A DNA stretch of 64,000 bases. Origin: Burkholderia cepacia GG4. Lineage in GTDB: Bacteria; Pseudomonadota; Gammaproteobacteria; Burkholderiales; Burkholderiaceae. The translations under genes and the position numbers were made by a program. Positions 1 to 64,000 of this stretch are shown here, in pieces. The notes under the pieces were generated by a model that ran no database searches, had not been told where the DNA came from, and saw only the letters and a program-made list of their open reading frames with translations. The stretch is from NCBI RefSeq assembly GCF_000292915.1, contig NC_018513.1, positions 1 through 64,000 on the forward strand. The letters run 5' to 3'. The number at the start of each line of letters is the position of its first letter. Position 1 is the first letter of the stretch.

Positions 1-110
1 ATTTCTGCAAGAAACTTCGTGTTTCTCAGCAGCGCTGCGTTTTCAGCAGCAGAGAAGCGAGATTATCAACCGTTTTTTAAAACTCGTCAACAACTTTTTT
101 AACTACTTCG
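1..110 (-). promoter_or_regulatory. rRNA operon promoter and leader start (operon lies off the left edge)
   Basis: Read on the minus strand, this has a -35 TTGACG (85-90), a 17-nt spacer and a -10 GATAAT (62-67), with an AT-rich stretch just upstream (about 91-110) that could act as an UP element. The transcribed leader then runs through a TCTCTGCTGCTGA segment and a CAGCGCTGCTGAG hairpin toward position 1. This promoter-leader layout is typical of Burkholderia 16S-23S-5S operons. The 16S gene itself would lie outside the window, so the identification is an inference from the promoter alone. Confidence 0.7.
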
Positions 111-392
111 TTGCGACGACTGCGGTTTAAATTCGTATGCGCTGGGGCTCTACAACTTTCCCTCAACAGCACCGCTTCCCTTCTTCCCTCCCGCGCCGCG
201 TTTCCGTTAGCGCGAAAGAGGCGTGATTCTAAGCACGTGTCCCGATCTCCGCAACCCCCTTTGTGAAATTTTTTTGACGTGCGGTGCCGGGGTCCGTTGA
301 ACGGCCCCAGTGGTCATATATAGGTGACACGGCAAGAGCAGCCACGGTAGCCCGTGGACAACCCCGCCGCATTGAACGCAACCCTCCGTCGC
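111..392. other. intergenic, no feature recognised
   Basis: About 280 bases between the putative rRNA promoter and the cytochrome b561 stop codon. Only short overlapping frames without family resemblance are present. I see no convincing terminator or RNA gene. Confidence 0.5.
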
Positions 393-923
393 TCACCTCC
401 CCACCATCGCCCTCACCACCCCATCCCTCCGGATCAACCCGTGATACAGCGCAGCCGCAAAGTGCGCGAGGAACGTAGCGAAGAACAGGTAAGCCAATAC
501 CCGATGCGCGACCCTGAGCCAGGCAAACGCCACCGGATCAGCCGAGACCAGCGCCGGCAACTGCACGCCGCCACCCAAAGTCACTGGATACCCGCCAGCT
601 GAAAGCATCGCCCACCCGATCAGCGGCATCGCGACCATCAGCGCATACAGCACGAGATGTGACCCGTGCGCGGCGACCTTCTGCCACCCAGGCAAATCGC
701 CAGGCAGCGCCGGCGGCTTCGACACGAACCGCACCACGATCCGCACGCAAACCAGCACGAGCACGGCAATCCCCAGCGGCTTATGCAAAGCCACCAGGAA
801 ATCATGCCGCTCGGATACGGACGCCACCATCCCCACCCCGATGAACAGCATCGCGACGATCATCGCGGCCATCACCCAATGCAGCACCCTCGCCGGCAAA
901 CCAAACGTCGTCGTAGCCTTCAT
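393..923 (-). CDS. cytochrome b561 family protein
   Basis: A 176-residue integral membrane protein with four predicted hydrophobic segments and the expected transmembrane histidines. These are a His in an LHW context near residue 15, HK near 47, two His in the AAHGSH stretch, and late His in the VAHR and ALYHG segments. Members of this family are di-heme b-type cytochromes that move electrons from the quinone pool or other donors across the inner membrane. The ATG at 921-923 overlaps the upstream peroxidase stop by one base (TGATG), so the two are translationally coupled. The cytochrome may supply electrons to the peroxidase at the membrane. A GTG three bases further upstream is a less likely start. 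Confidence 0.85.
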   Translation of the reverse strand: MKATTTFGLPARVLHWVMAAMIVAMLFIGVGMVASVSERHDFLVALHKPLGIAVLVLVCVRIVVRFVSKPPALPGDLPGWQKVAAHGSHLVLYALMVAMPLIGWAMLSAGGYPVTLGGGVQLPALVSADPVAFAWLRVAHRVLAYLFFATFLAHFAAALYHGLIRRDGVVRAMVGR

Positions 924-2011
924 CACCGTCCCTCCGCACTCAACCGCGCCGCGCCGGCCACGCCGGCCTCTTCACTCGTCCTGCGTAGATACGAATCCGC
1001 ATAGGCCGCCGACCGCGCCGCCAGCAACGGATCGCCTGACACCTGAATGCCCTGCGGCAACACCGTCGGGTCGTAATTCACATCGCGGCACGGCCCGCTG
1101 TCCTGCTGCTCCACCCGATCGAGGACGAGCGTCCCCGCATCGATCGTGGTCCGCTGCGCCGGCCAGACCTTCGTCGCGTCGTCCACCGCGTCGCCCGGCT
1201 CCGCCAGCGTGACCAGCAGCTTCCACTTCTGCGCACCGTCCGCGATGCGTCGCGTCAGGTCCTGCTGCAATACATTGGGATCCGCGGCGGTCGCGACGTC
1301 GCCGGCGCCGGCCGTCTGCTCCGGCACGACCCGCCACCGCACCGCCTGGCGCTTGCCGGCCGCGTCGACGAAGTAAAACGCGTTCAGCCCGTAATAGCTT
1401 TCGGTGACGTAGCTCGCGCTCGGCTTCGCACCCTTCACCCAGGTGCGGAACGCGGCCGTCTCCGGATGCGCACCGAAAAACGCCTTCACCTTCGCCGGAT
1501 CGGGCTTGCCCGTCGCCGGATCCGGCCGGGTCGCCAGCAGCTGCGCGTAGAACGCCTTCGGCGTCGCCACCGGAAACACGGGCATCGCGTTCATCCCGGT
1601 CCGCCATTGCTGGCCGTCCGACGCGGTGAGCTTCAGCGCGAGGCTGCGGATCGGCACGCTGCTGTCGGGTGCGTACGGATTCCCGCCCGGCAACGCGAAG
1701 CGCCCGACCACCGGCGTGCGCACCGCCTTGAAGAACGGCGCGACCGAATACGCGCTCGCGGCGCCGTTGCCTTCAAAGTAACCGGTCACGCACACGCCTT
1801 TCGCGTGATTGCGGCGGAAGCCCGGATGCTCGCCGCCGGCCATCTGCAGCGCGTCGACGAGCCGGTGCGGGGTCAGACGCGCCGGCGCAAGCCAGCCGCC
1901 GACATACCCGAACGCCACGGCCACGCCAGCCACCGCGCCGCCGATCACGGTCCAGCGCCACCACCCGCGCCCGGGCTCGCGCGGCGGCGAAGAAGAGGAA
2001 GATTGCTTCAT
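923..2011 (-). CDS. srpA: catalase-family peroxidase, SrpA-like, membrane anchored
   Basis: A 362-residue protein with an N-terminal hydrophobic anchor (about residues 20-42) followed by a catalase-like core. The distal-histidine region reads FRRNHAKG near residue 65, followed by a conserved VRTPVVGRF block. It is much shorter than classical monofunctional catalases (about 480 or more residues), which fits the heme-containing SrpA-type 'catalase-related peroxidase' family. The start ATG has a GGGAG ribosome site upstream. It is the first gene of a two-gene operon with cytochrome b561, and its promoter mirrors that of the divergent ECF sigma gene. This suggests an oxidative-stress module controlled by that sigma factor. 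The gene symbol is by family resemblance. Confidence 0.85.
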   Translation of the reverse strand: MKQSSSSSPPREPGRGWWRWTVIGGAVAGVAVAFGYVGGWLAPARLTPHRLVDALQMAGGEHPGFRRNHAKGVCVTGYFEGNGAASAYSVAPFFKAVRTPVVGRFALPGGNPYAPDSSVPIRSLALKLTASDGQQWRTGMNAMPVFPVATPKAFYAQLLATRPDPATGKPDPAKVKAFFGAHPETAAFRTWVKGAKPSASYVTESYYGLNAFYFVDAAGKRQAVRWRVVPEQTAGAGDVATAADPNVLQQDLTRRIADGAQKWKLLVTLAEPGDAVDDATKVWPAQRTTIDAGTLVLDRVEQQDSGPCRDVNYDPTVLPQGIQVSGDPLLAARSAAYADSYLRRTSEEAGVAGAARLSAEGR

Positions 2012-2048
2012 GGATGCACTCCCGATCGTCAGATCATTGTCGAACGCA

Positions 2049-2078
2049 CGTAGGACGCCACCCGCGCCGCTTTATTCC
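2049..2078 (-). promoter_or_regulatory. ECF-type promoter of the srpA-cytochrome b561 operon
   Basis: On the minus strand, a GGAATAA -35 (2078-2072) is followed by a 14-nt spacer and a CGTCCTA -10 (2057-2051). The GGAAT-type -35 with a CGTC-type -10 is characteristic of ECF sigma promoters. It is the mirror image of the promoter at 2104-2131, with the same spacing. Confidence 0.7.
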
Positions 2079-2103
2079 TCGAAGAAATTTTTCGTATGCT
2101 GAC

Positions 2104-2133
2104 GGAATAAGCGGCGCCGACCGGCGTCCTACG
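2104..2133 (+). promoter_or_regulatory. ECF-type promoter of the sigma/anti-sigma operon (autoregulatory)
   Basis: GGAATAA (2104-2110), a 14-nt spacer, then CGTCCTA (2125-2131), about 36 bases before the sigma-factor ATG. The elements match those of the divergent peroxidase promoter exactly, and the two 30-bp arms form an imperfect inverted repeat around a 25-bp centre. The simplest reading is that the sigma factor drives both its own gene and the peroxidase operon. Confidence 0.7.
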
Positions 2134-2167
2134 CGGCATCTCCACGCTTTCGGCTCCCGGCCCGGCC

Positions 2168-2686
2168 ATGCCACCACACGCCCCCGACGACGACGCGTTA
2201 CGCGAACTCATCCCCAGGCTGCGACGCTTCGCGCTCTGGCTGGCGCGCGACGTCCACGCGGCCGACGATCTCGTGCAGTCGACGCTCGAGCGCGCGCTGT
2301 CGCGCTGGACGAGCCGCCGCGACGACGCGTCGCTGCGCAGCTGGCTCTTCACGATCCTTTACCGGCAGTTTCTCGACGGCAAACGCAGCGCGAAGCGCTA
2401 CGCGTGGCTGCTCGGCCGCATCCGCAGCGACGACGAGCCGCACTGGCCGTCCGCCGAACGCGAAGTGACCGCGCGCGCGACGCTCGAGGCGTTTGGCCGC
2501 CTGTCCGACGAACAGCGCAGCCTGCTGCTGCTGGTCGCGGTCGAGGGCTTCACCTATCAGGAAGTCGCCGACCTGCTCGACGTGCCGATCGGCACCGTGA
2601 TGTCGCGACTCTCCCGCGCGCGCCAGGCGCTGCGCCAGCTCAGCGACGGCGAGCTTCCTGCCCCTTCTTTGCGGTTGATGAAATGA
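2168..2686 (+). CDS. ECF-family RNA polymerase sigma factor
   Basis: A 172-residue sigma factor. Region 2 spans about residues 12-80 (ARDVHAADDLVQSTLERAL). Region 4 with its helix-turn-helix spans about 105-162 (YQEVADLLDVPIGTVMSRLSRARQAL-like, split here as QEVADLLDVP and GTVMSRLSRAR). Its size is usual for the family and there is no extra C-terminal domain. The stop codon overlaps the downstream anti-sigma ATG as ATGA. The mirrored promoters upstream suggest autoregulation and control of the divergent peroxidase genes. The physiological signal cannot be read from the sequence; oxidative stress is suggested by the neighbours. Confidence 0.9.
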   Translation: MPPHAPDDDALRELIPRLRRFALWLARDVHAADDLVQSTLERALSRWTSRRDDASLRSWLFTILYRQFLDGKRSAKRYAWLLGRIRSDDEPHWPSAEREVTARATLEAFGRLSDEQRSLLLLVAVEGFTYQEVADLLDVPIGTVMSRLSRARQALRQLSDGELPAPSLRLMK

Positions 2687-3441
2687 ACAACCTCCATCCC
2701 GACGAACACGATCTCCAGGCCTATGTCGACGGCCAGCTCGACGACGACGCGCGCGCCGCGGTCGAGCGCTATCTCGCGCTGCATCCGGAGAGTGCGGAAC
2801 AGGTGAAGCAATGGCAGCAGGATGCGCAGCGGTTGCGGGCCGCGCTGGAGGGCGTGCGGATGCCTGGCGAGAACCCCGAGCTCGATCCTGCGGCAATTCG
2901 TGCGCGGCGCGCGGAGCGTTCGCGGATGCGGTTCGCGATGGCGGCTTCGTTCGTGTTCTGCATCGGGCTGGGCACGTTCGGCGGGTGGCAGGCGCGCGGC
3001 TGGAACGCGCCGCCGGCCGTTGCGCCGATGAGCGATGCGGTCGAGGCTTACCGGATGATGGTGGTCGATCGGGCCGCGAAGGTGGATTTCCGGCCGACGG
3101 GTGCGGGAGATTTGCAAACCTGGCTCACCAGCCGCGTGGGCGCGTCGGCGAGGCTGCCGGATTTGAGCGCGGCGGGGTTCAGGCCGGTTGGCGGGCGTCT
3201 GTTTGCAACCGGGCATGGCGCGGCTGCGATGGTGCTCTATCAGGACGACGCGGGACGCACGCTGAGCTTCTACCTGCGGCCGCCGGAATCCGCGCACCGG
3301 TTGATGGAAGCCGGCCAACGGGTCGATGGCGCGTTGCTGGCGCGGTATGGGTCGGTGAACGGACTCAACTTCGCCGTGGTCGGACCGGCGGATAGTCTCG
3401 GGGAACAAGCGATCGTGCGGGCGCTCGACGCGCAGACCTGA
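2683..3441 (+). CDS. anti-sigma factor, single-pass membrane protein
   Basis: A 252-residue protein whose first 50 or so residues form a short acidic helical domain (DEHDLQAYVDGQLDDD, then LHPESAEQVKQW). This is followed by a linker, one transmembrane helix near residues 85-105 (AMAASFVFCIGLGTFGG) and a periplasmic C-terminal domain of about 140 residues. This layout is typical of anti-sigma factors that hold an ECF sigma at the membrane. I do not see the HxxxCxxC zinc motif of the ZAS class, so it is probably not a zinc-thiol redox switch. It starts at the ATG inside the sigma stop (ATGA overlap), which explains coupled stoichiometry. Confidence 0.85.
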   Translation: MNNLHPDEHDLQAYVDGQLDDDARAAVERYLALHPESAEQVKQWQQDAQRLRAALEGVRMPGENPELDPAAIRARRAERSRMRFAMAASFVFCIGLGTFGGWQARGWNAPPAVAPMSDAVEAYRMMVVDRAAKVDFRPTGAGDLQTWLTSRVGASARLPDLSAAGFRPVGGRLFATGHGAAAMVLYQDDAGRTLSFYLRPPESAHRLMEAGQRVDGALLARYGSVNGLNFAVVGPADSLGEQAIVRALDAQT

Positions 3442-3541
3442 GTGATACGATGCGCGGCCTCGCGGCCGGCGCTGGACCGTCGCCCGGGTGCCTGATCACG
3501 CGGGCGACCAGGCCTCCGTGTGCCCGCCCACCGCTCAAGCG

Positions 3542-4179
3542 CACAGCGTTTGGAGTCAGTTTGGAATCGGTTGTCCACATCGGGAAGACGGCTCGATGTC
3601 TGGATTGAAAATCGCTGCTCTCACCTTCGTCCTCCACAGCATTTTGAGTGGTTTCCGTGTTGGATATCCACATCGAAGCTTCCATTCTCGATCGCGCTCA
3701 CCGGGCAAGCGCACAGTTTTTTAAGTGCTCTGGTAATTGAGATATCCACATCTCGAGCACCAATGTCATCGATCGCCAATCAGTTGATCGATTCATCACA
3801 TCAAAACGGGCAAAGCCACGCCACACGGGCCTCGCGGCGCGATGAAGCCATCCGCTTCCGGGTGCCAACTCTTTCGTGGCACAGCATTTTGATTGATTCT
3901 AAAGCGGGATTATCAACATCTTTTTCAACATGCTGCGCCGCTCGAATAACTGAATCCTTCCCGGTCTGCCTTTGTCGTGAAACACGCTTCAGGTAAGGCT
4001 GCGAATGTGCCACAGCGTTTTCGATCCGGTTTGCGCCGTTTGTCCACATCCATCGCAACGCTCACACGAGCATGCCATTCCGACATGCTCGTCAGCGCGA
4101 TCACGCCGCCTTCTGCGTTCGCGGCAGAGTTCACGTGCACACAGCATTCTGCCTCCTCAGTCGGCGCAATATCCACACG
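3542..4179 (+). repeat. six bipartite direct repeats, each with a DnaA-box-like half
   Basis: Six units lie at 3542-3581, 3635-3674, 3712-3752, 3880-3920, 4011-4050 and 4140-4179. Each begins CACAG, usually continuing CRTTTTG, and ends in TCCACATC or a close variant. The gap between the halves is 27 or 28 nt in all six, although the interior sequence varies. The right half always contains a nine-base match to the DnaA box TTATCCACA with one mismatch: TTGTCCACA (units 1, 5), ATATCCACA (2, 3, 6) or TTATCAACA (4). Unit starts are 93, 77, 168, 131 and 129 bases apart. No gene in this stretch is credible. A DnaA-binding or titration role is an inference. Confidence 0.75.
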
Positions 4180-4181
4180 CA

Positions 4182-4472
4182 TCAGCGCTGCGGTGGCTTG
4201 GTCCGCCCTGCCACCAGCAAATGGCCATGCCGCTCGCAGAAACACTCGTCATGCCAACCGTAATGCGGATCGGTGCAGACCGAGTGCCGCACATGCGCGG
4301 GCAACGTGAGCGCGCGCAGATGAAGATCGTCACGTAACGCCGCGAACACGCCGCCCTTCGTCGGCCAGTCAGCGCGGACAGGTTTTTCCGGCAGCGCATT
4401 GCCGAACTTCAGTTCCTCGCGAACGATCGCGTCGAGGTCGGCACACAACGGCGCGGGTTGCATGAAGGTCAT
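4182..4472 (-). CDS. small hypothetical protein (DPHYGWHDE motif)
   Basis: A 96-residue frame starting at the ATG that encodes MTFMQPAP. Amino-acid composition looks protein-like: a helical N-terminal half (CADLDAIVREELKFGNAL) and a conspicuous Cys/His-rich C-terminal part (DPHYGWHDECFCERHGHL) that could bind metal. I do not recognise a named family. There is no strong ribosome site and the gene sits between two DnaA-box-rich repeat regions, so it may be an eroding or recently acquired gene. Coding status is moderately supported only. Confidence 0.45.
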   Translation of the reverse strand: MTFMQPAPLCADLDAIVREELKFGNALPEKPVRADWPTKGGVFAALRDDLHLRALTLPAHVRHSVCTDPHYGWHDECFCERHGHLLVAGRTKPPQR

Positions 4473-4828
4473 GATCGATTGCTCGGTTGTCGTGAGGGCG
4501 TGGAATCCTGGCTGAATCTCATCTGTGATCCCGGATTCCCCTGGTGCGGATCGTAGCGAAACTCGTCTGCTGCCTGTGCACACGGTTCGCGACTCGCCAC
4601 CGCGGGATGTTCGCTTACCACCGTCAATCCCAATGACTTCGCTATCGACCAGACGATCTTCGACCCTGTGACGTTCGCGTCGAGGAAGCCGACCGTATCG
4701 AACAGGATCGCCACGCTGTGAACGCCGGCGATTCTACAGATGCGGCGCGTTGGCCCATCGTCCTCACGCATCACAGCCTGTCTCTTTGGTTGTCTGCTCG
4801 CTGCACGCAGTGCATATCCTGCCCGGAT

Positions 4829-5138
4829 CACAGTCCCCGGACTGTGCTTATCCAAGGGTGTTAACAGAGTTCGTATACATACGTAGTGATAGTTAACAAG
4901 CTGGCTGCCTCACAGTGGATAACCTCCGTAACGCACTGATTTTTCAGCACGAAGCGGAATGCATAACCGTAGGCGATGCGCGTGCACAGCTCTGTGGAGC
5001 ACAGAACAACTTTTCGTCGATTCACAGCGGCGCCGACATATCCTCAATCGTTCCACTGTGAATTCAGAGGCTTGCAGGACGGTTATCCAGAGGGAAGTGT
5101 GGATAACTTCACAGCGCGCCGACACGTTTTGCTGTGAC
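4829..5138. repeat. second DnaA-box cluster with short inverted and direct repeats
   Basis: Contains a perfect DnaA box on the minus strand (TGTGGATAA, 5098-5106), 8/9 matches at 4914-4922 (AGTGGATAA) and 5083-5091 (TTATCCAGA), and a weaker TTATCCAAG at 4848-4856. An 18-bp palindrome (CACAGTCC, CC, GGACTGTG) spans 4829-4846. A TTCACAGCG(G)CGCCGACA sequence is repeated at 5021-5038 and 5108-5124. CACAG also recurs near 4985, 5001 and, inverted, near 5056 and 5131. It resembles replication-initiator binding regions but has no dnaA, rep or par gene beside it. Confidence 0.6.
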
Positions 5139-5232
5139 GCCAAGGCATGAAACCCACGTCCTCGGAGCGCCCCAGGCAAGGTCGATCGCCAGCGCTCAGG
5201 ACCCTCGATTCAAAAAATTTTCACGAAGGGGC

Positions 5233-5261
5233 TTGTGCTCCTCAAAAACCCTCTCTATAAT
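5233..5261 (+). promoter_or_regulatory. sigma-70 promoter of tRNA-Val
   Basis: TTGTGC (5233-5238), a 17-nt spacer and a perfect TATAAT (5256-5261), 12 bases before the tRNA 5' end. Spacing and position are what is expected of a stable-RNA promoter. Confidence 0.8.
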
Positions 5262-5273
5262 TCGCGGCTTCTT

Positions 5274-5350
5274 AGGCTCGTAGCTCAGTTGGTTAGAGCA
5301 CCACCTTGACATGGTGGGGGTCGTTGGTTCGAATCCAATCGAGCCTACCA
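5274..5350 (+). tRNA. tRNA-Val (anticodon GAC)
   Basis: A 77-nt cloverleaf. The acceptor AGGCTCG (5274-5280) pairs with CGAGCCT (5340-5346). The D arm is GCTC/GAGC. The anticodon stem CCACC/GGTGG closes the loop TTGACAT with anticodon GAC. The T arm GTTGG/CCAAT has the invariant TTCGAAT loop, and CCA is encoded at 5348-5350. It is preceded by a strong promoter and followed by a terminator. No integrase or duplicated 3' end is seen beside it, so it does not look like an occupied attachment site. Confidence 0.97.
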
Positions 5351-5415
5351 ACGAACAAAATGAAGGGGTCCGGCAGCACGCATTGCCTACAGGCAATCCG
5401 GCTCGCCAAACATAC

Positions 5416-5456
5416 AAACGCCACGCGGCAACATCGCGTGGCGTTTTTCTTTTTCC
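5416..5456 (+). terminator. rho-independent terminator after tRNA-Val
   Basis: The stem ACGCCACGCG (5418-5427) pairs with CGCGTGGCGT (5435-5444) around a 7-nt loop. A T-rich tract follows. Confidence 0.85.
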
Positions 5457-5571
5457 GGCCGAAACAACGCATGCACGTGCCGTTGCATCGTGCGATCCAC
5501 GTAGCAGCCGGCGATCGGCAAAGCAGGGCGCAGAGCGGGGAAAGCGGGCACAAGGCGCCCGCCAGCTACCG

Positions 5572-6453
5572 TCAGTGCAGATGCTTCAACTTGTCAGGAT
5601 TCCGCACGACATAGATCGCGACGATCTTCCCGTCGTCGATCTCGAGCGCGGTGGTCTGCAGCTCACCGTCAGCTTCCAGCGTGACGAACCCCGGTAACCC
5701 GTTGACGAATCCTGCACGCACGAGCGTCGACGCATGCGTGGCGAACAACTCGGCCAGGTACGCGTGCACCTTCATCACGTGCTCGAAACCGAATACCGGC
5801 TTGCCTGCGGCCGTGCGCTTGCCGCCGCCGTCCGCATGCAGGCTCACGTCCTCGGCGAGCATCGCGCCGAGCGCGCGCATGTCGCCGCTGCGCGATGCCG
5901 CGAAGAACGCCTCCGCCAGCTCGATCCCGCGCTGCTTCTCGACATGAAACCGCGGCCGCGCCTCGCGCACATGCGTGCGTGCGCGAGCGGCGAGTTGGCG
6001 GCATGCGGCTGGGTCGCGCTGAATGGTCGTCGCGATCTCGTCGAACTCGAGGCCGAACACGTCGTGCAGCAGGAACGCCGCGCGTTCGAGCGGCGACAGC
6101 CGTTCGAGCGCGAGCATCAGCGGCAGCGTGACGTCCTCCTGTTCATCTTCCTCGACGACCGGCTCGGGCAGCCACGGGCCGATATACGTCTCGCGCTGGT
6201 GCCGCGCGGACTTCAGCTGATCAAGGCACATGCGCATCACCATGCGGCGCAGGAACGCCTCGGGCACGCGCACCTCCGTGCGATCGACGTTCATCCAGCG
6301 GATGAACGCTTCCTGCACCATGTCCTCGGCATCGGCGACGGAACCGAGCATCCGGTACGCGACGCGGATCAGCGTGCGACGCAGCGGATCGAAGCTCGCC
6401 GCTGCGTCGGCCTGGTGTTCGGCGCTGCCCGCGGCCGGATCGAGGCGGGTCAT
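5572..6453 (-). CDS. SigJ-like RNA polymerase sigma factor with SnoaL-like C-terminal domain
   Basis: A 293-residue protein. Sigma region 2 is near residues 25-95 (VAYRMLGSVADAEDMVQEAF) and region 4 near 125-175 (LSPLERAAFLLHDVFG, FDEIATTIQRDPAACRQLAARA). A C-terminal extension of about 110 residues (from RGIELAEAFFAASRSGDMRAL) matches the SnoaL/NTF2-like domain found in SigJ/ECF41-type sigma factors. ECF41-type factors use this extension instead of a separate anti-sigma protein and are commonly next to carboxymuconolactone-decarboxylase-like genes, as here. The start ATG (6451-6453) shares one base with the stop of the AhpD-like gene (TGATG). The longer upstream frame belongs to that gene's shadow. 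Confidence 0.9.
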   Translation of the reverse strand: MTRLDPAAGSAEHQADAAASFDPLRRTLIRVAYRMLGSVADAEDMVQEAFIRWMNVDRTEVRVPEAFLRRMVMRMCLDQLKSARHQRETYIGPWLPEPVVEEDEQEDVTLPLMLALERLSPLERAAFLLHDVFGLEFDEIATTIQRDPAACRQLAARARTHVREARPRFHVEKQRGIELAEAFFAASRSGDMRALGAMLAEDVSLHADGGGKRTAAGKPVFGFEHVMKVHAYLAELFATHASTLVRAGFVNGLPGFVTLEADGELQTTALEIDDGKIVAIYVVRNPDKLKHLH

Positions 6454-6929
6454 CACGCCACCATCTTCGCGGCAGAGGCCTTCGCGTCGGCCGGATCGAT
6501 CCACAGCCCGAAGCCGACGGCAAGCCGGTTCCAGCCGTTGATCACGTTGATCATCACCGTGAGCTTCACCTGTTCCTCCTGGCTGAAGTGGTCGTTCAGC
6601 GCCGCATACGCGGCTTCGTGCGCGCCATGGCCCTCCGACAGTCGCGTGAGCGCGTCGGTCCAGCCGAGCGCCGCGCGTTCGCGGTCGGTGTAGCAGGGCG
6701 CTTCGCGCCACGCGGCCAGCAGGTTGATGCGCTGCTCGGTCTCGCCTTGCTCGCGCGCCTCGACGGTGTGCATGTTAAGGCAGTTCGCACACGCGTTGAT
6801 CTGCGATGCGCGGATCTTGACCAGCTCGATCAGCGTCGGCTCGAGGCTCCCGGCAGCGGCGACCGACACGGCCATCCAGTTCTTCATCAGCGCGGGGGCG
6901 GCGGCAAACGGATTGAGTTTCGCAGTCAT
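6453..6929 (-). CDS. carboxymuconolactone decarboxylase / AhpD-like protein
   Basis: A 158-residue protein with the AhpD-type thiol motif CANCLNMH (near residues 46-53: CxxC followed by His). This is the redox centre of alkyl-hydroperoxide reductase D and related peroxidases. The chosen ATG (MTAKLNPF) follows a strong AAGGAG ribosome site. The longer frame to 7016 has no such signal and an unlikely N-terminus. It is the first gene of a two-gene unit with the SigJ-like sigma factor, the usual ECF41 arrangement, in which the sigma factor controls this gene. Confidence 0.88.
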   Translation of the reverse strand: MTAKLNPFAAAPALMKNWMAVSVAAAGSLEPTLIELVKIRASQINACANCLNMHTVEAREQGETEQRINLLAAWREAPCYTDRERAALGWTDALTRLSEGHGAHEAAYAALNDHFSQEEQVKLTVMINVINGWNRLAVGFGLWIDPADAKASAAKMVA

Positions 6930-7469
6930 GGCTCCTTCTCCTTTCGTGTGGGTTCCGGTGATATGACGAGCGAGCCCCCCGCGGGTGTGACATCGACGCA
7001 AAAAATTCTTCAACAAGCCGGGAAGCGCGGTTGAACGGGACGCCGACGCTCGCGCATCGGCTGCATGATGCGGTTCCTCCGACGAACCCGCGTCAAGCTT
7101 TCACGAGTGCCGCGCGGTTGACATGGGCCGTCAGTAGCGAGCACGCGCGGGCATGCGCATTGCATCCACGTGCCGAGCCCCACCATGACAGGCGCCGGCG
7201 GCTTGTCACACCGCCGTCCCGTTCACCCCGCATGCTTTCATTTTTCTTTCGCTTTGGTTGCGCCCGAAATCCGATTCGCGACGTTCACATTTCTGGCCCA
7301 TACTGTTCTGCACGGGCAGATGAAGTGATGCCGCATCAGCGGCCCGGCACGCGCCGGCTGCCCGACGATGCAGCAACGAAGATCGCACGTCAGCCGCGCG
7401 CATCCGAGCGCAAGGCTTTCCTTTTTCCGGCAACGCAACGCAGCGAATCGCGACGTGGACGGTAAACCG
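6930..7469. other. 540-bp divergent intergenic region between the AhpD-like gene and egtB
   Basis: Only incoherent short frames are present. It presumably holds promoters for both divergent genes, but I could not identify ECF41-type or other elements with confidence. Confidence 0.5.
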
Positions 7470-8696
7470 ATGAGCCTCCTTGCATCCCAGCTTCAGCGCC
7501 GTTACCAGGACGTGCGCGCCCATAGCGTCGCGTTGACGGCGACGCTATCCGCTGAAGACCAGGCCGTGCAGTCGATGCCCGACGCGAGTCCGGTGAAATG
7601 GCATCTCGCGCATACGACCTGGTTCTTCGAAACCGTCGTGCTGATGCGCCGCGTGCGCGGCTACGCACCGTTCGACGACGCGTTCCAGTTCCTCTTCAAC
7701 TCCTATTACGAAGCGCTCGGCCCGCGCCATCCGCGGCCGCAGCGTGGGCTGCTTACGCGTCCGTCGCTCGATGAGGTGCATGCGTACCGGCAGCACGTCG
7801 ACGAAGCGATGCTGCGCGCGCTCACCGATGCCGATCCGGCGTGGCTCGCCGCGATCGCGCCCGAGGTCGAGCTCGGCCTGCATCACGAGCAGCAGCACCA
7901 GGAGCTGATCGTCACGGACATGCTGCATGCGTTCTCGTGCAACCCGCTGAAGCCGGCATTCCGGCCGCGCGACGCGGCCGACCCGCAAGCCGCGCTGGCC
8001 GTGGGCGACGCCGGTCCGTTGCGCTGGCTGCACCAGCCGGGCGGGCTTGTCGAGATCGGCCACGACGGCGACGCGTTTTCGTTCGACAACGAACGGCCGC
8101 GCCATACGGCGCTCGTCCAGCCTTGCGAGATCGCGAACCGTCTCGTGACGAATGCGGAATTTGCGGCCTTCATCGCGGACGGCGGCTACCAACGCCCCGA
8201 ATACTGGTTGTCCGACGGCTGGGCGACGGTGCAGCGGGAAGGGTGGCGAGGGCCCGCGTACTGGATTCCCGACGACGACGGTGCGATAGCCCCGCGCGAC
8301 TGGCGCACGTTCGGCCTGCACGGCGTGGCGCCGTTCGCGCCCGATGCGCCCGTGTGTCACGTGAGTTTCTACGAAGCAGCCGCGTATGCGGAATGGGCCG
8401 GTGCACGCCTGCCGACCGAATTCGAATGGGAAGCCGCGTTCGACACGGACGGCATCCGGCAGATGCTCGGCCACGTGTGGCAGTGGACGCGTTCGTCCTA
8501 CGAGCCGTACCCGGGTTTTCGGCCGCTCGCGGGCGTCGCTGCCGAATACAACGGCAAGTTCATGGTCGGCCAGCAGGTCCTGCGCGGCAGCAGCATCGCG
8601 ACGCCGCCGGGGCACGAACGGCCGACGTACCGCAATTTCTTTCCGCCGGCCGCGCGCTGGCAATTCACGGGAGTGCGACTTGCGCGAGACGTCTGA
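7470..8696 (+). CDS. egtB: ergothioneine biosynthesis protein EgtB (sulfoxide synthase)
   Basis: A 408-residue non-heme iron enzyme. The N-terminal DinB-like domain holds HLAHTTWFFE (about residues 44-53) and HHEQQHQE (about 138-145), which together supply the three-histidine iron site. The C-terminal half is a formylglycine-generating-enzyme/sulfatase-modifying fold (RLPTEFEWE, VWQWTRSSY, VLRGSS). EgtB joins a sulfur donor (gamma-glutamylcysteine or cysteine) to hercynine. The start is the ATG encoding MSLLASQ, since the upstream in-frame extension lacks family resemblance. It overlaps egtD by 17 bp. No egtA, egtC or egtE is nearby, as is common in proteobacteria. Confidence 0.92.
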   Translation: MSLLASQLQRRYQDVRAHSVALTATLSAEDQAVQSMPDASPVKWHLAHTTWFFETVVLMRRVRGYAPFDDAFQFLFNSYYEALGPRHPRPQRGLLTRPSLDEVHAYRQHVDEAMLRALTDADPAWLAAIAPEVELGLHHEQQHQELIVTDMLHAFSCNPLKPAFRPRDAADPQAALAVGDAGPLRWLHQPGGLVEIGHDGDAFSFDNERPRHTALVQPCEIANRLVTNAEFAAFIADGGYQRPEYWLSDGWATVQREGWRGPAYWIPDDDGAIAPRDWRTFGLHGVAPFAPDAPVCHVSFYEAAAYAEWAGARLPTEFEWEAAFDTDGIRQMLGHVWQWTRSSYEPYPGFRPLAGVAAEYNGKFMVGQQVLRGSSIATPPGHERPTYRNFFPPAARWQFTGVRLARDV

Positions 8697-9693
8697 CCTG
8701 ACGGCCACGAGCGGTGGCCTGCAACCCGCCCGCGATTCGCGGCCGAGCGCGTTCGAGCGCGACCTGATCGAGGGACTGTCGCGCACGCCGCGCAGCATTT
8801 CGCCGAAATACTTCTACGATGCGGCAGGCTCCGAGCTGTTCGACCGCATCTGCGAACTGCCCGAGTACTACCCGACGCGCACCGAGCTCGGCATCCTGCG
8901 CGATCGCGCCGCCGAGATCGTGCGGCGCGTCGGCCCGCATGCGGACATCGTCGAATTCGGCGCGGGCTCGCTTGAGAAGATCCGCGTGCTGCTCGACGCG
9001 TGCGCGGACAACTACGCGAACGCGCCGGCGCGCTACGTGCCGATCGACATCTCGGCCGACTACCTGCACGGCGCGGCCGCGCGGCTGCGTGCCGCGTATC
9101 CGTGGCTCGACGTCGCGCCGATCGCGGCCGACTACACGAAGGCCGAGCAACTGGCCGAGCTGACCGAGACGCCGCGACGGCGCATCGGCTTCTTCCCCGG
9201 CTCGACGATCGGCAACTTCTCGCCGGAGGAAGCCGACGCGTTCCTGCGCGATGCCGCGCGGCTGCTGCGCGGCGGCGGACTGCTGGTCGGCGCGGATCTC
9301 GTGAAGGACGAGCGCACGCTGCATCACGCGTACAACGACGCGCAGGGCGTGACCGCGCAGTTCAACCTGAACCTGCTCGCCCGCGCGAACGCCGAACTCG
9401 GCGCGGATTTCGATCTCGACGCGTTCTCGCATTGCGCGTTCTACGACGCCGAGCGGCAGCGCATCGAGATGCATCTCGTCAGCGACCTCGCGCAGACGGT
9501 GCACGTGCGCGGCCACGCATTCCGCTTCGATGCCGGCGAGCGCATTCACACCGAGAACTCGCACAAGTTCACGATCGACGGCTTCCAGGCGATCGCACGG
9601 CGCGCGGGTTTCGAACCGGATACCGTGTGGACCGACGCGGACAACCTGTTCAGCGTGCATTGGCTGCGCAGCGTCGACGACATCCGCGCGTAA
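8680..9693 (+). CDS. egtD: L-histidine N(alpha)-methyltransferase EgtD
   Basis: A 337-residue SAM-dependent methyltransferase that converts histidine to hercynine, the first step of ergothioneine synthesis. Visible features are the N-terminal SPKYFYDAAGSELFDRI block, the SAM-binding EFGAGSLEK (about residues 92-100), FFPGSTIGNF, and the C-terminal ENSHKFTIDGF and LFSVHWLR blocks typical of EgtD. The likely start is a TTG at 8680, in frame and 14 bases before the end of egtB, with GGGAG just upstream. No ATG is available at a suitable position, so the exact start is uncertain. The gene forms a two-gene operon with egtB. Confidence 0.9.
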   Translation: MRETSDLTATSGGLQPARDSRPSAFERDLIEGLSRTPRSISPKYFYDAAGSELFDRICELPEYYPTRTELGILRDRAAEIVRRVGPHADIVEFGAGSLEKIRVLLDACADNYANAPARYVPIDISADYLHGAAARLRAAYPWLDVAPIAADYTKAEQLAELTETPRRRIGFFPGSTIGNFSPEEADAFLRDAARLLRGGGLLVGADLVKDERTLHHAYNDAQGVTAQFNLNLLARANAELGADFDLDAFSHCAFYDAERQRIEMHLVSDLAQTVHVRGHAFRFDAGERIHTENSHKFTIDGFQAIARRAGFEPDTVWTDADNLFSVHWLRSVDDIRA

Positions 9694-9700
9694 CGGCAAC

Positions 9701-9733
9701 GCGGGCTGCATCCCGGCAAAAATGCCCGCTTTT
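9701..9733 (+). terminator. probable terminator after egtD
   Basis: GCGGGC (9701-9706) pairs with GCCCGC (9724-9729) and is followed by TTTT. The loop is long (17 nt), so it is a weaker terminator. Confidence 0.5.
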
Positions 9734-9917
9734 ACCGATTCGATGCGCCGTCGCAACGGCGTGTCGAATCTCGCCCCTTCCTTGTCCCGCAAGGCTTTGC
9801 GTGCGTCCGTAAACGCCCGTTACCGGTCTCGCATACCGGTTTCACCTGTGTCGGCTCCGCGTGCCTAGACTCCGAACCGTATTCACATGACGCACGACAC
9901 GTGCAGGGAGTCGCGAG

Positions 9918-10217
9918 ATGAGCAAGAAACTTATTCTCGGTGCAGTTCTCGGTGTAGCAGCGCTGGCAGCCTCGGGCGTCGCATCGGCCCACGTCGACCT
10001 GTCGGTCGGGATCGGCGTGCCGGGCGTCTACGCGGAACCGGCGCCCGTCTACGTCGCGCCGCCGCCGCCGGTGATGTACGCTCCGGTGGGCTACCGCGAC
10101 GACGACTGGCGTGCGCGCGAATGGCGTGAACACGAGTGGCGCCGCCGTGAATGGCGCGAGCACGAGTGGCGCGAGCACGGCGGACGTGATGGCGGCTGGC
10201 GCGGCCGCTGGGACTGA
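9918..10217 (+). CDS. small exported protein with WREHEW repeats
   Basis: A 99-residue protein with a clear signal peptide (MSKKLILGAVLGVAALAASG, cleavage after ASA near residue 24). A proline/tyrosine/valine segment (PAPVYVAPPPPVMYAP) follows. The tail is almost entirely Arg/Trp/Glu/His, made of WREHEW-type hexapeptide repeats. I do not recognise a characterised family. Small exported proteins with PPPPVYY-type and R/W/H-rich tails are common in Burkholderia, with unknown role. It is the first of three consecutive small exported proteins on the same strand. Confidence 0.8.
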   Translation: MSKKLILGAVLGVAALAASGVASAHVDLSVGIGVPGVYAEPAPVYVAPPPPVMYAPVGYRDDDWRAREWREHEWRRREWREHEWREHGGRDGGWRGRWD

Positions 10218-10273
10218 GCCCGGCGACCGATTTACAAGAACATTGATCACGACAACAAGAGGAGAGTGATCGC

Positions 10274-10528
10274 ATGAAGCCCATTCAACACATCAGGTTG
10301 TGCGCAACGGCAGCTGTCGTTGCGCTCGCAACGATCGGCAGCGCGCACGCGGCAGGCTGCATGAAGGGCGCGGTGGTGGGCGGCGTCGCCGGCCACTACG
10401 CCGGACATCACGCGGTAGTGGGCGCGGTCGGCGGCTGTATCGTCGGCCACCACATGGCGAAGAAGCACGAGCAGGAGCAGGCCGCGCAGCGCAAGGCCGC
10501 CGCGCAGGGCATGCAGCCTGCGCAGTAA
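10274..10528 (+). CDS. small exported glycine-zipper protein
   Basis: An 84-residue protein with a signal peptide (cleavage near AHA, residue 26). A glycine-zipper-like segment (GAVVGGVAGHYAGHHAVVGAVGG) is interrupted here by histidines, and a charged tail is rich in Gln, Ala and Lys. Glycine-zipper segments of this kind occur in small outer-membrane-associated proteins. There is an AGAGGAG-like ribosome site. Function unknown; it probably resides in the envelope. Confidence 0.75.
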   Translation: MKPIQHIRLCATAAVVALATIGSAHAAGCMKGAVVGGVAGHYAGHHAVVGAVGGCIVGHHMAKKHEQEQAAQRKAAAQGMQPAQ

Positions 10529-10547
10529 GCCGCAGCAAGCGCATCCC

Positions 10548-10577
10548 AGGCGGAACGGCAGGCGCCGTTTCCGCCTT
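10548..10577 (+). terminator. strong hairpin after the glycine-zipper gene
   Basis: AGGCGGAACGGC and GCCGTTTCCGCCT form a 12-bp stem with one bulge around a 4-nt loop. There is no T-tract after it, so it may stabilise the transcript end or aid termination rather than act as a classical terminator. Confidence 0.45.
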
Positions 10578-10755
10578 ACATCTTCCTTGTTCGATGACGG
10601 CCGGCCACGCATTCCGCACCCGCAGCCAGCCCGCCGCCGATTGATCTGACGATTTCGTTGTACACGCGCCGTTACGATCATTTACAACGTCGAACAGCGC
10701 GACCTTCGCGCGTTCCTAGAATGCAATCACTCGAACGCGCTCCAGGGAGCAAACA

Positions 10756-11124
10756 ATGAAAACCAAACGATATCTGTCCGTGCTGGCAGCCGCGCTGCTC
10801 GCACTCGGTACGGTTTCCGCGTATGCGGCGGCCGGAGGTAATGGCGGCGGCAACGGCGGCGGTCATGGCGCAGGCGGCTCCGGCGGCAACGCGGGCGGCA
10901 TGTCCGGCGGCCACATGAGCGGCGAAGCGATGAGCAACTCGAACGGCATGCGCGCGGGCGACCGCGACAAGGGCCTGTCGCGCGCGGCCGATCGCTCCGA
11001 TTCGATCGCCGATCGTGCCGGTGCGCAACCGGGTCACGGTCACGGGCGCTCGCATGGGCATACCGCGCATGCATCGACGTCCCACCATCACGCGCATCAC
11101 GACGCGTTCGGCCACACGCTGTAA
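10756..11124 (+). CDS. small exported Gly/His-rich protein
   Basis: A 122-residue protein with an N-terminal signal peptide (cleavage after AYA near residue 25). The mature part starts with glycine-rich repeats (GGNGGGNGGGHGAGG), passes a charged middle (RAADRSDSIADRAG) and ends in a histidine-rich tail (HGHGRSHGHTAH, HHHAHHDAFGH). The His-rich tail could bind metal ions, but this is only an inference from composition. A good ribosome site (CAGGGAG) precedes the ATG and a strong terminator follows. No family recognised. Confidence 0.75.
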   Translation: MKTKRYLSVLAAALLALGTVSAYAAAGGNGGGNGGGHGAGGSGGNAGGMSGGHMSGEAMSNSNGMRAGDRDKGLSRAADRSDSIADRAGAQPGHGHGRSHGHTAHASTSHHHAHHDAFGHTL

Positions 11125-11145
11125 GCGCGGGACTGCGCGAGAAAG

Positions 11146-11169
11146 AAGGGCGCTTCGGCGCCCTTTTTT
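11146..11169 (+). terminator. rho-independent terminator
   Basis: The stem AAGGGCGC (11146-11153) pairs with GCGCCCTT (11158-11165) around a stable TTCG tetraloop, and T residues follow. Confidence 0.9.
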
Positions 11170-11341
11170 CATGGCGGCGGCGAACGCGGCTGTCGCGCGC
11201 GCGCATCGCATCGACCCCGATTTGCAACCAGCCGTAACCACGCGCGCGAACGCGCGAGGATACGATTCGCTTTCATCCGAATGACAGGCGGATTCGCCGC
11301 GCAGCGGCGGGTATCGCATCAACGTCGCGGCCCGATCCATG

Positions 11342-11368
11342 AAAAAAGGGCGGCTCATCGCCGCCCTT
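11342..11368 (-). terminator. rho-independent terminator of the type III R-M operon
   Basis: The stem AAGGGCGGC (11346-11354) pairs with GCCGCCCTT (11360-11368) around a 5-nt loop. The A-run at 11342-11347 is a T-tract on the minus strand. It lies 4 bases past the res stop codon. Confidence 0.85.
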
Positions 11369-11372
11369 CGTT

Positions 11373-14300
11373 TCAGCGCCCGGCGCCCGCAAGCGGCGCA
11401 ACGGGTGCGACAGGCTCGAACAACGCATCGGCCTGCCTGACGCGCACGAACCGCGCCGCGTCTCCCCCCTGCACCAGCGCACGGAAATGCGCCTCGCCGC
11501 ACGCGAGCTTCGCGCGCTCGTGCTCGCTCGACACATCGCCATCCGCATTCGGCGTATCGACGACGAAGTACAGCCGCTCGCCGTCATCCTGCTCCGCGAG
11601 CACCGCCCAGTCCGGGTGATAGCTGCCGAGCGGCGTCGGCACGCGGAACCACGCGGGCAGCTTCGCGTACAGCTTCACGCCGTCGTGCGCCTCCAGTGCG
11701 TCAGCGAACGCGCGCTCCGCATCGGTCTCGCACACGACCGCCTCGTGGATCGACTTGCGCGCCTCGGGCCGCAGGTTGCGCAGATAGCCGGTCAGCGCCT
11801 CGCTTTCGAACGATTCGAGCGCATGCACGTGGCGCTCGCCGAGCTTTCGGTACGCGATGCCGGCAACCAGCGCGAGCCGCTTGCAACGGTTGATCGCGTC
11901 GGCGGCCAGCGCGATGAACTGCTGCGGATTCACGCGGAAATCGTCAAGCCGGCCGCTGTCGGCCAGGATCGTCGCGAGCGAGCGGCGCGTGAGCTGCGTG
12001 CGGTCCTGCAGTTCGGTCAGCAGGTCGGGCAGCGGCAGCTCGCCTTCGTCGATCAGCACCGTGCCGGCGCCGGCCACCTCGATCGCCTCGATGCCGGCCT
12101 TGCCGATGTCGATCTCGGCCTTGCGCCACTGCAGCCGGGCGCGCGCGATGTCCGGCGCGTCACGCAGCGCGGCCGTGCAGTCGCGCACGAGCTTCGCGTT
12201 GTCGAACTCGACGCTGTACACGGTGCGATGGCGGATACGGTCCCACAGCGCGCGGAAGTCGTCGCCGAACACGACGGCCTTGCCCGACGCGTCACGCCGC
12301 AATGCGATCGCACGGCGCTCGTCGGCATTGCGGACCGCGAAGCGGCCCGACAGCTTGCGCAGCGTCGCGACGATCGGCGCGCGCAGCGACTCGAATGCTT
12401 CGGGCAGCACGAGCGCGCTCTGGCGCAGCGCATCCTTCAGCCGGTCGAGCACCTTGCCCTGCGCGTCGACATAGCCCTGCTCATGCAGATGCGTCCACAG
12501 CACCCGTGACAGCTCGATGCCGAGCGCATGCGCGGGCCCGTCGCCTTCCTGCACCGGCAGCGCCGCGAACTGGTGTTCCTCGACGATCCCGAAACGGATG
12601 CCGGTGTCGGCCTCGATTTCCTTCTGCAGGTTCTCCGCGAACGACTCGTAGCGCTCGGTCGCGATCACGGTGAGCGTGTTCACGCCCGGGTCGCGCACGC
12701 GTTCGCCGTCCTGGTCGACGGCGAGGCGCAGCCCGCGGCCAAGCGTCTGGCGGCGTTCGCGTTCGGTCTGGATGTCGCGCAGCGTGCAGATCTGGAACAC
12801 GTTCGGGTTGTCCCAGCCTTCCTTCAGCGCCGAGTGCGAGAAGATGAACTTCAGCGGCGTGTCGAACGACAGCAGCGCTTCCTTCTCGCGCATGATGAGG
12901 CCGTACGCGCGCTCCGCGTTCTCGCGGGCCGCCGCGCTGCTCTCGCTCGTGTCGGTCCAGCCGCCCTTGCGGTCGATCGAGAAGTAGCCGTTGTGCGCGC
13001 GCTCGACTTCGAGCGCGACGTCGACGCCGTCGAACAGCGCACGGTAGGCCGGCACGCGCGCCGCGCGCGCATATTCCTCTTCGAAGATCAGCGCGTAGTC
13101 GCCCTTTACCGGCACCCCGTTCTCGTCGTAGCGGCGATAGCGTTCGACCGAATCGACGAAGAACAGCGACAGCACCTTCACGCCGCGCTCGGCCAGACGC
13201 AATTCCTTGTCGAGATGCTCGCGGATCGTGCGGCGGATCATCTCGCGCTGCACGGCGAGCGTGTCGATGTCGCCGAACGCCTCGCCGAGCGACAGGAATG
13301 CCTCGCCCTCCGGATGGCGCAGTTCGACGTATTCGGCGCCCTTCACCGCATGGACTTCGCCGATCCGCAGCCCCGCATACAGCGCGCGTTTGGTCACGCG
13401 TTCGAGATCGTCGCCGTCGGTGGCCGACACGATCTGGCGCTTCACGCCGGCCGTGGTCGCGACGTCGAGCTCGATGCGCGCGCTGATCGCGCCGCGCCGG
13501 TTCGACACGCCGACGAGCCGCACGTACGGCTTGTTGTGCGCATCCTCGACGATTGCCGACGCGATCTCGATCTGCTTGACCAGCTTGCGCTCGTACGCAT
13601 CGACCGCGTCGAGCCGGTACACCATGTGGTGACGGTCGACGTGCGTCGCCGAATAGCGCAGCGTGCAGAGCGGCGCCATCGCGGCCAGCGCTTCGCGGCC
13701 GCGCCCCTCGAGCCCGCCGTCGACGCTTTGCGGCTCGTCGACGATCACGATCGGCCGCGTCGCGCGGATCAGGTCGATCGGCTTCTCGCCGCCGGTCTTC
13801 TCGCTGTCCTTGTAGAGGTTGTTGATCTCTTTCTTGTTGATCGCGGCCACCGTCATCACCATGACCTGGATCGCCGCGCTCGCCGCGAAGTGGCGCACCT
13901 GGCCAAGCTTCGCGGAGTCGTACAGGAAGTAGTCGTACGGCACGCCGGCATACAGCGCGCGGAAGTGATCCTCGGTGATGGACAGCGTCTTGTGCACGCC
14001 TTCCTTGATCGCGATCGACGGCACGACGATCACGAACTTCGTGAAGCCGTAGCGGCGGTTCAGCTCGAAGATCGTGCGCAGGTACACGTAGGTCTTGCCG
14101 GTGCCGGTCTCCATCTCGACGGTGAAGTCGCGCGAGCCGGGCAGGCCGGACGGCGGCAGCCCGCCGCGCAATTGCACGTCGGCGAGATTGCGCGCGAGCG
14201 CGTCGTCGGTCAGCGACAGCCGGTTGCCGACGCCTTGCTCCGACACCGCGAAGCCGAGCGAGCCTTGCGCCGCGGCCGTGGTGCCGGGCGCGGCGTTCGC

Positions 14301-14408
14301 GAGCACGCTGAAGTCGCCGCGATACGATTCCTGGCCGCGAAACAGGTCGCAGACGGCGTCGATCGCCTCGCGCTGGTAGTCGAGATCCGCTTCGAAATGC
14401 AGCCGCAT
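11373..14408 (-). CDS. res: type III restriction endonuclease Res subunit, probably nuclease-deficient
   Basis: A 1011-residue subunit that would assemble with Mod to translocate and cleave DNA. The superfamily 2 ATPase core is intact: Walker A TGTGKTYVYL (near residue 103), the DEPQ box (near 223) and the EGWDNPNVFQI motif. The C-terminal PD-(D/E)xK nuclease normally reads PDWAV, then VETKG. Here PDWAV is present near 932, but the second half reads VVDTPNADGD, so the Glu is Asp and the catalytic Lys is replaced by Pro. Cleavage may therefore be lost. The start ATG overlaps the mod stop by one base (TGATG). The longer frame to 15113 is only the shadow of mod. Confidence 0.9.
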   Translation of the reverse strand: MRLHFEADLDYQREAIDAVCDLFRGQESYRGDFSVLANAAPGTTAAAQGSLGFAVSEQGVGNRLSLTDDALARNLADVQLRGGLPPSGLPGSRDFTVEMETGTGKTYVYLRTIFELNRRYGFTKFVIVVPSIAIKEGVHKTLSITEDHFRALYAGVPYDYFLYDSAKLGQVRHFAASAAIQVMVMTVAAINKKEINNLYKDSEKTGGEKPIDLIRATRPIVIVDEPQSVDGGLEGRGREALAAMAPLCTLRYSATHVDRHHMVYRLDAVDAYERKLVKQIEIASAIVEDAHNKPYVRLVGVSNRRGAISARIELDVATTAGVKRQIVSATDGDDLERVTKRALYAGLRIGEVHAVKGAEYVELRHPEGEAFLSLGEAFGDIDTLAVQREMIRRTIREHLDKELRLAERGVKVLSLFFVDSVERYRRYDENGVPVKGDYALIFEEEYARAARVPAYRALFDGVDVALEVERAHNGYFSIDRKGGWTDTSESSAAARENAERAYGLIMREKEALLSFDTPLKFIFSHSALKEGWDNPNVFQICTLRDIQTERERRQTLGRGLRLAVDQDGERVRDPGVNTLTVIATERYESFAENLQKEIEADTGIRFGIVEEHQFAALPVQEGDGPAHALGIELSRVLWTHLHEQGYVDAQGKVLDRLKDALRQSALVLPEAFESLRAPIVATLRKLSGRFAVRNADERRAIALRRDASGKAVVFGDDFRALWDRIRHRTVYSVEFDNAKLVRDCTAALRDAPDIARARLQWRKAEIDIGKAGIEAIEVAGAGTVLIDEGELPLPDLLTELQDRTQLTRRSLATILADSGRLDDFRVNPQQFIALAADAINRCKRLALVAGIAYRKLGERHVHALESFESEALTGYLRNLRPEARKSIHEAVVCETDAERAFADALEAHDGVKLYAKLPAWFRVPTPLGSYHPDWAVLAEQDDGERLYFVVDTPNADGDVSSEHERAKLACGEAHFRALVQGGDAARFVRVRQADALFEPVAPVAPLAGAGR

Positions 14409-16426
14409 CACAGGCTCCGCACGCGCTTCACGCCGTGCTGTTCGAGCAGCGCGGCGAGATTGAGCTTCGCGACGTCGTCGACGAAGCCGCTGTCGCGGAA
14501 CAGGCACGTGACGTCGCGCGTCGCGCCGGTCGCGTCGAGCAGCGCGACGATGCCGTCGGCGAGCGGGCCCGCGTCGTCGCGCGACACGCGTGCATCGAAG
14601 CACGCGACGATCGAGCGGCCGATCAGGTGCACGGTCTTGCCGGCCACCTGGTGGTGCTCGACCGGCGTGCACAGGTCGAGGCCGAGCTTCAGCGTCAGCT
14701 CGGCGAGCAGGTCGTCCTCGCTGCGGCCGGTCTTCACGTGCTCGACGGACGCGAACAGCGCATGGTCGAAGTCGTCGCGGCGCGGATCCCACTCGATTAC
14801 GTTGGTCGTGTCGAGCCGGTACACGCGGAAACCGAGGTCGCCATAGCTTTCCGGATAGTCGCGCGCGACCTGCTGCGCGGTGCGGCGCAGGCGTTCCTTC
14901 GTGACTTCGGCGAGCGTCAGCGGCTTCTTCAGCTTCGCGCAGAAATCGGCAGCCGCCAGTTGCGTCTTGTCGCGGCGGTCGAGCGCCTCGGGCAGCTGCA
15001 CGAGGATGTAGCGGCGCGCGCCGCCGTCGGTCGCGTTCACCTGCATCACCGCGTGGCCGGTCGAACCGGAGCCCGCGAAGCAGTCGAGCACGATGTCGTC
15101 GCCGCGCGTGCACCAGCCGATCACGGCCGCCGCGAAATCGACCGGCTTCGGCTGGTCGAACGGGATGCCGAGCGTCTTCAGCAGCGCGTCGTCGGAGCCG
15201 GCGAACGGCAGCACCGACGGCACGTTCTCGTACATGTTCTCGTCGAGGTAGTAGATCCGCTGCGGCTGCGTGGTTTCATCCGCGCCGAATTCGATCTGGC
15301 CGCGCTCGATCAGCGCCTGCATCGTCGCGGGCGGGTTGCGCCAGCCGCGCGCCGGCATCGCGCACGGCTTGCCGGTGACCGGGTGGAGCAGCGGCGTGAA
15401 ATACTCATCCGGCGCCTTCTTCTTGTTCGGCCACGCCATCGACACGAGGCGGTACACGCGCCCGTCGGCCGACAGCCGGTCGTACATCACCTCGCCGCCC
15501 GACAGGTTGGTCTGCGCCTTCATCCATGCGCGGTACGCCTTCTGCGCGTCCTTCGCGTTGCCGCTGCGGTACACCGCGTCGTGCGCGGCATCCAGCATGC
15601 GCTGCGCGTTGCGCTTCGGGCGCTTGAGCGGCGCCTGTTCGAGCAGCGTCTCGGCATTGCGCGCGAACAGCACCAGCGATTCGTGCTGGTACGCGACGCC
15701 GCGCGCATCGCCCTTCGGGTTGCGCTTGTCCCACACGGCCACGCCGAGCTCGTTCTCCTCGCCGAAGATCTCGCGCAGCATCAGCACCAGCGCATGCACT
15801 TCGTGCTCGTCGATGTGCACCGCGATCAGCCCTTCGTCGGACAACAGCGCGTGCGCGAGCTTCAGGCGCGGATACATCATGTTCAGCCAGTCGGTGTGGA
15901 ACCGGCCGTTCGCCTCGGTATTGGTGCTGCGCTTCAGGCCGCCGTCGGTCTGGCCCGTCATCGACAGGTAGTGGCGGATGCTGTCGCTGAAGTCGTCCGG
16001 ATAGACGAAATCGCTGCCGGTGTTGTACGGCGGGTCGATGTAGACGAGCTTGACCTTGCCCGCGTAGCTCTTGTGCAGCAGCTTCATCACGTCGAGGTTG
16101 TCGCCCTCGATCACGAGATGGCGCGTGTCGTCCCACGCGACGCTGTCGCCGGGGCAGGGGCGCAGCGTGCCCGTCGACGGCGTGAGCGCGGCCTGGCGCG
16201 CGCTGCGCTTGCCGTGCCAGTGGAAGCCGTAGCGCTCGTCGGCGGCGCCGACCGTGCGCTCGCCGACCAGCGCCTTCAGCACGTCGACGTCGACCGACGC
16301 GCCGTCCGGGCCTTCGGTCACGAGTTCGGGGAACAGCGCCTTCAGGCGCGCGACGTTGTCGGCGGTGAAATCCGTCGACATCGCCTGCGGGCTCGCCGCA
16401 TCGAGTTTCTGCATCGTTTTTTCCAT
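14408..16426 (-). CDS. mod: type III DNA methyltransferase Mod subunit (beta class)
   Basis: A 672-residue adenine-N6 or cytosine-N4 methyltransferase and specificity subunit. The catalytic DPPYNTGSDF motif is near residue 129. The SAM-binding FAGSGSTGHAV motif comes much later, near 449, and this order defines the beta class typical of type III Mod proteins. The variable central segment between the motifs should contain the target-recognition domain. No simple-sequence repeat tract is visible in the gene, so there is no sign of phase variation by slippage. The first ATG is used; an internal ATG four codons later is an alternative. It is co-transcribed with res. Confidence 0.93.
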   Translation of the reverse strand: MEKTMQKLDAASPQAMSTDFTADNVARLKALFPELVTEGPDGASVDVDVLKALVGERTVGAADERYGFHWHGKRSARQAALTPSTGTLRPCPGDSVAWDDTRHLVIEGDNLDVMKLLHKSYAGKVKLVYIDPPYNTGSDFVYPDDFSDSIRHYLSMTGQTDGGLKRSTNTEANGRFHTDWLNMMYPRLKLAHALLSDEGLIAVHIDEHEVHALVLMLREIFGEENELGVAVWDKRNPKGDARGVAYQHESLVLFARNAETLLEQAPLKRPKRNAQRMLDAAHDAVYRSGNAKDAQKAYRAWMKAQTNLSGGEVMYDRLSADGRVYRLVSMAWPNKKKAPDEYFTPLLHPVTGKPCAMPARGWRNPPATMQALIERGQIEFGADETTQPQRIYYLDENMYENVPSVLPFAGSDDALLKTLGIPFDQPKPVDFAAAVIGWCTRGDDIVLDCFAGSGSTGHAVMQVNATDGGARRYILVQLPEALDRRDKTQLAAADFCAKLKKPLTLAEVTKERLRRTAQQVARDYPESYGDLGFRVYRLDTTNVIEWDPRRDDFDHALFASVEHVKTGRSEDDLLAELTLKLGLDLCTPVEHHQVAGKTVHLIGRSIVACFDARVSRDDAGPLADGIVALLDATGATRDVTCLFRDSGFVDDVAKLNLAALLEQHGVKRVRSL

Positions 16427-16762
16427 CGGAGCCCGGCCGCGTGCGCCAGGACGTCGGGCGCACTCACGGCACCGGCGGCAACGGCCACCCGGGCAAACCC
16501 GAAACGCTAGCGAGTCGGTCGGCGCAGGTCAAGCACCGATGTGAGGCGATCGTGCGCGCATCGGCCGCGATCGCCCGCCCGACGGGCCGCAAGCGGCTTC
16601 GGGCCGGTTGTCGCACGGGCCGGCCGGCGGGCCGTTCCCGGGCATCTCTCGTACCCCGAAAACGACGAAAAAAAGGGCACGGTCGGCGCAAAGCGCCGGC
16701 GTGCCCGCATGGAGAAATCCCGGATGGAGGGTACGGCGGGGCCGGATCGGCCCCGCTTGAGG
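16427..16762. other. intergenic region between the R-M operon and the porin gene
   Basis: It holds the porin terminator on the minus strand and, nearer 16427, presumably the mod promoter. No additional gene seen. Confidence 0.5.
16668..16706 (-). terminator. terminator of the porin gene
   Basis: A nested hairpin: GGGCACG/CGTGCCC outer arms and GGCGC/GCGCC inner arms. A run of A residues (T-tract on the minus strand) lies at about 16668-16674. It is 57 bases past the porin stop. Confidence 0.75.
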
Positions 16763-17893
16763 TCAGAAGCGCGTGCGGATGCCCGACGTCAGTTCGAGCT
16801 GGTTCTTCGCGCCGAACGTCGACGACACCGTGTAACCGCCGTGCAGCTTCATGTAGTCACCGGCCAGGTACAGCTCGGTGCGCTTGCTCAGGTGATAGAA
16901 CACCGACCCGTAGATCGTCTCCTTGAAGCCGTTGGCGACGCCGTTGGTCAGGCTGAACGCGCCGAGGTTTGCATTCGGCGTGAAGCCGTCCGCGTTGTTC
17001 GCGGCATTCTTGATGCGCATCTGCTGATAGCCGAGCTCGTAGTCGAGCGCGCCCTTCGGCGCGATCTTCATCGACACGGTCCACGAATCGTCGTGACGCT
17101 GGCCGAGCGCGCCCTGGTCGCCGTTGTAGCGGAAGTAGCCGGCGTTCAGGCGCACGATGCTGAACGCGTAGGTGCCGCCGGCCGAAAACGTCTGGTTCGT
17201 GAAGCCGTTGTGGTTCACGTGGTTGTAGAAGCCCGACACGGCGAACGGGCCGCCGTTGTAGCCGAGCGCGACCTGGTACGCGGAACCGGTCGCGAACTGC
17301 GTCGAGTTGCTGAACTGGTAGCCGGCGCTCGCGAAGATGCCGTTGCTGAACAGCTTCTTCCACGCGATGCCGTTGTTGTAGCGCGTGCCGGTCGGGCCGG
17401 CCGCGTAGAAGATCATCTGCTTGAAGTTGTTCGAGTTGGTCCAGCCGCCTTCCTCGGTGGTCAGCTTCGACGAGCCGTACGCGTCGCCGTAGATCGCCGA
17501 TGCGTCGCGCGCGATCGTATTCTGGAAGCCGGCCGTCAGCTTGCCGAAGCGCTCGTCCTCGACGCCGACCCACGCGTCGCGGTCGAAGATCTGGCCTTCG
17601 TCTTCCATCTGGCCGTTCGCGACCACGTATTCGCTTTCGAGGCGGAAGATGATCTTCGTGCCGCCGCCGATATCTTCAGCGCCTTTCAGGCCCCAGCGGC
17701 TGCCGCTGAACCACGGCTCGCCTTCGTTGCCCATCCCGATCGAGTGATTGCCGTTCGCGTCGGCGTGGGTCCGGTAGGTCGGAAAGCTCAGGTCCATCAG
17801 GCCGTAGAGCTGCACGCTCGATTGCGCATGCGCCTGGGTGCCGGCGCACAGGCCTGCCGCCGCGATGGAAAGGGCAAGGGTTTTTCGTTTCAA
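16763..17893 (-). CDS. outer-membrane porin (OmpC/Gram-negative porin family)
   Basis: A 376-residue trimeric-type porin of the beta-proteobacterial family. The signal peptide runs LKRKTLALSIAAAGL to AHA near residue 22. The mature start QSSVQLYGLMDL is characteristic, the body consists of alternating beta strands, and the C-terminus ends in the required Phe (LELTSGIRTRF). The start is a TTG at 17891-17893 preceded by a near-perfect GGAGGAGA ribosome site. The upstream in-frame ATG at 18055 would put the signal peptide about 54 residues into the protein and is rejected. It carries its own terminator, so it is monocistronic. Confidence 0.92.
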   Translation of the reverse strand: MKRKTLALSIAAAGLCAGTQAHAQSSVQLYGLMDLSFPTYRTHADANGNHSIGMGNEGEPWFSGSRWGLKGAEDIGGGTKIIFRLESEYVVANGQMEDEGQIFDRDAWVGVEDERFGKLTAGFQNTIARDASAIYGDAYGSSKLTTEEGGWTNSNNFKQMIFYAAGPTGTRYNNGIAWKKLFSNGIFASAGYQFSNSTQFATGSAYQVALGYNGGPFAVSGFYNHVNHNGFTNQTFSAGGTYAFSIVRLNAGYFRYNGDQGALGQRHDDSWTVSMKIAPKGALDYELGYQQMRIKNAANNADGFTPNANLGAFSLTNGVANGFKETIYGSVFYHLSKRTELYLAGDYMKLHGGYTVSSTFGAKNQLELTSGIRTRF

Positions 17894-18166
17894 GATCGTC
17901 TCCTCCGAGCTGCCGCATTGAAATCTATTCGTCGGCAGTACGTAATGTATGCCGGATGTTGCCGACCACAGCGAGGGGGCCGACGCATAGCATCGTAGAG
18001 GGTGCAATCCTTCACGCCGCTTTCCCGGAGGAAAGAATCGGATCGGTGAAAACACCGAACGCGCAATAATCGCGAATCGGGCAGGGCGTGCGAACCCGAG
18101 CCCGCCAGGCCGATGGCGGGCTTTCGATACGCTTCGTGCTACGAATCGACAGCGAGGGTGGGGCCG

Positions 18167-18844
18167 TCAGTCCTGCGCATGCTTCGCGCGCAGGATATAG
18201 CCGAGCCCGCGCAGCGTGATGATCTCGGCCGTGCTGCCCGCGAGATGCTTGCGCAGCCGGTGGATGTAGATGTCGATCGCATCGGCGCTCGGTTCGTCGT
18301 CGAGCGCGAATACGCTGTCCATCAGCCGCGCCTTCGACACCGTCTTGTTCTGCTGCAGCATCAGCGTTTCGAGAATCGCATGCTCGCGGCGGCGCAGCGC
18401 GAGCACCGCGTCGCCGCAGCGGAATTCGCGCGTGCCGAACGCATAGACGAGATCGCCGCACACCAGCTGCGTCGTGCCGACGCCGGCTTGCCGGCGGATC
18501 AGCGCGCGGATTCGTGCGACCAGTTCGCGCGACTCGAACGGCTTGACCACGTAGTCGTCGGCACCTGCGCCGAAGCAGTCGACCTTGTCGTCGACCGAGC
18601 CGTGGGCGGTCAGCATCAGCACCGGCACGTTGTCGTTGCGGCGCCGCAGCCGCGCGAGCACTTCCTTGCCGCTGATGCCGGGCAGGCGCATGTCGAGCAG
18701 CACCGCGTCGTAGCGTTCGGTCTTCAGCACCGTATCGGCGCGCTCGCCGTCGCCGACGCAGTCCACCGCGAAATCCTCGCCGCGCAGCAGGTTCACGATC
18801 CAGTGCGCGAGTTCGGCGTTGTCTTCGACCAGCAGGAGTTTCAT
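18167..18844 (-). CDS. two-component response regulator, OmpR/PhoB family (TctD-like)
   Basis: A 225-residue regulator. The receiver domain (residues 1-115) carries the acidic pocket VEDN, phospho-acceptor LLDMRLPG (Asp near 51), switch Thr in LMLTAHG and conserved Lys in VVKPFE. It is followed by a winged-helix DNA-binding domain (about 125-220: IDIYIHRLRKHL, RGLGYIL). The closest named group by feel is TctD/QseB. It follows the sensor kinase gene by about 120 bp, an interval occupied by a repeat element, and both probably control the adjacent ABC importer, porin, or both. Confidence 0.9.
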   Translation of the reverse strand: MKLLLVEDNAELAHWIVNLLRGEDFAVDCVGDGERADTVLKTERYDAVLLDMRLPGISGKEVLARLRRRNDNVPVLMLTAHGSVDDKVDCFGAGADDYVVKPFESRELVARIRALIRRQAGVGTTQLVCGDLVYAFGTREFRCGDAVLALRRREHAILETLMLQQNKTVSKARLMDSVFALDDEPSADAIDIYIHRLRKHLAGSTAEIITLRGLGYILRAKHAQD

Positions 18845-18862
18845 GACCACATCTCTAAAGAA

Positions 18863-18937
18863 AACGCCGGGCCGCCCCAGGTTTTCCGCCCGGAACGAAG
18901 TCCCCTTGGGGGGGTGCCCCCTCGGGCGGCCTGGCGC
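18863..18937. repeat. GAAGTCCCCTTGGGG intergenic repeat element, copy 1
   Basis: The core GAAGTCCCCTTGGGGGG (18897-18913) is flanked by imperfect inverted arms (CGCCGGGCCGCCCCAGG near 18864-18882 and its partner near 18916-18937), so the RNA would fold into a strong hairpin. The same 17-base core occurs at 54106-54122 inside gspI. It looks like a REP-type dispersed element. Confidence 0.65.
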
Positions 18938-18963
18938 GTAGCGGCAGGTTTGGGGGGCACGCT

Positions 18964-20331
18964 TCAATCATAGGCGGGCAGCCGCACGGTCACGACGATA
19001 CCGCGATTGCCGGGCCCCGGCGCAAGCGACGCGCTGCCGCCGTGCGCCTGCGCGATCTCGCGGACGATCGCGAGCCCCAGGCCCGAGCCTTCGGTGTCGG
19101 CCGACACGCGGTAGAAGCGCTTGAACACGTGCGGCCGCGCTTCGGCCGGGATGCCGGGGCCGTTGTCGACCACGTCGAGCACCACCGCGTCGCCGTCGCG
19201 CCGCGCGGCGACCGTCACGCAGCCGCCCGGCTGCGTGTAGCGCACCGCGTTGTCGACGAGGTTCATCACCAGCGCGGTCAGCAGGCTGTCGCTGCCCGCG
19301 ACGTCGAGCCGCTCGCCGAGATCGGCGCCGAGGTCGATATCGCGCCGCTGCGCGAGCACGATCGTTTCCTCGAGCACGCTCGACACGATGGTGGCGAGAT
19401 CGACGCGATGCGTGAGCAGCGTCGACGGCGTCGCTTCCGCATGCGCGAGCAGCAGCAGCTTGTCGGTCACGTCGGCCATCTTGCGGCTGCTGCGCTGCAT
19501 GCTGTCGAGCACCGACGCGAGGTCCGGATCGCCGTTGCCGCGCTGCTGCGCGTACTGGATCTGCGTGTCGAGCACCGCGATCGGCGTGCGCAACTGGTGC
19601 GCGGCGTCGGCGATGAAGCGGCGCTGCGTGGCCGTGTGCGTATTGAGCCGCGCGATGCACTGGTTGATCGCGTCGACGATCGGCCGCAGCTCGTGCTGCA
19701 GCCGCTCGGGGCGGATCGGCTCCAGCTCCATCGGCCCGCGGTCGGCGACGTCGTCCTTCAGCTTCATCAGCGGACGCAGCTCGAGCGTGAGGCCGAGATA
19801 GACGAGCACCACCGCGAGCACCAGCATCAGCGACAGGCGCACGAGCTGCGGCCGCCAGATCGTGTCGACCATCGCGTCGCGCGAGCGGGTCGTCTTCGCG
19901 ACGATCACCGTGACCGTCTCGATCTGCCCCTCGTCGTATAGCTGCCGATCGTAGGCGACCGCGCGCAGCGGCAGGCCGTCGAGCGTCGTGTCGTACAGCG
20001 TCGGGTCGATGCCGTGCTGCGCCGGCACGGCCAGCGCCGGGTTGCCCGCGAGCAGCCGGTCGTGGCCGTCGATCACCTTGTAGAACACCGAATCGCGCGA
20101 CGGCGATTCGAAGATCTCCAGCGCGGCCGGCGGCACGTCGGCGACCGGCAGCCCGTTGCGCCATTCGACGTCCTCGCCGATCGTGCGCGCGGACGCGACG
20201 AGCGCGCTGTCCTGCACGAGCCCGGCCGTGCGCCGCGCGGTTTCGTACGACATCGCGCCCGCGATCAGCACGAAGGCCGCGAGCGGCAGCAGCAGCCACC
20301 ACAAGAGCCGTCCGCGCAGGCTGTGCGCCAT
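18964..20331 (-). CDS. sensor histidine kinase (TctE-like)
   Basis: A 455-residue membrane kinase. A first transmembrane helix (about residues 8-28, LLWWLLLPLAAFVLIAGAM) is followed by a periplasmic sensor domain of about 135 residues and a second helix (about 165-185). A HAMP-like linker and the dimerisation helix with the phospho-acceptor His (DAAHQLRTPIAVL) come next. The ATPase domain carries the N box (NLVDNAVRYT), DNGPGIP and GSGLGLAIV motifs. The 2CSK N-terminal type found in TctE-like kinases fits the layout, which often senses carboxylates. The ligand cannot be deduced. It precedes its response regulator on the same strand. Confidence 0.9.
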   Translation of the reverse strand: MAHSLRGRLLWWLLLPLAAFVLIAGAMSYETARRTAGLVQDSALVASARTIGEDVEWRNGLPVADVPPAALEIFESPSRDSVFYKVIDGHDRLLAGNPALAVPAQHGIDPTLYDTTLDGLPLRAVAYDRQLYDEGQIETVTVIVAKTTRSRDAMVDTIWRPQLVRLSLMLVLAVVLVYLGLTLELRPLMKLKDDVADRGPMELEPIRPERLQHELRPIVDAINQCIARLNTHTATQRRFIADAAHQLRTPIAVLDTQIQYAQQRGNGDPDLASVLDSMQRSSRKMADVTDKLLLLAHAEATPSTLLTHRVDLATIVSSVLEETIVLAQRRDIDLGADLGERLDVAGSDSLLTALVMNLVDNAVRYTQPGGCVTVAARRDGDAVVLDVVDNGPGIPAEARPHVFKRFYRVSADTEGSGLGLAIVREIAQAHGGSASLAPGPGNRGIVVTVRLPAYD

Positions 20332-20404
20332 TCCTTCTCCTCAATGCCGAACCGCGCCGGGGCAACCGGCGCGGTTCGGGCGTGTCATGTGATGCGTGCG
20401 ATGT

Positions 20405-21262
20405 TCAGAACGCGGCGGGGCGCCACTTCAGCAAGCGCTTCTCGACCCAGGTCAGCAGGTAGTCAGCGGCCAGCGCGACCACGGCCAGCACGATCATCGC
20501 CGCGAACACGCCGCTCGCGTTGAACGCGCCCTGGGCGGTGGAGATTAGCAGGCCGATGCCCTGCTTGGAACCCAGGAATTCGCCGACCACCGCACCGACC
20601 AGCGCGAAGCCGAAGCTCACGTGCAGGCTCGCGAGAATCCAACTCAGCGCGGACGGGATCACGACGGCCGTGGTGATCTGCCGGCGCGACGCGCCGAGGA
20701 TCTGCGCGTTCGCGATCAGGTAGCGGTCGGCCTCGCGCACGCCCTGGAAGGCGTTGCCGAACACGACGAAGAACACCATCACGACGGCCAGCGCGATCTT
20801 CGACGCCATTCCGAGGCCGAGCGCGATCACGAAGATCGAGCCGAGCACGACGCGCGGGATCGAGTTCGCGATCTGGATGTACAGGCCGAACACGTCGGCC
20901 ATCAGCTTGTTGCGGCCGAGCACGATCCCGCAGATCACGCCGGCGACCGAGCCGATCAGGAAGCCGATCCCGGTTTCCTCGAGCGTGACCCACACCTGCG
21001 TGAGCAGCGGGCCCTGCGACGTGCCGTTCACGAACCAGTCCTGGATCTGCTCGAAGATCAGCGTCGGCATCGAGAAGAAGAACGGATCGATCCACTTCAG
21101 GCGTGCGGCGAGCTCCCAGCCGCCGAGCACGACGACGAGCACGGCGATCCGCAGCGTGACGATCAGGTTGCGCCGGCGGCGCAGCCGGCGTTGCGCGGCG
21201 CGCTCGTCGTCCTCGAGCGTCGTCGCCGGAAGGGCGGTAGTGGGAAGCGTCATGTCGGTCAT
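20405..21262 (-). CDS. ABC transporter permease, nitrate/sulfonate/taurine type
   Basis: A 285-residue inner-membrane permease with about six hydrophobic helices. The binding-protein-dependent transport signature is near residues 180-200 (EADRYLIANAQILGASRRQ, the EAA-like loop that contacts the ATPase). It resembles SsuC/TauC proteins. The start ATG encoding MTDMTLP follows AGGACAGGAG; a frame nine codons longer exists but lacks a ribosome site. It lies between the ATPase gene and the two-component genes, all on the minus strand. Confidence 0.9.
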   Translation of the reverse strand: MTDMTLPTTALPATTLEDDERAAQRRLRRRRNLIVTLRIAVLVVVLGGWELAARLKWIDPFFFSMPTLIFEQIQDWFVNGTSQGPLLTQVWVTLEETGIGFLIGSVAGVICGIVLGRNKLMADVFGLYIQIANSIPRVVLGSIFVIALGLGMASKIALAVVMVFFVVFGNAFQGVREADRYLIANAQILGASRRQITTAVVIPSALSWILASLHVSFGFALVGAVVGEFLGSKQGIGLLISTAQGAFNASGVFAAMIVLAVVALAADYLLTWVEKRLLKWRPAAF

Positions 21263-21311
21263 GCTCCTGTCCTTGCTGTTTCTTGCCATTGCGTGCCGTG
21301 GGGCGTATGCG

Positions 21312-22109
21312 TCAGCCGATCTGCACTTCTTCGCGCAGGTCGTGCCAGATGTCCTTGGAAATCTCGATGAAGCGCGGGTCGTAGCGGATCTCCGACGTGA
21401 CGCGCGGGCGCGGCAGGTCGATCTCGTACACGCGCTTGAGCGTCGCGGGGCGCGCGGTCAGCACGAAGACGCGGTCGGCGAGCGCGATCGCCTCCTCGAG
21501 ATCGTGCGTGACGAACACGACCGAGCCCTTGTTAGCCGACCACAGCTGCAGCAGCTCGTCCTGCATCAGCGTGCGCGTCTGCATGTCGAGCGCGGAGAAC
21601 GGCTCGTCCATCAGCAGGATTTCCGGCTGGTTGATGAAGGTCTGCGCGAGTGCGACGCGCTTTCTCATCCCGCCGGAGAGTTGATGCGGGTAGTGCTTCG
21701 TGAACTTGTCGAGGCCGACCTTGCGGATCCATTCCTCGGCCTGCGTGTACGCGACGTCCTTCGAGCGGCCGCGGAACAGCGGGCCAGCCGCGACGTTGTC
21801 GATCACGTTGCGCCACGGGAACACGGCGTCGGCCTGGAACACGAAGCCGATGCGCGGGTCGATCCCGTCGACCGGGCGGCCCATCACGCGCACCTCGCCC
21901 GACACCGGCTTGAGCAGCCCGGTGATCATGTTCAGCGTGGTCGACTTGCCGCAGCCGGTCGGCCCGACGATCGCGATGAACTCGCCGCGCGCGACGCTCA
22001 TGCTGAAGTCGCGCAGCGCGACGGTGGCCTTGCCTTCCGGCGAAATGAAGCGGCACGACACATTGCGAAACTCGATCGCCGGTGTGCTCGGGGAAACTGC
22101 CTGGTTCAT
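21312..22109 (-). CDS. ABC transporter ATP-binding protein, nitrate/sulfonate/taurine type
   Basis: A 265-residue ATPase. Walker A GPTGCGKST (near residue 50), the Q-loop FQADAVFPW, the ABC signature LSGGMRKR (near 145), Walker B ILLMDEPFSALD and the switch His in VFVTHDLEEA are all intact. It most resembles SsuB/TauB. It energises uptake together with the permease and binding protein encoded on either side. Confidence 0.92.
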   Translation of the reverse strand: MNQAVSPSTPAIEFRNVSCRFISPEGKATVALRDFSMSVARGEFIAIVGPTGCGKSTTLNMITGLLKPVSGEVRVMGRPVDGIDPRIGFVFQADAVFPWRNVIDNVAAGPLFRGRSKDVAYTQAEEWIRKVGLDKFTKHYPHQLSGGMRKRVALAQTFINQPEILLMDEPFSALDMQTRTLMQDELLQLWSANKGSVVFVTHDLEEAIALADRVFVLTARPATLKRVYEIDLPRPRVTSEIRYDPRFIEISKDIWHDLREEVQIG

Positions 22110-22230
22110 CGCGTTTGTCCTGCGGGTGAAGAGGGCGTCGCATCGTGGCGACGCCGGGCCGGTCAGCCGGACCGGAACGGGGAACGCGCGGCGGCGGGAT
22201 CGCCGCCGCCGGCGCCTGTACCGATATCGA

Positions 22231-23235
22231 TTACTTCGCGTTCACGAAATCGTTGGTATAGGTGCGCGCCAGGTCGATATGCTTGCCCTTCACCGACGGG
22301 TTGAACGCCGACAGCACCTTCAGCACGGTTGCCGGGCCGTCGGCCGGCATCTTCGCGTCGGCCGTGTACATCGGCAGCGACGCCTTCAGCGCGGCCACGT
22401 ACAGGCTCTTGTCCTTCTGGTAGTCCGCCGGCATCTTCGCGGCGATTTCCTCGGCGCTGTGCGTGTGGATGAACTGCATCGTCTTCGCGAACGCGTGCGC
22501 GAGCTTGGTGGCTTCCGCCTTGTGCGAATCGGCCCACGCCGACTGCACGTAGAGGCTCGCGGCCGGGTAGGTGCCGCCGAGCGCGGCGCGCGTGCCGTCG
22601 ACGGTACGCATGTCGACCATCACCTTTGCCTCGCCCATCTTCTCGAGCGCGGACACCGTCGGCTCGGTCGTCATCCCGGCGTCGATCCGGCCCTGCTTGA
22701 TCGCGGCGATGAAGCTCGCGTCGGCGCCGACCGGCAGCATCGTGTACTGCGTCGACGGCACGCCGTGCTGCAGCGCGAGGTATTGGGTGAGGAAGCTGGT
22801 CGACGAGCCGAGGCCCGTCACGCCGAGCGTCTTGCCCTTCGCGTCGGCCATCGACTTGAACGTGGGCGCGGCCTTGGTCGACACCATCTCGACCTCGCCC
22901 GGCACCTGGCCGAACACGGCGATCGCCTTCACGTCCTTGCCCTTGCTCTGCAGGTCGATCGTATGGTCGTAGAAGCCGACGACGCCCTGCACGGCGCCCG
23001 CCAGCAGCTCGTTCTCGGCGTCGACGCCGGCCGGCTGCGACAGCAGCTCGACGTCGAGCCCTTCGGCCTTGAAGTTGCCGAGTTCCTGCGTGAGCCGCGC
23101 GGGCAGGTAGATCAGCTTCGCGATCCCGCCGACCATGATCGTGATCTTGCCGCCGTCATCGGCGAAAGCGGGGTGAGCGGCGAGCGCGCAGCTCAGGCTG
23201 GCTGCCACGGCGAGGGTGCGCAGGATGGGTCGCAT
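22231..23235 (-). CDS. ABC transporter substrate-binding protein (NMT1/SsuA-like)
   Basis: A 334-residue periplasmic binding protein with a signal peptide (cleavage after AFA near residue 24) and the NMT1/SsuA fold. Typical segments include LGVTGLGSSTSFLTQYL, which forms the ligand-binding loop. The start ATG encoding MRPILRT follows an AAGGAGACGA ribosome site. The frame could extend 18 codons further but would disrupt the signal peptide. The substrate is unknown: sulfonates, taurine, nitrate or thiamine precursors are all possible for this family. It is the first gene of the importer operon. Confidence 0.9.
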   Translation of the reverse strand: MRPILRTLAVAASLSCALAAHPAFADDGGKITIMVGGIAKLIYLPARLTQELGNFKAEGLDVELLSQPAGVDAENELLAGAVQGVVGFYDHTIDLQSKGKDVKAIAVFGQVPGEVEMVSTKAAPTFKSMADAKGKTLGVTGLGSSTSFLTQYLALQHGVPSTQYTMLPVGADASFIAAIKQGRIDAGMTTEPTVSALEKMGEAKVMVDMRTVDGTRAALGGTYPAASLYVQSAWADSHKAEATKLAHAFAKTMQFIHTHSAEEIAAKMPADYQKDKSLYVAALKASLPMYTADAKMPADGPATVLKVLSAFNPSVKGKHIDLARTYTNDFVNAK

Positions 23236-23342
23236 CGGGGTCGTCTCCTTCGTTGTATTCGTCTGGCGCGATGCTTGCTGCATCGTCACGACGAGTATAG
23301 GGAGGCGAAACCTTCTGCTACCTTTCGCGGGGCAGCGATTCC

Positions 23343-23790
23343 TTTAGGGGTTTTCCATGTAAATCATGGCCGGAAGCCGCTGCCGCGGGCGATTTTGACG
23401 ACGAACAGGCCGGCTTTTTCGAGATTCCGCGCGACCTGCATCCGGTGATCGAGATATGGCGCATTGCCCGCGTATTGGACGATAGCATTCCAGTATGCAT
23501 CTTGAAATTACCATGTCCAGCGCCCGGTGCATGCTGTTCTCGATACGCCAATGCGCCCGCACGGCCTGCGCGATTCGCGCTGCGTCGGGAGGCAGGCTCG
23601 ACACCTAGTAACGCCGTTCGGTCGTCTTGGTATCGCCGATTTTTCGAGTGGCCTCGACCATCACGATCGAACGCAGGCCGGGCCATAAGTCCGGATCAGG
23701 CTCCCATGCGGGGACGGCCGGCTACGCGGATCCGTCAAACCTCCGAATGCTTCTTCGATACTCAACACTTCCTGCTGCAAGACGGACTGT
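23343..23790 (-). pseudogene. ISAs1-family transposase relic
   Basis: On the minus strand, an N-terminal piece (SIEEAFGGLTDPR, about 23715-23770) is followed after a large internal deletion and frameshift by a C-terminal piece: LWPGLRSIVMVEATRKIGD, then TTERRY, a stop codon (TAG), then VSSLPPDAARIAQAVRAHW. These match the two ends of ISAs1-type transposases, in which the central catalytic region would lie between. The C-terminal piece has a further frameshift. The sequence around 23343-23375 (TAGGGGTTTTCCATGTAAAT) could be the IS end. The element is dead. Confidence 0.75.
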
Positions 23791-23994
23791 CGCGCGGGTT
23801 TCTGTCAGGGCGAAAAACCGTCACTGCATCCTGCTTCGGACAGGCTTTCAAGCAAACGGAAGCCTTCTTTAACGATTTACACATTTCGTGCGATTGCCCT
23901 GAACTGAGGTTTAATCATAATTAATTTCGTACTTGTACAAATTTATTGTCGACGATTGTTCGATACCATTTGATTTTCATTTTCGGAAAATCAA

Positions 23995-24642
23995 TTGATC
24001 AGCAGAACTACAGTTGCGATTGTGGACGACCATCCGATGGTGCTCGCGCTGATCGGAAGCCTTACGCAATGGACACAAAACTTCCACATTGTTCATCGTT
24101 GCAGTAATGGTGCGGCGCTGCTCGAGGCACTGGCCGCGTTCCCGACCGATCTCGCGATCGTCGACTATGCAATGAGTCGCGGCGACAACCCGCTCGACGG
24201 CTTCATGCTGCTGCGGAAGCTGCGCGATACCATGCCGGGCGTACGCTGCGTGATGTTTACGGCCCAGACGAATCCGAGCGTGTTCGCCTCCGCGATACGG
24301 CTCGGCGTTGCCGGGATCGTCAGCAAGGAGGACGAGGTCAGCGAAATCGTGCGTGCTTGCCAGTTTGTCCGTGCCGGCGGCACCCGCTATTTCTCGCCGG
24401 CCGTTCGCGCAATCGTCGAGCAGGCGGGCGCGACTGCGTACGAGAATCAACCCGAGCTCACCCAGAAGGAACTCGAAGTCGTACGGCTGTTCGTATCGGG
24501 GCATTCGCTCGCCAGCATCGCAAAGCAGCTCGGTCGTTCGGTCAGCACCGTGTCGACGCAGAAATATATGGCGATGCAAAAGCTGCAGGCCGATTCGAAC
24601 ACATGCCTAATCCGGTACGCATACGAAACCGGGCTCATATGA
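23995..24642 (+). CDS. LuxR/NarL-family response regulator (fimbrial regulator candidate)
   Basis: A 215-residue protein. The receiver domain has VDDHPMV (acidic pocket near residues 9-12), phospho-acceptor Asp in LAIVDYAM (near 56), a conserved FTA switch (VMFTAQT) and Lys in IVSKEDE. The LuxR-type helix-turn-helix is at about 150-205 (LTQKELEVVRLFVSG, SLASIAKQLGRSVSTV). The start is a TTG at 23995 after GGAAAA; no better start is visible. No histidine kinase is adjacent, so it is an orphan. It converges on the fimbrial operon and resembles regulators such as FimZ/BfmR, so control of the fimbriae is a reasonable inference. Confidence 0.88.
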   Translation: MISRTTVAIVDDHPMVLALIGSLTQWTQNFHIVHRCSNGAALLEALAAFPTDLAIVDYAMSRGDNPLDGFMLLRKLRDTMPGVRCVMFTAQTNPSVFASAIRLGVAGIVSKEDEVSEIVRACQFVRAGGTRYFSPAVRAIVEQAGATAYENQPELTQKELEVVRLFVSGHSLASIAKQLGRSVSTVSTQKYMAMQKLQADSNTCLIRYAYETGLI

Positions 24643-24703
24643 TCGCGTGGCCGAAGCGGTGGCATTCGGCCCGCGATGCGAAGGCGCCGGTGCACCCCGG
24701 GCG

Positions 24704-25741
24704 CTATCGATAGATGATCGTAAACGTCGCGGTCGCGGCCGCGGATCCGGGCCTGGCCTTTGCCGCCGTCTGGTAATAGCGCGCGGACAACGGAACATTC
24801 ACGACGGTCGAGGTGGCCGGCGTATCCGCAACCTGCCACGGCGTGCCGAATCTGACAGGCTGGTTGTTCTCGGCTCGACCCTTGAGCACCTGCACGCCGA
24901 TGCCCAACGCATCGCTCGACGACGACAGCGCCAGCACGCCCGCATCCGGCACGGCGACGCTGCCGTCCAGCATCAGGTTCACGACGAATTCGCCGGCGAT
25001 ACCGGAGTCGCATTTCAGGCCGATCGTGAAATCCTTGGCTGCCGACGTGGAGCCGACGCCCGATCCCAGGCCGGCAAATGCATTCAGCGTATGCGGGCCG
25101 AGCGGAACCGAGATCGCCTTGTTCGTCGCATCGCAGGTGGTAGCCTGAAATGAAATATTGTCGGCGCCGTAAGTAAAAAAGGGCGCGGCGCTCGCCTTCT
25201 TGCGGGGATTTCCGATCAGCGCCGTGGCGAACGCAGTGAACGGAAATGGCTCGTGTGTCGAAGGCGTCGGGCCTGTCTTGACCAGCTCGACGTCCACGAT
25301 TGCCGTCACCGGCGTTGTCTTGATGGGGTAGTACAGATTGACCATGACGCCGGTGGGCATGGCCGCTTCCGTGGAACCGCGGTTGCCGTTATAGGTGAGC
25401 ATCAGCGACAGCCCGTTGCCGATGTAGAGCGACGGCCGCATCACCATCGCTTCGACGGGCGGATCCAGGATATCGGCAAGGCCGCAGTCCGCGGTGATCT
25501 TGATGCCGGTCTTGCGCCACAGCACCGTATTGATCGGTACATCCGAGGAAACCTTGAACACCTTAGGCAGCTCGCCGAGCCGGGTCAGGCTCGTTGCCGT
25601 GCATTTCAGCGCGAATGCGTTACCGATCCCCACGCTCCACAGCAGCAGCGCGCAGCCGGCCGCGCGCCAGATGCCGGCTGCGACGTGCGGCCGTGGCCCG
25701 GCAAGTTGTCGCGGTGTCGCTTCGAGATTGCTCCAGTTCAT
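24704..25741 (-). CDS. fimbrial tip adhesin / minor fimbrial subunit
   Basis: A 345-residue exported protein with an N-terminal hydrophobic signal (GIWRAAGCALLLWSVGIG, cleavage near AFA at about residue 45). An N-terminal domain of about 150 residues is followed by a C-terminal pilin domain ending in alternating strands (SARYYQTAAKARPGSA, ATFTIIYR), which suits donor-strand exchange. The two-domain layout fits FimH-type adhesins encoded last in chaperone-usher operons. The ATG overlaps the usher stop as ATGA; a GTG two codons upstream is an alternative. The receptor is unknown. Confidence 0.82.
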   Translation of the reverse strand: MNWSNLEATPRQLAGPRPHVAAGIWRAAGCALLLWSVGIGNAFALKCTATSLTRLGELPKVFKVSSDVPINTVLWRKTGIKITADCGLADILDPPVEAMVMRPSLYIGNGLSLMLTYNGNRGSTEAAMPTGVMVNLYYPIKTTPVTAIVDVELVKTGPTPSTHEPFPFTAFATALIGNPRKKASAAPFFTYGADNISFQATTCDATNKAISVPLGPHTLNAFAGLGSGVGSTSAAKDFTIGLKCDSGIAGEFVVNLMLDGSVAVPDAGVLALSSSSDALGIGVQVLKGRAENNQPVRFGTPWQVADTPATSTVVNVPLSARYYQTAAKARPGSAAATATFTIIYR

Positions 25742-28422
25742 TTCCACTCCGATTGCGTGTTGCTTGTGGGCTGATTCGCGCGAATGTCCGTCTCTGCTGT
25801 CGGGCTGGTGGTGATGTCGCAGCGCGCGTCGGTCCGCGCGATGCTCATCCGGCTCGCTTGCGTATCAAGCGGCGGCACCGCAACCTGCATCGCGCATTGC
25901 CACGCGTCCGCGTGCCCCCATTTCACCGTGAGGCGCTCGTTCGACCCGCTCAGTCGCGCATAGACCTGGCCCCCCTGAGTCACCATGCCGACGCTGCTGC
26001 CGTTGCCGTCGAATACGGGGGCGCCGAACGGCAGCGACGAACCGTCGGGCAGCGACGCATGAATCAGCACCGGCCGGCCCTCGACGGTCGGATAACGGAG
26101 CATCACGGTTGCGCCGGCGCGCGGCGCGACCTGTTGGCTCGTCGTGCGCAATTCGACGTCGTCGGGCAGGCCGCGCGGGTCGATCGCGATCTCGTTGACG
26201 CGATACGGCGTGAGATACGGAACCACTGCGTACCCGCGCGGATCCAGCTTGACGCCACCATAGCCGATGACGGTCGCGCCGCGGGCGGACGGCGCAGCGA
26301 CGATCGCGATCGTGTCCGCCGTATAGGGCGATGCCGTGACGCCGGCCGGATGCGCAACGACCGTCCCGTTGATGCCGATCGACCCGGATCCGTAATGCTC
26401 CCCCTTGCCGAACGCCGCCTTGAACGCCGCATAGGGGGTTCGGTATTCGCCCGACAGGTTCCCCGAGTAACCCATGTCGGGATCGCGCGCCGTGGAGATC
26501 GAATAGCTTGCCTGATTGTCGGCGCCGGCAAGCCCGCTGACGGTCGCGGTCGCCCGGATGCCGCCTTCCGTGTTGTGCCCGACCGTGATGGCCGACCGTG
26601 GTACCTTGATCGACCGCCCGAGCGGCAGCGACGCGCTGAACATCGTTTGCGTGTCGAATTGCCCGCCCGAGAGCCGTGACCGGCTGACGTTGACGCTGTA
26701 GTCGATGTTCCGATAGCGATTGCTGTAACCGATCTGGAACTGCGTATCCGTGCCGGCGCGCTCCCAATAGTTTTGCGTAAAGCCGCTCGCGTAGACCTGT
26801 CCCCACTTGTCGCCAAGCGGCTGGGTCGCGGTGATCGCCACGCGATTGCGGGTGCGCCACAGCGCCGTGGCCGACGAGGCGGTCACGTTGCGCTTTGCAT
26901 TGTCGACGTAGGTCAGCGCATTGCTGAAATCCAGATAGCCTGACGACGAGAAGCGATAGGCGGCAACCGACAGGTTGCTGCCGGTCGGCTCGAACAGCTT
27001 GCTGTACGTGACGCGAACGCTCATGCCCTGCTGGCTGCGCCCGGCCGACGAGGTGCGGGCGCCGGATACGTCGAATGCCAGCGCGCCGTAGCGTGTGTTG
27101 AATGCGCTACCCGCCATCACGTTCTGGTAGTGCTCGTTTGCGAGCACGCCACCGTACAGCGTCAACAGGTTGTTCACGCCTCGATGCAGCGTCGCCTGCA
27201 GCACGCTCGGCGTGTACGACAGGTTCATGTTGCGCACGGTGCCGGCGACGAGGCTGAAGCGGGTCATGCCCGGACGCAACGATTGCGCGACGGCCGCATA
27301 GGGCACCTGCGACGTGCGCTTGCTGCCGTCCGATTCCGTGATCGTGACGTCGAGATTGCCGCCGTAGCCCGTCGGATAGAGATCATCGATCACGAAGGGG
27401 CCGGGCGGGACGGACGTGTCGTAGAGCACCACGCCGCCCTGCCGGACGGTCACGCGTGCGTTCGAGTTCGCGATGCCGTGCACGACGGGCGCATAGCCGC
27501 GCAGCGAATCCGGCCGCATGCGATCGTCGGTCGCGATCTGGACGCCCCGGAACGCGAACGTGTCGAACAGTTCGCCGGACGTGTTCGCGTCGCCGAGCGT
27601 CAGGCGAGCATCGAGCCGCTCGATGTCACGCTGCACGTAGGTATTGACGACGCCGTAGTGCCGCTTGTCGTGCTGCTGCCAGTTCAGCGCACCGTCGTGA
27701 CGGAAATACCAGCCGCCTGCATTGACGCCCGCATTCACCCCGACGTAAGCGGAATTCGATCCGAAGCCGCTCGCGACGTTGCGATAGACGTTCGCGCTAT
27801 AGCCGAGCATCGCGGACGTCACGCCAGCATCCCAGCTCGACGGATCGACATAGCCGCGCGCGACGCGACGCAGCATTGCCTGCGCGATGCCGACGTCGAG
27901 CCGCGCCTCGCCCGCGTCGAACGACACGGTCGCGCCCGGTACCGCACGCGACAACGGGATGCAGGCGGCCGGATCGGCCAGTTCGTCGAGCACGGCGGGG
28001 GGGAGCCGGCCGACATCGACATTGACTGCTTCGAGCAGGCGTCGATCGAAACAGATCAGCGCCCCGTCGTCGCCGTCGCGCACCGTGACGTCTTTGCGTC
28101 CAATCAGGTTGCCGTTGACATAGATGTCCGGACGGTAACTGCCGGGCCAGACCGGGCTGCCCTTCTCGTACCGGGCCAGATCGATGCTGCCGCCGGGTTC
28201 CGTCACGAAGAAATCGGGATTGAAGGTGACTTGCGCGACCTGTATCGCGCTACCGTCTTTTCCCGGGCTCGTGTGCGGCGGAATATCGGGCGAGGTGTGC
28301 TGGCCGCCGGCTGCCGTGAGCGGGATGGCGGAGTATGCCAGCATCACCAGCACATGCGACCGGCTTAGCGCGGGCATCGGCGTGCTGGCGAGCGTCCGGG
28401 TGGCGCGAGGGGCTTGCTTCAT
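25738..28422 (-). CDS. fimD: fimbrial outer-membrane usher
   Basis: An 894-residue usher that forms the outer-membrane pore and assembles fimbrial subunits. Visible features are an N-terminal periplasmic domain (FNPDFF, LARYEKG, YRPDIYVNG near residues 67-105), the long beta-barrel region interrupted by the plug, and paired C-terminal domains (the Cys pair near CAMQVAVPP and ARCDITT). Length is typical of PapC/FimD ushers (about 800-880). It is in an operon with chaperone, pilin and adhesin. The symbol is used by family analogy. Confidence 0.92.
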   Translation of the reverse strand: MKQAPRATRTLASTPMPALSRSHVLVMLAYSAIPLTAAGGQHTSPDIPPHTSPGKDGSAIQVAQVTFNPDFFVTEPGGSIDLARYEKGSPVWPGSYRPDIYVNGNLIGRKDVTVRDGDDGALICFDRRLLEAVNVDVGRLPPAVLDELADPAACIPLSRAVPGATVSFDAGEARLDVGIAQAMLRRVARGYVDPSSWDAGVTSAMLGYSANVYRNVASGFGSNSAYVGVNAGVNAGGWYFRHDGALNWQQHDKRHYGVVNTYVQRDIERLDARLTLGDANTSGELFDTFAFRGVQIATDDRMRPDSLRGYAPVVHGIANSNARVTVRQGGVVLYDTSVPPGPFVIDDLYPTGYGGNLDVTITESDGSKRTSQVPYAAVAQSLRPGMTRFSLVAGTVRNMNLSYTPSVLQATLHRGVNNLLTLYGGVLANEHYQNVMAGSAFNTRYGALAFDVSGARTSSAGRSQQGMSVRVTYSKLFEPTGSNLSVAAYRFSSSGYLDFSNALTYVDNAKRNVTASSATALWRTRNRVAITATQPLGDKWGQVYASGFTQNYWERAGTDTQFQIGYSNRYRNIDYSVNVSRSRLSGGQFDTQTMFSASLPLGRSIKVPRSAITVGHNTEGGIRATATVSGLAGADNQASYSISTARDPDMGYSGNLSGEYRTPYAAFKAAFGKGEHYGSGSIGINGTVVAHPAGVTASPYTADTIAIVAAPSARGATVIGYGGVKLDPRGYAVVPYLTPYRVNEIAIDPRGLPDDVELRTTSQQVAPRAGATVMLRYPTVEGRPVLIHASLPDGSSLPFGAPVFDGNGSSVGMVTQGGQVYARLSGSNERLTVKWGHADAWQCAMQVAVPPLDTQASRMSIARTDARCDITTSPTAETDIRANQPTSNTQSEWK

Positions 28423-28526
28423 GAGGACTTCGTTCCTGCTGAATAAAGCGAGTCGTCGTCCACTTGATGCGTCACGAGAGCGGCTAGCCTGTGTGCACGA
28501 CGTTGCGTAGGTAAGGGAGAATGGCG

Positions 28527-29297
28527 TCAGTGGATCGCGCCGCCGAGAGTCGCGTCGGACTTGACGTCGGTACCGTAGTCGTTGATCGTCGAATATTCGA
28601 ATTTCGTCCCTTGCGGCACATCGGGCAGGGGGGCGTCGAAGCGGAATGCGTGCGACTGACCGGGCGCGATCGTCGTGCCTTCGTCGATCTGGAACGCGCG
28701 GCCGTCGTGCTTGATTCGCACGTCGAGCACCGTCACATGGTACGGGGACCGGTTGGTGGCTTCGAGCGTACGCGCGTGGCCATCGCGAGCGCCTGTGAGC
28801 GCCCAGCCGAGCTGCTTCGCCGCATCAGCCGCATCGTCCGCACTGAGGCCGTTCGGGCGAAAGAAGATCTTGATTCTCGTGCGAAACGCGAGCTGAAGCG
28901 AATTCACGGCCTCTTCGGCCGCGCGTTGTGGCGCAACGTCCAGCACGTTGAGCCAGAAGAGCGATTCCCGGTCCTGCGGTAGCGGTTCGCCCGTATAGAC
29001 GAGCCGGAGCGTCTGGCCTTTGCCGGGGTCGATCCTCGACACGGGCGGCATCAGGATGAACGGTGCTTGCGACTTGCCTGGGCCTGAGTGCATGTCGCCG
29101 TCATCGACCCATGCCTGCACGAGCGAAGGCAGCGCGCCTGTATTGTCCAGCTTGACAGTGACCTCCCGGTCGCCCGCCGGATAGATCACGCGGGTTCCAG
29201 TCACGACGACGCCGGCCTTGGTCCACGGGGCCGCGAGCGCCAACGCCATGCCGAGAATAACCGGCAAGCAACGGGAAAGATGTTTCTGGATCTGCAT
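28527..29297 (-). CDS. fimC: fimbrial periplasmic chaperone (PapD/FimC family)
   Basis: A 256-residue protein with a signal peptide (SRCLPVILGMALALAAPW, cleavage after KAG near residue 30). Two immunoglobulin-like domains follow. The first carries GTRVIYPAGDREVTVKLDN, where the conserved Arg anchors subunit C-termini, and QTLRLVYTGEPLPQDRESLFW, the family signature. It stabilises pilin subunits before delivery to the usher. The start chosen is the ATG encoding MQIQKHL; the frame extends upstream but the extension is not signal-like. It lies between the pilin hairpin and the usher gene. Confidence 0.92.
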   Translation of the reverse strand: MQIQKHLSRCLPVILGMALALAAPWTKAGVVVTGTRVIYPAGDREVTVKLDNTGALPSLVQAWVDDGDMHSGPGKSQAPFILMPPVSRIDPGKGQTLRLVYTGEPLPQDRESLFWLNVLDVAPQRAAEEAVNSLQLAFRTRIKIFFRPNGLSADDAADAAKQLGWALTGARDGHARTLEATNRSPYHVTVLDVRIKHDGRAFQIDEGTTIAPGQSHAFRFDAPLPDVPQGTKFEYSTINDYGTDVKSDATLGGAIH

Positions 29298-29479
29298 TAC
29301 GTTTTGGAATGCGAAGTAATTAGCTTGCCGGATTATCGGCAAGACGGCGGGAATGCTCGGGATGGCTCGCGATGCCGTGTCATGGCGTCGCGAGCATCCG
29401 CTGTCATGGCGGTGCACCCACCGGCCATGCCAGCAGGTGTGCCTGAATGAATTACAAGCCAGGCGATCCGCGGGATCGT

Positions 29480-29512
29480 CCATACCCCGCGCACTGAAGG
29501 CGCGGGGTATGG
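29480..29512 (-). other. perfect 13-bp stem-loop just after the major pilin gene
   Basis: CCATACCCCGCGC (29480-29492) pairs perfectly with GCGCGGGGTATGG (29500-29512) around a 7-nt loop, beginning 3 bases past the fimA stop. There is no T-tract, so complete termination is unlikely. It probably protects the pilin part of the operon mRNA from 3' exonucleases, or attenuates the downstream genes, so that the major subunit is made in excess. Confidence 0.75.
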
Positions 29513-29515
29513 GTA

Positions 29516-30055
29516 TTACAGGTACTCGATCGCGTAGGTAACCGACGTGCTCACGCCCCCGCCCTTGACAGCGTCTTTCGCGTAATACTGTGCGCCGTAA
29601 GACAGCGTCGCCGAGTTGTTGACGACTTTGACCGACGGACCGGTACGCTGGCCACTATCGCCAGCCTTCAGCGCGAGTCCGTCCATACCGAGCAGCTGCA
29701 CCGCCACGTTGGTTGCCGCATCGGTTGCCGCGCGGTTGATCAGCGTGCCGTCCGTCCCGTCGACGTTGGGGCCGGCCTCGAAATAAGCGCGCGCCGATTT
29801 GCCGCCTCCCGTGCAACCGCTCAGCTCGATCGTGAAGTTCGTCCCGCCGGCCACGCTCCCCTTCGTGGCGAGTTTCGATGCTGCCACCGACGGCAATGAC
29901 ACGGTCGCATTCGGGCCCGCGTTGTTGATCGACACGTTGCAGGTCGCGCCGTTGATCGTGCCGGTGAAGGTTACCGTGCCGTCCGATGCCTGGGCGGCGA
30001 TCGGCAGAGCCGAGAAAGCGACCGCCAGAGCGGTCAATGCAAGTTTCGTTTTCAT
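29516..30055 (-). CDS. fimA: major fimbrial subunit (type 1 pilin)
   Basis: A 179-residue pilin with a signal peptide (MKTKLALTALAVAFSALPIA, cleavage after QAS near residue 24). The mature N-terminus (DGTVTFTGTINGATCNV) supplies the donor strand. The first Cys pairs with a second in ELSGCTGGG, the usual pilin disulfide. The C-terminus (YYAKDAVKGGG, SVTYAIEYL) has the penultimate-tyrosine beta-zipper pattern recognised by chaperone and usher. A good AGGAA ribosome site precedes the ATG. It is the first gene of the fimbrial operon and is followed immediately by a strong stem-loop. Confidence 0.93.
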   Translation of the reverse strand: MKTKLALTALAVAFSALPIAAQASDGTVTFTGTINGATCNVSINNAGPNATVSLPSVAASKLATKGSVAGGTNFTIELSGCTGGGKSARAYFEAGPNVDGTDGTLINRAATDAATNVAVQLLGMDGLALKAGDSGQRTGPSVKVVNNSATLSYGAQYYAKDAVKGGGVSTSVTYAIEYL

Positions 30056-30282
30056 GTCGTATTCCTAGTTGAAGTCTCGATCACTCCACCGGCCAGACTG
30101 CGTTCCGGTGACAGTCAATTATCCTGATCGAGCTATATTTCTAAATCGTAAACCGTCCAAACTGAACGAACGGCACCGACGCTGTGCCGGTATGCCTTCC
30201 CAAGACCAGGTTTGCTTCTTTCGATCTGCTTGATTCAAGCAGGATTACGAAATAATTGAGATAAAGCGATACCGGCGAATGT

Positions 30283-30534
30283 TTAACGTGTACCGAAAAG
30301 GCGGCCGATCGCGAAGATCGAGCCGACGATCGCGATACCCACGGCGACGATGCCCTTGCCGATCGACTCGACAACACCGGTCTGGCCGCCCGGTGCCGGC
30401 ATCGGGCTTTCCCACGGCTTCTCGAGCTTGCCGCTCGGCGGTTTCATCAGGTTGTTGATGAAGTCGACAATGGCGGAGGCGGAGATAGCGCCGCCCGATA
30501 CCGACTTGCACTCGGTCAGGTTCAGATCACGCAT
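30283..30534 (-). CDS. double-glycine-leader microcin-like peptide B
   Basis: An 83-residue precursor. The leader MRDLNLTECKSVSGG (15 residues) has the length and ending of microcin V-type leaders that are removed by C39 peptidases. The predicted 68-residue mature peptide has a helical start (AISASAIVDFINNLM), a proline-rich middle (KPPSGKLEKPWESPMPAPGG) and a strongly hydrophobic C-terminus with spaced glycines (GIVAVGIAIVGSIFAIGRLFG), suited to membrane insertion. The only Cys is in the leader. The ATG follows GGAAC; an in-frame ATG five codons upstream would spoil the leader. It lies 49 bp after peptide A and likely shares its transcript. Confidence 0.8.
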   Translation of the reverse strand: MRDLNLTECKSVSGGAISASAIVDFINNLMKPPSGKLEKPWESPMPAPGGQTGVVESIGKGIVAVGIAIVGSIFAIGRLFGTR

Positions 30535-30583
30535 GATTCGTTGTTCCATTGGATTGAAGGTTGGACTGATGGCGCGACGCGGC

Positions 30584-30901
30584 TCAGCGCGGTGCGGGCG
30601 AGCTCGGATCGAAGAGGCTTTCCATGGCCTTGTCGAACCACTTGGTCGTTTGTGTCGCATCGTTGATGACGCCGTACAGCACACCGCCGACCAGGCCGAG
30701 CACGCCACCGCAGATCATCCCGACACCGGCGGCAATCGAACCCATGCCGAGCAGGCCGGGACCGGCATTCCCGCCCGACACGCCACCCTTCCACGCACCT
30801 TCGATCAAGCCGGTCACGCCGCCCACCACCGATGCGCCGATACGGCTGAAAAAGCCACCGCCGCTCACCGCGTCCAGTTCCATCGACGTCAATTCACGCA
30901 T
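30584..30901 (-). CDS. double-glycine-leader microcin-like peptide A
   Basis: A 105-residue precursor. The leader MRELTSMELDAVSGG (15 residues) closely follows the microcin V leader pattern (MR-L-T--EL--VSGG). The 90-residue mature part is rich in glycine with repeated GxxxG spacings (VVGGVTGLIEGAWKGG, GMGSIAAGVGMICGGVLGLV) and one Cys, then a polar C-terminus ending PSSPAPR. This hydrophobic, glycine-zipper core is typical of class II bacteriocins. A strong AAGGAG ribosome site precedes the ATG. It is the first gene after the C39-peptidase ABC exporter gene, so it is presumably cleaved and exported by it. Confidence 0.85.
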   Translation of the reverse strand: MRELTSMELDAVSGGGFFSRIGASVVGGVTGLIEGAWKGGVSGGNAGPGLLGMGSIAAGVGMICGGVLGLVGGVLYGVINDATQTTKWFDKAMESLFDPSSPAPR

Positions 30902-31001
30902 TGTCTTGCTCCTTGCTGGTATGTGCCGATCATCGAAGGCCGGATCGGCGTCGGCCGTCCCGCCACGCGGTGCGTGACGGAGATTCTCGTCTCCAGTCGC
31001 C

Positions 31002-33152
31002 CTATGCCGCTTCCGGCGCGAGCAACGGTTCGATGTCCGCTTCGCGCGCCTTTCCGTGGGCGAGCACGATCACCCTGTCCGCGCTGCGGATCGTCTCGGG
31101 CCGGTGCGCGATGATGATCCGCGTGACGTTCATCGCGCGCACGGCGTCGTTGATCAGCCGTTCGCGCTCGACGTCGAGGTGGCTCGTCGCCTCGTCGAGA
31201 ACGAGGATCGCGGGCCGTCGATAGAACGCTCGCGCGAGCAGCACGCGCTGGCATTGCCCGCCCGACAGCGACGATCCCATGTCGCCGACGAGGCTCTGAT
31301 AGCCCATCGGCATCGCGACGATGTCGTCGTGAACCTGGGCGAGGCGGGCGGCCTCTTCGACGCGGGCCTGATCGGGCTGTGGATCGAAGAAGCCGATGTT
31401 GTCGGCAATCGAGCCCGCGAACAGGATGTCGTCCTGCATCACGCAGCCAATCAGCTCGCGATACGGGTGCAAACCGAGCTTGCGGATATCGACGCCGTCC
31501 ACCAGCACGCTGCCGTGCTCGGGCGTCAGCAGGCCCAGCAGCAGCTTGACCATCGTCGTCTTGCCCTGGCCGGATGGGCCGACGAGTGCGACCGATTCGC
31601 CGGGCGCGATCGAAAACGAGCAGTCGTCGAGCACCCATGGCTCCGTTTCCGCGTAGCGGAAGCGCACGCCGCGTACGTCGAGCGCCGGTGGCGCGACGCG
31701 GTCGTCAAACGAAGACGGCCGCGCGGCCTTCGCCTCCATGTCGGCCTCGACATCGGTGAGCACGATGTCGGCGAGGCGTTCGCCGTGCAGCCGCAGCATC
31801 CGGAAGTCGATTGCCGTCGCGATCAATCCCGCGCCGCGCGCCATGAACTGGTCGGCAAAGCTGATGAACGCGACCAGCATCCCCGCCGAGAACTGCCCGT
31901 CGAGCACCTGTTTCGCGGCGAGCCAGACGAGCACCACACGACCGGCGCCGGAAATCACGCCCTGCAGCGTCGAGAAACCGATCGACAGACGCTGGATCGC
32001 GACGTGCTTGTTGGTCGCTTCGACGACGGCGTTCGCGTAGGTCGCCACGCGTGCTTCTTGCTGGTTTGCGAGCTTGATCGCCTGCACGCCGCGAATCGAT
32101 TCGAGCAGGTTCGATTGCGCGCGCGCGTCGTAGACGATCTGTTCCTCGTGTGCCTGCCGGAACGGGCGGTACGCGATCCAGCGGATCACGCCGTAAGCGG
32201 CGAACAGGCCAAGCACGAGCCACGTCAGCGTCGGGCTGTAGACGAACAGCATCGCGAGCGTCACGGTCGCCATCACGCCGTCGAGCAGCGCGCCGACGAA
32301 CTGCGTCGTGAGCGTGCTCTGGATCGTGTTGAGCGCGCCGAACCGCGATATGACGTCACCGATGTGGCGCTGCTCGAAATACGTCATCGGCAGCCTGAAC
32401 AGGTGCGCGCAGACGTTCGCGGTCCACTGCACGCCGAGCAGGCTCGAGAACCACGTGACGACCCACGATCGCAGCGCGGACATCGCGCTCTGGAACAGCA
32501 CGACCAGCAGGAACCCGATGCCGAGCAGCGTCAGCAGATCAGCATCAGCCGATACCAGCACCTGGTCCATCACCCACTGCATGTAGAACGGCGTAATCAC
32601 GCCGAACACCTCCAGCGCCGCCGACAGCAGCAACACCTGCGCAAAGACCGCGCGGATGCCCGTCACACCGCCGATCAGCCGCGTCATCGAGATCGATTCG
32701 CTTCCCTCCGCAGGCCTGAACGACGGCGACGGCATCAGCTCCAGCGCGACACCGGTGAAGTGATCGGACACCTCGGCGAGCGGCACGTCGCGTATGCCGC
32801 GCGCAGGATCGTGGATCGTGATCTTGCCGCGCGACACCGACTTCAGCACGACGAAGTGGTTCATGTCCCAGTGCAGGATGCACGGGCGGCGCAGCTGGCC
32901 GAGTTCGTCGAGCTCGAGCCGCAGTGCGCGCGATGCAAGGCCGAGCCGATAGGCGATCAGCATCACGTCGTTGAGTGTCGCGCCTTTCAGCGACGGGCTG
33001 AAGCGGCGCCGCAGGCTGACGAGGTCGATGTGGTGGCCGAAATAGCCGGCGACCATCCCGACACAGGCGAGGCCGCACTCGGCTGCCTGGGTCTGCAACA
33101 GCATCGGCAGGCGCCGGCGCCAGCCAAATTGCAACGCGTCGATCCATTTCAT
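31002..33152 (-). CDS. peptidase-containing ABC transporter (C39 domain; bacteriocin exporter)
   Basis: A 716-residue CvaB-like transporter. The N-terminal C39 cysteine peptidase has the catalytic Cys in QTQAAECGLACVGM (near residue 26), His in HWDMNHFVVL (near 100) and Asp in TIHDPARG. The six-helix membrane domain covers about 160-430. The nucleotide-binding domain has GPSGQGKTT (near 525), LSGGQCQR (near 627) and ILVLDEATS (near 647). All catalytic residues are present. It would cut double-glycine leaders and export the peptides across the inner membrane. The ATG encoding MKWIDAL is chosen although its ribosome site is weak; the frame can extend to 33227, overlapping the adaptor gene. Confidence 0.93.
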   Translation of the reverse strand: MKWIDALQFGWRRRLPMLLQTQAAECGLACVGMVAGYFGHHIDLVSLRRRFSPSLKGATLNDVMLIAYRLGLASRALRLELDELGQLRRPCILHWDMNHFVVLKSVSRGKITIHDPARGIRDVPLAEVSDHFTGVALELMPSPSFRPAEGSESISMTRLIGGVTGIRAVFAQVLLLSAALEVFGVITPFYMQWVMDQVLVSADADLLTLLGIGFLLVVLFQSAMSALRSWVVTWFSSLLGVQWTANVCAHLFRLPMTYFEQRHIGDVISRFGALNTIQSTLTTQFVGALLDGVMATVTLAMLFVYSPTLTWLVLGLFAAYGVIRWIAYRPFRQAHEEQIVYDARAQSNLLESIRGVQAIKLANQQEARVATYANAVVEATNKHVAIQRLSIGFSTLQGVISGAGRVVLVWLAAKQVLDGQFSAGMLVAFISFADQFMARGAGLIATAIDFRMLRLHGERLADIVLTDVEADMEAKAARPSSFDDRVAPPALDVRGVRFRYAETEPWVLDDCSFSIAPGESVALVGPSGQGKTTMVKLLLGLLTPEHGSVLVDGVDIRKLGLHPYRELIGCVMQDDILFAGSIADNIGFFDPQPDQARVEEAARLAQVHDDIVAMPMGYQSLVGDMGSSLSGGQCQRVLLARAFYRRPAILVLDEATSHLDVERERLINDAVRAMNVTRIIIAHRPETIRSADRVIVLAHGKAREADIEPLLAPEAA

Positions 33153-33198
33153 TGTTCGTGTGGACTGGGTAACGAGTGTTTCGGGGTGAGCGGGGCAG

Positions 33199-34458
33199 TC
33201 ATGTCGACGCGCGGCGACCGAGCGCATACAGCGGCTCGAGCACCCACTCGATCAGCCGGCGCTTGTCGATCAGCACGTCCGCTTCGAGCGCCATTCCCGG
33301 ACGCAGCGCTTCGCGCTTGCCGTAGGCGAGGATGTCCTGCCGGTCGAGCGCAACGACGACCCGGTACAGTTGCTCGCGCACGTCCGTTCGTCCGGTGAGG
33401 TTCGCGGCTTCCTGCGGCGTAAGCGCGGTACGCGAAACTTCGGTCACGCGGCCGAACTGCTGCCCGAACTTCTGGAACGGATAGGCCTCGTAGCGCAGCA
33501 CGACGCGCGCTCCCGGCCGCACGAAGCCGATCGCGCGGCTCGGCACCATCAGCCGGGCTTCGAGCTGCGTGCCCTGCGGCAACAGCGACACGAGTGACTG
33601 GCCGGCATTGACGGTTTGCCCGGGCTTCGCGAGCAGCGCTGCGACGACGCTCGCCTGAGGGGCGCGCAGGATGATCGCGCGGCGCGCCTCGTTCTCGGCG
33701 AGCGACTGATCGATATCGGCAAGCTTGCGTGCGATCTCGTTCTGCTGGTTGCGGGTCGTGAGCGGCAGTTCACGCAACTGCTGGCGAATCTGGTCGAGCT
33801 GCTGCTCGACGTCGAGGCGCTGTCGTGCGAGATCCTGCAGCCGTGCTTGCGTGTCGAGCAGCGCAGCTTCCTGTTGCTCGACCTGGGTGTTCGACACGTA
33901 ACCCTGCTCGCGCATCGACTGCAGCTTGTCGAGCTGCCGTTGCGCGAGATCGACCTGGCGCGTCCGTTGCGCCTTTTGCAGCGCGATCTGTGCGAGTTGC
34001 TCGTCGAGTGCGACCGCACGTGCGTGCAGCCCGCGCTTCGCCTCGTCGCTCAACTGCGATTGGCCGGCGAGGTCGGTTTCCAGGCGCGAACGCTGAAACC
34101 TGAGTTGCCTGGCGACCATTTCCCGCGTGCCGCCGAATTCGGTCGCGACTTCGGCCGAGATCGCCAACAGTTCGGCGCCGGCCGCTACCGTCTGCCCCTC
34201 GCGTACCCGTGACTCGAGCACGGTGCCCATCATCGGCGGCGCGACGCTCAGCAGTCCGTGGGTCGGCAGCAGCTGGCCAGCGACGCGCTCGCGCTTCGTA
34301 TAGGTGCCGAACACCAGCAATGCGACGATCGCAAACGTCAATGCGGTCGCCACGCCGATCATCAGCCAGCGGTACGGCGGCGAATACAGGCTGACCGTGC
34401 CCATCAGCTTGTGTTTCGTCGCGTCGAGCGCCTCCTGGCGGAACAGTCCGTCGGTCAT
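33199..34458 (-). CDS. HlyD-family membrane fusion protein (CvaA-like)
   Basis: A 419-residue periplasmic adaptor of the type I exporter. It has a short cytoplasmic start, a transmembrane helix near residues 35-57 (WLMIGVATALTFAIVALLVF) and a split lipoyl domain (MMGTVLESRVREGQTVAAG and the later LRAPQASVVAALLAKPGQTV). A long coiled-coil hairpin (about 130-270, many Leu/Gln heptads) separates the two lipoyl halves, and a beta-barrel C-terminus follows. It links the C39 ABC transporter to the outer-membrane channel. Its ATG overlaps the stop of the channel gene as ATGA. Confidence 0.92.
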   Translation of the reverse strand: MTDGLFRQEALDATKHKLMGTVSLYSPPYRWLMIGVATALTFAIVALLVFGTYTKRERVAGQLLPTHGLLSVAPPMMGTVLESRVREGQTVAAGAELLAISAEVATEFGGTREMVARQLRFQRSRLETDLAGQSQLSDEAKRGLHARAVALDEQLAQIALQKAQRTRQVDLAQRQLDKLQSMREQGYVSNTQVEQQEAALLDTQARLQDLARQRLDVEQQLDQIRQQLRELPLTTRNQQNEIARKLADIDQSLAENEARRAIILRAPQASVVAALLAKPGQTVNAGQSLVSLLPQGTQLEARLMVPSRAIGFVRPGARVVLRYEAYPFQKFGQQFGRVTEVSRTALTPQEAANLTGRTDVREQLYRVVVALDRQDILAYGKREALRPGMALEADVLIDKRRLIEWVLEPLYALGRRAST

Positions 34459-35828
34459 GCGCGTCGCCCCTCCGGCGCGGGCACGGCCGCAAGCGGTCGA
34501 TGCCGCGGATCGCACGCGATCGCGGCTACGTCCGCGTCGCCGAGCGTGCCGAGCGCGGCGGACAGCTGCAGCCGCGCACGCAGGTAGCGATAGCGCGCGT
34601 CGGCGAGATCGCGGATTGCCTCGAAATACCGCTGCTCCGCATTGAGTTCGTCGATCTGCGTGCGCAGGCCGACGCCGCGCCCCACTCGCGTCGACTTCAC
34701 CTTGCTGTCGGCCGATGCGAGCGCGCGTTCGCGCGCCCGCATCAGCGCAAGGCCGTTCGTGATACCGAGATGCGCGGTGCGCGCCAACTCGCGTGCCTTG
34801 CGACGGGCATCCTCGAGCGCCTCGAGAGACTGGCTGCGGCGCCGGTATGCTTCGCGCGACACCGACAGCGGGCCGCCTCCCGCGAAGAGCGGGATCGTGA
34901 CGGTCACGCCGATCATGGTCGAGCGGGTTTTCGACGTCGTGCCGAATACCTGGTCCCAGACGTTTTCATTGGCGCCGCGGCTCCACTGGGTGCCGTAGCT
35001 CGCCTGCAGGTTGACAACCGGCAAATGTGCGCCGGTCGCCGCGACGATGTCGGCCTTCGACCGGTCGACCGCCTTCTCGGCGATGCGCACGTCGAGGTTT
35101 TCGCGCGCGGCTTCGTCCATCGCGCTCACGAGGTCGACGGGCATCGCCTGCGGCACGCATTGCCATGCGATCTGCGCGAGATCGTCGGCGGGCAGACCGG
35201 TCAACCGTCGAAATGTACCGCGCGCGACCTCCAGGTCACTTTGCGCTGCAATCCTGCGAGCGAGCGCGTCGTCCCGATTCGCCTGTGCCTCGTCGATGTC
35301 GGTGCGCGTGCCGTCGCCGACCTTCAATGCCGCCTGTGCCTGGTCGAGCTGCTTCTGGAAGGCGTGCTGGGCCGTGTCGGCGGCTTGCAGGACTTCTCGC
35401 GTGTACAGCACCTCAAAGTAGGCATCGGATACATCGGTGACGAGCGTCTGGCTGGCCTTCTCGTAGTCGACGTCGGCCTGGCCGGCGAGCGCGTTGCCGC
35501 GCTGAAAGTCGGCCATGCGGTTCATGTCGAACAGGGGCTGCGTGATGCTTGCAACCGCGCTGTGGCGGCGGACGGCGGCCGCATAGGCGGCCGTCGGTTG
35601 ATCCTGCCTGATGTAGTCGCCTTCAAGCTGCGCACGCGGCAGCAGGCCGGCGAGACCCTGCCAGCGCTTTTCGCGGCCGGCCAGTTGCGCATCGTGCGCA
35701 GCGGCGATTCCCGCGTCGAAACCGCGGGCTGCGTGTACCGCGTTGAGCAGGTCCACGGCGGCCGCCGGCCACGCTGCCGCGAGAGATCCAAGCGCGGCAG
35801 CGAGCCGCAACGTACCAATAGAAATCAT
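34455..35828 (-). CDS. TolC-like outer-membrane channel of the bacteriocin exporter
   Basis: A 457-residue outer-membrane efflux protein with a signal peptide (MISIGTLRLAAALGSLAAAW, cleavage after AAA near residue 24). It has the duplicated TolC pattern of two beta-barrel strand pairs and long helices (ITQPLFDMNRMADF and VTIPLFAGGGPLSV are the paired strand-helix junctions). The ATG follows AAGGCAG. It is the first gene of the exporter operon, so the locus encodes its own channel rather than borrowing the housekeeping TolC as microcin V does. Confidence 0.92.
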   Translation of the reverse strand: MISIGTLRLAAALGSLAAAWPAAAVDLLNAVHAARGFDAGIAAAHDAQLAGREKRWQGLAGLLPRAQLEGDYIRQDQPTAAYAAAVRRHSAVASITQPLFDMNRMADFQRGNALAGQADVDYEKASQTLVTDVSDAYFEVLYTREVLQAADTAQHAFQKQLDQAQAALKVGDGTRTDIDEAQANRDDALARRIAAQSDLEVARGTFRRLTGLPADDLAQIAWQCVPQAMPVDLVSAMDEAARENLDVRIAEKAVDRSKADIVAATGAHLPVVNLQASYGTQWSRGANENVWDQVFGTTSKTRSTMIGVTVTIPLFAGGGPLSVSREAYRRRSQSLEALEDARRKARELARTAHLGITNGLALMRARERALASADSKVKSTRVGRGVGLRTQIDELNAEQRYFEAIRDLADARYRYLRARLQLSAALGTLGDADVAAIACDPRHRPLAAVPAPEGRRA

Positions 35829-36351
35829 CTGCCTTGATGCACCGGACGCCGGACAAACCGGGACGATCCGTTCGCCACTCGTTCCTGGGAAGCGAGCAAT
35901 TCTCGGGCAGTGCGAGTCGACCCGATATCGCCGTTCGTCCAATTTTCGGCTGGTCCTTGCAAGGTTGCGAGGAACGGAATGCGACCGAGCAGCGAGCTGA
36001 AGTAACGGCACGCTGTGCGAAGCACAGTCATGTTCGTTACTGCAATGGAGAACACTGAAGAAATCGGGTTGGTGCGAAATGCCGCCGGATCTACAGCTTG
36101 ACAGGCCTCACCAGTTGCGCTGGCAGCACGAGTGCTCTCATGTTCGTAGCAATCAACGTCGTGTCTGAGCAACCCCAGCGAAAATTGGATGTTTCGCTAT
36201 AGATTCGATGTTTATTTGGGAATATTTCCAAGTGTGGGCAGCGTTGCACTTGCCTATTTTCCGTAAATGTGAGAGTTGATTTTTATTTCGCTCTCATCGA
36301 CCGAATCGTTAATTCATGGTGAGGGGGCGACGTTTTTGGAGGTGGCGCCGC
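35829..36351. other. divergent intergenic region, becoming AT-rich toward 36351
   Basis: About 520 bases between the exporter operon (leftward) and the JmjC-like gene (rightward). GC content drops markedly after about 36170. It should hold the promoters of both transcription units, but no element matches consensus well enough to name. Confidence 0.5.
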
Positions 36352-36897
36352 ATGACTGAATTGAATATGAATGCCGGCCATTTTGTTGAAAACTATTTCG
36401 ACGAACGTCCCGTTATATTTGAGGAAGCATTGCGAAATAATTTTTTGTCGTGGGATGAGATATCGGAGGCGATATATATTTGTGAATCGGTGACTCAGTG
36501 GCCGAGATTAAATAGGGGAGGGTTTTTTGATGAATCGAAATATATCGAAAACTGCGGCGAGTCGGGGCAGGTCAGACGTAGACTTGACAAGAGCGCGCTA
36601 TACGACGAACTTTGTAATGGAACAACCCTGGTATTCAATCGAATGGAGTTGGCATCATATAAAGTCAGGTTGATATATAAAGCGATATCGAGGTTTGTTG
36701 GTGAACATGCTGTTGCGAATGGATGTATCACATTTGGAAAGGATGGGTCATTTGGAAAGCACTGGGGCACGCAATATGATTTAATTAAATACATCATCGA
36801 CTGGATTTCCAGAAACAAAATGGAGGTCAACGATATAACCATGTACAACGCCATGAGCGACTTTAACAACCAAGGAAACGAAGCAGATGGTCAGTGA
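36352..36897 (+). CDS. truncated/degenerate JmjC (cupin-like) hydroxylase-type protein
   Basis: A 181-residue AT-rich gene. The start HFVENYFDERPVIFEEALR matches the N-terminus of JmjC/cupin_4 oxygenases (FLENYW-KRPLL pattern). NGTTLVFNRMELAS corresponds to their TLVLNR segment, and KDGSFGKHWGTQYD aligns with the metal-binding block usually read as FGPHWDTHDVF. Here the first His is kept, but the Asp and second His are Gly and Gln. The protein ends about 40 residues later instead of continuing through the cupin barrel, so iron binding is probably lost. The ATG follows GGAGGTG; a longer frame starts at 36316. Family assignment is by eye and tentative. Confidence 0.6.
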   Translation: MTELNMNAGHFVENYFDERPVIFEEALRNNFLSWDEISEAIYICESVTQWPRLNRGGFFDESKYIENCGESGQVRRRLDKSALYDELCNGTTLVFNRMELASYKVRLIYKAISRFVGEHAVANGCITFGKDGSFGKHWGTQYDLIKYIIDWISRNKMEVNDITMYNAMSDFNNQGNEADGQ

Positions 36898-37037
36898 TTT
36901 TTGATGGCGCCGCTCACTTTAGAGTGCCCAGCAGAGGCGGGCAGGAGTTTGCCGCAAATCTCAAGTGCTTCATTTTTTGAATATTTTGTTGGCGAGTTTT
37001 GTCTGGAAATTGTTCCTTGAGTGAGCGGCGAATTGCA

Positions 37038-37526
37038 ATGAAAAACGGTCACGACAACAGCGTGATTCACGCTATCTCACACAGCCCGGCGCTCGTTTCG
37101 GCGCTTCTGACTTGGGCTCTCACGTACATTTCCGGCATTTTTGTCTGGGGTGCCCAATTCGTATTCGAACGCCCATTCGGACCGTCTTCCAGTGTGCTAC
37201 CGGAAATAATGCGGTACGGCCTACTGACTCGCCTGCTTGTCGGCTCACTTGTTGCGCCGATAGTGGAAACATTTCTTTTCCAGTTGCTGCCCATTCGGTT
37301 GATTCGGCGGGTGCCCGGAGCGAGTGTTTGGACAGCCATCAGCGCTTCAACTCTTGTGTTCGGTGCAACGCACGGCTACAGCGTCCTGTATGTGACAGTC
37401 GCTTTATGGGGCGGGCTGGTCTTCGCAACGGTCTTCGTGCTGCGTGATCACCCCGGTGGCCGTCCCTTTCTGGTTGTCGCCACTGCCCATGCCGCCCGCA
37501 ACACGCTGGCGAGCATCCTCATCTGA
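37038..37526 (+). CDS. CPBP-family intramembrane protease-like protein (bacteriocin immunity candidate)
   Basis: A 162-residue membrane protein with four hydrophobic segments. CPBP (CAAX/Abi) motifs are recognisable. Motif 1, usually EExxxR, appears as VETFLFQ (near residues 76-82), keeping the first Glu but with Thr and Gln at the other positions. Motif 2 is FGATH (near 112), and the final motif is AHAARN (near 150). CPBP/Abi proteins are frequent self-immunity factors in class II bacteriocin loci. Its position next to the exporter operon makes it the best immunity candidate here; this is inference. It converges with fliR. Confidence 0.75.
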   Translation: MKNGHDNSVIHAISHSPALVSALLTWALTYISGIFVWGAQFVFERPFGPSSSVLPEIMRYGLLTRLLVGSLVAPIVETFLFQLLPIRLIRRVPGASVWTAISASTLVFGATHGYSVLYVTVALWGGLVFATVFVLRDHPGGRPFLVVATAHAARNTLASILI

Positions 37527-37637
37527 AGCGATCGAGTCTCGCCACCAAATACCGGATGAAAAGACCCTGAATCCCCCCCTGAATCTCGATGAATTGGCTT
37601 CGGCGGCACCCGGGCCTCGTGACGAATGACCCGCGCA

Positions 37638-38420
37638 TCACCGCCAGCCGACCAGCACCCTTCCCATCGCGTCGAGCCCCATGGCGAACAGGTGTGACAC
37701 GAACGGCACGAGGTTCGGGATCATCAGTTGCACGAGCAACAGCCCGACCAGCATCGTGACGGGAAAGCCGATCTGGAAGATGCCGATCTGCGGCGCCGCG
37801 CGGTTCAGGATCCCGAGCGCGAGGTTCGCGATCAGCAGCGCCGCGACCACCGGCAGCGCGAGCAGCAGCCCCATCTCGAACACGGTCGCGCCGAACGCGG
37901 CGAGCGTGCGCCAGCCGGGCGCGTGAAGCAAATCGGCCGACACCGGCAGCGACTGGAACGACGCGGCCAGCGCCGCGAACACCTGCAGGTGGCCGTCCAC
38001 CGCGAGGAACGCGAGCATCGCAATTGCGTTCAGGAAGCGGCCCATCACGGGCGTCGCGCCGCTCGAATGCGGGTCGAAGAAGGTCGCGAAGCCGAGCCCC
38101 ATCGACAGGCCGATGAAGTCGCCGGCCGCCTCGACGGCCGCGAACACGAGCTGCATCGTGAAGCCCAGCGCGGCGCCGATCAGGAACTGCGTGACAACGA
38201 TCCAGATACCCTGCGCGGAGAACACGGTGACGGCCGGCATCGCGCCGAGCGTCGGCGCGACGACCAGCGCCATGAACGCGGCGATGCCGATCTTCACGCG
38301 CACCGGCACGGCCGCGTGGCCGACCACGGGCGCCGTCGCGACGAGCGCGAGCATGCGCACGAACGGCCACAGGAAGGCGGTCAGCCAGCCGTTGAGCTGC
38401 GCGTAGGTAACCGAGAACAT
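37638..38420 (-). CDS. fliR: flagellar export apparatus protein FliR
   Basis: A 260-residue inner-membrane protein of the flagellar type III export gate, with about six hydrophobic helices. The start MFSVTYAQLNGWLTAFLWPF and blocks such as GLSMGLGFATFFDP are typical of FliR. It is the last gene of the fliLMNOPQR run and ends 112 bp before the convergent CPBP gene. Confidence 0.95.
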   Translation of the reverse strand: MFSVTYAQLNGWLTAFLWPFVRMLALVATAPVVGHAAVPVRVKIGIAAFMALVVAPTLGAMPAVTVFSAQGIWIVVTQFLIGAALGFTMQLVFAAVEAAGDFIGLSMGLGFATFFDPHSSGATPVMGRFLNAIAMLAFLAVDGHLQVFAALAASFQSLPVSADLLHAPGWRTLAAFGATVFEMGLLLALPVVAALLIANLALGILNRAAPQIGIFQIGFPVTMLVGLLLVQLMIPNLVPFVSHLFAMGLDAMGRVLVGWR

Positions 38421-38448
38421 CGCGGTCGAAACGTGCCGTGCGCGCCGG

Positions 38449-38721
38449 TCAGCCGGCGCCGAGCGTCGCGACGTGCAGCAGCGTCTGCCGCAGGTAGTCG
38501 AGCATCGTCGTCAGCATCCACGGGCCGGCGATCACCAGCGTCGCGGCCACCGCGAGCAGCTTCGGGATGAACGACAGCGTCGATTCGTTGATCTGCGTCG
38601 CGGCCTGGAACAGGCTCACGACGAGGCCGACCACAAGTGCGACCAGCAGCAGCGGGGCGGAGAGCAGCAGGCCGACCACCATTGCCTGGTGCGCCAGCGT
38701 CATCACCTGTTCGGGCGTCAT
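38449..38721 (-). CDS. fliQ: flagellar export apparatus protein FliQ
   Basis: A 90-residue protein with two transmembrane helices (VVGLLLSAPLLLVALVVGLV and KLLAVAATLVIAGPWML), the standard FliQ size. It packs with FliP and FliR to form the export gate. It lies between fliP and fliR with short gaps (16 and 28 bp). Confidence 0.95.
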   Translation of the reverse strand: MTPEQVMTLAHQAMVVGLLLSAPLLLVALVVGLVVSLFQAATQINESTLSFIPKLLAVAATLVIAGPWMLTTMLDYLRQTLLHVATLGAG

Positions 38722-38737
38722 CGCGCGATTCCTCCGC

Positions 38738-39499
38738 TTACGTGAAGCTCTGCGCGAGCGAGCCGATCAGGAGCTGCCAGCCGTCGACCAGTACGAACAG
38801 CATCAGCTTGAACGGCAGCGACACCGTGGACGGCGACACCATCATCATCCCCATCGACATCAGCACGCTCGCGACGACCATGTCGATAATCAGGAACGGG
38901 ATGAAGATCGTGAAGCCGATCTGGAAGCCGGTCTTCAGCTCGCTCGTGACGAACGCGGGCACCAGCAGCGACAGCGGCACGTCTTCCGGGCCCTGCATCG
39001 GCGCGGCCTTTGAGATCTTCGCGAACAGCGCGAGATCGGTCTCGCGGGTCTGCTTCAGCATGAAGGTCTTGAACGGTGCGACGCCGCGCTGAACGGCCTG
39101 CTCCATCGGCATCGAGCCGTCGGAGAACGGCTTGTAGCCGTCGGTGTAGGCGCGGTCGAGCACCGGCGACATCACGAAGAAGGTCAGGAACATCGCGAGG
39201 CCGACCAGCACCTGGTTCGGCGGCGTCGTCGCGGTGCCGAGCGCCTGGCGCAGCAGCGACAGCACGATGATGATGCGCGTGAAGCTCGTCATCATCAGCA
39301 GCATCGCTGGCAGGAACGACAGCATCGTGAGCAGCAGCATCGTCTGCACGCTCAGCGAATAGGTAGTGCCGCCGTTCGGGCCCGGGCTCGTGTTGAACGC
39401 GGGCAGGCCGGCCGCCTGCGCGCACGCGAGCGCGGGAGCGAGGCCGAGGATCAGCACGGGCGCGAAGCGCGCCGCGCGACGCAGGAATTGGTGTTTCAT
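38738..39499 (-). CDS. fliP: flagellar export apparatus protein FliP
   Basis: A 253-residue protein with a cleavable signal peptide ([18 protein letters not shown]) and the conserved FliP blocks [36 protein letters not shown] and [20 protein letters not shown]. It forms the core of the export gate with FliQ and FliR. The ATG encoding MKHQFLRR is preferred; the reading frame is open nine codons further upstream. Confidence 0.95.
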
Positions 39500-39535
39500 C
39501 GGAATGCAGGAACGGAAAGAGGGCACGACGCCATG

Positions 39536-40084
39536 TCAGCGGTCCTTGCCGCGTCCGAAGCGCTTCGCGGCTTCGCCCGCGAGCGCGTCGCGAAACCGTG
39601 CGCCGAAGGTGCCGGGCTGGCCGCGTTCGGCCGAGGCGGCGCCGGCGGGGGCGTCGGTCGAAGCCGCAGCCGCAGCCGAGCCGGCCGGCAGCGTATGCAG
39701 CAGCCGCACGTTGCCCGGCGCGACGCCGAGCACAAGCCAGGTATCGCCGATCTCCACGATCGTCGCGCTTTCCTTCGCGCCGAGCCCGACGCTCGACACG
39801 ACCTTCAGCGGGCCGCCGCGCCGCGCGGGCTGGAACCCGAAGCGGCGCGCAAGCCACGCGCAGCCGAACACGAGGCCGATCACGACCGCGAGCCCGACCA
39901 GCGTCTGCAGCACGGCGCCGACGCCGAGCGACGGCGCGGCCGACCCGACCATCACGCCCGACGCGATCGCGCCGGCGTTGTTCACCGCGTTCATGTCGGC
40001 GGCGCCGGCCGGCGCGCACGCGAGCGACGCGGCGATGGCCACCGCCGCCGCGATTGCGCGGCGGCCGGGCGTCGCGACGTTCAT
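39536..40084 (-). CDS. fliO: flagellar biosynthesis protein FliO
   Basis: A 182-residue protein with a signal-like N-terminus, a transmembrane helix (LQTLVGLAVVIGLVFGCAWL, about residues 60-80) and a small cytoplasmic domain (LKVVSSVGLGAKESATIVEI, GDTWLVLGVAPGNVRLLH) typical of FliO, the FliP assembly factor. Its ATG overlaps the fliN stop as ATGA. Confidence 0.9.
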   Translation of the reverse strand: MNVATPGRRAIAAAVAIAASLACAPAGAADMNAVNNAGAIASGVMVGSAAPSLGVGAVLQTLVGLAVVIGLVFGCAWLARRFGFQPARRGGPLKVVSSVGLGAKESATIVEIGDTWLVLGVAPGNVRLLHTLPAGSAAAAASTDAPAGAASAERGQPGTFGARFRDALAGEAAKRFGRGKDR

Positions 40085-40572
40085 CGATTCAGCTTCCGGA
40101 TACGTTCGGCCGGCGTGATGATGTCGGTCAGCCGGATGCCGAACTTGTCGTTGACGACCACGACCTCGCCCTGCGCGATCAGGCAGCCGTTCACGAGCAC
40201 GTCCATCGGCTCGCCGGCGAGGCCGTCGAGCTCGACGACCGAACCCTGCGCGAGCTGCAGCAGGTTGCGGATCGCGATCTTCGTGCGGCCGAGTTCCACG
40301 GTCATCTTGACCGGGATGTCGAGAATCATCTCGATGTCGTTGTGCGTCGAGCTGGCCGCCGCCTTCGACAGCGGCTGGAACACGCCCGCGCCGGTCGCGC
40401 CTGCCTGCACCGGCTGCTGGTTCTGCTCGGCGAGCGCGGCAGCCCAGTCGTCCATGCCCGGATCTTCTTCCGCGGCGGCGGGTGCCGCCAGCGCGGCCGC
40501 GGCCGATTCCGCGAGCGCCGCGTCGGCGAGCGCCTGCGGGTCGAGTTCGGGCGTCGGGTTCAGCTCACTCAT
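40081..40572 (-). CDS. fliN: flagellar motor switch protein FliN
   Basis: A 163-residue C-ring protein. The N-terminal 75 residues are Ala/Gln-rich and poorly conserved. The C-terminal SpoA domain (about 85-160: DIEMILDIPVKMTVELGRTK, then AQGSVVELDGLAGEPMDVLV) is classical. The ATG encoding MSELNPT follows AAGGTGGAT inside the end of fliM (8-bp overlap); a GTG two codons upstream is less likely. Confidence 0.95.
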   Translation of the reverse strand: MSELNPTPELDPQALADAALAESAAAALAAPAAAEEDPGMDDWAAALAEQNQQPVQAGATGAGVFQPLSKAAASSTHNDIEMILDIPVKMTVELGRTKIAIRNLLQLAQGSVVELDGLAGEPMDVLVNGCLIAQGEVVVVNDKFGIRLTDIITPAERIRKLNR

Positions 40573-41563
40573 ATCCACCTTCCTTCATCGTTTCGCCCGC
40601 GCTGATCATCTTCTGCACGCGCAACGCATATTGACCATTGAAAATGCCGTAGCCGCATTCCATCACCGGCACGCCGTCGACCTTCGCGGTGATCGTTTCC
40701 GCGATTTCCAGCGGCAGCACGTCGCCCGCGCGCAGGTTCAGGATCTTCTCGAACGTCGACGGGATCTCGGCGAGATCCGCGCTCAGCTCGACCTCGGCCG
40801 ACTGCACCTGCTGCGACAGCACGCGCACCCAGCGGCGGTCGACTTCGAGCGCCTCGCCCTGGATCGGCGAGCTCAGTACGTCGCGGATCGGCTCGATCAT
40901 CGAGTACGGCATGCAGATGTGCAGGGTGCCGCCCGTCGGCCCGAACTCGATCGAGAACTGCGTGACGATCACGATCTCGTTCGGCGTCGCGACGTTCGCG
41001 AACTGCGTGTGCATCTCCGAGCGCACGAATTCGAACTGCAGCGGCCGCACGCTCTTCCACGCGGTCGTGTAGTGCTCGAACACGAGGTTCAGCAGCCTGC
41101 CGATGATCCGCTGCTCGGTGGCCGTGAAATCGCGGCCCTCGACGCGCGTGTGAAAGCGCCCGTCGCCGCCGAACAGGTTGTCGACGACGAAGAACACGAG
41201 GTTCGGGTCGAACACGAACAGCGACGTGCCGCGCAACGGCTTCACGTGCACCAGGTTCAGGTTCGTCGGGATCGGCAGGTTGCGGGTGAACTCGCTGTAC
41301 TTCTGCACCTTCACCTGGCTCACGGAGATTTCCGCCGTGCGCCGCATGAAGTTGAAGATGCCGATCCGCAGCAAGCGCGCGAAGCGGTCGTTGATGATCT
41401 CGAGGCCGGGCATCCGGCCGCGGACGATCCGCTCCTGCGTCGCGATGTTGTAGGGGCGGACGCCCGACGTGTCGCGCTTCTCGTCGACCGTGTCGGTTTC
41501 GCCCGTGACGCCCTTGAGGAGGGCATCGACCTCCTCCTGGGACATGAACTCCTGGTGGCCCAT
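40565..41563 (-). CDS. fliM: flagellar motor switch protein FliM
   Basis: A 332-residue C-ring protein. The N-terminal CheY-P-binding segment (MSQEEVDALLKGVTGE) is followed by the middle CheC-like domain with GGxG-like elements (DNLFGGDGRF) and a C-terminal SpoA domain (about 245-320). It interacts with FliG and FliN to set the direction of rotation. Overlaps fliN by 8 bp. Confidence 0.96.
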   Translation of the reverse strand: MGHQEFMSQEEVDALLKGVTGETDTVDEKRDTSGVRPYNIATQERIVRGRMPGLEIINDRFARLLRIGIFNFMRRTAEISVSQVKVQKYSEFTRNLPIPTNLNLVHVKPLRGTSLFVFDPNLVFFVVDNLFGGDGRFHTRVEGRDFTATEQRIIGRLLNLVFEHYTTAWKSVRPLQFEFVRSEMHTQFANVATPNEIVIVTQFSIEFGPTGGTLHICMPYSMIEPIRDVLSSPIQGEALEVDRRWVRVLSQQVQSAEVELSADLAEIPSTFEKILNLRAGDVLPLEIAETITAKVDGVPVMECGYGIFNGQYALRVQKMISAGETMKEGGYE

Positions 41564-41585
41564 GCGCGCTCCTTTTGCGGCCGCG

Positions 41586-42089
41586 TTACTGGACGACGAA
41601 TTCGGTGAACAGCACGTCGTCGACCTTCGCGCGCTGATTGCCCGGCTGCGTCGGCTGCTCGATCAGGTCCCGCAGTTCCTTCGCGAGTGCATGCTTGCCG
41701 TCCGGCGTCGCGAGCTCCTCGGGATGCTTGTTCGACAGCGCGAGCAGGATCCGGCTGCGGATTTCCGGCATCCGCGCGGTCAGCTGCTCCTGCGCCTTCG
41801 GGTCGGTGAGCTTCAGCGACAGGCCGACGCGCAGGTAGTGCTGCGCGCCGTCGTCAGACTGCAGGTTCACGGTCAGCGGGTCGAGCGGGAAGAACACCGG
41901 CGCGGCGAGCGGCGCCGGTTCGGCGGGCGCGCTCGCATGGCCGACGCCCGCCTTGCTCAGGAACACGTACATGCCGCCCGCGGCGGCAGCCGCCGCGCCC
42001 AGCGCGATGACGGCGATGAGCGCGATGCGCTTGAACTTGCCGGACGAAGCCGGCCTGTCGGCAGTCGGGTTTGCGGTCGTGGAGGCCAT
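41586..42089 (-). CDS. fliL: flagellar basal-body protein FliL
   Basis: A 167-residue single-pass membrane protein: short cytoplasmic tail, transmembrane helix near residues 20-42 (IALIAVIALGAAAAAAGG), low-complexity linker and a periplasmic stomatin-like domain ending LFTEFVVQ. It sits with the stator and supports torque. It is the first gene of the fliL-R run. The ATG encoding MASTTANP is chosen; an ATG 11 codons upstream is possible and neither has a clear ribosome site. Confidence 0.9.
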   Translation of the reverse strand: MASTTANPTADRPASSGKFKRIALIAVIALGAAAAAAGGMYVFLSKAGVGHASAPAEPAPLAAPVFFPLDPLTVNLQSDDGAQHYLRVGLSLKLTDPKAQEQLTARMPEIRSRILLALSNKHPEELATPDGKHALAKELRDLIEQPTQPGNQRAKVDDVLFTEFVVQ

Positions 42090-42326
42090 GTGAATGCGTG
42101 CGTGATGTCTCGTAGCATGCATTGTTCGGCATCCGGGCCGAGCCCGATGGGCGGAAAAGAGGGGGGATTTGCGGCTATCTCAGCCGATTGTCGGCCGGGT
42201 GTCGGCTCGATGCAGGGTAGGAACGGCGGGGGAAACGACCGGGCGGGGCGGGGGGCGGTCGGCGGGAGCCGGGCCGCCAGGCGGGGCGGGTGGGCACGGC
42301 GGGGGGCGGCGCCCGCCCGCGCACCG

Positions 42327-43049
42327 TCAGATCGGCAGAAGCGACAGGAGCGGCGCGATCAGCACCATCGCGACGCCCGCGATCATCATCGTCAGGCTCG
42401 ACACGACGCCTTCCTCGTTCCCGATTTCGCGCGCCTTCGCGGTGCCCACGCCGTGCGCGGCCGCGCCGAACAGCGCGCCGCGCGCGAGCCGCGTGCGCAT
42501 CGGCACGAGCGCGAGCACGATCTCGCCGAGCAGCATCCCGCAGATGCCGGTTGCGATCACGAACAGCGCGGTGAGGTCCTTCGGCGCATGGATCTTGTCG
42601 GACACGGCGAGCGCGAACGGGGTCGATACGGAGCGCGTCATCAGCGAGCGCTGCAGCTCGGGCGACAGGTGCAGCAGCTTCGCGAGCAGCAGCGAACCGC
42701 ACACGCCCGCGCCGATCCCGACCGCGACGCCGACCGACAGCGACAGCCAGTGGCGGCGGATCAGGTCGCGATACTCGTAGATCGGCACCGCGAACGCGAT
42801 CGTGGCCGGGCCGAGCAGCCACATCAGCCAGCGCGTGTCGCGGAAATAGACCGAATACGGGATGCCGGTCAGCACGACGAGCAGCACCAGCACGCCCGGC
42901 ACGAACACGAGCGGCGAGAACAGCAGCGTCTTCTTGTACGCATAGAGCCGCTTCGACGCGAAATACAGTACGACCGTCAGCACGAAGCAGCCGACGGAGA
43001 TCGCGGTATTCACCTGGTCGGCGGACAGGTTCGACAGCAGCGCAAGCAT
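42327..43049 (-). CDS. lrgB: LrgB family murein-hydrolase-regulator / CidB-like membrane protein
   Basis: A 240-residue membrane protein with several hydrophobic helices and the LrgB signature (LSLSVGVAVGIGAGVCGSLL, LMTRSVSTPFALAVSD, ALFGAAAHGVGTAKAREIGN). LrgB/PlsE proteins act with LrgA in transport linked to autolysis or small carboxylates. It follows lrgA closely on the same strand. Confidence 0.92.
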   Translation of the reverse strand: MLALLSNLSADQVNTAISVGCFVLTVVLYFASKRLYAYKKTLLFSPLVFVPGVLVLLVVLTGIPYSVYFRDTRWLMWLLGPATIAFAVPIYEYRDLIRRHWLSLSVGVAVGIGAGVCGSLLLAKLLHLSPELQRSLMTRSVSTPFALAVSDKIHAPKDLTALFVIATGICGMLLGEIVLALVPMRTRLARGALFGAAAHGVGTAKAREIGNEEGVVSSLTMMIAGVAMVLIAPLLSLLPI

Positions 43050-43062
43050 CGCAGGCTCCGGC

Positions 43063-43539
43063 TCAGTGCGCGGACACGGTGGCGAGGCGTGCGCGGCGGC
43101 GTTCGTTGAACACGCGTTGCGCGGCGAGCCGGCGTTCGAGCTTCGCGGCGAGGTCGACCGCAACGGCCACCGCGACCATCACGAACGCGGTGCCGGCGAG
43201 CATGACCAGCGCGATGCGCCAGCCGTCCTCGCGGAACAGCCCGCCGTACTGGACCGCCGCGACGGCGGCCGGCACGAAGAACAACAGCATGTCGGACAGC
43301 AGCCAGTTCGCGCCGTCCTTCACCCACGCAGGCGCGACGCGGCCCGAGAACAGCAGCACGAGGAGCACCGCGAGGCCGATCACGCCGGACGGCACCGGCA
43401 GCCCGACCGCGCGCACGGCCCAGTCGACCGCCATCCACAGCACGCCGAGCGCGGTGGCCTGCAGCACGATCCGGCCCGTGTGCGCAACGTTGCCCGAAGC
43501 GGCGGGGCGGGCGGTGGCAGTGGCGGTCGGCTTGGTCAT
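43063..43539 (-). CDS. lrgA: LrgA/CidA family holin-like protein
   Basis: A 158-residue protein with four transmembrane helices (LQATALGVLWMAVDW, SGVIGLAVLLVLLF, LLSDMLLFFVPAAVAAV and ALVMLAGTAFVMVAVAV) and the LrgA motif LPVPSGVIGLAVL. It is 14 bp upstream of lrgB. The ATG encoding MTKPTAT follows GGAG; another ATG four codons earlier is possible. Divergent from a LysR regulator that likely controls it. Confidence 0.9.
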   Translation of the reverse strand: MTKPTATATARPAASGNVAHTGRIVLQATALGVLWMAVDWAVRAVGLPVPSGVIGLAVLLVLLFSGRVAPAWVKDGANWLLSDMLLFFVPAAVAAVQYGGLFREDGWRIALVMLAGTAFVMVAVAVAVDLAAKLERRLAAQRVFNERRRARLATVSAH

Positions 43540-43579
43540 GGCGGGCTCCATACAGATAATTCTGTCAATGGTGCAAGTA

Positions 43580-43630
43580 TAGGGTTTCCCCTAACCATAA
43601 ATAAAATGACTTGTCTCTATCCTTGTCATT
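43580..43630. promoter_or_regulatory. candidate LysR operator in the lrgA-lysR divergent region
   Basis: Two inverted repeats lie in a 127-bp AT-rich gap. TAGGG TTTC CCCTA spans 43580-43593. AATGAC (43605-43610) is matched by GTCATT (43625-43630) with a 14-nt spacer. LysR-type regulators bind interrupted dyads of this kind between divergent genes. Assignment is inferred from position. Confidence 0.5.
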
Positions 43631-43679
43631 CCAATTCGGAATTCGTTTTTGTTCACCGCACCAATCTGGGGAGTGATCG

Positions 43680-44606
43680 ATGGAATTGCGCGCGCTGCGG
43701 TACTTCGTCGAGGTGGTCCGTCAGCAGAGCTTCACCGCGGCCGCCGACCGGCTATTCGTCACGCAGCCGACCATCAGCAAGATGGTGAAGGCGCTCGAGG
43801 ACGAGATCGGCTCGCCGCTCCTGTTGCGCGACGGCCGGCAGATGGTGCTGACCGACGCGGGGCGGATCGTGTTCCAGCGCGGCCAGGACGTGCTCGCCGC
43901 GCAGGCGCAGCTGCAGTCGGAGCTGAACGATCTCGGCACGCTCGGGCGCGGCGAGCTGACGATCGGCATTCCGCCGCTCGGCGGGTCGCTGTTCACGCCG
44001 ATCATCGCCGCGTACAAGCAGCGCTATCCGAACATCGAGCTGAAGCTGTTCGAGCAGGGCGCGCGGATGATCGAGGCCGCGCTGATGTCGGGCGAACTGG
44101 AACTCGGCGGGCTGCTGGAGCCGGTCGATCCGGGCACGTTCGAGCGGCTGCCGATGGTGCGCGCGCCGCTGTGGCTGGTCGCGCCGCGCGAGTCGCGCTG
44201 GGAGGACCACGCGACCGTGCCGCTCGCCGATCTCGCGCGCGAGTCGTTCGTGTTCTACGCGGAAAGCCTCGCGCTGCACGACGCGGTGCTCGATGCGTGC
44301 CGGCAGGTCGGCTTCACGCCGTCGATCGTGAGCCGCAGCGGCCACTGGGATTTCATGGCCGCGCTCGTGCACGCGGGGGTCGGCATCGCGCTGTTGCCGG
44401 AGCCGTACTGCCGGCGGCTCGACACGCGGCAGTTCACGTGCCGGCCGATCGTCGAACCCGAGATCACGTGGGCGATCGCGCTGGGCTGGCTGAAGAAGGG
44501 CTACCTGTCGCACGCGGCGCGGGCGTGGCTCGAGGTTGCGCGGGCGACGCTGCCGATCGCGTCGGGTGACGATCTGGCGTTCGGCGGGTTGCGGGCGAGG
44601 GAGTGA
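43680..44606 (+). CDS. LysR-type transcriptional regulator (CidR/CynR-like position)
   Basis: A 308-residue LysR regulator. The N-terminal winged helix (residues 1-60: ELRALRYFVEVVRQQSFTAA, VTQPTISKMVKALEDEIGS) is followed by a substrate-binding domain with two lobes (LTIGIPPLGGSLFTPIIAAY). It is divergent from lrgA with plausible dyads between, so it most likely regulates lrgAB and itself in response to a small effector. Confidence 0.92.
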   Translation: MELRALRYFVEVVRQQSFTAAADRLFVTQPTISKMVKALEDEIGSPLLLRDGRQMVLTDAGRIVFQRGQDVLAAQAQLQSELNDLGTLGRGELTIGIPPLGGSLFTPIIAAYKQRYPNIELKLFEQGARMIEAALMSGELELGGLLEPVDPGTFERLPMVRAPLWLVAPRESRWEDHATVPLADLARESFVFYAESLALHDAVLDACRQVGFTPSIVSRSGHWDFMAALVHAGVGIALLPEPYCRRLDTRQFTCRPIVEPEITWAIALGWLKKGYLSHAARAWLEVARATLPIASGDDLAFGGLRARE

Positions 44607-44672
44607 GGCCCGCCACGCGGGCGGCGGCGCGGAACCGGGCACGGGCGGGCGCCGCTGCGGCCCGCCGCGCGT

Positions 44673-46235
44673 TCAATGCCCCATCGCCGGCCCCGCGCCC
44701 TTCTTCGGCTTCGTGATCCACACGAGCGCCGCGAGCACGATGAACATGCCCGCCGACAGGTGGAAGAAGTCGTTGGTCGCCATCATGAAGCCCTGCTGCG
44801 TGACGAGCTGGTTGAGCTGCGCGTTGGCCGTCTGCCCGACGATCCCGAGCTGCGCGAGCGCGCCCTGATAGTCGGTCGTGTTCTGCGCGTAGATGCTCAC
44901 CGATTCCGACAGCCGCGCATGGTGATAGATCGCATCGTTCTCCCAGAACGTCGAGCTGGCCGCGGTGCCGATCGCGCCCGACAGCGTGCGCAGGAAGTTC
45001 GACAGCCCCGATGCGCTCGCGAGCCGGTCGTCGGAGATGCTCGACAGCGTGATCGTCGTCATCGGCACGAAGAAGCACGCGACGCCGATCCCCTGCACGA
45101 GCCGCGGCAGGATCACGTGGTTGAACGGCACGTCGAGCGTGAACGTCGAATTCCAGACCGACACGCCCGCGAACACGATGAACGCGAAGCACGCGACCAT
45201 CCGCAGGTCGAGCCGGTGCATGTTGCGCCCGATCAGCGGCGACAGCACGAGCGCGAGCAGCCCGACCGGCGCGGTCGCGAGGCCGGCCTTGCCGGCCGTG
45301 TAGCCCATCACAGTCTGCAGCCACAGCGGGAAGATCACGACCGAGCCGAAGAACGCCATGAAGCCGAACGAGATGATCAGCGCGCCGAGCGCGAAGTTGC
45401 GGTCCTTGAACAGCGACAGGTCGACCACCGGCTCCTTCTCGGTTGCCTCCCACACGAGCATGAACGCGAGCGACACGACCGCGATCAGCGCGAGCGCGAC
45501 GATGAAGGTCGAGTTGAACCAGTCGCGGTCCTTGCCGAGGTCGAGCATCATCTGCAGGCACGACACGCCGATCACCAGCAGCGCGAGGCCGATCGCGTCG
45601 ATCCGCTGCTTGGTCGTCCTGGTCTCACGGCCGCGCAGCAGGAAGTACGCGCAGGTCGCGGAGAAGATGCCGATCGGCAAATTGATATAGAAGATCCACG
45701 GCCACGTGTAGTTGTCGCTGATCCAGCCGCCGAGCAATGGACCGAAGATCGGCGCGACGATCACCGTCATCGCCCATAGCCCGAGCGCGAGCCCGCGCTT
45801 CGCGGGCGGGTAGCTGCGCATCAGGATCGTCTGCGACAGCGGCACCATCGGCCCCGATACGAGGCCCTGCAGCAGCCGGAACGCGATCAGCGTCTCGAAG
45901 TTCGACGCGAAGCCGCACAGCGCCGACGCGACCGTGAACGCGAGCACCGACAGCGTGAAGAGCCGCACCTCGCCGACTCGTCGCGCGAGCCAGCCGGTCA
46001 GCGGCACCGCGATCGCGGACGCGACGGAATACGACGAGATCACCCACGTGCCTTCGCTCGTCGCGACGCCGAGGCTGCCCGAGATGGTCGGCACCGCGAC
46101 GTTCGCGATCGACGTGTCGAGCACTTCCATGAAGGTGCCGAGCGCGAGCCCGACGGTGAGCAGCGCGAGCGCGCCGCCGGTAAGCGGCGCGGGTTCGGCG
46201 GCAGGGGGCGCGGCGGATGTCGTGGTGGCGGACAT
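44673..46235 (-). CDS. MFS multidrug efflux pump, DHA2 family (EmrB-like)
   Basis: A 520-residue proton antiporter with 14 transmembrane helices, the size of EmrB. The start shows motif D1-like LGTFMEVLDTSIANVAVPTI, then TWVISSYSVASAIAVPLTGW, motif C-like LGLWAMTVIVAPIFGPLLGG and GWISDNYTWPWIFYIN. DHA2 pumps usually need a periplasmic adaptor (EmrA) and an outer-membrane factor. No adaptor gene is present between this gene and the OprM-type gene, although both flank the MarR gene. Confidence 0.92.
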   Translation of the reverse strand: MSATTTSAAPPAAEPAPLTGGALALLTVGLALGTFMEVLDTSIANVAVPTISGSLGVATSEGTWVISSYSVASAIAVPLTGWLARRVGEVRLFTLSVLAFTVASALCGFASNFETLIAFRLLQGLVSGPMVPLSQTILMRSYPPAKRGLALGLWAMTVIVAPIFGPLLGGWISDNYTWPWIFYINLPIGIFSATCAYFLLRGRETRTTKQRIDAIGLALLVIGVSCLQMMLDLGKDRDWFNSTFIVALALIAVVSLAFMLVWEATEKEPVVDLSLFKDRNFALGALIISFGFMAFFGSVVIFPLWLQTVMGYTAGKAGLATAPVGLLALVLSPLIGRNMHRLDLRMVACFAFIVFAGVSVWNSTFTLDVPFNHVILPRLVQGIGVACFFVPMTTITLSSISDDRLASASGLSNFLRTLSGAIGTAASSTFWENDAIYHHARLSESVSIYAQNTTDYQGALAQLGIVGQTANAQLNQLVTQQGFMMATNDFFHLSAGMFIVLAALVWITKPKKGAGPAMGH

Positions 46236-46372
46236 CGGAATCTCCTAGGCCCGGCGCACACGACGCGCCGGCACAGAGCACGGGCGCGCGACACCGCGCG
46301 GCCCGGCCGGGGGGAACGGATAAGCGGACAGACAGAGCACGTGCCTCGTCATCTTCTGCCCAGACAGAGAAA

Positions 46373-46386
46373 TAAGCGAATGCTTA
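46373..46386. promoter_or_regulatory. candidate MarR operator upstream of the MFS pump
   Basis: TAAGC GAAT GCTTA is a perfect short dyad in the gap between the MarR stop and the pump start. A related AATGCTTGCTTA sequence lies in front of marR near 46957-46968. Both positions suit MarR autoregulation and pump control, but the match is short. Confidence 0.35.
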
Positions 46387-46410
46387 ACCTAGACATCGGG
46401 CCTCCCGCGC

Positions 46411-46899
46411 TCAGCAGTCCGGTTCGTCGGGCTTCGGGCAGCCGGCGTCGCCGGGCCCGTTGGCGATGAAGCGCTGCAGCAGGCCGGTGAGCGTCGCAAG
46501 TTCGTCGGCCGAAAAGCCGGCGAGCTGCGTGTTCAGCGCGGTCGCGATCAGCGACGGCAGCGCGCGGGCCGCATCGGCGCCGCGTTCGGTCAGCGTCAAC
46601 TCGATCACCCGGCGGTCCTGTTCGCTGCGCGAGCGCGCGACCAGGCCCTTGCGCTCGAGACGGTCGAGCATCCGCGTCATCGAGCCGCTGTCGTACGACA
46701 TCTTGCGCGACAGCTCGAACGGCGTACGCGCATAGCCGCGCGACAGCAGCAGGATCACACCGATCTGCTGCGCGGTGAGGTCGTACGGCTCGAGCGCGCG
46801 ATCCATCCGCTCGACGAGCGCCTGCCGGGCCTTGGTCAGGTAGTAACCGAGGCTCGTTTCCAGTGCGATGGTGTCGGGATCGTAGAGGCCGCCGTTCAT
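46411..46899 (-). CDS. MarR-family transcriptional regulator
   Basis: A 162-residue regulator with the winged-helix core (about residues 45-105): LTAQQIGVILLLSRGYART, MSYDSGSMTRMLDRLERKGL, then the wing SEQDRRVIELTLTERG. These are the classical MarR features. It lies upstream of the EmrB-like pump on the same strand and probably represses it, with release by a phenolic or drug ligand. Confidence 0.92.
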   Translation of the reverse strand: MNGGLYDPDTIALETSLGYYLTKARQALVERMDRALEPYDLTAQQIGVILLLSRGYARTPFELSRKMSYDSGSMTRMLDRLERKGLVARSRSEQDRRVIELTLTERGADAARALPSLIATALNTQLAGFSADELATLTGLLQRFIANGPGDAGCPKPDEPDC

Positions 46900-47064
46900 G
46901 CGATTGCGCGCGCAGCAACAGTGCGTTTCAGGTCAAAACGCGCCCAGTATCTTGAAAAATGCTTGCTTAGTCAATATTATTTCAGTCAACCAGTTACGAC
47001 GTGCATGTTGCACTGCCGGAGACGATGTTCTGACCGCTGCGCCTGCGCTGCCAGGCCCCCGAGG

Positions 47065-47358
47065 ATGTTCGCGATGCTGTTCCTGAAAAATGCCGCCGGC
47101 GCGCTGCGCCGCAACCTGACCGATACCGCTCATCATGTGTTCTCCGGGCCGCACCGCGGCTGGAAAATCGCGCTGTACGTGACGATGCTGGTGGTACCGG
47201 GCGGATCGCTGGCGGCGCTCGGGTTCGCATGGTTCGATCATCGCCGGCAGCGCAACGCGAAGGGCGCCGCACGCCGCACGAGCCAGCCGGCGGCAACGGA
47301 GCCGTCGACATGGCGGTCCGCCGCCGAACCCGTCCCGCTGCCCGTGCGCTGCCACTGA
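47065..47358 (+). CDS. small hypothetical membrane protein
   Basis: A 97-residue frame with one clear hydrophobic helix (IALYVTMLVVPGGSLAALGF, about residues 36-56), then basic residues (DHRRQRNAKGAARR) and a low-complexity tail. No family recognised. It is divergent from marR and upstream of the outer-membrane factor gene. Supported by an appropriately placed GAGG and protein-like composition in the first 65 residues; the tail is unconvincing. Confidence 0.5.
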   Translation: MFAMLFLKNAAGALRRNLTDTAHHVFSGPHRGWKIALYVTMLVVPGGSLAALGFAWFDHRRQRNAKGAARRTSQPAATEPSTWRSAAEPVPLPVRCH

Positions 47359-47638
47359 CGCCGCGCCACTGCCGCCCGCCTGACTGACTGACCAACGGCC
47401 GCGCCAGCCGCGGCCCGTTGTCGTATTCGACGGACGCGTTCCCTGTTTCGCCCGCAAGCGGTCCGTAATGGCCCGTAAACCGGCCGGCCGCGCCGGTAAC
47501 ACATGCGCACCGCTGCGCACCGTACCCTTAGGGCTGCGCAGCTTTCCCGCCGTCAGTTACCATTTGTCCGCCAGCGGCACCACGACCGCATCGCGCGACG
47601 CCGCTCGCCGGCCGTCGCGCCCAGACAGGAATACCACG

Positions 47639-49174
47639 ATGCCGTACGCCCCCCTCCCGCGCGCCTTTCGCCCGCTGAGCGCCGCCGTCGCCGTTGCGAC
47701 GGCCGTGCTGCTCGCCGGCTGCGCCGTCGGGCCCGACTATCACCGGCCCGACACGTCGATCCCCGCCGCCTTCAAGGAAGCGCCGGCCGGCTGGAAGGTC
47801 GCGCAGCCGGCCGACCGGGCCGACCGCGGCCCGTGGTGGAGCGTCTACAACGATCCGCAGCTCGACGCGCTGATCGGCAAGCTCAACGCGTCGAACCAGA
47901 CCATCGCGCAATCGGCCGCCGCGTACCGGCAGGCCCGCGCGCTCGTCACCGAGGCGCGCGCCGCGTATTTCCCGACCGTCGGGCTGACCGCGTCCGGCTC
48001 ACGCGCCCGCTCGGCGCGCACGTCGGGGTCGTCGAGCTTCGGCAGCAGCTCATCGATCAGCAACAGCTACAGCGTCGGCCTCGACGCAAGCTGGGAACCC
48101 GACCTGTGGGGCAAGGTGAGCCGCACCGTCAGCGCGCAGCGCGCCGGCGAAGCGGCCGCCGCGGCCGATCTCGCGAACGCGCGGCTGTCGCAGCAGGCGT
48201 TGCTCGCGCAAACCTACTTCCAGCTGCGCACGTCCGATGCGCTGCAGAAGCTGCTCGACGACACCGTGAAGTCGTACGGCGAATCGCTGAAGCTCACGCA
48301 GAACCAGTACGCGCAGGGTGTCGCCGCGCGCGCGGACGTGATCCAGGCGCAGACGCAGCTGCAGAGCGCGCAGGCGGCGGCCATCGAAAACGGCGTCGCG
48401 CGCGCGCAGTACGAACATGCGATCGCGACATTGATCGGCGAACCGGCCTCGACGTTCTCGCTGCCGCCGAACCCGCTCGCGGCCGAACCGCCGATCACGC
48501 CGGTCGACGTGCCGTCCGCGCTGCTCGAGCGTCGGCCCGACATCGCGGCGGCCGAGCGCCGCGCGGCTTCCGCGAACGAGCAGATCGGCGTCGCGATCGC
48601 CGCGTTCTTCCCGACGCTCACGCTGTCGGCCACCGGCGGCTTCCAGAGCTCGGTGTGGTCGCAACTGTTTACGCTGCCCGCGCGGTTCTGGACGGTCGGC
48701 CCGCAACTCGCTGCAACGCTGTTCGACGCCGGCCTGCGCGCCGCGCAAACCGACGCCGCGCGCGCGACCTACGACCAGGACGTCGCCGCGTATCGCCTCG
48801 CGGTGCTCACCGCGTTCCAGGACGTCGAGGACAACCTCGCGTCGCAGCGCATCCTCGCGCAGGAAGTCGACGTGCAGCGGCAGGCCGTCGACAGTGCCGA
48901 GCACGCGCTCGCGATCGTCACGAACCAGTACAAGGCCGGCACGGTCGCCTACCTGAACGTGCTGACCGCGCAGACCACCGCGTTCACCGCGCAGCAGAAG
49001 CTCGCGACGATCGCCGGGCAGCGGATGGTGTCGTCGGTCGGGCTCGTGAAGGCGCTCGGCGGCGGCTGGGATGCGTCGGACATGACGCGCGAAACGGGCG
49101 ACATGGCCGCGCCGGCACCGGTGCCGGCGTCCGGGGCGGCGGCGCCGGCCGCCGTGCCGGTCGCACAGAAGTAA
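47639..49174 (+). CDS. outer-membrane efflux lipoprotein (OprM/NodT family)
   Basis: A 511-residue RND/MFS-type outer-membrane factor. The signal peptide ends in the lipobox LAGC (Cys near residue 26), then VGPDYHRPD, a hallmark of the NodT family. Two homologous halves of strands and long helices follow (the periplasmic tunnel). The tail is an Ala/Pro-rich linker. The ATG encoding MPYAPLPR follows AGGA. It probably serves the neighbouring EmrB-type pump or another tripartite pump, but the adaptor is not encoded here. Confidence 0.9.
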   Translation: MPYAPLPRAFRPLSAAVAVATAVLLAGCAVGPDYHRPDTSIPAAFKEAPAGWKVAQPADRADRGPWWSVYNDPQLDALIGKLNASNQTIAQSAAAYRQARALVTEARAAYFPTVGLTASGSRARSARTSGSSSFGSSSSISNSYSVGLDASWEPDLWGKVSRTVSAQRAGEAAAAADLANARLSQQALLAQTYFQLRTSDALQKLLDDTVKSYGESLKLTQNQYAQGVAARADVIQAQTQLQSAQAAAIENGVARAQYEHAIATLIGEPASTFSLPPNPLAAEPPITPVDVPSALLERRPDIAAAERRAASANEQIGVAIAAFFPTLTLSATGGFQSSVWSQLFTLPARFWTVGPQLAATLFDAGLRAAQTDAARATYDQDVAAYRLAVLTAFQDVEDNLASQRILAQEVDVQRQAVDSAEHALAIVTNQYKAGTVAYLNVLTAQTTAFTAQQKLATIAGQRMVSSVGLVKALGGGWDASDMTRETGDMAAPAPVPASGAAAPAAVPVAQK

Positions 49175-49201
49175 GCGGGAAAGGAGTGGGCGCCGCGCGC
49201 G

Positions 49202-49990
49202 TCAGCGCGTCGCGTCGCCGAAGATCAGCGACACCTCGTTGTTGCCGAGCGGATGGCCGAGCAGGTTCAACAGCCCCGCGAGGTTCGCCTGTTGCTCGGG
49301 CGCCGCATGCGCGGTGCCGCGAAACCCGCCCTGACCGGGGCCGAAGCTGCCGTGCCCGTCGAGGAACAGCGGGCCCTGCGTCGTCGACAGGTCGAGATCG
49401 GCGCCCGATCCCTTCGCCTGCACTACTGCGCGGTACGACCCGAGCGGCTTCACGCGCGACACGCGCGAACTCATCGAATCGATCGTCACCGTCAGCTGGC
49501 CGAACGCGTTGGCGCCGATCATCCGCCAGTCGGTCCAGCCGAGCCGCACGTTGCCCTGCAGGTCGAGCGTGTTGAACGGCGTGCCGAGCCCCGCGAGCAG
49601 CGACGCGGGCACGGCCATCGTGCCCGCCGACAGCACCGCGCCGCGCCACGTTGCGTCGAGCGTGACCGCATCGGGCATCGCCTCGGTCTGCCGCATGTGC
49701 ATCTGCACGCGCCCGGTCAGGAGCGGCCAGAAGCGCGTGGTCCATTCGACCCGGCCCGGCAGCAGCGTCGCCGCGCTCTGGTCCGCGCCCGGCGCGAGCA
49801 TCAGCGTGCCCGACCCGTGCCACAGCGAGCCGTCCGGATCGACGAGGTTCACGTGGCCGCCGGTCGCGCGCGCGAACTGCGGCGCGATCCACGCGGCCGG
49901 CGCGAGCGCGACGAGCGTCACCGCGGTCGCGAGCCCGCCTGCCATCCCCCACTGCAATGCGGCGACGAGCCGCCTGATCCCTGGCCTCAT
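49202..49990 (-). CDS. gspN: type II secretion protein GspN
   Basis: A 262-residue inner-membrane protein with one N-terminal transmembrane helix (LQWGMAGGLATAVTLVALAP) and a periplasmic beta-rich domain (GSLWHGSGTLMLAPG, LPGRVEWTTRFWPLLTGRV), the GspN pattern. It is accessory to the T2SS and the last gene of the gspG-N run. The ATG encoding MRPGIRR is used; a GTG nine codons earlier is possible. Confidence 0.9.
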   Translation of the reverse strand: MRPGIRRLVAALQWGMAGGLATAVTLVALAPAAWIAPQFARATGGHVNLVDPDGSLWHGSGTLMLAPGADQSAATLLPGRVEWTTRFWPLLTGRVQMHMRQTEAMPDAVTLDATWRGAVLSAGTMAVPASLLAGLGTPFNTLDLQGNVRLGWTDWRMIGANAFGQLTVTIDSMSSRVSRVKPLGSYRAVVQAKGSGADLDLSTTQGPLFLDGHGSFGPGQGGFRGTAHAAPEQQANLAGLLNLLGHPLGNNEVSLIFGDATR

Positions 49991-50021
49991 CGGCCGACCG
50001 CCGCTGGTTTCATCCACTGCG

Positions 50022-50528
50022 TCATTTCTGCATCGAGGGTTGCATCACGGCCGTCAGGTCGACCTGGCCGTCTTCCTTCAGTCCGGTCACGTGCGCTTCG
50101 CCAACCTGCACCTTGAACTGCCGGCGCGCGTCGTCGAGCCACTGCGTCCACACCGGGAACGGCACGTTCTTCATCTGGATCTGCACGCCGTTGCCGACGA
50201 TCTGCGCCTGCGCGCCCTGCAGCCCGTGATCGGACAGCGACGCGGTCAGCGCATCCTTCAGCGCCAGCCCGGTCGGCGCGACGCCTTGCGCGGCGGCCGT
50301 CAGAGACTTCGCCTCGTTGGCCTGCTCGGTCATCTGCGCGAGCTCGCGGCGCATCGTCGGCAGTTCGTGCCGGATCCTGGCGCGGCCTTCCTGCGCCGGC
50401 GACCACAGCACCGAATACGCGATCGCGACGGCCAGCACGGCGCCGCCCCAGCCGAGCAGCGTCTTTTCGCGCGGCGTGCGCTCGCCCCAGAACTGGGCCA
50501 GCGTCTGGTTCAGTTGTTCGGTCTTCAT
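50022..50528 (-). CDS. gspM: type II secretion protein GspM
   Basis: A 168-residue inner-membrane platform protein with a short cytoplasmic start (FWGERTPREKTLLGWGG), a transmembrane helix (GGAVLAVAIAYSVLW, about 28-43), a coiled coil and a ferredoxin-like periplasmic domain. Its ATG overlaps the gspL stop as ATGA. It partners GspL. Confidence 0.92.
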   Translation of the reverse strand: MKTEQLNQTLAQFWGERTPREKTLLGWGGAVLAVAIAYSVLWSPAQEGRARIRHELPTMRRELAQMTEQANEAKSLTAAAQGVAPTGLALKDALTASLSDHGLQGAQAQIVGNGVQIQMKNVPFPVWTQWLDDARRQFKVQVGEAHVTGLKEDGQVDLTAVMQPSMQK

Positions 50529-51895
50529 GAGCGGCTCCGGATCGTCCATTTGCCGGTGCTGCTGTCGACTTCGCCGGCCAGCCCGTTGCGTGCGAGACGC
50601 TGCGGGAAATCGGGGTCGACCTTGACCTCCGGCTTGAAGCCGACGTCGAGCCGCCGATCGTGATAATCGAGCGACGCGATCCCGTTCAGCGGCAGCGCGC
50701 CCATCGAACGCGACAGCCCGCTCGACAGCGCGAGGAAATCGTTCGGCGACAGCTCGCCCGCCGCAACGCGCAGCTGGTCGAGCTGGCGCTGCATCTGCGC
50801 GGGCGGATCGAGCACCGTCGTCGTCTTCGGGAACGCGGACAACAGCGTCTCGGTGATCTGCGCGGACAGAGCGTCGCGCTCGCGCGACAGCTTCCACCAG
50901 TGCACGTTCATGCCGATCACCGCGACGCCGAGCGTGGCCGCGACCAGTGCGATCGGCACGCGCAGGCGCTTCACCGTCGCGCGATCGAAGCGCCACGGCT
51001 GCGACTCGAATTCGAACTGGCACAGATCGAAGTGCTCGGCGAGCGCACGCCGCGCGAACGTGTCGAACGACAGCGGCTGCGCACCCGGCAGCAGCGGGCC
51101 GTCGGCGCGTCCGACCGACGCGAGCCGCGGCTCCGCGCCCGGCTCGCCGAGTTCGTACAGTTCGACGTCGCCGCCGCCCGCGAGCGCGGCCAGCGTGCCG
51201 CCGGCGCGCGATGCGGGCGCCGCGAAACCTTCGCCGAGCGCACCGCGCGCGACCGCGAGTTCGAGTCGCGGCGCACCGGCCGCCGCCGGCTGCGCACCGG
51301 CTTCGACGAGTGCCGGTTCGACCGTCGTCGCGAGCCCGAGCACCGCGGCCACCGCGGTCGGGCGAACGGTCGGCTCGGCCGCATCCGTGATCGCGTCGGC
51401 TTTGACGGCCTCACCGTCGGCAGGTGCTTGAAGTGCCGTTTCCGCCGCCGCGCGCGGCGCGGGCAGGCAGCGTGTCGCGGGCACCGCGCTCAGGTGCCGA
51501 TGGCCGGCCGCGGTGAACGCTTCGCAGATCGTGCGGAACCACGCGCGATCGACGACGGCCAACACGCGGCGGCCGTCGGGCAGCGCGACCGGATCGAGTG
51601 CGATATGGCAGCCGAGCGGATCCTGGATCAGCTGATCCTCGACGATGTTGGGCAGCGCCTGGCGCAGCTTCGGCCCCTTGAGCGGCGGCACGGTCGCGGC
51701 CAGCAGCAGCACGTCGCGCGCAGCGACGATCAGCACCGTCGCATTCGCGCGCGGCAGCAGCGTGAGCGCGGCGCGGCCTGCGCGCTGCACCTGGCCGGCC
51801 TTGTCCACGAGCGTGAACGGCAGCTCGGGCCACTGCCACTCCTGCAGCGGCACGGCCGGCTCGCGCGGCGGCAAAGAAACAATCAGCGTGCTCAA
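50525..51895 (-). CDS. gspL: type II secretion protein GspL
   Basis: A 456-residue platform protein. The actin-like cytoplasmic domain (residues 1-300, starting MSTLIVSLPPREPAVPLQEW) recruits the GspE ATPase. A transmembrane helix near 315-335 (VPIALVAATLGVAVIGMNV) and a periplasmic ferredoxin-like domain follow. The cytoplasmic domain contains an unusually long Ala/Glu-rich insertion (about 150-250), probably a flexible linker. Confidence 0.92.
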   Translation of the reverse strand: MSTLIVSLPPREPAVPLQEWQWPELPFTLVDKAGQVQRAGRAALTLLPRANATVLIVAARDVLLLAATVPPLKGPKLRQALPNIVEDQLIQDPLGCHIALDPVALPDGRRVLAVVDRAWFRTICEAFTAAGHRHLSAVPATRCLPAPRAAAETALQAPADGEAVKADAITDAAEPTVRPTAVAAVLGLATTVEPALVEAGAQPAAAGAPRLELAVARGALGEGFAAPASRAGGTLAALAGGGDVELYELGEPGAEPRLASVGRADGPLLPGAQPLSFDTFARRALAEHFDLCQFEFESQPWRFDRATVKRLRVPIALVAATLGVAVIGMNVHWWKLSRERDALSAQITETLLSAFPKTTTVLDPPAQMQRQLDQLRVAAGELSPNDFLALSSGLSRSMGALPLNGIASLDYHDRRLDVGFKPEVKVDPDFPQRLARNGLAGEVDSSTGKWTIRSRS

Positions 51896-51919
51896 GAGCT
51901 CCTCTCCCGAATGGCGTCG

Positions 51920-53053
51920 TTATAGCTGGTCGCGGATGCGCACGACCCGCGTCGAATGTGTGGTCGGATCACGATACACGAGCGAGGTGCGATCGACCTC
52001 CGCGCGGTCGTGCTGGATCCGGCCGTGCACGATGAAATAGCTCGAATTGACGTCGACGAGGCTCGAATCGATCGTCACGTTCGGCGCGCCGGCACCGCGC
52101 AGCGCGAGCTGCACGTCGCCGACGTTGCGGAAAAACACGGTCTCGCGGCGCGCCACGAGCGCCTGCGCGGACGACACGCCCATCCCCGGTATCAGCGCCG
52201 CGATTACCTCGGCCGGGGCGGTATTCATGTTGACCGGCGTCGTGGTCGGCAGCACGGTGACGAACGGGCGCAGCCGCGCGACCATCTCGGGCGTCACGCC
52301 TTCGACGTCGAGCAGGCTGTCGACGCCCGTCAGCAGCAGCGGCGCGGGGCCGCGATCGCCGTCGGACATCCCCGGTTCGTCGGTGAAGTTGCCGGCCTGC
52401 ATGTCGTCGCCGGCGACCGGCGCGGTCGCGGCCGTACCGGCGCCGGGCAACGCCGGCGTCTGGAAGCGCGTTGCCGAATGCATCAGGCCCGCGCGCATCT
52501 GCAGCGCGATCCGTTTTGCCAACGCGCCGTCGTAGCCGAGCGTCGTCAACAGCCGCTGGAACGCCTTGAGCTGCATCACGTTGAGCTGCAGCACGCCGGG
52601 CGCCGGCGACGACACGAGGTTGCGCAAGTTGTACTTCGCCTGCGCGTCCTCGATCGATCCGGAGATGTAGGTGTCTTCGCCGCCATTGTCGTTGGGCGCG
52701 CCGATCCGGCCGAGGAAATCCGACAGCTTGGTCTTCGCGATCGGCACGGCCCAGATCCCGCCGAGATAGGTGATGCCGGGCGCCGTGTCGCCTTCGGAGC
52801 GCAGGATCATGCGCGTCCAGTCGAGCGCGCCGCGTGCGACCCACTGCGCCTGCGCGATCACGCGCTGGTTCTCGATGCGGCGAATCTGCACCTGCTGGCG
52901 CCACAGCATCCCCGACACGAGGATCGCCGACAGCGCGACGACGAGCAGCGCGGTGATGATCGCCGCGCCGCGCTCGCGGCGGGCGCGCGCCGGCCTGCGT
53001 GCGGCGGCACCAGCGGCGAACCGGGAGCGGCGAGGGCGTGTGCACATCGTCAT
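51920..53053 (-). CDS. gspK: type II secretion minor pseudopilin GspK
   Basis: A 377-residue minor pseudopilin, the largest of the group as expected. The prepilin leader is long and basic, then RGAAIITALLVVALSAILVS forms the hydrophobic helix after the cleavage site. A globular domain with the helix-hairpin-helix-like insertion (SLLDVEGVTPEMVARLRPFV, NMNTAPAEVIAALIPGM) is diagnostic. GspK caps the pseudopilus tip with GspI and GspJ. The ATG overlaps the gspJ stop as ATGA. Confidence 0.94.
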   Translation of the reverse strand: MTMCTRPRRSRFAAGAAARRPARARRERGAAIITALLVVALSAILVSGMLWRQQVQIRRIENQRVIAQAQWVARGALDWTRMILRSEGDTAPGITYLGGIWAVPIAKTKLSDFLGRIGAPNDNGGEDTYISGSIEDAQAKYNLRNLVSSPAPGVLQLNVMQLKAFQRLLTTLGYDGALAKRIALQMRAGLMHSATRFQTPALPGAGTAATAPVAGDDMQAGNFTDEPGMSDGDRGPAPLLLTGVDSLLDVEGVTPEMVARLRPFVTVLPTTTPVNMNTAPAEVIAALIPGMGVSSAQALVARRETVFFRNVGDVQLALRGAGAPNVTIDSSLVDVNSSYFIVHGRIQHDRAEVDRTSLVYRDPTTHSTRVVRIRDQL

Positions 53054-53754
53054 TCCCCGACGAGGAAGATGCGCGTGACGGGCACGCGCAGCGACGTCGC
53101 GCCGATGCTGACCTGCAGCCCCGTCACCGCGCGCGTCGGCGGCGCGTTGCCGATCTGCGGCACTTTCAGCGCATCGTTGTTCTGCGACAGCGCGTCGTTG
53201 GCCGTCTGCAGGTTGGTGGTCCAGCCGACGCGCGGCACGTACAGCTTCGCGTCGATCGCGCCGACGCCACCCATCAGCGCGACCCAGCTCCAGCCCTCGA
53301 CGCTGCTGTCCTTCAGCACGCCCTGCAACCGGTTCGCATCGTCGAGCGGCGGCGACGCGTAGCGCACGACGCGCCCGCCGGCGATCCGGTAGCGGACCAC
53401 CTGCAGCCGCGGCGCGGCGCCCGGCACATCGAGTTCACGCACGATCTGCAGCGTATTGCCGGCGACGCCGATCGCCGGCTGGCCGGCTTCGTCGTCGGTC
53501 GCGGCGAGCCGCGCGTCGATGCGCATCTGGTCGAACATCTGCGCGAACACGCGCTCGTCTTCCATCGCGGACGCGACCTTGTCGCGGCCGCGCATGATCT
53601 GGTCGAGCCCGCGCCACGAAAGGATCGCGACCACCGCGAGGATCGCGATCGCGATCATCAGTTCGATCAGCGTGAAGCCTTTCGGACGCGGCACGTGCAC
53701 GCGGCGCGCCGGCGGGCGTCGCATCGGCGCGTCAGAGCGGACGGATGGTTTCAT
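53050..53754 (-). CDS. gspJ: type II secretion minor pseudopilin GspJ
   Basis: A 234-residue pseudopilin with the canonical N-methylation motif KGFTLIELMIAIAILAVVAI (cleavage before Phe) and GLDQIMRGRDKV in the following helix. The start ATG (MKPSVRSD) follows GGTGG and lies inside the gspI 3' end (23-bp overlap); a shorter start at 53724 lacks a ribosome site. Confidence 0.93.
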   Translation of the reverse strand: MKPSVRSDAPMRRPPARRVHVPRPKGFTLIELMIAIAILAVVAILSWRGLDQIMRGRDKVASAMEDERVFAQMFDQMRIDARLAATDDEAGQPAIGVAGNTLQIVRELDVPGAAPRLQVVRYRIAGGRVVRYASPPLDDANRLQGVLKDSSVEGWSWVALMGGVGAIDAKLYVPRVGWTTNLQTANDALSQNNDALKVPQIGNAPPTRAVTGLQVSIGATSLRVPVTRIFLVGE

Positions 53755-54193
53755 TCGCGACCACCGTCACCATTTGCGCGAGCACGCCGGCGCGCCCCGG
53801 CATGCTCACCGACATCTGCACGCGCCGGAACACCGGGTTCGGCGTGGTGCTCACGCGTTGCGTGCAGACCAGCTGCACGTTGCCCTGCGAACAATCGAAG
53901 CTCTGCTCGCCGACCTCCGGCCACGCATGCGTGAGCCGCAGTTGCGCGAGCGCGTTGTCGGCACTCCAGCCGGCGAGCAGCCGGCGATGGAGATCGGACG
54001 CGTTGGTCGCCATCGTGCCGACCGCACGGATCGACGCGGCGAGCGCGACCGCGATGATCGCGAGCGCGACCAGCACCTCGATCATCGTGAAGCCGCGCGC
54101 CACAGGAAGTCCCCTTGGGGGGCGCGCCGCAACAAGTTCACTTGGGCGGCGGGAAGAAGAAGCCGGGAAGGGCAGGCGACGACGCATCGTCAT
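53732..54193 (-). CDS. gspI: type II secretion minor pseudopilin GspI, leader altered by a repeat element
   Basis: A 153-residue pseudopilin in this frame. The motif RGFTMIEVLVALAIIAVALA (prepilin cleavage and hydrophobic helix) is intact, and the mature part is normal for GspI. The leader is unusually long (about 34 residues) because a copy of the GAAGTCCCCTTGGGG repeat (54106-54122) lies inside it. If translation began at the ATG overlapping gspH (ATGA), the repeat is translated. Alternatively a GTG at 54103, preceded by AAGGGG supplied by the repeat itself, would give a normal short leader (123-residue protein). Confidence 0.9.
   Translation of the reverse strand: MTMRRRLPFPASSSRRPSELVAARPPRGLPVARGFTMIEVLVALAIIAVALAASIRAVGTMATNASDLHRRLLAGWSADNALAQLRLTHAWPEVGEQSFDCSQGNVQLVCTQRVSTTPNPVFRRVQMSVSMPGRAGVLAQMVTVVANETIRPL
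54106..54122. repeat. GAAGTCCCCTTGGGG repeat element, copy 2, inside gspI
   Basis: A 17-base exact match (GAAGTCCCCTTGGGGGG) to the core of the intergenic element at 18897-18913, followed in both copies after 10-20 bases by a GGGCGGC segment. Here it interrupts the 5' part of gspI. Confidence 0.65.
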
Positions 54194-54732
54194 TGCACCT
54201 CGTAGCGGCCGTTGCCGGTGCCGACGATCGTCGCGCTGCCGACCGCCGAATGCAGCGTCACGCGCACCGGCGTGTCGATGCTTTCGGTGCCGAACACGAC
54301 GCGGCTCGCGCGCGTGTCGGACCCGGGATAGTCGATGTCGGCGCCCGTGACGCCGCCGTCCCAGTCGCGCGGGCGCAGCAGGTCGTCGCGCAGCGTGCGC
54401 CAGCCGTCGGGCGAGCTCACGTCGAAACGAAAGCCGTGCGCGGTCGGCTGCCACGCGATCGGGCGCGCGCGTACCTGCGCTTCGTCGCCGGCGCTCTCGA
54501 ACAGCAGCGCAATGCGCTGCGCTTCCTCGCGCAGGTCGGTGCGCGGGTTACGCGTCAGCGACAGCGATGCCAGCGACACCAGCAGGCCCGCGATCACGAG
54601 CACGACCAGCATCTCGAGCAGCGTGAAGCCGCGTGCGCGCGCATGCGCCACGGCCGCGACGCGACGCACGCGGCTGTCGCGGTCGGCGCGGCGAGCGCGA
54701 GCAGAGCGCAACGGCGTGCGAAGGGCGGGCAT
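54190..54732 (-). CDS. gspH: type II secretion minor pseudopilin GspH
   Basis: A 180-residue pseudopilin with a long basic leader, then ARGFTLLEMLVVLVIAGLLV (cleavage and helix) and the GspH domain (REEAQRIALLFESAGDEAQV, PIAWQPTAHGFRFDV). The stop overlaps the gspI start as ATGA. Confidence 0.93.
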   Translation of the reverse strand: MPALRTPLRSARARRADRDSRVRRVAAVAHARARGFTLLEMLVVLVIAGLLVSLASLSLTRNPRTDLREEAQRIALLFESAGDEAQVRARPIAWQPTAHGFRFDVSSPDGWRTLRDDLLRPRDWDGGVTGADIDYPGSDTRASRVVFGTESIDTPVRVTLHSAVGSATIVGTGNGRYEVQ

Positions 54733-54775
54733 GAAATGAAGAACTAGGACGAACGTCGGGCCGACCAGCGCAGGC

Positions 54776-55228
54776 TTACTGCCACGAACCGATGTCGGTG
54801 TCGTTGCCTTCGCCGCCTTCCTTGCCGTCGGCGCCGTAGCTGAACACGTCGATTTCGCCGTGCACGCCCGGGTTCAGGTACTTGTACCCGTTGCCCCACG
54901 GATCGTTCGGCAGGCGCTCGAGATAGCCGCCGTCCTTCCAGTTGTTCGGGATCGGATCGGTGGACGGCTTCTGGATCAGCGCGTTCAGGCCCTGCTCCTG
55001 GGTCGGATAGCGGCCGTTGTCGAGACGGTACAGCTTGAGCCCCTGCATGATCGTGCCGATGTCCTGCTTCGCGGCGATACGGCGCGCCTCGTCGGGACGG
55101 CTCATGATCTTCGGCACGATCAGTGCCGCCAGGATCCCGAGGATCGCGACCACCACCATGATCTCGATCAGCGTGAAACCGCGCTGACGGCGCACGGCCG
55201 CATTACGGCGAGTGATCCACGTTTGCAT
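54776..55228 (-). CDS. gspG: type II secretion major pseudopilin GspG
   Basis: A 150-residue major pseudopilin. It has the [20 protein letters not shown] cleavage/helix motif and the strictly conserved GspG blocks [20 protein letters not shown] and [20 protein letters not shown], with the calcium-site region near the C-terminus ([20 protein letters not shown]). First gene of the gspG-N run. Confidence 0.97.
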
Positions 55229-55405
55229 GACTGACTACCTCTTTACAAAAAATGTCGTCGATTGAGTGACGCAGCCGGCGCATTCCGGACGCTTGCCTGA
55301 CGGCAAGCTTCCGTTTCCCCGGGCGCGGAGCACGCATTGTAAGGCGTGCATTGCCGAGGGCTTTCACCCAACGCAAATTTCATATACATCCGTACAATAG
55401 CGCGC

Positions 55406-55816
55406 ATGAACGCGCTCTCGATCCGGATCCTCTCCCTAGCCCTCTTCGCGGGTTTGTGCGCGACGGCCACCTACTGGGTCGTCACGCTGTCAGCCCGCCA
55501 AGCGCCGCTGCCCGCCGCCGCCGCGCGGTTGCCGATCCGCACCGAGGACGCCGCCGCGCTCTTCGGCGGACAGCTCGACAAGAATCCCGTGCAGGACATC
55601 CACCTGTTCGGCATTCTCGCGCTCGATCATGGCGGCGCTGCGATCGTCGGCGTCGGCGGCGAGCCGCCGCGCGCCGTGTCGCTCGGCGCGGACGTCACGC
55701 CCGGCGCGAAGCTCGCCGAAGTCCGCAGCCGCTCGATCATCGTCGACCGCAACGGCGCCCGCGCCGAAATCCAGCTCCCGGCCAACACGCCGTCCCCCGC
55801 GATCTACATGCGTTGA
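55406..55816 (+). CDS. gspC: type II secretion protein GspC (short form)
   Basis: A 136-residue protein with one transmembrane helix (ILSLALFAGLCATATYWVV) and a homology-region domain (IHLFGILALDHGGAAIVGVG, REVRSRSIIVDRNGARAEI-like). It lacks the PDZ or coiled-coil C-terminus seen in many GspC proteins. It is on the opposite strand to all other gsp genes, converging on gspF (30 bp apart) and divergent from gspG, an arrangement usual in Burkholderia. A TACAAT -10 candidate lies at 55393-55398. It connects the inner-membrane platform to the GspD secretin. Confidence 0.87.
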   Translation: MNALSIRILSLALFAGLCATATYWVVTLSARQAPLPAAAARLPIRTEDAAALFGGQLDKNPVQDIHLFGILALDHGGAAIVGVGGEPPRAVSLGADVTPGAKLAEVRSRSIIVDRNGARAEIQLPANTPSPAIYMR

Positions 55817-55846
55817 ACGCTGGCGGCCTGACCGACGCTCAGGCCG

Positions 55847-57064
55847 TCACTGCACCATGTTGTTCAGCTCGATGATCGGCAGCATCACGGCCAGCACGAT
55901 CACGAGCACGATCCCGCCCATCGCCAGGATCAGCAGCGGCTCGAGCAGGCTCGTCAGGAACATCGTGCGCCGCTCGAGTTCGCGCGCCTCGCCTTCCGCC
56001 GCACGGTCGAGCATCGTCGTCACGTCGCCCGTCGCTTCGCCGGAGCGGATCAGGTGCACGAGCACCGGCGGAAACGTCTTCACGTTGTTCAGCGCGCGCG
56101 ACAGCGCCGAGCCTTCGCGCACGCGCACGATCGCATCGTCGATGTTCGCGCGCATCGCGCGGTTCGACAGCGTCTCGCCGGCCGCCTGCAATGCGCGCAG
56201 GATCGGCACGCCGGCCGCGGTGAGGATGCCGAGCGTGCTCGCGAAGCGCACCGTGTTGTAGCCGCGCACGAGCTTGCCCGCGAGCGGCGCGGTCAGCACC
56301 CAGCGGTCGAACGCGAGCCGCGGCCCGTCGCGCGACAGCGTCGCCTTCACGAACCACACGACGAGCGCGACCGCGATCAGGATCGCCCACCACCAGTGCC
56401 GCACGAAATCGGACAGCGCCATCATCACGATCGTCAGCAGCGGCAGCTGCTGCTTCGTGCTCGCGAACACGTTGACGACCTGCGGCACGACGTAGCTCAG
56501 CAGGAACGTGACGATGCCGAATGCGATCAGCGTGACGATTCCCGGATACGTGAACGCCAGCAGGATCTTCTGCTTCAGCGCGTTGCTCTGTTCGATGTAG
56601 TCGGCGAGCCGCGACAGCACGATGCCGAGCTTGCCGGTGTGCTCGCCCGCCGCGACCAGCGCGCGATAGATTTCCGGGAAGTCGCGCGGATGCTCGCCCA
56701 GCGCATTCGCAAGCGAATGGCCGCCGAGCACCTCGGCGCGGATCGCGGCCATCAGTTCGCGGATATAGTCGCGCTCGGCCTGCTCGGTCAGCACGCCGAG
56801 CGCTTCGTCGAGCGGCAGCCCCGCAATCAGCAGGCTCGCGAGCTGGCGCGTGAGGATCGCCTGTTCGCGCTGCGTCAGCTTGCGGCCAAACGCGAGCCGC
56901 TGCGAACGCGCGCCGCGCGTCGCGCTGGCGGCCGGCTCGACGACGAGCGGCGTGAGCCCCTGCGTGCGCAGCTGGCCGCGCGCGCCACGCGCGCTGTCGG
57001 CATCGATCACGCCTTTCTGCGGGCGCCCCGCCGAATCGATTGCTTCGAAACGGAATGCCGGCAT
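55847..57064 (-). CDS. gspF: type II secretion inner-membrane protein GspF
   Basis: A 405-residue polytopic protein with two repeated cytoplasmic T2SSF domains (ILTRQLASLLIAGLPLDEAL and FASTLGILTAAGVPILRALQ) and three transmembrane helices (FTYPGIVTLIAFGIVTFLLS, WWAILIAVALVVWFV, and the C-terminal LILAMGGIVLVIVLAVML). It is the core of the platform that couples the ATPase to pseudopilus growth. It begins 4 bp after the gspE stop. Confidence 0.96.
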   Translation of the reverse strand: MPAFRFEAIDSAGRPQKGVIDADSARGARGQLRTQGLTPLVVEPAASATRGARSQRLAFGRKLTQREQAILTRQLASLLIAGLPLDEALGVLTEQAERDYIRELMAAIRAEVLGGHSLANALGEHPRDFPEIYRALVAAGEHTGKLGIVLSRLADYIEQSNALKQKILLAFTYPGIVTLIAFGIVTFLLSYVVPQVVNVFASTKQQLPLLTIVMMALSDFVRHWWWAILIAVALVVWFVKATLSRDGPRLAFDRWVLTAPLAGKLVRGYNTVRFASTLGILTAAGVPILRALQAAGETLSNRAMRANIDDAIVRVREGSALSRALNNVKTFPPVLVHLIRSGEATGDVTTMLDRAAEGEARELERRTMFLTSLLEPLLILAMGGIVLVIVLAVMLPIIELNNMVQ

Positions 57065-57068
57065 CGCG

Positions 57069-58568
57069 CTACGCGCCTCCCGTCACGCGCAGCACTTCCT
57101 CGAGCGACGTCGCCCCGGCCGCGAGCCAGCGCTCGGCGTCGTCGCGCAGTGTGCGCATCCCTTCCGCGCGGCCCGCGGCGAGAATCTCCGCATCGGCCGC
57201 GTTGCGGTGGATCAGCGTGCGGATCGAGTCGTCGATCACCAGCAGTTCGTATACGCCGCGCCGGCCCGCATAACCCGAATGGCCGCACTTGGCGCAGCCG
57301 ACCGGATGCCAGACGGTGCGACCTTCCTCGTGCCGCTCTTCCTTGCAGACCGGGCACAACTGGCGCACCAGGCGCTGCGCGAGCACGCCGAGCAGCGACG
57401 ACGCGAGCAGGTACGGCTCGACGCCCATGTCGGTCAGACGCGTGACCGCCGATGCCGCATCGTTGGTGTGCAGCGTCGCGAGCACGAGGTGGCCCGTCAG
57501 CGACGCCTGCACCGCGATCTGCGCGGTTTCGAGATCGCGGATTTCGCCGATCATGATCACGTCCGGGTCCTGGCGCAGGATCGAACGCAGCGCACGGGCA
57601 AAGGTCATCCCGATCCGCTCGTTCACCTGCGTCTGGCCGATGCCGGACAGGTCGTATTCGATCGGGTCCTCGACGGTCATGATGTTGGTCGTCGCCGTCT
57701 CGAGCCGCGACATCGACGCGTACAGCGTCGTCGTCTTGCCCGAGCCGGTCGGGCCCGTCACCAGCACGATCCCGTGCGGGCGGCCGATCAGCTTGTCGAA
57801 CTGGCCAAGCGTGTCGCGGCCCATCCCGAGCGCTTCGAGGTTCAGGCGCTGCGCATCCTTTTCCAGGAGACGCAGCACCGCCCGCTCGCCGTGCCCGGTC
57901 GGCAGCGTCGACACCCGCACGTCGACCGGCCGGCCGCCGACACGCAGCGTGATGCGGCCGTCCTGCGGCAGGCGTTTCTCGGCGATGTCGAGTTGCGCCA
58001 TGATCTTGATCCGCGAGATCAGCGCGCCGTGCAGCGCCTTCTTCGGGCGCACGACGTCGCGCAGCGTGCCGTCGACGCGAAACCGCACGACCGACGCATT
58101 CTCGAACGGCTCGATGTGAATGTCCGATGCCTGTTCGCGCGCCGCTTGAGTGAGCAGCGCGTTGATCATCCGGATGATCGGCGCGTCGTCTTCCGACTCG
58201 AGCAGATCTTCGACTTCGGGGATGTCCTGCATCAGTCGCGACAGGTCGACTTCGCCTTCGACCTCGCCGACGATCTGCGCCGCGCTGCCGTCCTGGCGCG
58301 CGTAGGCCTGGTTGATCGCCTGCGCGAGCTCGTCGGCCGGCACGCGATGCACGGAAATCGAACCGAAGTTGCGCGCGATTTCGGCGAGCGCCGCATCGTT
58401 CGTGCGCTCGCTGACCCACACCTCGAGCGCGTCGTCGAGCTGGTGCGCGATCAGCACCTGGCCGCTCTTCGCGAAGCCGTACGGCAACAGGCGCGCGGCA
58501 AGCGGCGACGGCGGCTGCCGTTCGCCCGGCGCGCCGTCTTGGGCAGAGGACGCGAGCACGTTGCTCAC
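57069..58568 (-). CDS. gspE: type II secretion ATPase GspE
   Basis: A 499-residue hexameric ATPase. The N-terminal domain binds GspL. The catalytic domain has Walker A GPTGSGKTTT (near residue 274), the Asp box (TVEDPIEYDL), Walker B (ILRQDPDVIMIGEIRDLETA) and the His box (GHLVLATLHTND). A tetracysteine zinc module (CPVCKEER, then CAKCGHSG near 395-425) is present. All motifs are intact. Its ATG overlaps the gspD stop as ATGA. Confidence 0.97.
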   Translation of the reverse strand: MSNVLASSAQDGAPGERQPPSPLAARLLPYGFAKSGQVLIAHQLDDALEVWVSERTNDAALAEIARNFGSISVHRVPADELAQAINQAYARQDGSAAQIVGEVEGEVDLSRLMQDIPEVEDLLESEDDAPIIRMINALLTQAAREQASDIHIEPFENASVVRFRVDGTLRDVVRPKKALHGALISRIKIMAQLDIAEKRLPQDGRITLRVGGRPVDVRVSTLPTGHGERAVLRLLEKDAQRLNLEALGMGRDTLGQFDKLIGRPHGIVLVTGPTGSGKTTTLYASMSRLETATTNIMTVEDPIEYDLSGIGQTQVNERIGMTFARALRSILRQDPDVIMIGEIRDLETAQIAVQASLTGHLVLATLHTNDAASAVTRLTDMGVEPYLLASSLLGVLAQRLVRQLCPVCKEERHEEGRTVWHPVGCAKCGHSGYAGRRGVYELLVIDDSIRTLIHRNAADAEILAAGRAEGMRTLRDDAERWLAAGATSLEEVLRVTGGA

Positions 58569-60877
58569 TGCGAGGCTCCCGGCGTGGCGGTCAGCGGTTG
58601 TTGCGGGATGGTCTGCTGCGGCACGCTCTGCGGCTGCACCTGGGCCGGTGCGGGCGCGGGCGCAACCTGACGCTGCAGCTGCTGGCGACGCATCTTGTCG
58701 AGATCGAACAGGTTCCCGGCAGGCGTACCGCCCTGGCTCGGGCCGAGCGGCATCGGCGGGACGACCGGATCGTCCTTGTCGCGGATCACGTTGTTATCCG
58801 ACTTGTACGCGCCCGTCACGCCCTGGATGTAGTCGTAGCGGTTCGCCGTGACTTCCTGCGCGGTACTGCGATCGGAGATGATCACCGGACGCAGGAACAC
58901 CATCAGGTTGGTCTTCTGGCGCTGCTTCGATTCCGAACGGAACAACTGGCCGATCCACGGGATGTCGCCGAGCAGCGGCACCTTGCTGTTCGACACCTGG
59001 TAGTTGTCCTGCATCAAGCCGCCGAGCACGATGATCTCGCCGTTGTCCGCGAGGATCGTCGACTGGATCGAGCGCTTCGTGAAGGTCGGGCCGGTCTGCG
59101 CGCTCGTGGTCCCGCTGACGACCGCCGAATCCTCCGTGTACAGCTGCAGCTTCAGGATCCCGCCGTCGGTGATCTGCGGCTTCACGTGCAGCGTCAGGCC
59201 GACGTCGCGACGGTCGTAGGTATTGAATGCATTGCTCGTCGTGCCGCTCGTCAGGTTCGAATACGAACCGGTCGCGATCGGCACGTTCTGGCCGACGACG
59301 ATCTTCGCTTCCTCGTTGTCGAGCGTGATCAGGTTCGGTGTCGACAGCACGTTCGCGTCGCTCACGCCCGCGAAATACTGCAGCAGCGCGCCGAGCCCCT
59401 GCACGCCGAACATGTTGTGCAGCCAGCCGATGTTGAGGCCCTGGTTGAGGTTCGCGAGATTGGCGGCCAGCCCGGTGGTGGCCGCCGTGCCGCCGGTCGT
59501 CAGGTTGATGATGCTGTTGCCCGCGACGTTGCCGGCCGTGGCCGCCAGGTTGGTGCCGCCGAGGAACTGGCCGCTCGCCACCTGCCACTGGATGCCGAGG
59601 TTGCCCTGCGTCGTCGAGTTCAGCTCGACGATCAGTGCTTCGATATAGACCTGCGCACGCCGCGCGTCGAGCTGGTCGATCACCGAGCGCAGGTTCCGGT
59701 AGACCGGATCGGACGCGGTGATGATCAGCGAGTTGGTCGCCGCATCGGCCTGGATCATCCCGCCGGGCTGGTTGTCGTCGCTCTTGTCCTTGTCGCCGCC
59801 GAGCAAGCCGGCGGTGCCGAGGCCGCCGCTACCCGACGCGCCGCTGCCGTAGGACGACGAAGACGAACCGCCGAGGCCGCCGGACGGCAGCGGCGGGGTG
59901 CCGGACGTGCCGGTCGAGAAGTTGCCGCTCGACGACGAGCCGCCGCTCTGGTTGAAGCTGTTCGCATCGTTGGACGACGCGGACGAGCCGCTGTCGCCGC
60001 TGCTCTTGCCGAGCATCCCGCGCAGCGTCTTCGCGAGCTTCACCGCATCCGCGTTGCGCAGCGGCACCACGTGCATGTTGCCGGGCACCGCGCTCGGCGC
60101 GTCGAGCTGCTGCACGAGGCGCTTCGCCGCCGCGAGGCGCGAGGCGCTCGAGGCGCGCAGCATCAGCGAGTTGGTGCGCGGGTCGGCCGTGACCGACACC
60201 TTCAGCGTCGCATCGCTGTTGCCGATCGCGCCGGGGTCGAGCATCTTCTGCAGTTGCGCGGCAAGGTCGATCGCGTTCGCGTTGCGCAGCGGCACGACCT
60301 GCACCTGCGCGCCCGCGGCGCTGTCGACGCCCGAGATGATCTGCGCGATGCGGCGCACGTTGTCCGCGTAGTCGGTGACGACGATCGTGTTGTTCGCCGG
60401 GTAGGCGGTGACCGTGTTGTTCGGCGAGATCAGCGGCCGCAGCACCGGCAGCAGGTTGTTCGCCGATTCGTTGTGCAGCTCGAACACCTGCGTGATGACC
60501 TGGTCGCCGCGCGCCTGCGGCGCATTGCCGACGTAGGTCGGCACGCCCTGCAGCTTCGCATCGGCCTCGGGCACGACCTTCAGCACTCCGTGATCCTGGA
60601 CCAGCGCGAAGCCCTGCATGCGCAGTGCCGACTGCAGCGTCTTCAGCGCCTGGTCTTCCGGCACCGGCCGTTCAGCGACGAGATTGAGCTGCCCCTTCAC
60701 CCGGGGGTCGACGATGATGGTCTTGCCGGTTGCGGCGCCGATCGCCTTGGCGACCTGGTCGATATCCGCATTCACGAAATTGAGCGTGACCTGAGCGTAG
60801 GCGGCCTGCGAGACGATGATGCCGGCGACGATCAGGGTCGTGGCAACGCGCCGCATAACGAAGCGATTTCTTGTCAT
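58565..60877 (-). CDS. gspD: type II secretion secretin GspD
   Basis: A 770-residue outer-membrane secretin with a signal peptide (ATTLIVAGIIVSQAAYAQ). The N0 domain starts VTLNFVNADIDQVAKAIG. N1-N3 repeats (NTVTAYPANNTIVVTDYADN and related) follow, with a Ser/Gly-rich linker of about 60 residues in N3 (near 290-350). The secretin barrel (VGLTLHVKPQITDGGILKLQ, GEIIVLGGLMQDNYQV) is complete. A Pro/Gln-rich C-terminal tail is present, where a pilotin might bind. It is first in the gspDEF run. Confidence 0.97.
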   Translation of the reverse strand: MTRNRFVMRRVATTLIVAGIIVSQAAYAQVTLNFVNADIDQVAKAIGAATGKTIIVDPRVKGQLNLVAERPVPEDQALKTLQSALRMQGFALVQDHGVLKVVPEADAKLQGVPTYVGNAPQARGDQVITQVFELHNESANNLLPVLRPLISPNNTVTAYPANNTIVVTDYADNVRRIAQIISGVDSAAGAQVQVVPLRNANAIDLAAQLQKMLDPGAIGNSDATLKVSVTADPRTNSLMLRASSASRLAAAKRLVQQLDAPSAVPGNMHVVPLRNADAVKLAKTLRGMLGKSSGDSGSSASSNDANSFNQSGGSSSSGNFSTGTSGTPPLPSGGLGGSSSSSYGSGASGSGGLGTAGLLGGDKDKSDDNQPGGMIQADAATNSLIITASDPVYRNLRSVIDQLDARRAQVYIEALIVELNSTTQGNLGIQWQVASGQFLGGTNLAATAGNVAGNSIINLTTGGTAATTGLAANLANLNQGLNIGWLHNMFGVQGLGALLQYFAGVSDANVLSTPNLITLDNEEAKIVVGQNVPIATGSYSNLTSGTTSNAFNTYDRRDVGLTLHVKPQITDGGILKLQLYTEDSAVVSGTTSAQTGPTFTKRSIQSTILADNGEIIVLGGLMQDNYQVSNSKVPLLGDIPWIGQLFRSESKQRQKTNLMVFLRPVIISDRSTAQEVTANRYDYIQGVTGAYKSDNNVIRDKDDPVVPPMPLGPSQGGTPAGNLFDLDKMRRQQLQRQVAPAPAPAQVQPQSVPQQTIPQQPLTATPGASQ

Positions 60878-61244
60878 GGATGAATGGGTCGATGCCGGCT
60901 CAGGCCACTTCCGGCGGTAGTGCTGGGATCCAGGTCCTAAAGGGGCGACATTAGCAGTTTTTCATGTCCGAAATATCACATTGATCCGAGGACTGTCTCA
61001 CATACGACATGTATCCGGCGTAGCGTATGCGATTTGTAAGATTCCGGCGCCGCCTTGGCATTCCGGCCATCGCCGTCGTTTTGCGATGAATCGACACGGA
61101 AATGCGATATAAACGGGCTGCCGTCTTTCGCATGTCGCAACGTGACGGACTATCGGTATGATACGAGCGACGCGTTTCGCGCCGCACGAATAACTGACAC
61201 GGGTTTTCCCGACCCACGTGCCATTCCCTTTTCGTTTCCGCACC
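60878..61244. other. divergent intergenic region between gspD and the transglycosylase gene
   Basis: About 370 AT-richer bases. It includes an ATAC-GACAT-GTAT dyad near 61002-61014 and presumably both promoters. No gene is seen; a basic minus-strand frame here lacks any family features. Confidence 0.5.
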
Positions 61245-61694
61245 ATGAACAGACGGTTCGCATCGATCGCGTTGATCGCCGCCGGCGTGTGGTTCGCCTG
61301 CGGAAACGCTCGCGCGGATTGTTTCGACGAGGCCGCCCGCTACCAGAAGGTCAATCCGCTGATCCTGCGTGCGATCGCCTGGCAGGAATCGCGCAACCGG
61401 CCCGACGCGCAGAACAAGAACACGAACGGCTCGGTCGACTACGGCCTGATGCAGATCAATTCGATTCACCTGCCGGCGCTGTCGCGCTACGGCATCGGCC
61501 GCGACACGCTGATGGAACCGTGCAAGAACGTCTACATCGCCGCGTGGCATCTGCGCCAGAAGATGAATCGCTACGGCAACACCTGGCAGGCCGTCGGCGC
61601 CTATCATTCTGAAACGCCGTCGCTGCGCGACAAGTATGCGCGGCAGATCGCCGGCATCCTGACGCAGTGGAAGCTGCTGCCGCCCACGCCGTGA
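61245..61694 (+). CDS. lytic transglycosylase, SLT domain (IagB/BapC-like)
   Basis: A 149-residue exported enzyme that opens peptidoglycan. It has a signal peptide (RFASIALIAAGVWFACGNA, cleavage after ARA near residue 23), then a small SLT domain. The catalytic Glu is in AIAWQESRNRP (near 44). The other SLT blocks (NTNGSVDYGLMQINSIHLPA, CKNVYIAAWHLRQ, AVGAYHSETP) are present. It resembles the specialised transglycosylases that act with secretion systems or pili, which suits its place beside the gsp genes. Confidence 0.92.
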   Translation: MNRRFASIALIAAGVWFACGNARADCFDEAARYQKVNPLILRAIAWQESRNRPDAQNKNTNGSVDYGLMQINSIHLPALSRYGIGRDTLMEPCKNVYIAAWHLRQKMNRYGNTWQAVGAYHSETPSLRDKYARQIAGILTQWKLLPPTP

Positions 61695-61880
61695 CGCCGC
61701 ACCGCATCGCGCGCTGACACCGCGCCGCTCGGCCGGCGCGCGTTTGATGCACAATGCGGGCTCACGCCGCAGTTTCGACTGGCCCCGGGCGACCGGCTTC
61801 GGACGACCGGCTTCGGGCCGATCGCGCCCCGCAAGGGCACCGCGGCCGCTTTTTCATCTTTTCCGTTGGTGCAAATCGTT

Positions 61881-63194
61881 ATGAATCCGGCAATGAACCA
61901 GCCGTTGCCCGTCACCGTGCTGTCCGGTTTCCTCGGCGCCGGCAAGACCACGCTGCTCAATCACATCCTCGCGAACCGTGCGGGCCTGAAAGTCGCGGTG
62001 ATCGTCAACGATCTCGCCGCAGTCAACATCGACGCGTCGCTCGTGCGCGATGCGCAGGCGCTGTCTCACGTCGAGGAACGTCTCGTCGAGATGTCGAACG
62101 GCTGCATCTGCTGCACGCTGCGCGACGACCTGCTCGTCGAGATCCGCAACCTCGCGGCGGACGGCCGCTTCGATGCGATCGTGATCGAATCGACCGGCAT
62201 CGCGGAGCCGATGCCGATCGCCGAAACCTTCACGTTCGTCGACGACGACGGCGCATCGCTGTCGAAGGTCGCCCGGCTCGACACGCTCGTCACCGTGGTC
62301 GACGCGTTCAATTTCCTGCGCGACTACGGTTCCGACGATGCGCTCGCGACGCGCGGCATCGCTGCGTCGGAGCAAGACGATCGCACGCTCGTCGAACTGC
62401 TGATCGAGCAGATCGAATTCTGCGACGTGCTGGTGATCAACAAGGCCGACCTCGTCGGCGCGGACGAACTCGCGCGCCTGCAGCACATCCTCGCGCGGCT
62501 CAACCCGCGCGCGCACCAGGTCGTCTCGACGTTCGGCAACGTGCCGCTCGACGAAGTGCTGAACACGGGCCGCTTCGATTTCGACGAGGCAGCAAACGCG
62601 CCGGGCTGGCTCGCGTCGCTCGATCAAGATCACACGCATTGCGACGACCCCGAGTGCCACGATCCGCATCATGCGCACGTGCACGGTGAAGCCGACGAAT
62701 TCGGTATCGGCAATTTCGTTTACCGTGCGCGCCGGCCGTTTCATCCGGCACGACTCTGGGCACTGCTGCATCAGGAGTGGCCGGGCGTGCTCCGTAGCAA
62801 GGGCTTCTTCTGGCTCGCGACGCGCAACGACATCGCGGGTTCGCTGTCGCAGGCGGGCGGTGTCTGCCGGCACGGCCCCGCGGGCCTCTGGTGGGCCGCG
62901 CAGGATCGTGCGGAATGGCCGGACGACGACGAGCTGCTCGCAGAAATTCGCACGGAATGGCAGGGCGACCTCGACGACCGCTCGATCGGCGATCGCCGTC
63001 AGGAACTGGTGCTGATCGGCATCGGGCTCGACGCCGATGCATGGCGCGAGAAGCTTGACGCATGCCTGCTCACCGATGCGGAATTCGCGCTCGGCGCAGC
63101 GCAATGGACTGCGTTCGACGATCCGTTTCCGGCATGGGATGTCGACGCGCACGACGACGACGAGCCGGGTGACGCGCAGATCGTGCACGCGTAA
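61881..63194 (+). CDS. G3E-family GTPase, CobW/ZigA-like zinc metallochaperone
   Basis: A 437-residue protein. The GTPase domain has Walker A SGFLGAGKTTLLNHIL (near residues 11-26), the metal motif CICC in MSNGCICCTLRDDL (near 76), the ESTGIAEPMP switch and NKAD (near 190). A linker carries a His/Cys/Asp cluster (HTHCDDPECHDPHHAHVHG, near 255-273). The CobW C-terminal domain (RPFHPARLWALLHQEWPGVL) follows. This layout is that of the zinc-associated YciC/ZigA subgroup, usually controlled by Zur; I did not find a clear Zur box. Confidence 0.88.
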   Translation: MNPAMNQPLPVTVLSGFLGAGKTTLLNHILANRAGLKVAVIVNDLAAVNIDASLVRDAQALSHVEERLVEMSNGCICCTLRDDLLVEIRNLAADGRFDAIVIESTGIAEPMPIAETFTFVDDDGASLSKVARLDTLVTVVDAFNFLRDYGSDDALATRGIAASEQDDRTLVELLIEQIEFCDVLVINKADLVGADELARLQHILARLNPRAHQVVSTFGNVPLDEVLNTGRFDFDEAANAPGWLASLDQDHTHCDDPECHDPHHAHVHGEADEFGIGNFVYRARRPFHPARLWALLHQEWPGVLRSKGFFWLATRNDIAGSLSQAGGVCRHGPAGLWWAAQDRAEWPDDDELLAEIRTEWQGDLDDRSIGDRRQELVLIGIGLDADAWREKLDACLLTDAEFALGAAQWTAFDDPFPAWDVDAHDDDEPGDAQIVHA

Positions 63195-63282
63195 CGCGCG
63201 GTAAAAACGGTCAGCAAAAAGTAACCGTTAAATCTTGCAAGAGTGGTGCGGACTGTGGCGAAAATGCCGCCGCACCCAACAA

Positions 63283-63310
63283 AAAACCCGCCGAATGGCG
63301 GGTTTTTTTT
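63283..63310. terminator. bidirectional rho-independent terminator
   Basis: AAAACCCGCC (63283-63292), GAAT loop, GGCGGGTTTT (63297-63306), with A- and T-runs on both sides. It can end both the CobW-like gene and hup, which converge here. Confidence 0.9.
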
Positions 63311-63325
63311 GGAACAGGCGCTGAA

Positions 63326-63604
63326 TTAACGCTTGTTGACGGCGTCCTTGAACGCCTTGCCAGCCGTGAACTTGACCGTCTTGGCTGCCGGGATCTTGAT
63401 GGTTTCACCGGTCTTCGGGTTGCGGCCCGTACGTGCTGCGCGCTTGCCCGAACCGAAGCTGCCGAAGCCGATCAGCTGAACCGCATCACCCTTCGACACG
63501 GCTTTCTTGATAACTTCGAGCAGCGTGTCCAGCGTTTCGCCGGTTTGAGCCTTGCTGGCGCCCGTTTGGGCGGCGACGGCGTCGATCAGTTCCTGTTTGT
63601 TCAT
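63326..63604 (-). CDS. hupB: DNA-binding protein HU
   Basis: A 92-residue histone-like protein. It has [20 protein letters not shown], then [20 protein letters not shown] with the DNA-intercalating loop [13 protein letters not shown] and the terminal helix [14 protein letters not shown]. All HU/IHF family landmarks are present and the N-terminus is HU-type. A ribosome site AAAGGA precedes the ATG. Whether this is the alpha or beta type cannot be settled. Confidence 0.95.
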
Positions 63605-63655
63605 TAAGGTTCCTTTTTCAGGTTAGGTTTGACACGAACAGCGCGAACGCGCCGA

Positions 63656-63683
63656 TTATACGTGCGCGAACCGTGCCGTCGAG
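63656..63683 (-). promoter_or_regulatory. sigma-70 promoter of hup
   Basis: On the minus strand, a perfect TATAAT lies at 63661-63656. A TCGACG -35 candidate (4/6) at 63683-63678 has a 16-nt spacer. It is about 50 bases upstream of the HU ATG. Confidence 0.55.
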
Positions 63684-64000
63684 AGTCAGACTCCGACGTC
63701 ACAGCGCCGAATCCTGGCCCGCGCGACGTGCCGGCCGGCTTGCCGGCGGCCACCCCGCGGTACGGCGTTGCTATGATAGCGCAGCGCAAACCCAATAACG
63801 ACAAGGGTTTCAAAGATTTTCATCGGTATTTCGCCGAATGATTCGTCGATTGCCCGTTTTTTGACCTGCGCCAACCGAACAGGAGACGCGGCCGGGTTCG
63901 CCCGCGCGCAACGCCGTTGGCTTTTGCCGACGGCGCGCCGGACACCTCCGCGCAATCCCTTGCCAGGCTTGGCTGCCACGATTTTTGTTTCGCATGCCCG
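63684..64000. other. right-edge region, no gene recognised
   Basis: Only short, unconvincing frames. A hairpin GCCGTTGGC TTTT GCC-ACGGC sits at about 63913-63934. A gene may start just beyond the edge. Confidence 0.45.

What the first reader, a model, noticed from the sequence alone, without database searches (positions are those of the whole stretch)
30283..37526. Undescribed two-peptide, microcin-like bacteriocin locus with a full dedicated exporter
Two consecutive small genes encode peptides with 15-residue MR-L-T-EL--VSGG leaders, the pattern of microcin V-type class II microcins. They lie directly downstream of a C39-peptidase ABC transporter with an intact Cys/His/Asp triad, an HlyD adaptor and a TolC-like channel, in overlapping operon order. 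A CPBP membrane protein typical of bacteriocin immunity sits divergently. Microcin V-type systems are best known from Enterobacteriaceae and use the housekeeping TolC; here the channel is encoded too. Function as an antibacterial weapon is an inference, and novelty is to my knowledge.
Basis: partly seen in the sequence, partly recalled or inferred. Interest (0 to 1): 0.95.

Follow-up and report, generated by a model that had tools for sequence, protein, structure and literature searches.

The report
Pilus-coupled two-peptide contact weapon
This stretch of a Burkholderia chromosome carries a gene set, shared with Pantoea and some other enterobacteria, that joins an export machine and two small peptides to an adhesive pilus, and it likely lets the cell hold a neighbouring bacterium and attack it on contact.

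Summary
Directly downstream, same strand, lies a complete chaperone-usher pilus (FimA, chaperone, usher, tip adhesin), then a LuxR-type regulator. Pilus genes follow the peptides at 9 of 9 strong pep1 places in 8 of 65 Burkholderia genomes (fimA at 8, an adhesin at the ninth), in 7 of 8 pep1 genomes of an enterobacterial family (8 of 295 searched), and in 38 of 44 plasmid records. Of six plasmid exceptions five were opened: cassette pilus and exporter are missing together. The exporter clade has an usher within 12 kb in 12 of 14 Burkholderia places, other C39 exporters in 0 of 32; five of the 14 lack pep1. Pep1 is a glycine-zipper peptide that meets published criteria for Cdz-like contact bacteriocins; pep2 does so partly. 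The CPBP protein is not the conserved immunity gene: 6 of 8 pep1 genomes lack it. No conserved immunity gene was found, so killing is unproven and a biofilm or surface role stays open. A 2017 paper mentioned fimbriae near Cdz-like systems in passing; in my searches a fixed pilus-peptide cassette is undescribed.

The parts
30584..30901 (-). pep1: 105-aa precursor, 15-residue double-glycine leader, 90-residue glycine-zipper core
   Evidence: ORF; family of 115 proteins, 102 of them 103-107 aa, 114 with a GxxxGxxxG stretch unbroken by P, D, E, K or R
30283..30534 (-). pep2: 83-aa precursor, same kind of leader, Pro-rich linker, C-terminal hydrophobic helix
   Evidence: ORF; alignment of 13 positional homologues; hydropathy
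31002..33152 (-). C39-peptidase ABC transporter (predicted leader peptidase and export motor)
   Evidence: Pfam; catalytic residues kept in 14 of 14 loci with the exporter
33199..34458 (-). HlyD-type periplasmic adaptor
   Evidence: Pfam; TIGR01843 below its cutoff
34455..35828 (-). TolC-type outer-membrane channel
   Evidence: PF02321; TIGR01844 above cutoff; start chosen at 35828
29516..30055 (-). FimA-type major pilin
   Evidence: PF16970 49 bits (cutoff 30) and PF00419
28527..29333 (-). periplasmic pilus chaperone (start approximate; ORF open to 29483)
   Evidence: PapD_N 148.6 bits, PapD_C 50.3 bits
25738..28422 (-). outer-membrane usher
   Evidence: Usher 538 bits, PapC_N, PapC_C
24704..25747 (-). 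predicted two-domain tip adhesin (pilin domain at C-terminus, unassigned N-terminal domain)
   Evidence: PF00419 54.5 bits; fold search of a pLDDT 68 model lists FimH, CupB6, CsuE, LpfD first, with low TM-scores of 0.2-0.3
23995..24642 (+). LuxR-type response regulator, nearest RcsB and FimZ models, convergent with the cassette
   Evidence: Pfam; NCBIfam (below cutoffs); a LuxR-type regulator is in each of the 13 loci mapped
36999..37526 (+). CPBP membrane protein; beside the cassette, not a conserved part of it
   Evidence: PF02517; 4 of 65 genomes; contexts
36316..36897 (+). orf193, no family match; beside the cassette, not a conserved part of it
   Evidence: lies with CPBP and fliR in L065

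Best explanation
The window holds one copy of a conserved gene cassette in which a C39-peptidase type I exporter and two double-glycine peptides are encoded together with a complete chaperone-usher pilus and its predicted tip adhesin, and the cassette likely works as a contact weapon in which the pilus would hold a neighbouring cell and the exported peptides would then damage its membrane. Shown: the genes, their order and strand, the intact C39 catalytic residues, the shared leader, and the repeated linkage of peptides, exporter and pilus in Burkholderia, Pantoea and other enterobacteria. Inferred: cleavage after GG, export of both peptides by this exporter, surface retention through the glycine zipper, membrane damage in the bound cell, and joint control by the LuxR-type regulator. 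Pep1 would be the zipper subunit and pep2 a partner with one membrane helix.
For: Linkage: in Burkholderia fimA follows pep2 on the same strand after 181-237 bp at 8 of 9 strong pep1 places, and at the ninth (L031) a FimH-like adhesin follows pep2 after 152 bp. In the family of G716, 7 of 8 pep1 genomes (8 of 295 searched) have pep1-fimA-chaperone-usher-adhesin, with pep2 between in 6 of the 7. Plasmids: 38 of 44 pep1 records carry the cassette usher, and the 37 closest ushers listed all lie in pep1 records, about 2 kb away by the coordinates I compared in the two listings. Exporter clade of 74% identity or more: 12 of 14 places have a listed usher within 12 kb, other C39 exporters 0 of 32. 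Pantoea has another gene order (peptides first, exporter last), and copies lie on chromosomes and plasmids, which argues against one frozen neighbourhood. Joint loss: at the locus G057 and G016 lack peptides and pilus together; five plasmids opened lack cassette pilus and exporter together. Bacteriocin-like cargo: zipper enrichment, published Cdz criteria met by pep1, profile match, leader included, to other Burkholderia GG peptides (E 2.4e-15), peptides at 62% and 51% mean identity where the exporter has 89% (five loci), and arrays of 3 and 4 GG peptides before fimA in L096 and L099.
Against: No immunity gene is conserved in the cassette; a toxin system would normally need one. Gaps inside the 12 full cassettes mapped are at most 261 bp, but I ran no conservation test for small ORFs in them. 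Pep2 has no significant zipper (P 0.37). G018 keeps the pilus at the same site without exporter or peptides, so the pilus can exist alone. Five of the 14 exporter-clade places in Burkholderia have no pep1 (G009, G011, G016, G053, G057); three of these and B. stagnalis L053 lie beside other pilus clusters with no pep1 or pep2 found. Weak pep1-like pairs in L086 and L087 have no pilus found nearby. Adhesin and pilin diverge fast too (60% and 65%), so rate is not specific to toxins. Linkage counts are not corrected for shared descent. No activity data exist.
Confidence: 0.45

Rival explanations
1. The peptides are not toxins but secreted surface or matrix proteins that help pilus-bearing cells stick together and form biofilm, as the EbfG double-glycine proteins exported with the help of PteB do in Synechococcus.
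For: No conserved immunity gene found; steady linkage to an adhesive pilus and a LuxR-type regulator; glycine zippers can drive aggregation (PMC5380434); pep1 length is nearly constant (102 of 115); precedent in abstract and passages of PMC4997328; in 3 of 6 enterobacterial loci viewed a long ORF that looks like an autotransporter by eye follows the adhesin (no family search made).
Against: Peptides vary more than the exporter; arrays with 3-4 peptides; profile similarity to bacteriocin-like peptides.
Confidence: 0.3
2. A diffusible class II microcin-like pair exported by a dedicated system, with the pilus a neighbour of no functional relevance.
For: Leader, C39 exporter, small glycine-rich core; weak MccV, DUF5862 and Bacteriocin_IIc matches in some members.
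Against: Pilus linkage in several taxa, two gene orders and different replicons, with joint losses; MccV model below cutoff; TolC is encoded and no immunity gene is conserved.
Confidence: 0.12
3. The linkage is a by-product of shared mobility: adhesin islands and bacteriocin islands accumulate at the same hot spots and are kept together by descent.
For: Shared chromosomal site beside fliR in several Burkholderia; AT-rich stretch 36000-37500; Pantoea plasmids of what looks like one lineage (rep_cluster_807 in seven of the eight Pantoea records opened); the 2017 paper notes island features near Cdz-like systems.
Against: Same-strand order pep1-pep2-fimA-chaperone-usher-adhesin is kept between Burkholderia and Pantoea or Pluralibacter although pilin, chaperone and usher share only 38-48%; in Pantoea the exporter is at the other end yet present; 0 of 32 other C39 exporters lie near a listed usher.
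Confidence: 0.13

Closest known systems
Cdz system (CdzABCDI) of Caulobacter crescentus and Cdz-like systems (PMC5380434)
   Same: Type I exporter plus two small adjacent glycine-rich peptides with G[G/A] leaders; pep1 meets the paper's sequence criteria; B. cepacia and Serratia marcescens named there as carriers; the paper says many Cdz-like regions include adhesion genes such as thin aggregative fimbriae, and its discussion mentions fimbrial adhesins
   Different: The paper says the Caulobacter cluster lacks such adhesion genes; here a complete chaperone-usher pilus is built into the unit, TolC is encoded, no CdzI-like gene is conserved, pep2 lacks a clear zipper
Class II microcins (MccV type)
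   Same: Double-glycine leader, C39 ABC exporter, HlyD adaptor
   Different: Pfam MccV model not reached; TolC encoded in the cluster; two peptides; no conserved immunity gene; pilus present
EbfG1-4 / PteB of Synechococcus elongatus (PMC4997328)
   Same: Several small GG-motif proteins whose secretion needs a C39-type peptidase transporter, with a biofilm role
   Different: I saw no chaperone-usher pilus described with them in the passages read; no sequence comparison was made here
Chaperone-usher pili with two-domain tip adhesin (FimH, CupB6, LpfD)
   Same: FimA, chaperone, usher, adhesin all present
   Different: Known pili of this kind are not encoded with a C39 exporter and GG peptides (recalled; the rows listed by my literature searches held no such report)

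Membership tests
Class II microcin, MccV type | Pfam PF17508 above its gathering score | tested here: not met
   16.6 bits, cutoff 27; best of 17 members E 0.0011
Class II microcin, MccV type | Double-glycine leader and C39 exporter with Cys/His/Asp | tested here: met
Class II microcin, MccV type | Cognate immunity gene near the peptide (passages of PMC9746304) | tested here: inconclusive
   CPBP not found in 6 of 8 pep1 genomes; no other conserved gene in the maps; gaps not tested for small ORFs
Cdz-like contact bacteriocin (criteria of PMC5380434) | 60-151 residues and leader ending G[G/A/S] | tested here: met
   105 and 83 aa, both GG
Cdz-like contact bacteriocin | One or two glycine zippers not interrupted by Pro or charge | tested here: inconclusive
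   pep1 met; pep2 not enriched, P 0.37
Cdz-like contact bacteriocin | Short charged or polar C-terminus; type I exporter within 10 kb | tested here: met
   sequence, judged by eye; exporter gene 100 bp away
Cdz-like contact bacteriocin | Contact-dependent killing by both peptides, with immunity | not testable with these tools
   needs competition assays
Cdz-like contact bacteriocin | Sequence similarity to CdzC/CdzD themselves | not tested
   Their sequences were not retrieved; the paper says BLAST with them found no hits
Class IIb two-peptide bacteriocin | Both peptides with GxxxG motifs and joint activity | tested here: inconclusive
   pep1 10 GxxxG, pep2 2; activity not testable
Chaperone-usher pilus | Pilin, PapD-type chaperone, usher, adhesin above Pfam cutoffs | tested here: met
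   (adhesin by its C-terminal pilin domain)
EbfG/PteB biofilm proteins | GG proteins needed for biofilm | not testable with these tools
   no phenotype data

The most novel reading that the evidence does not exclude
A hard-wired grapple-and-kill system: one cassette encodes an adhesin-tipped chaperone-usher pilus that chooses and holds the target cell, and a dedicated exporter that loads a glycine-zipper two-peptide pore former onto the contact zone, with target range set by swapping adhesin and peptides. It would be the first contact-dependent antibacterial system whose own chaperone-usher pilus is part of the weapon.
Probability: 0.35. Interest if true: 0.85.

Novelty: new variant of a known kind. 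Interest (0 to 1): 0.62.

Why it matters
Cdz kills only on contact, and how cells with Cdz-like systems get and hold that contact is open; the 2017 authors only suggested that nearby adhesion genes could help. Here the adhesive organelle and the peptides form one conserved unit in two proteobacterial groups, including Pantoea vagans C9-1, a fire blight antagonist, so the idea becomes directly testable by single deletions. If the peptides are not toxins, the same unit is a new link between double-glycine peptide export and pilus-based adhesion. Either way a family of 115 proteins, most of them unnamed or 'hypothetical', gains a context.

Tried and rejected
CPBP as immunity gene: rejected as a conserved part; it cannot be excluded as a local immunity gene, since 3 of its 4 genomes (G000, G057, G069) have the exporter clade. 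MccV membership: rejected. Structure of pep1: model of mean pLDDT 60 with helices 17-44, 51-79 and 82-96, too weak to use. PDB by sequence: nothing for pep1 (best E 0.71). Adhesin target: the N-terminal domain gives no sequence match, and the fold matches have low TM-scores, so no receptor is proposed. PADLOC: no match for pep1, pep2, orf193 or CPBP. Sigma-70 scan: one promoter-like site between pep2 and fimA (30145-30118, -), 4 sites found in the region against 2.3 expected, so not used as evidence. Class-wide search: 1 of 369 genomes, the own one only, so the family is rare outside its lineages. Papers: in PMC3137637 (C9-1 genome), PMC9746304, PMC13101503 and PMC13174018 (class II microcins) the term 'fimbria' had no hit. 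Proteus contact killing (PMC8386478): abstract, outline and passages seen; no hit for fimbria, HlyD or TolC; not pursued.
Full report
WHAT IS THERE. On the minus strand the window reads TolC (35828-34455), HlyD (34458-33199), C39 ABC transporter (33152-31002), pep1 (30901-30584), pep2 (30534-30283), then FimA pilin (30055-29516), chaperone (about 29333-28527), usher (28422-25738) and a predicted two-domain adhesin (25747-24704); a LuxR-type response regulator (23995-24642) faces it. Gaps in that order are -4, 46, 100, 49, 227, 32, 104, -10 and 61 bp (the chaperone start is approximate). The finding stopped at pep2. All four pilus proteins pass Pfam cutoffs, the adhesin through its C-terminal pilin domain; its weak model (pLDDT 68) lists FimH, CupB6, CsuE and LpfD first, at low TM-scores. 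The regulator is nearest RcsB and FimZ models, below their cutoffs.

THE ORGANISM. 

THE PEPTIDES. Both carry a 15-residue leader ending GG, and the profile comparison of the two families aligns only that region, as expected for cargo of one exporter. Pep1 belongs to a tight family: 115 proteins at 90% clustering, itself included, 102 of 115 with 103-107 aa, 114 of 115 with a GxxxGxxxG stretch of 15 or more residues free of P, D, E, K and R (only the 7989 candidates sharing most words were scored). Names in the hit list include Burkholderia, Pantoea, Erwinia, Serratia, Mixta, Enterobacter, Gibbsiella, Intestinirhabdus, Paramixta and Andreprevotia; some are labelled 'Colicin V synthesis protein'. 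Window pep1 has 7 GxxxGxxxG against a shuffle mean of 1.08. Pep2 is more variable (24-48% to the window copy) but keeps its place before fimA and its plan: leader, short helix-like stretch, Pro-containing linker, C-terminal hydrophobic stretch. The window copy has no Pfam match and found only itself in the protein database search.

THE PILUS LINK IN BURKHOLDERIA. Of 65 genomes, 16 have pep1 matches at E 0.1 or better; nine places in eight genomes are strong (E 4.5e-27 or better). Of the 13 weaker places six were opened, and each holds another glycine-rich GG-leader peptide with no cassette pilus within about 10 kb. At 8 of the 9 strong places fimA-chaperone-usher-adhesin follows pep2; at the ninth, L031, a FimH-like adhesin follows and a different pilus cluster lies about 5-9 kb on. 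By usher: of 150 ushers listed (the list was cut), the nine of 49% identity or more are eight linked copies plus G018, where regulator, adhesin, usher, chaperone and fimA abut fliR with no exporter or peptides. By exporter: 14 places of 74% identity or more; 12 have a listed usher within 12 kb, against 0 of 32 C39 exporters of 41-55% identity (Fisher 2.3e-9; not corrected for descent; circular contigs were treated as linear). Nine of the 14 have pep1. The two places without an usher, G057 and G016, sit beside fliR and lack both pep1/pep2 and the pilus. The other three without pep1 (L058, L060, L061) and B. stagnalis L053 lie beside non-orthologous pilus clusters.

THE PILUS LINK ELSEWHERE. Pluralibacter MAG L049: same order, plus a third GG peptide after the adhesin. 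Three of 394 genomes of the order of that MAG match at E 1e-8, the MAG included; 8 of 295 of the family of G716 match at E 1e-20. Of these 8, seven have the pilus directly downstream of the peptides; six of the seven have exporter genes within the fetched stretch (not L096) and six of the seven a recognised pep2 (not L098). The eighth, G449, has a pep1 with a stop and neither pilus nor exporter. A distant case, G791 (L085), has five tandem pep1-like genes between a pilus cluster and HlyD-ABC, all on one strand. L086 and L087 hold weak pep1-like pairs with no pilus found, a result against strict linkage at that distance. Plasmids: 44 records with pep1 (43 Pantoea, 1 B. ubonensis pRF23); 38 have the cassette usher; the 37 listed ushers of 82% identity or more are all in pep1 records, the next being pRF23 itself at 46%, then 43% and below. 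Six Pantoea records lack it. Five were opened (CP134755 was not): no cassette pilus, cassette regulator or exporter is annotated, and pep1 lies next to the DcrB/FidL genes that flank the far end of intact copies. The annotated pep1 genes there have 65, 69, 72, 93 and 112 aa; pep2 is annotated in two. In two of the five (L069, L072) another pilus cluster lies 4-9 kb upstream on the other strand. In Pantoea the order is pep1-pep2-fimA-chaperone-usher-adhesin-regulator-TolC-HlyD-ABC-DcrB, so the same parts are arranged differently. A class-wide sample found pep1 in 1 of 369 genomes, the own one.

MECHANISM. Shown: exporter with intact C39 residues in 14 of 14 loci that have it, leader-bearing peptides, pilus. 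Inferred: peptides are cut after GG and pass through the tripartite channel; glycine zippers keep them at the surface; the pilus tip binds a partner cell; peptides act on its membrane. Two observations favour variable cargo over a structural pilus part: peptides average 62% and 51% identity while the exporter ABC protein averages 89% in the same five loci (HlyD 87, TolC 81, pilus proteins 60-70), and two enterobacterial loci carry 3 and 4 different GG peptides in a row before fimA. The main gap is immunity. CPBP and orf193 lie between fliR and TolC only in this genome among the loci mapped; both are beside fliR in G069, where the cassette is about 8.5 kb away, and CPBP remains in G012 where only a regulator stub is left. 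The stretch 36000-37500 has 44-57% GC against about 65% around it. Pantoea has a DcrB-domain gene after the exporter, not part of the Burkholderia maps.

KNOWN OR NEW. The closest known kind is Cdz (PMC5380434; abstract, outline, sections 13 and 32, and passages read). Its authors listed B. cepacia and Serratia marcescens among carriers, wrote that many regions include adhesion genes such as thin aggregative fimbriae that could aid delivery, and in the discussion mention CaaX proteases and fimbrial adhesins. Nine literature searches were answered over open-licence PMC papers only; among the rows listed no other paper on a chaperone-usher pilus encoded with a C39 exporter and GG peptides appeared. 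EbfG/PteB (PMC4997328, abstract and passages) is the precedent for the biofilm rival; the gonococcal Nap peptides (PMC11798529, abstract and outline) show bacteriocin-like peptides without detectable antimicrobial activity. I therefore rate the cassette a new variant of a known kind, with the killing function unproven.

Noticed in passing
36316-36897 (+): orf193, AT-rich, no match in Pfam, NCBIfam or PADLOC; a homologue beside CPBP and fliR in L065 matches in two separate pieces (73% and 63%).
   Followed up: partly
L059 and L066: CPBP gene with two in-frame stops where peptides and pilus are absent (G057), but apparently open next to a truncated regulator where the whole cassette is absent (G012).
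   Followed up: partly
L055 (G018): Natural variant with the pilus cluster at the same fliR site and no exporter or peptides.
   Followed up: yes
L062:8424-8723 (+): Different glycine-rich ORF with a GA-type leader-like start between exporter and regulator in G016, on the opposite strand to the exporter.
   Followed up: no
L049:15760-16017 (+): Third GG-leader peptide after the adhesin in the Pluralibacter MAG.
   Followed up: no
L085:9107-10837 (-): Five tandem pep1-like genes with HlyD-ABC and a pilus cluster on the same strand in a distant enterobacterium.
   Followed up: partly
L099:1072-2180 (module orientation) and L096:9873-10706: Rows of four and three GG peptides before fimA; L096 has one more pep1-like stretch upstream (8446-8643).
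   Followed up: partly
L096, L098, L099 after the adhesin: A 1038-1081 aa ORF that looks like an autotransporter by eye follows the adhesin; no family search was made.
   Followed up: no
L036 (G063): Exporter gene matched in two frames, a frameshift or sequencing error, with peptides and pilus kept.
   Followed up: no
L039-L044: Other Burkholderia glycine-rich GG peptides; two of the six loci (L042, L044) have a C39 exporter of about 55% identity, and no pilus was found by tblastn.
   Followed up: partly
P0009: B. ubonensis pep1 homologue named 'complement resistance protein TraT' by its source, perhaps a misnaming caused by the glycine zipper.
   Followed up: no
L052:23216-23650: DcrB-domain gene overlapping the end of the exporter gene in Pantoea, a possible accessory or immunity gene there.
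   Followed up: partly
L067:14725-15386: The cassette's regulator gene is annotated as two CDS in Pantoea vagans C9-1.
   Followed up: no
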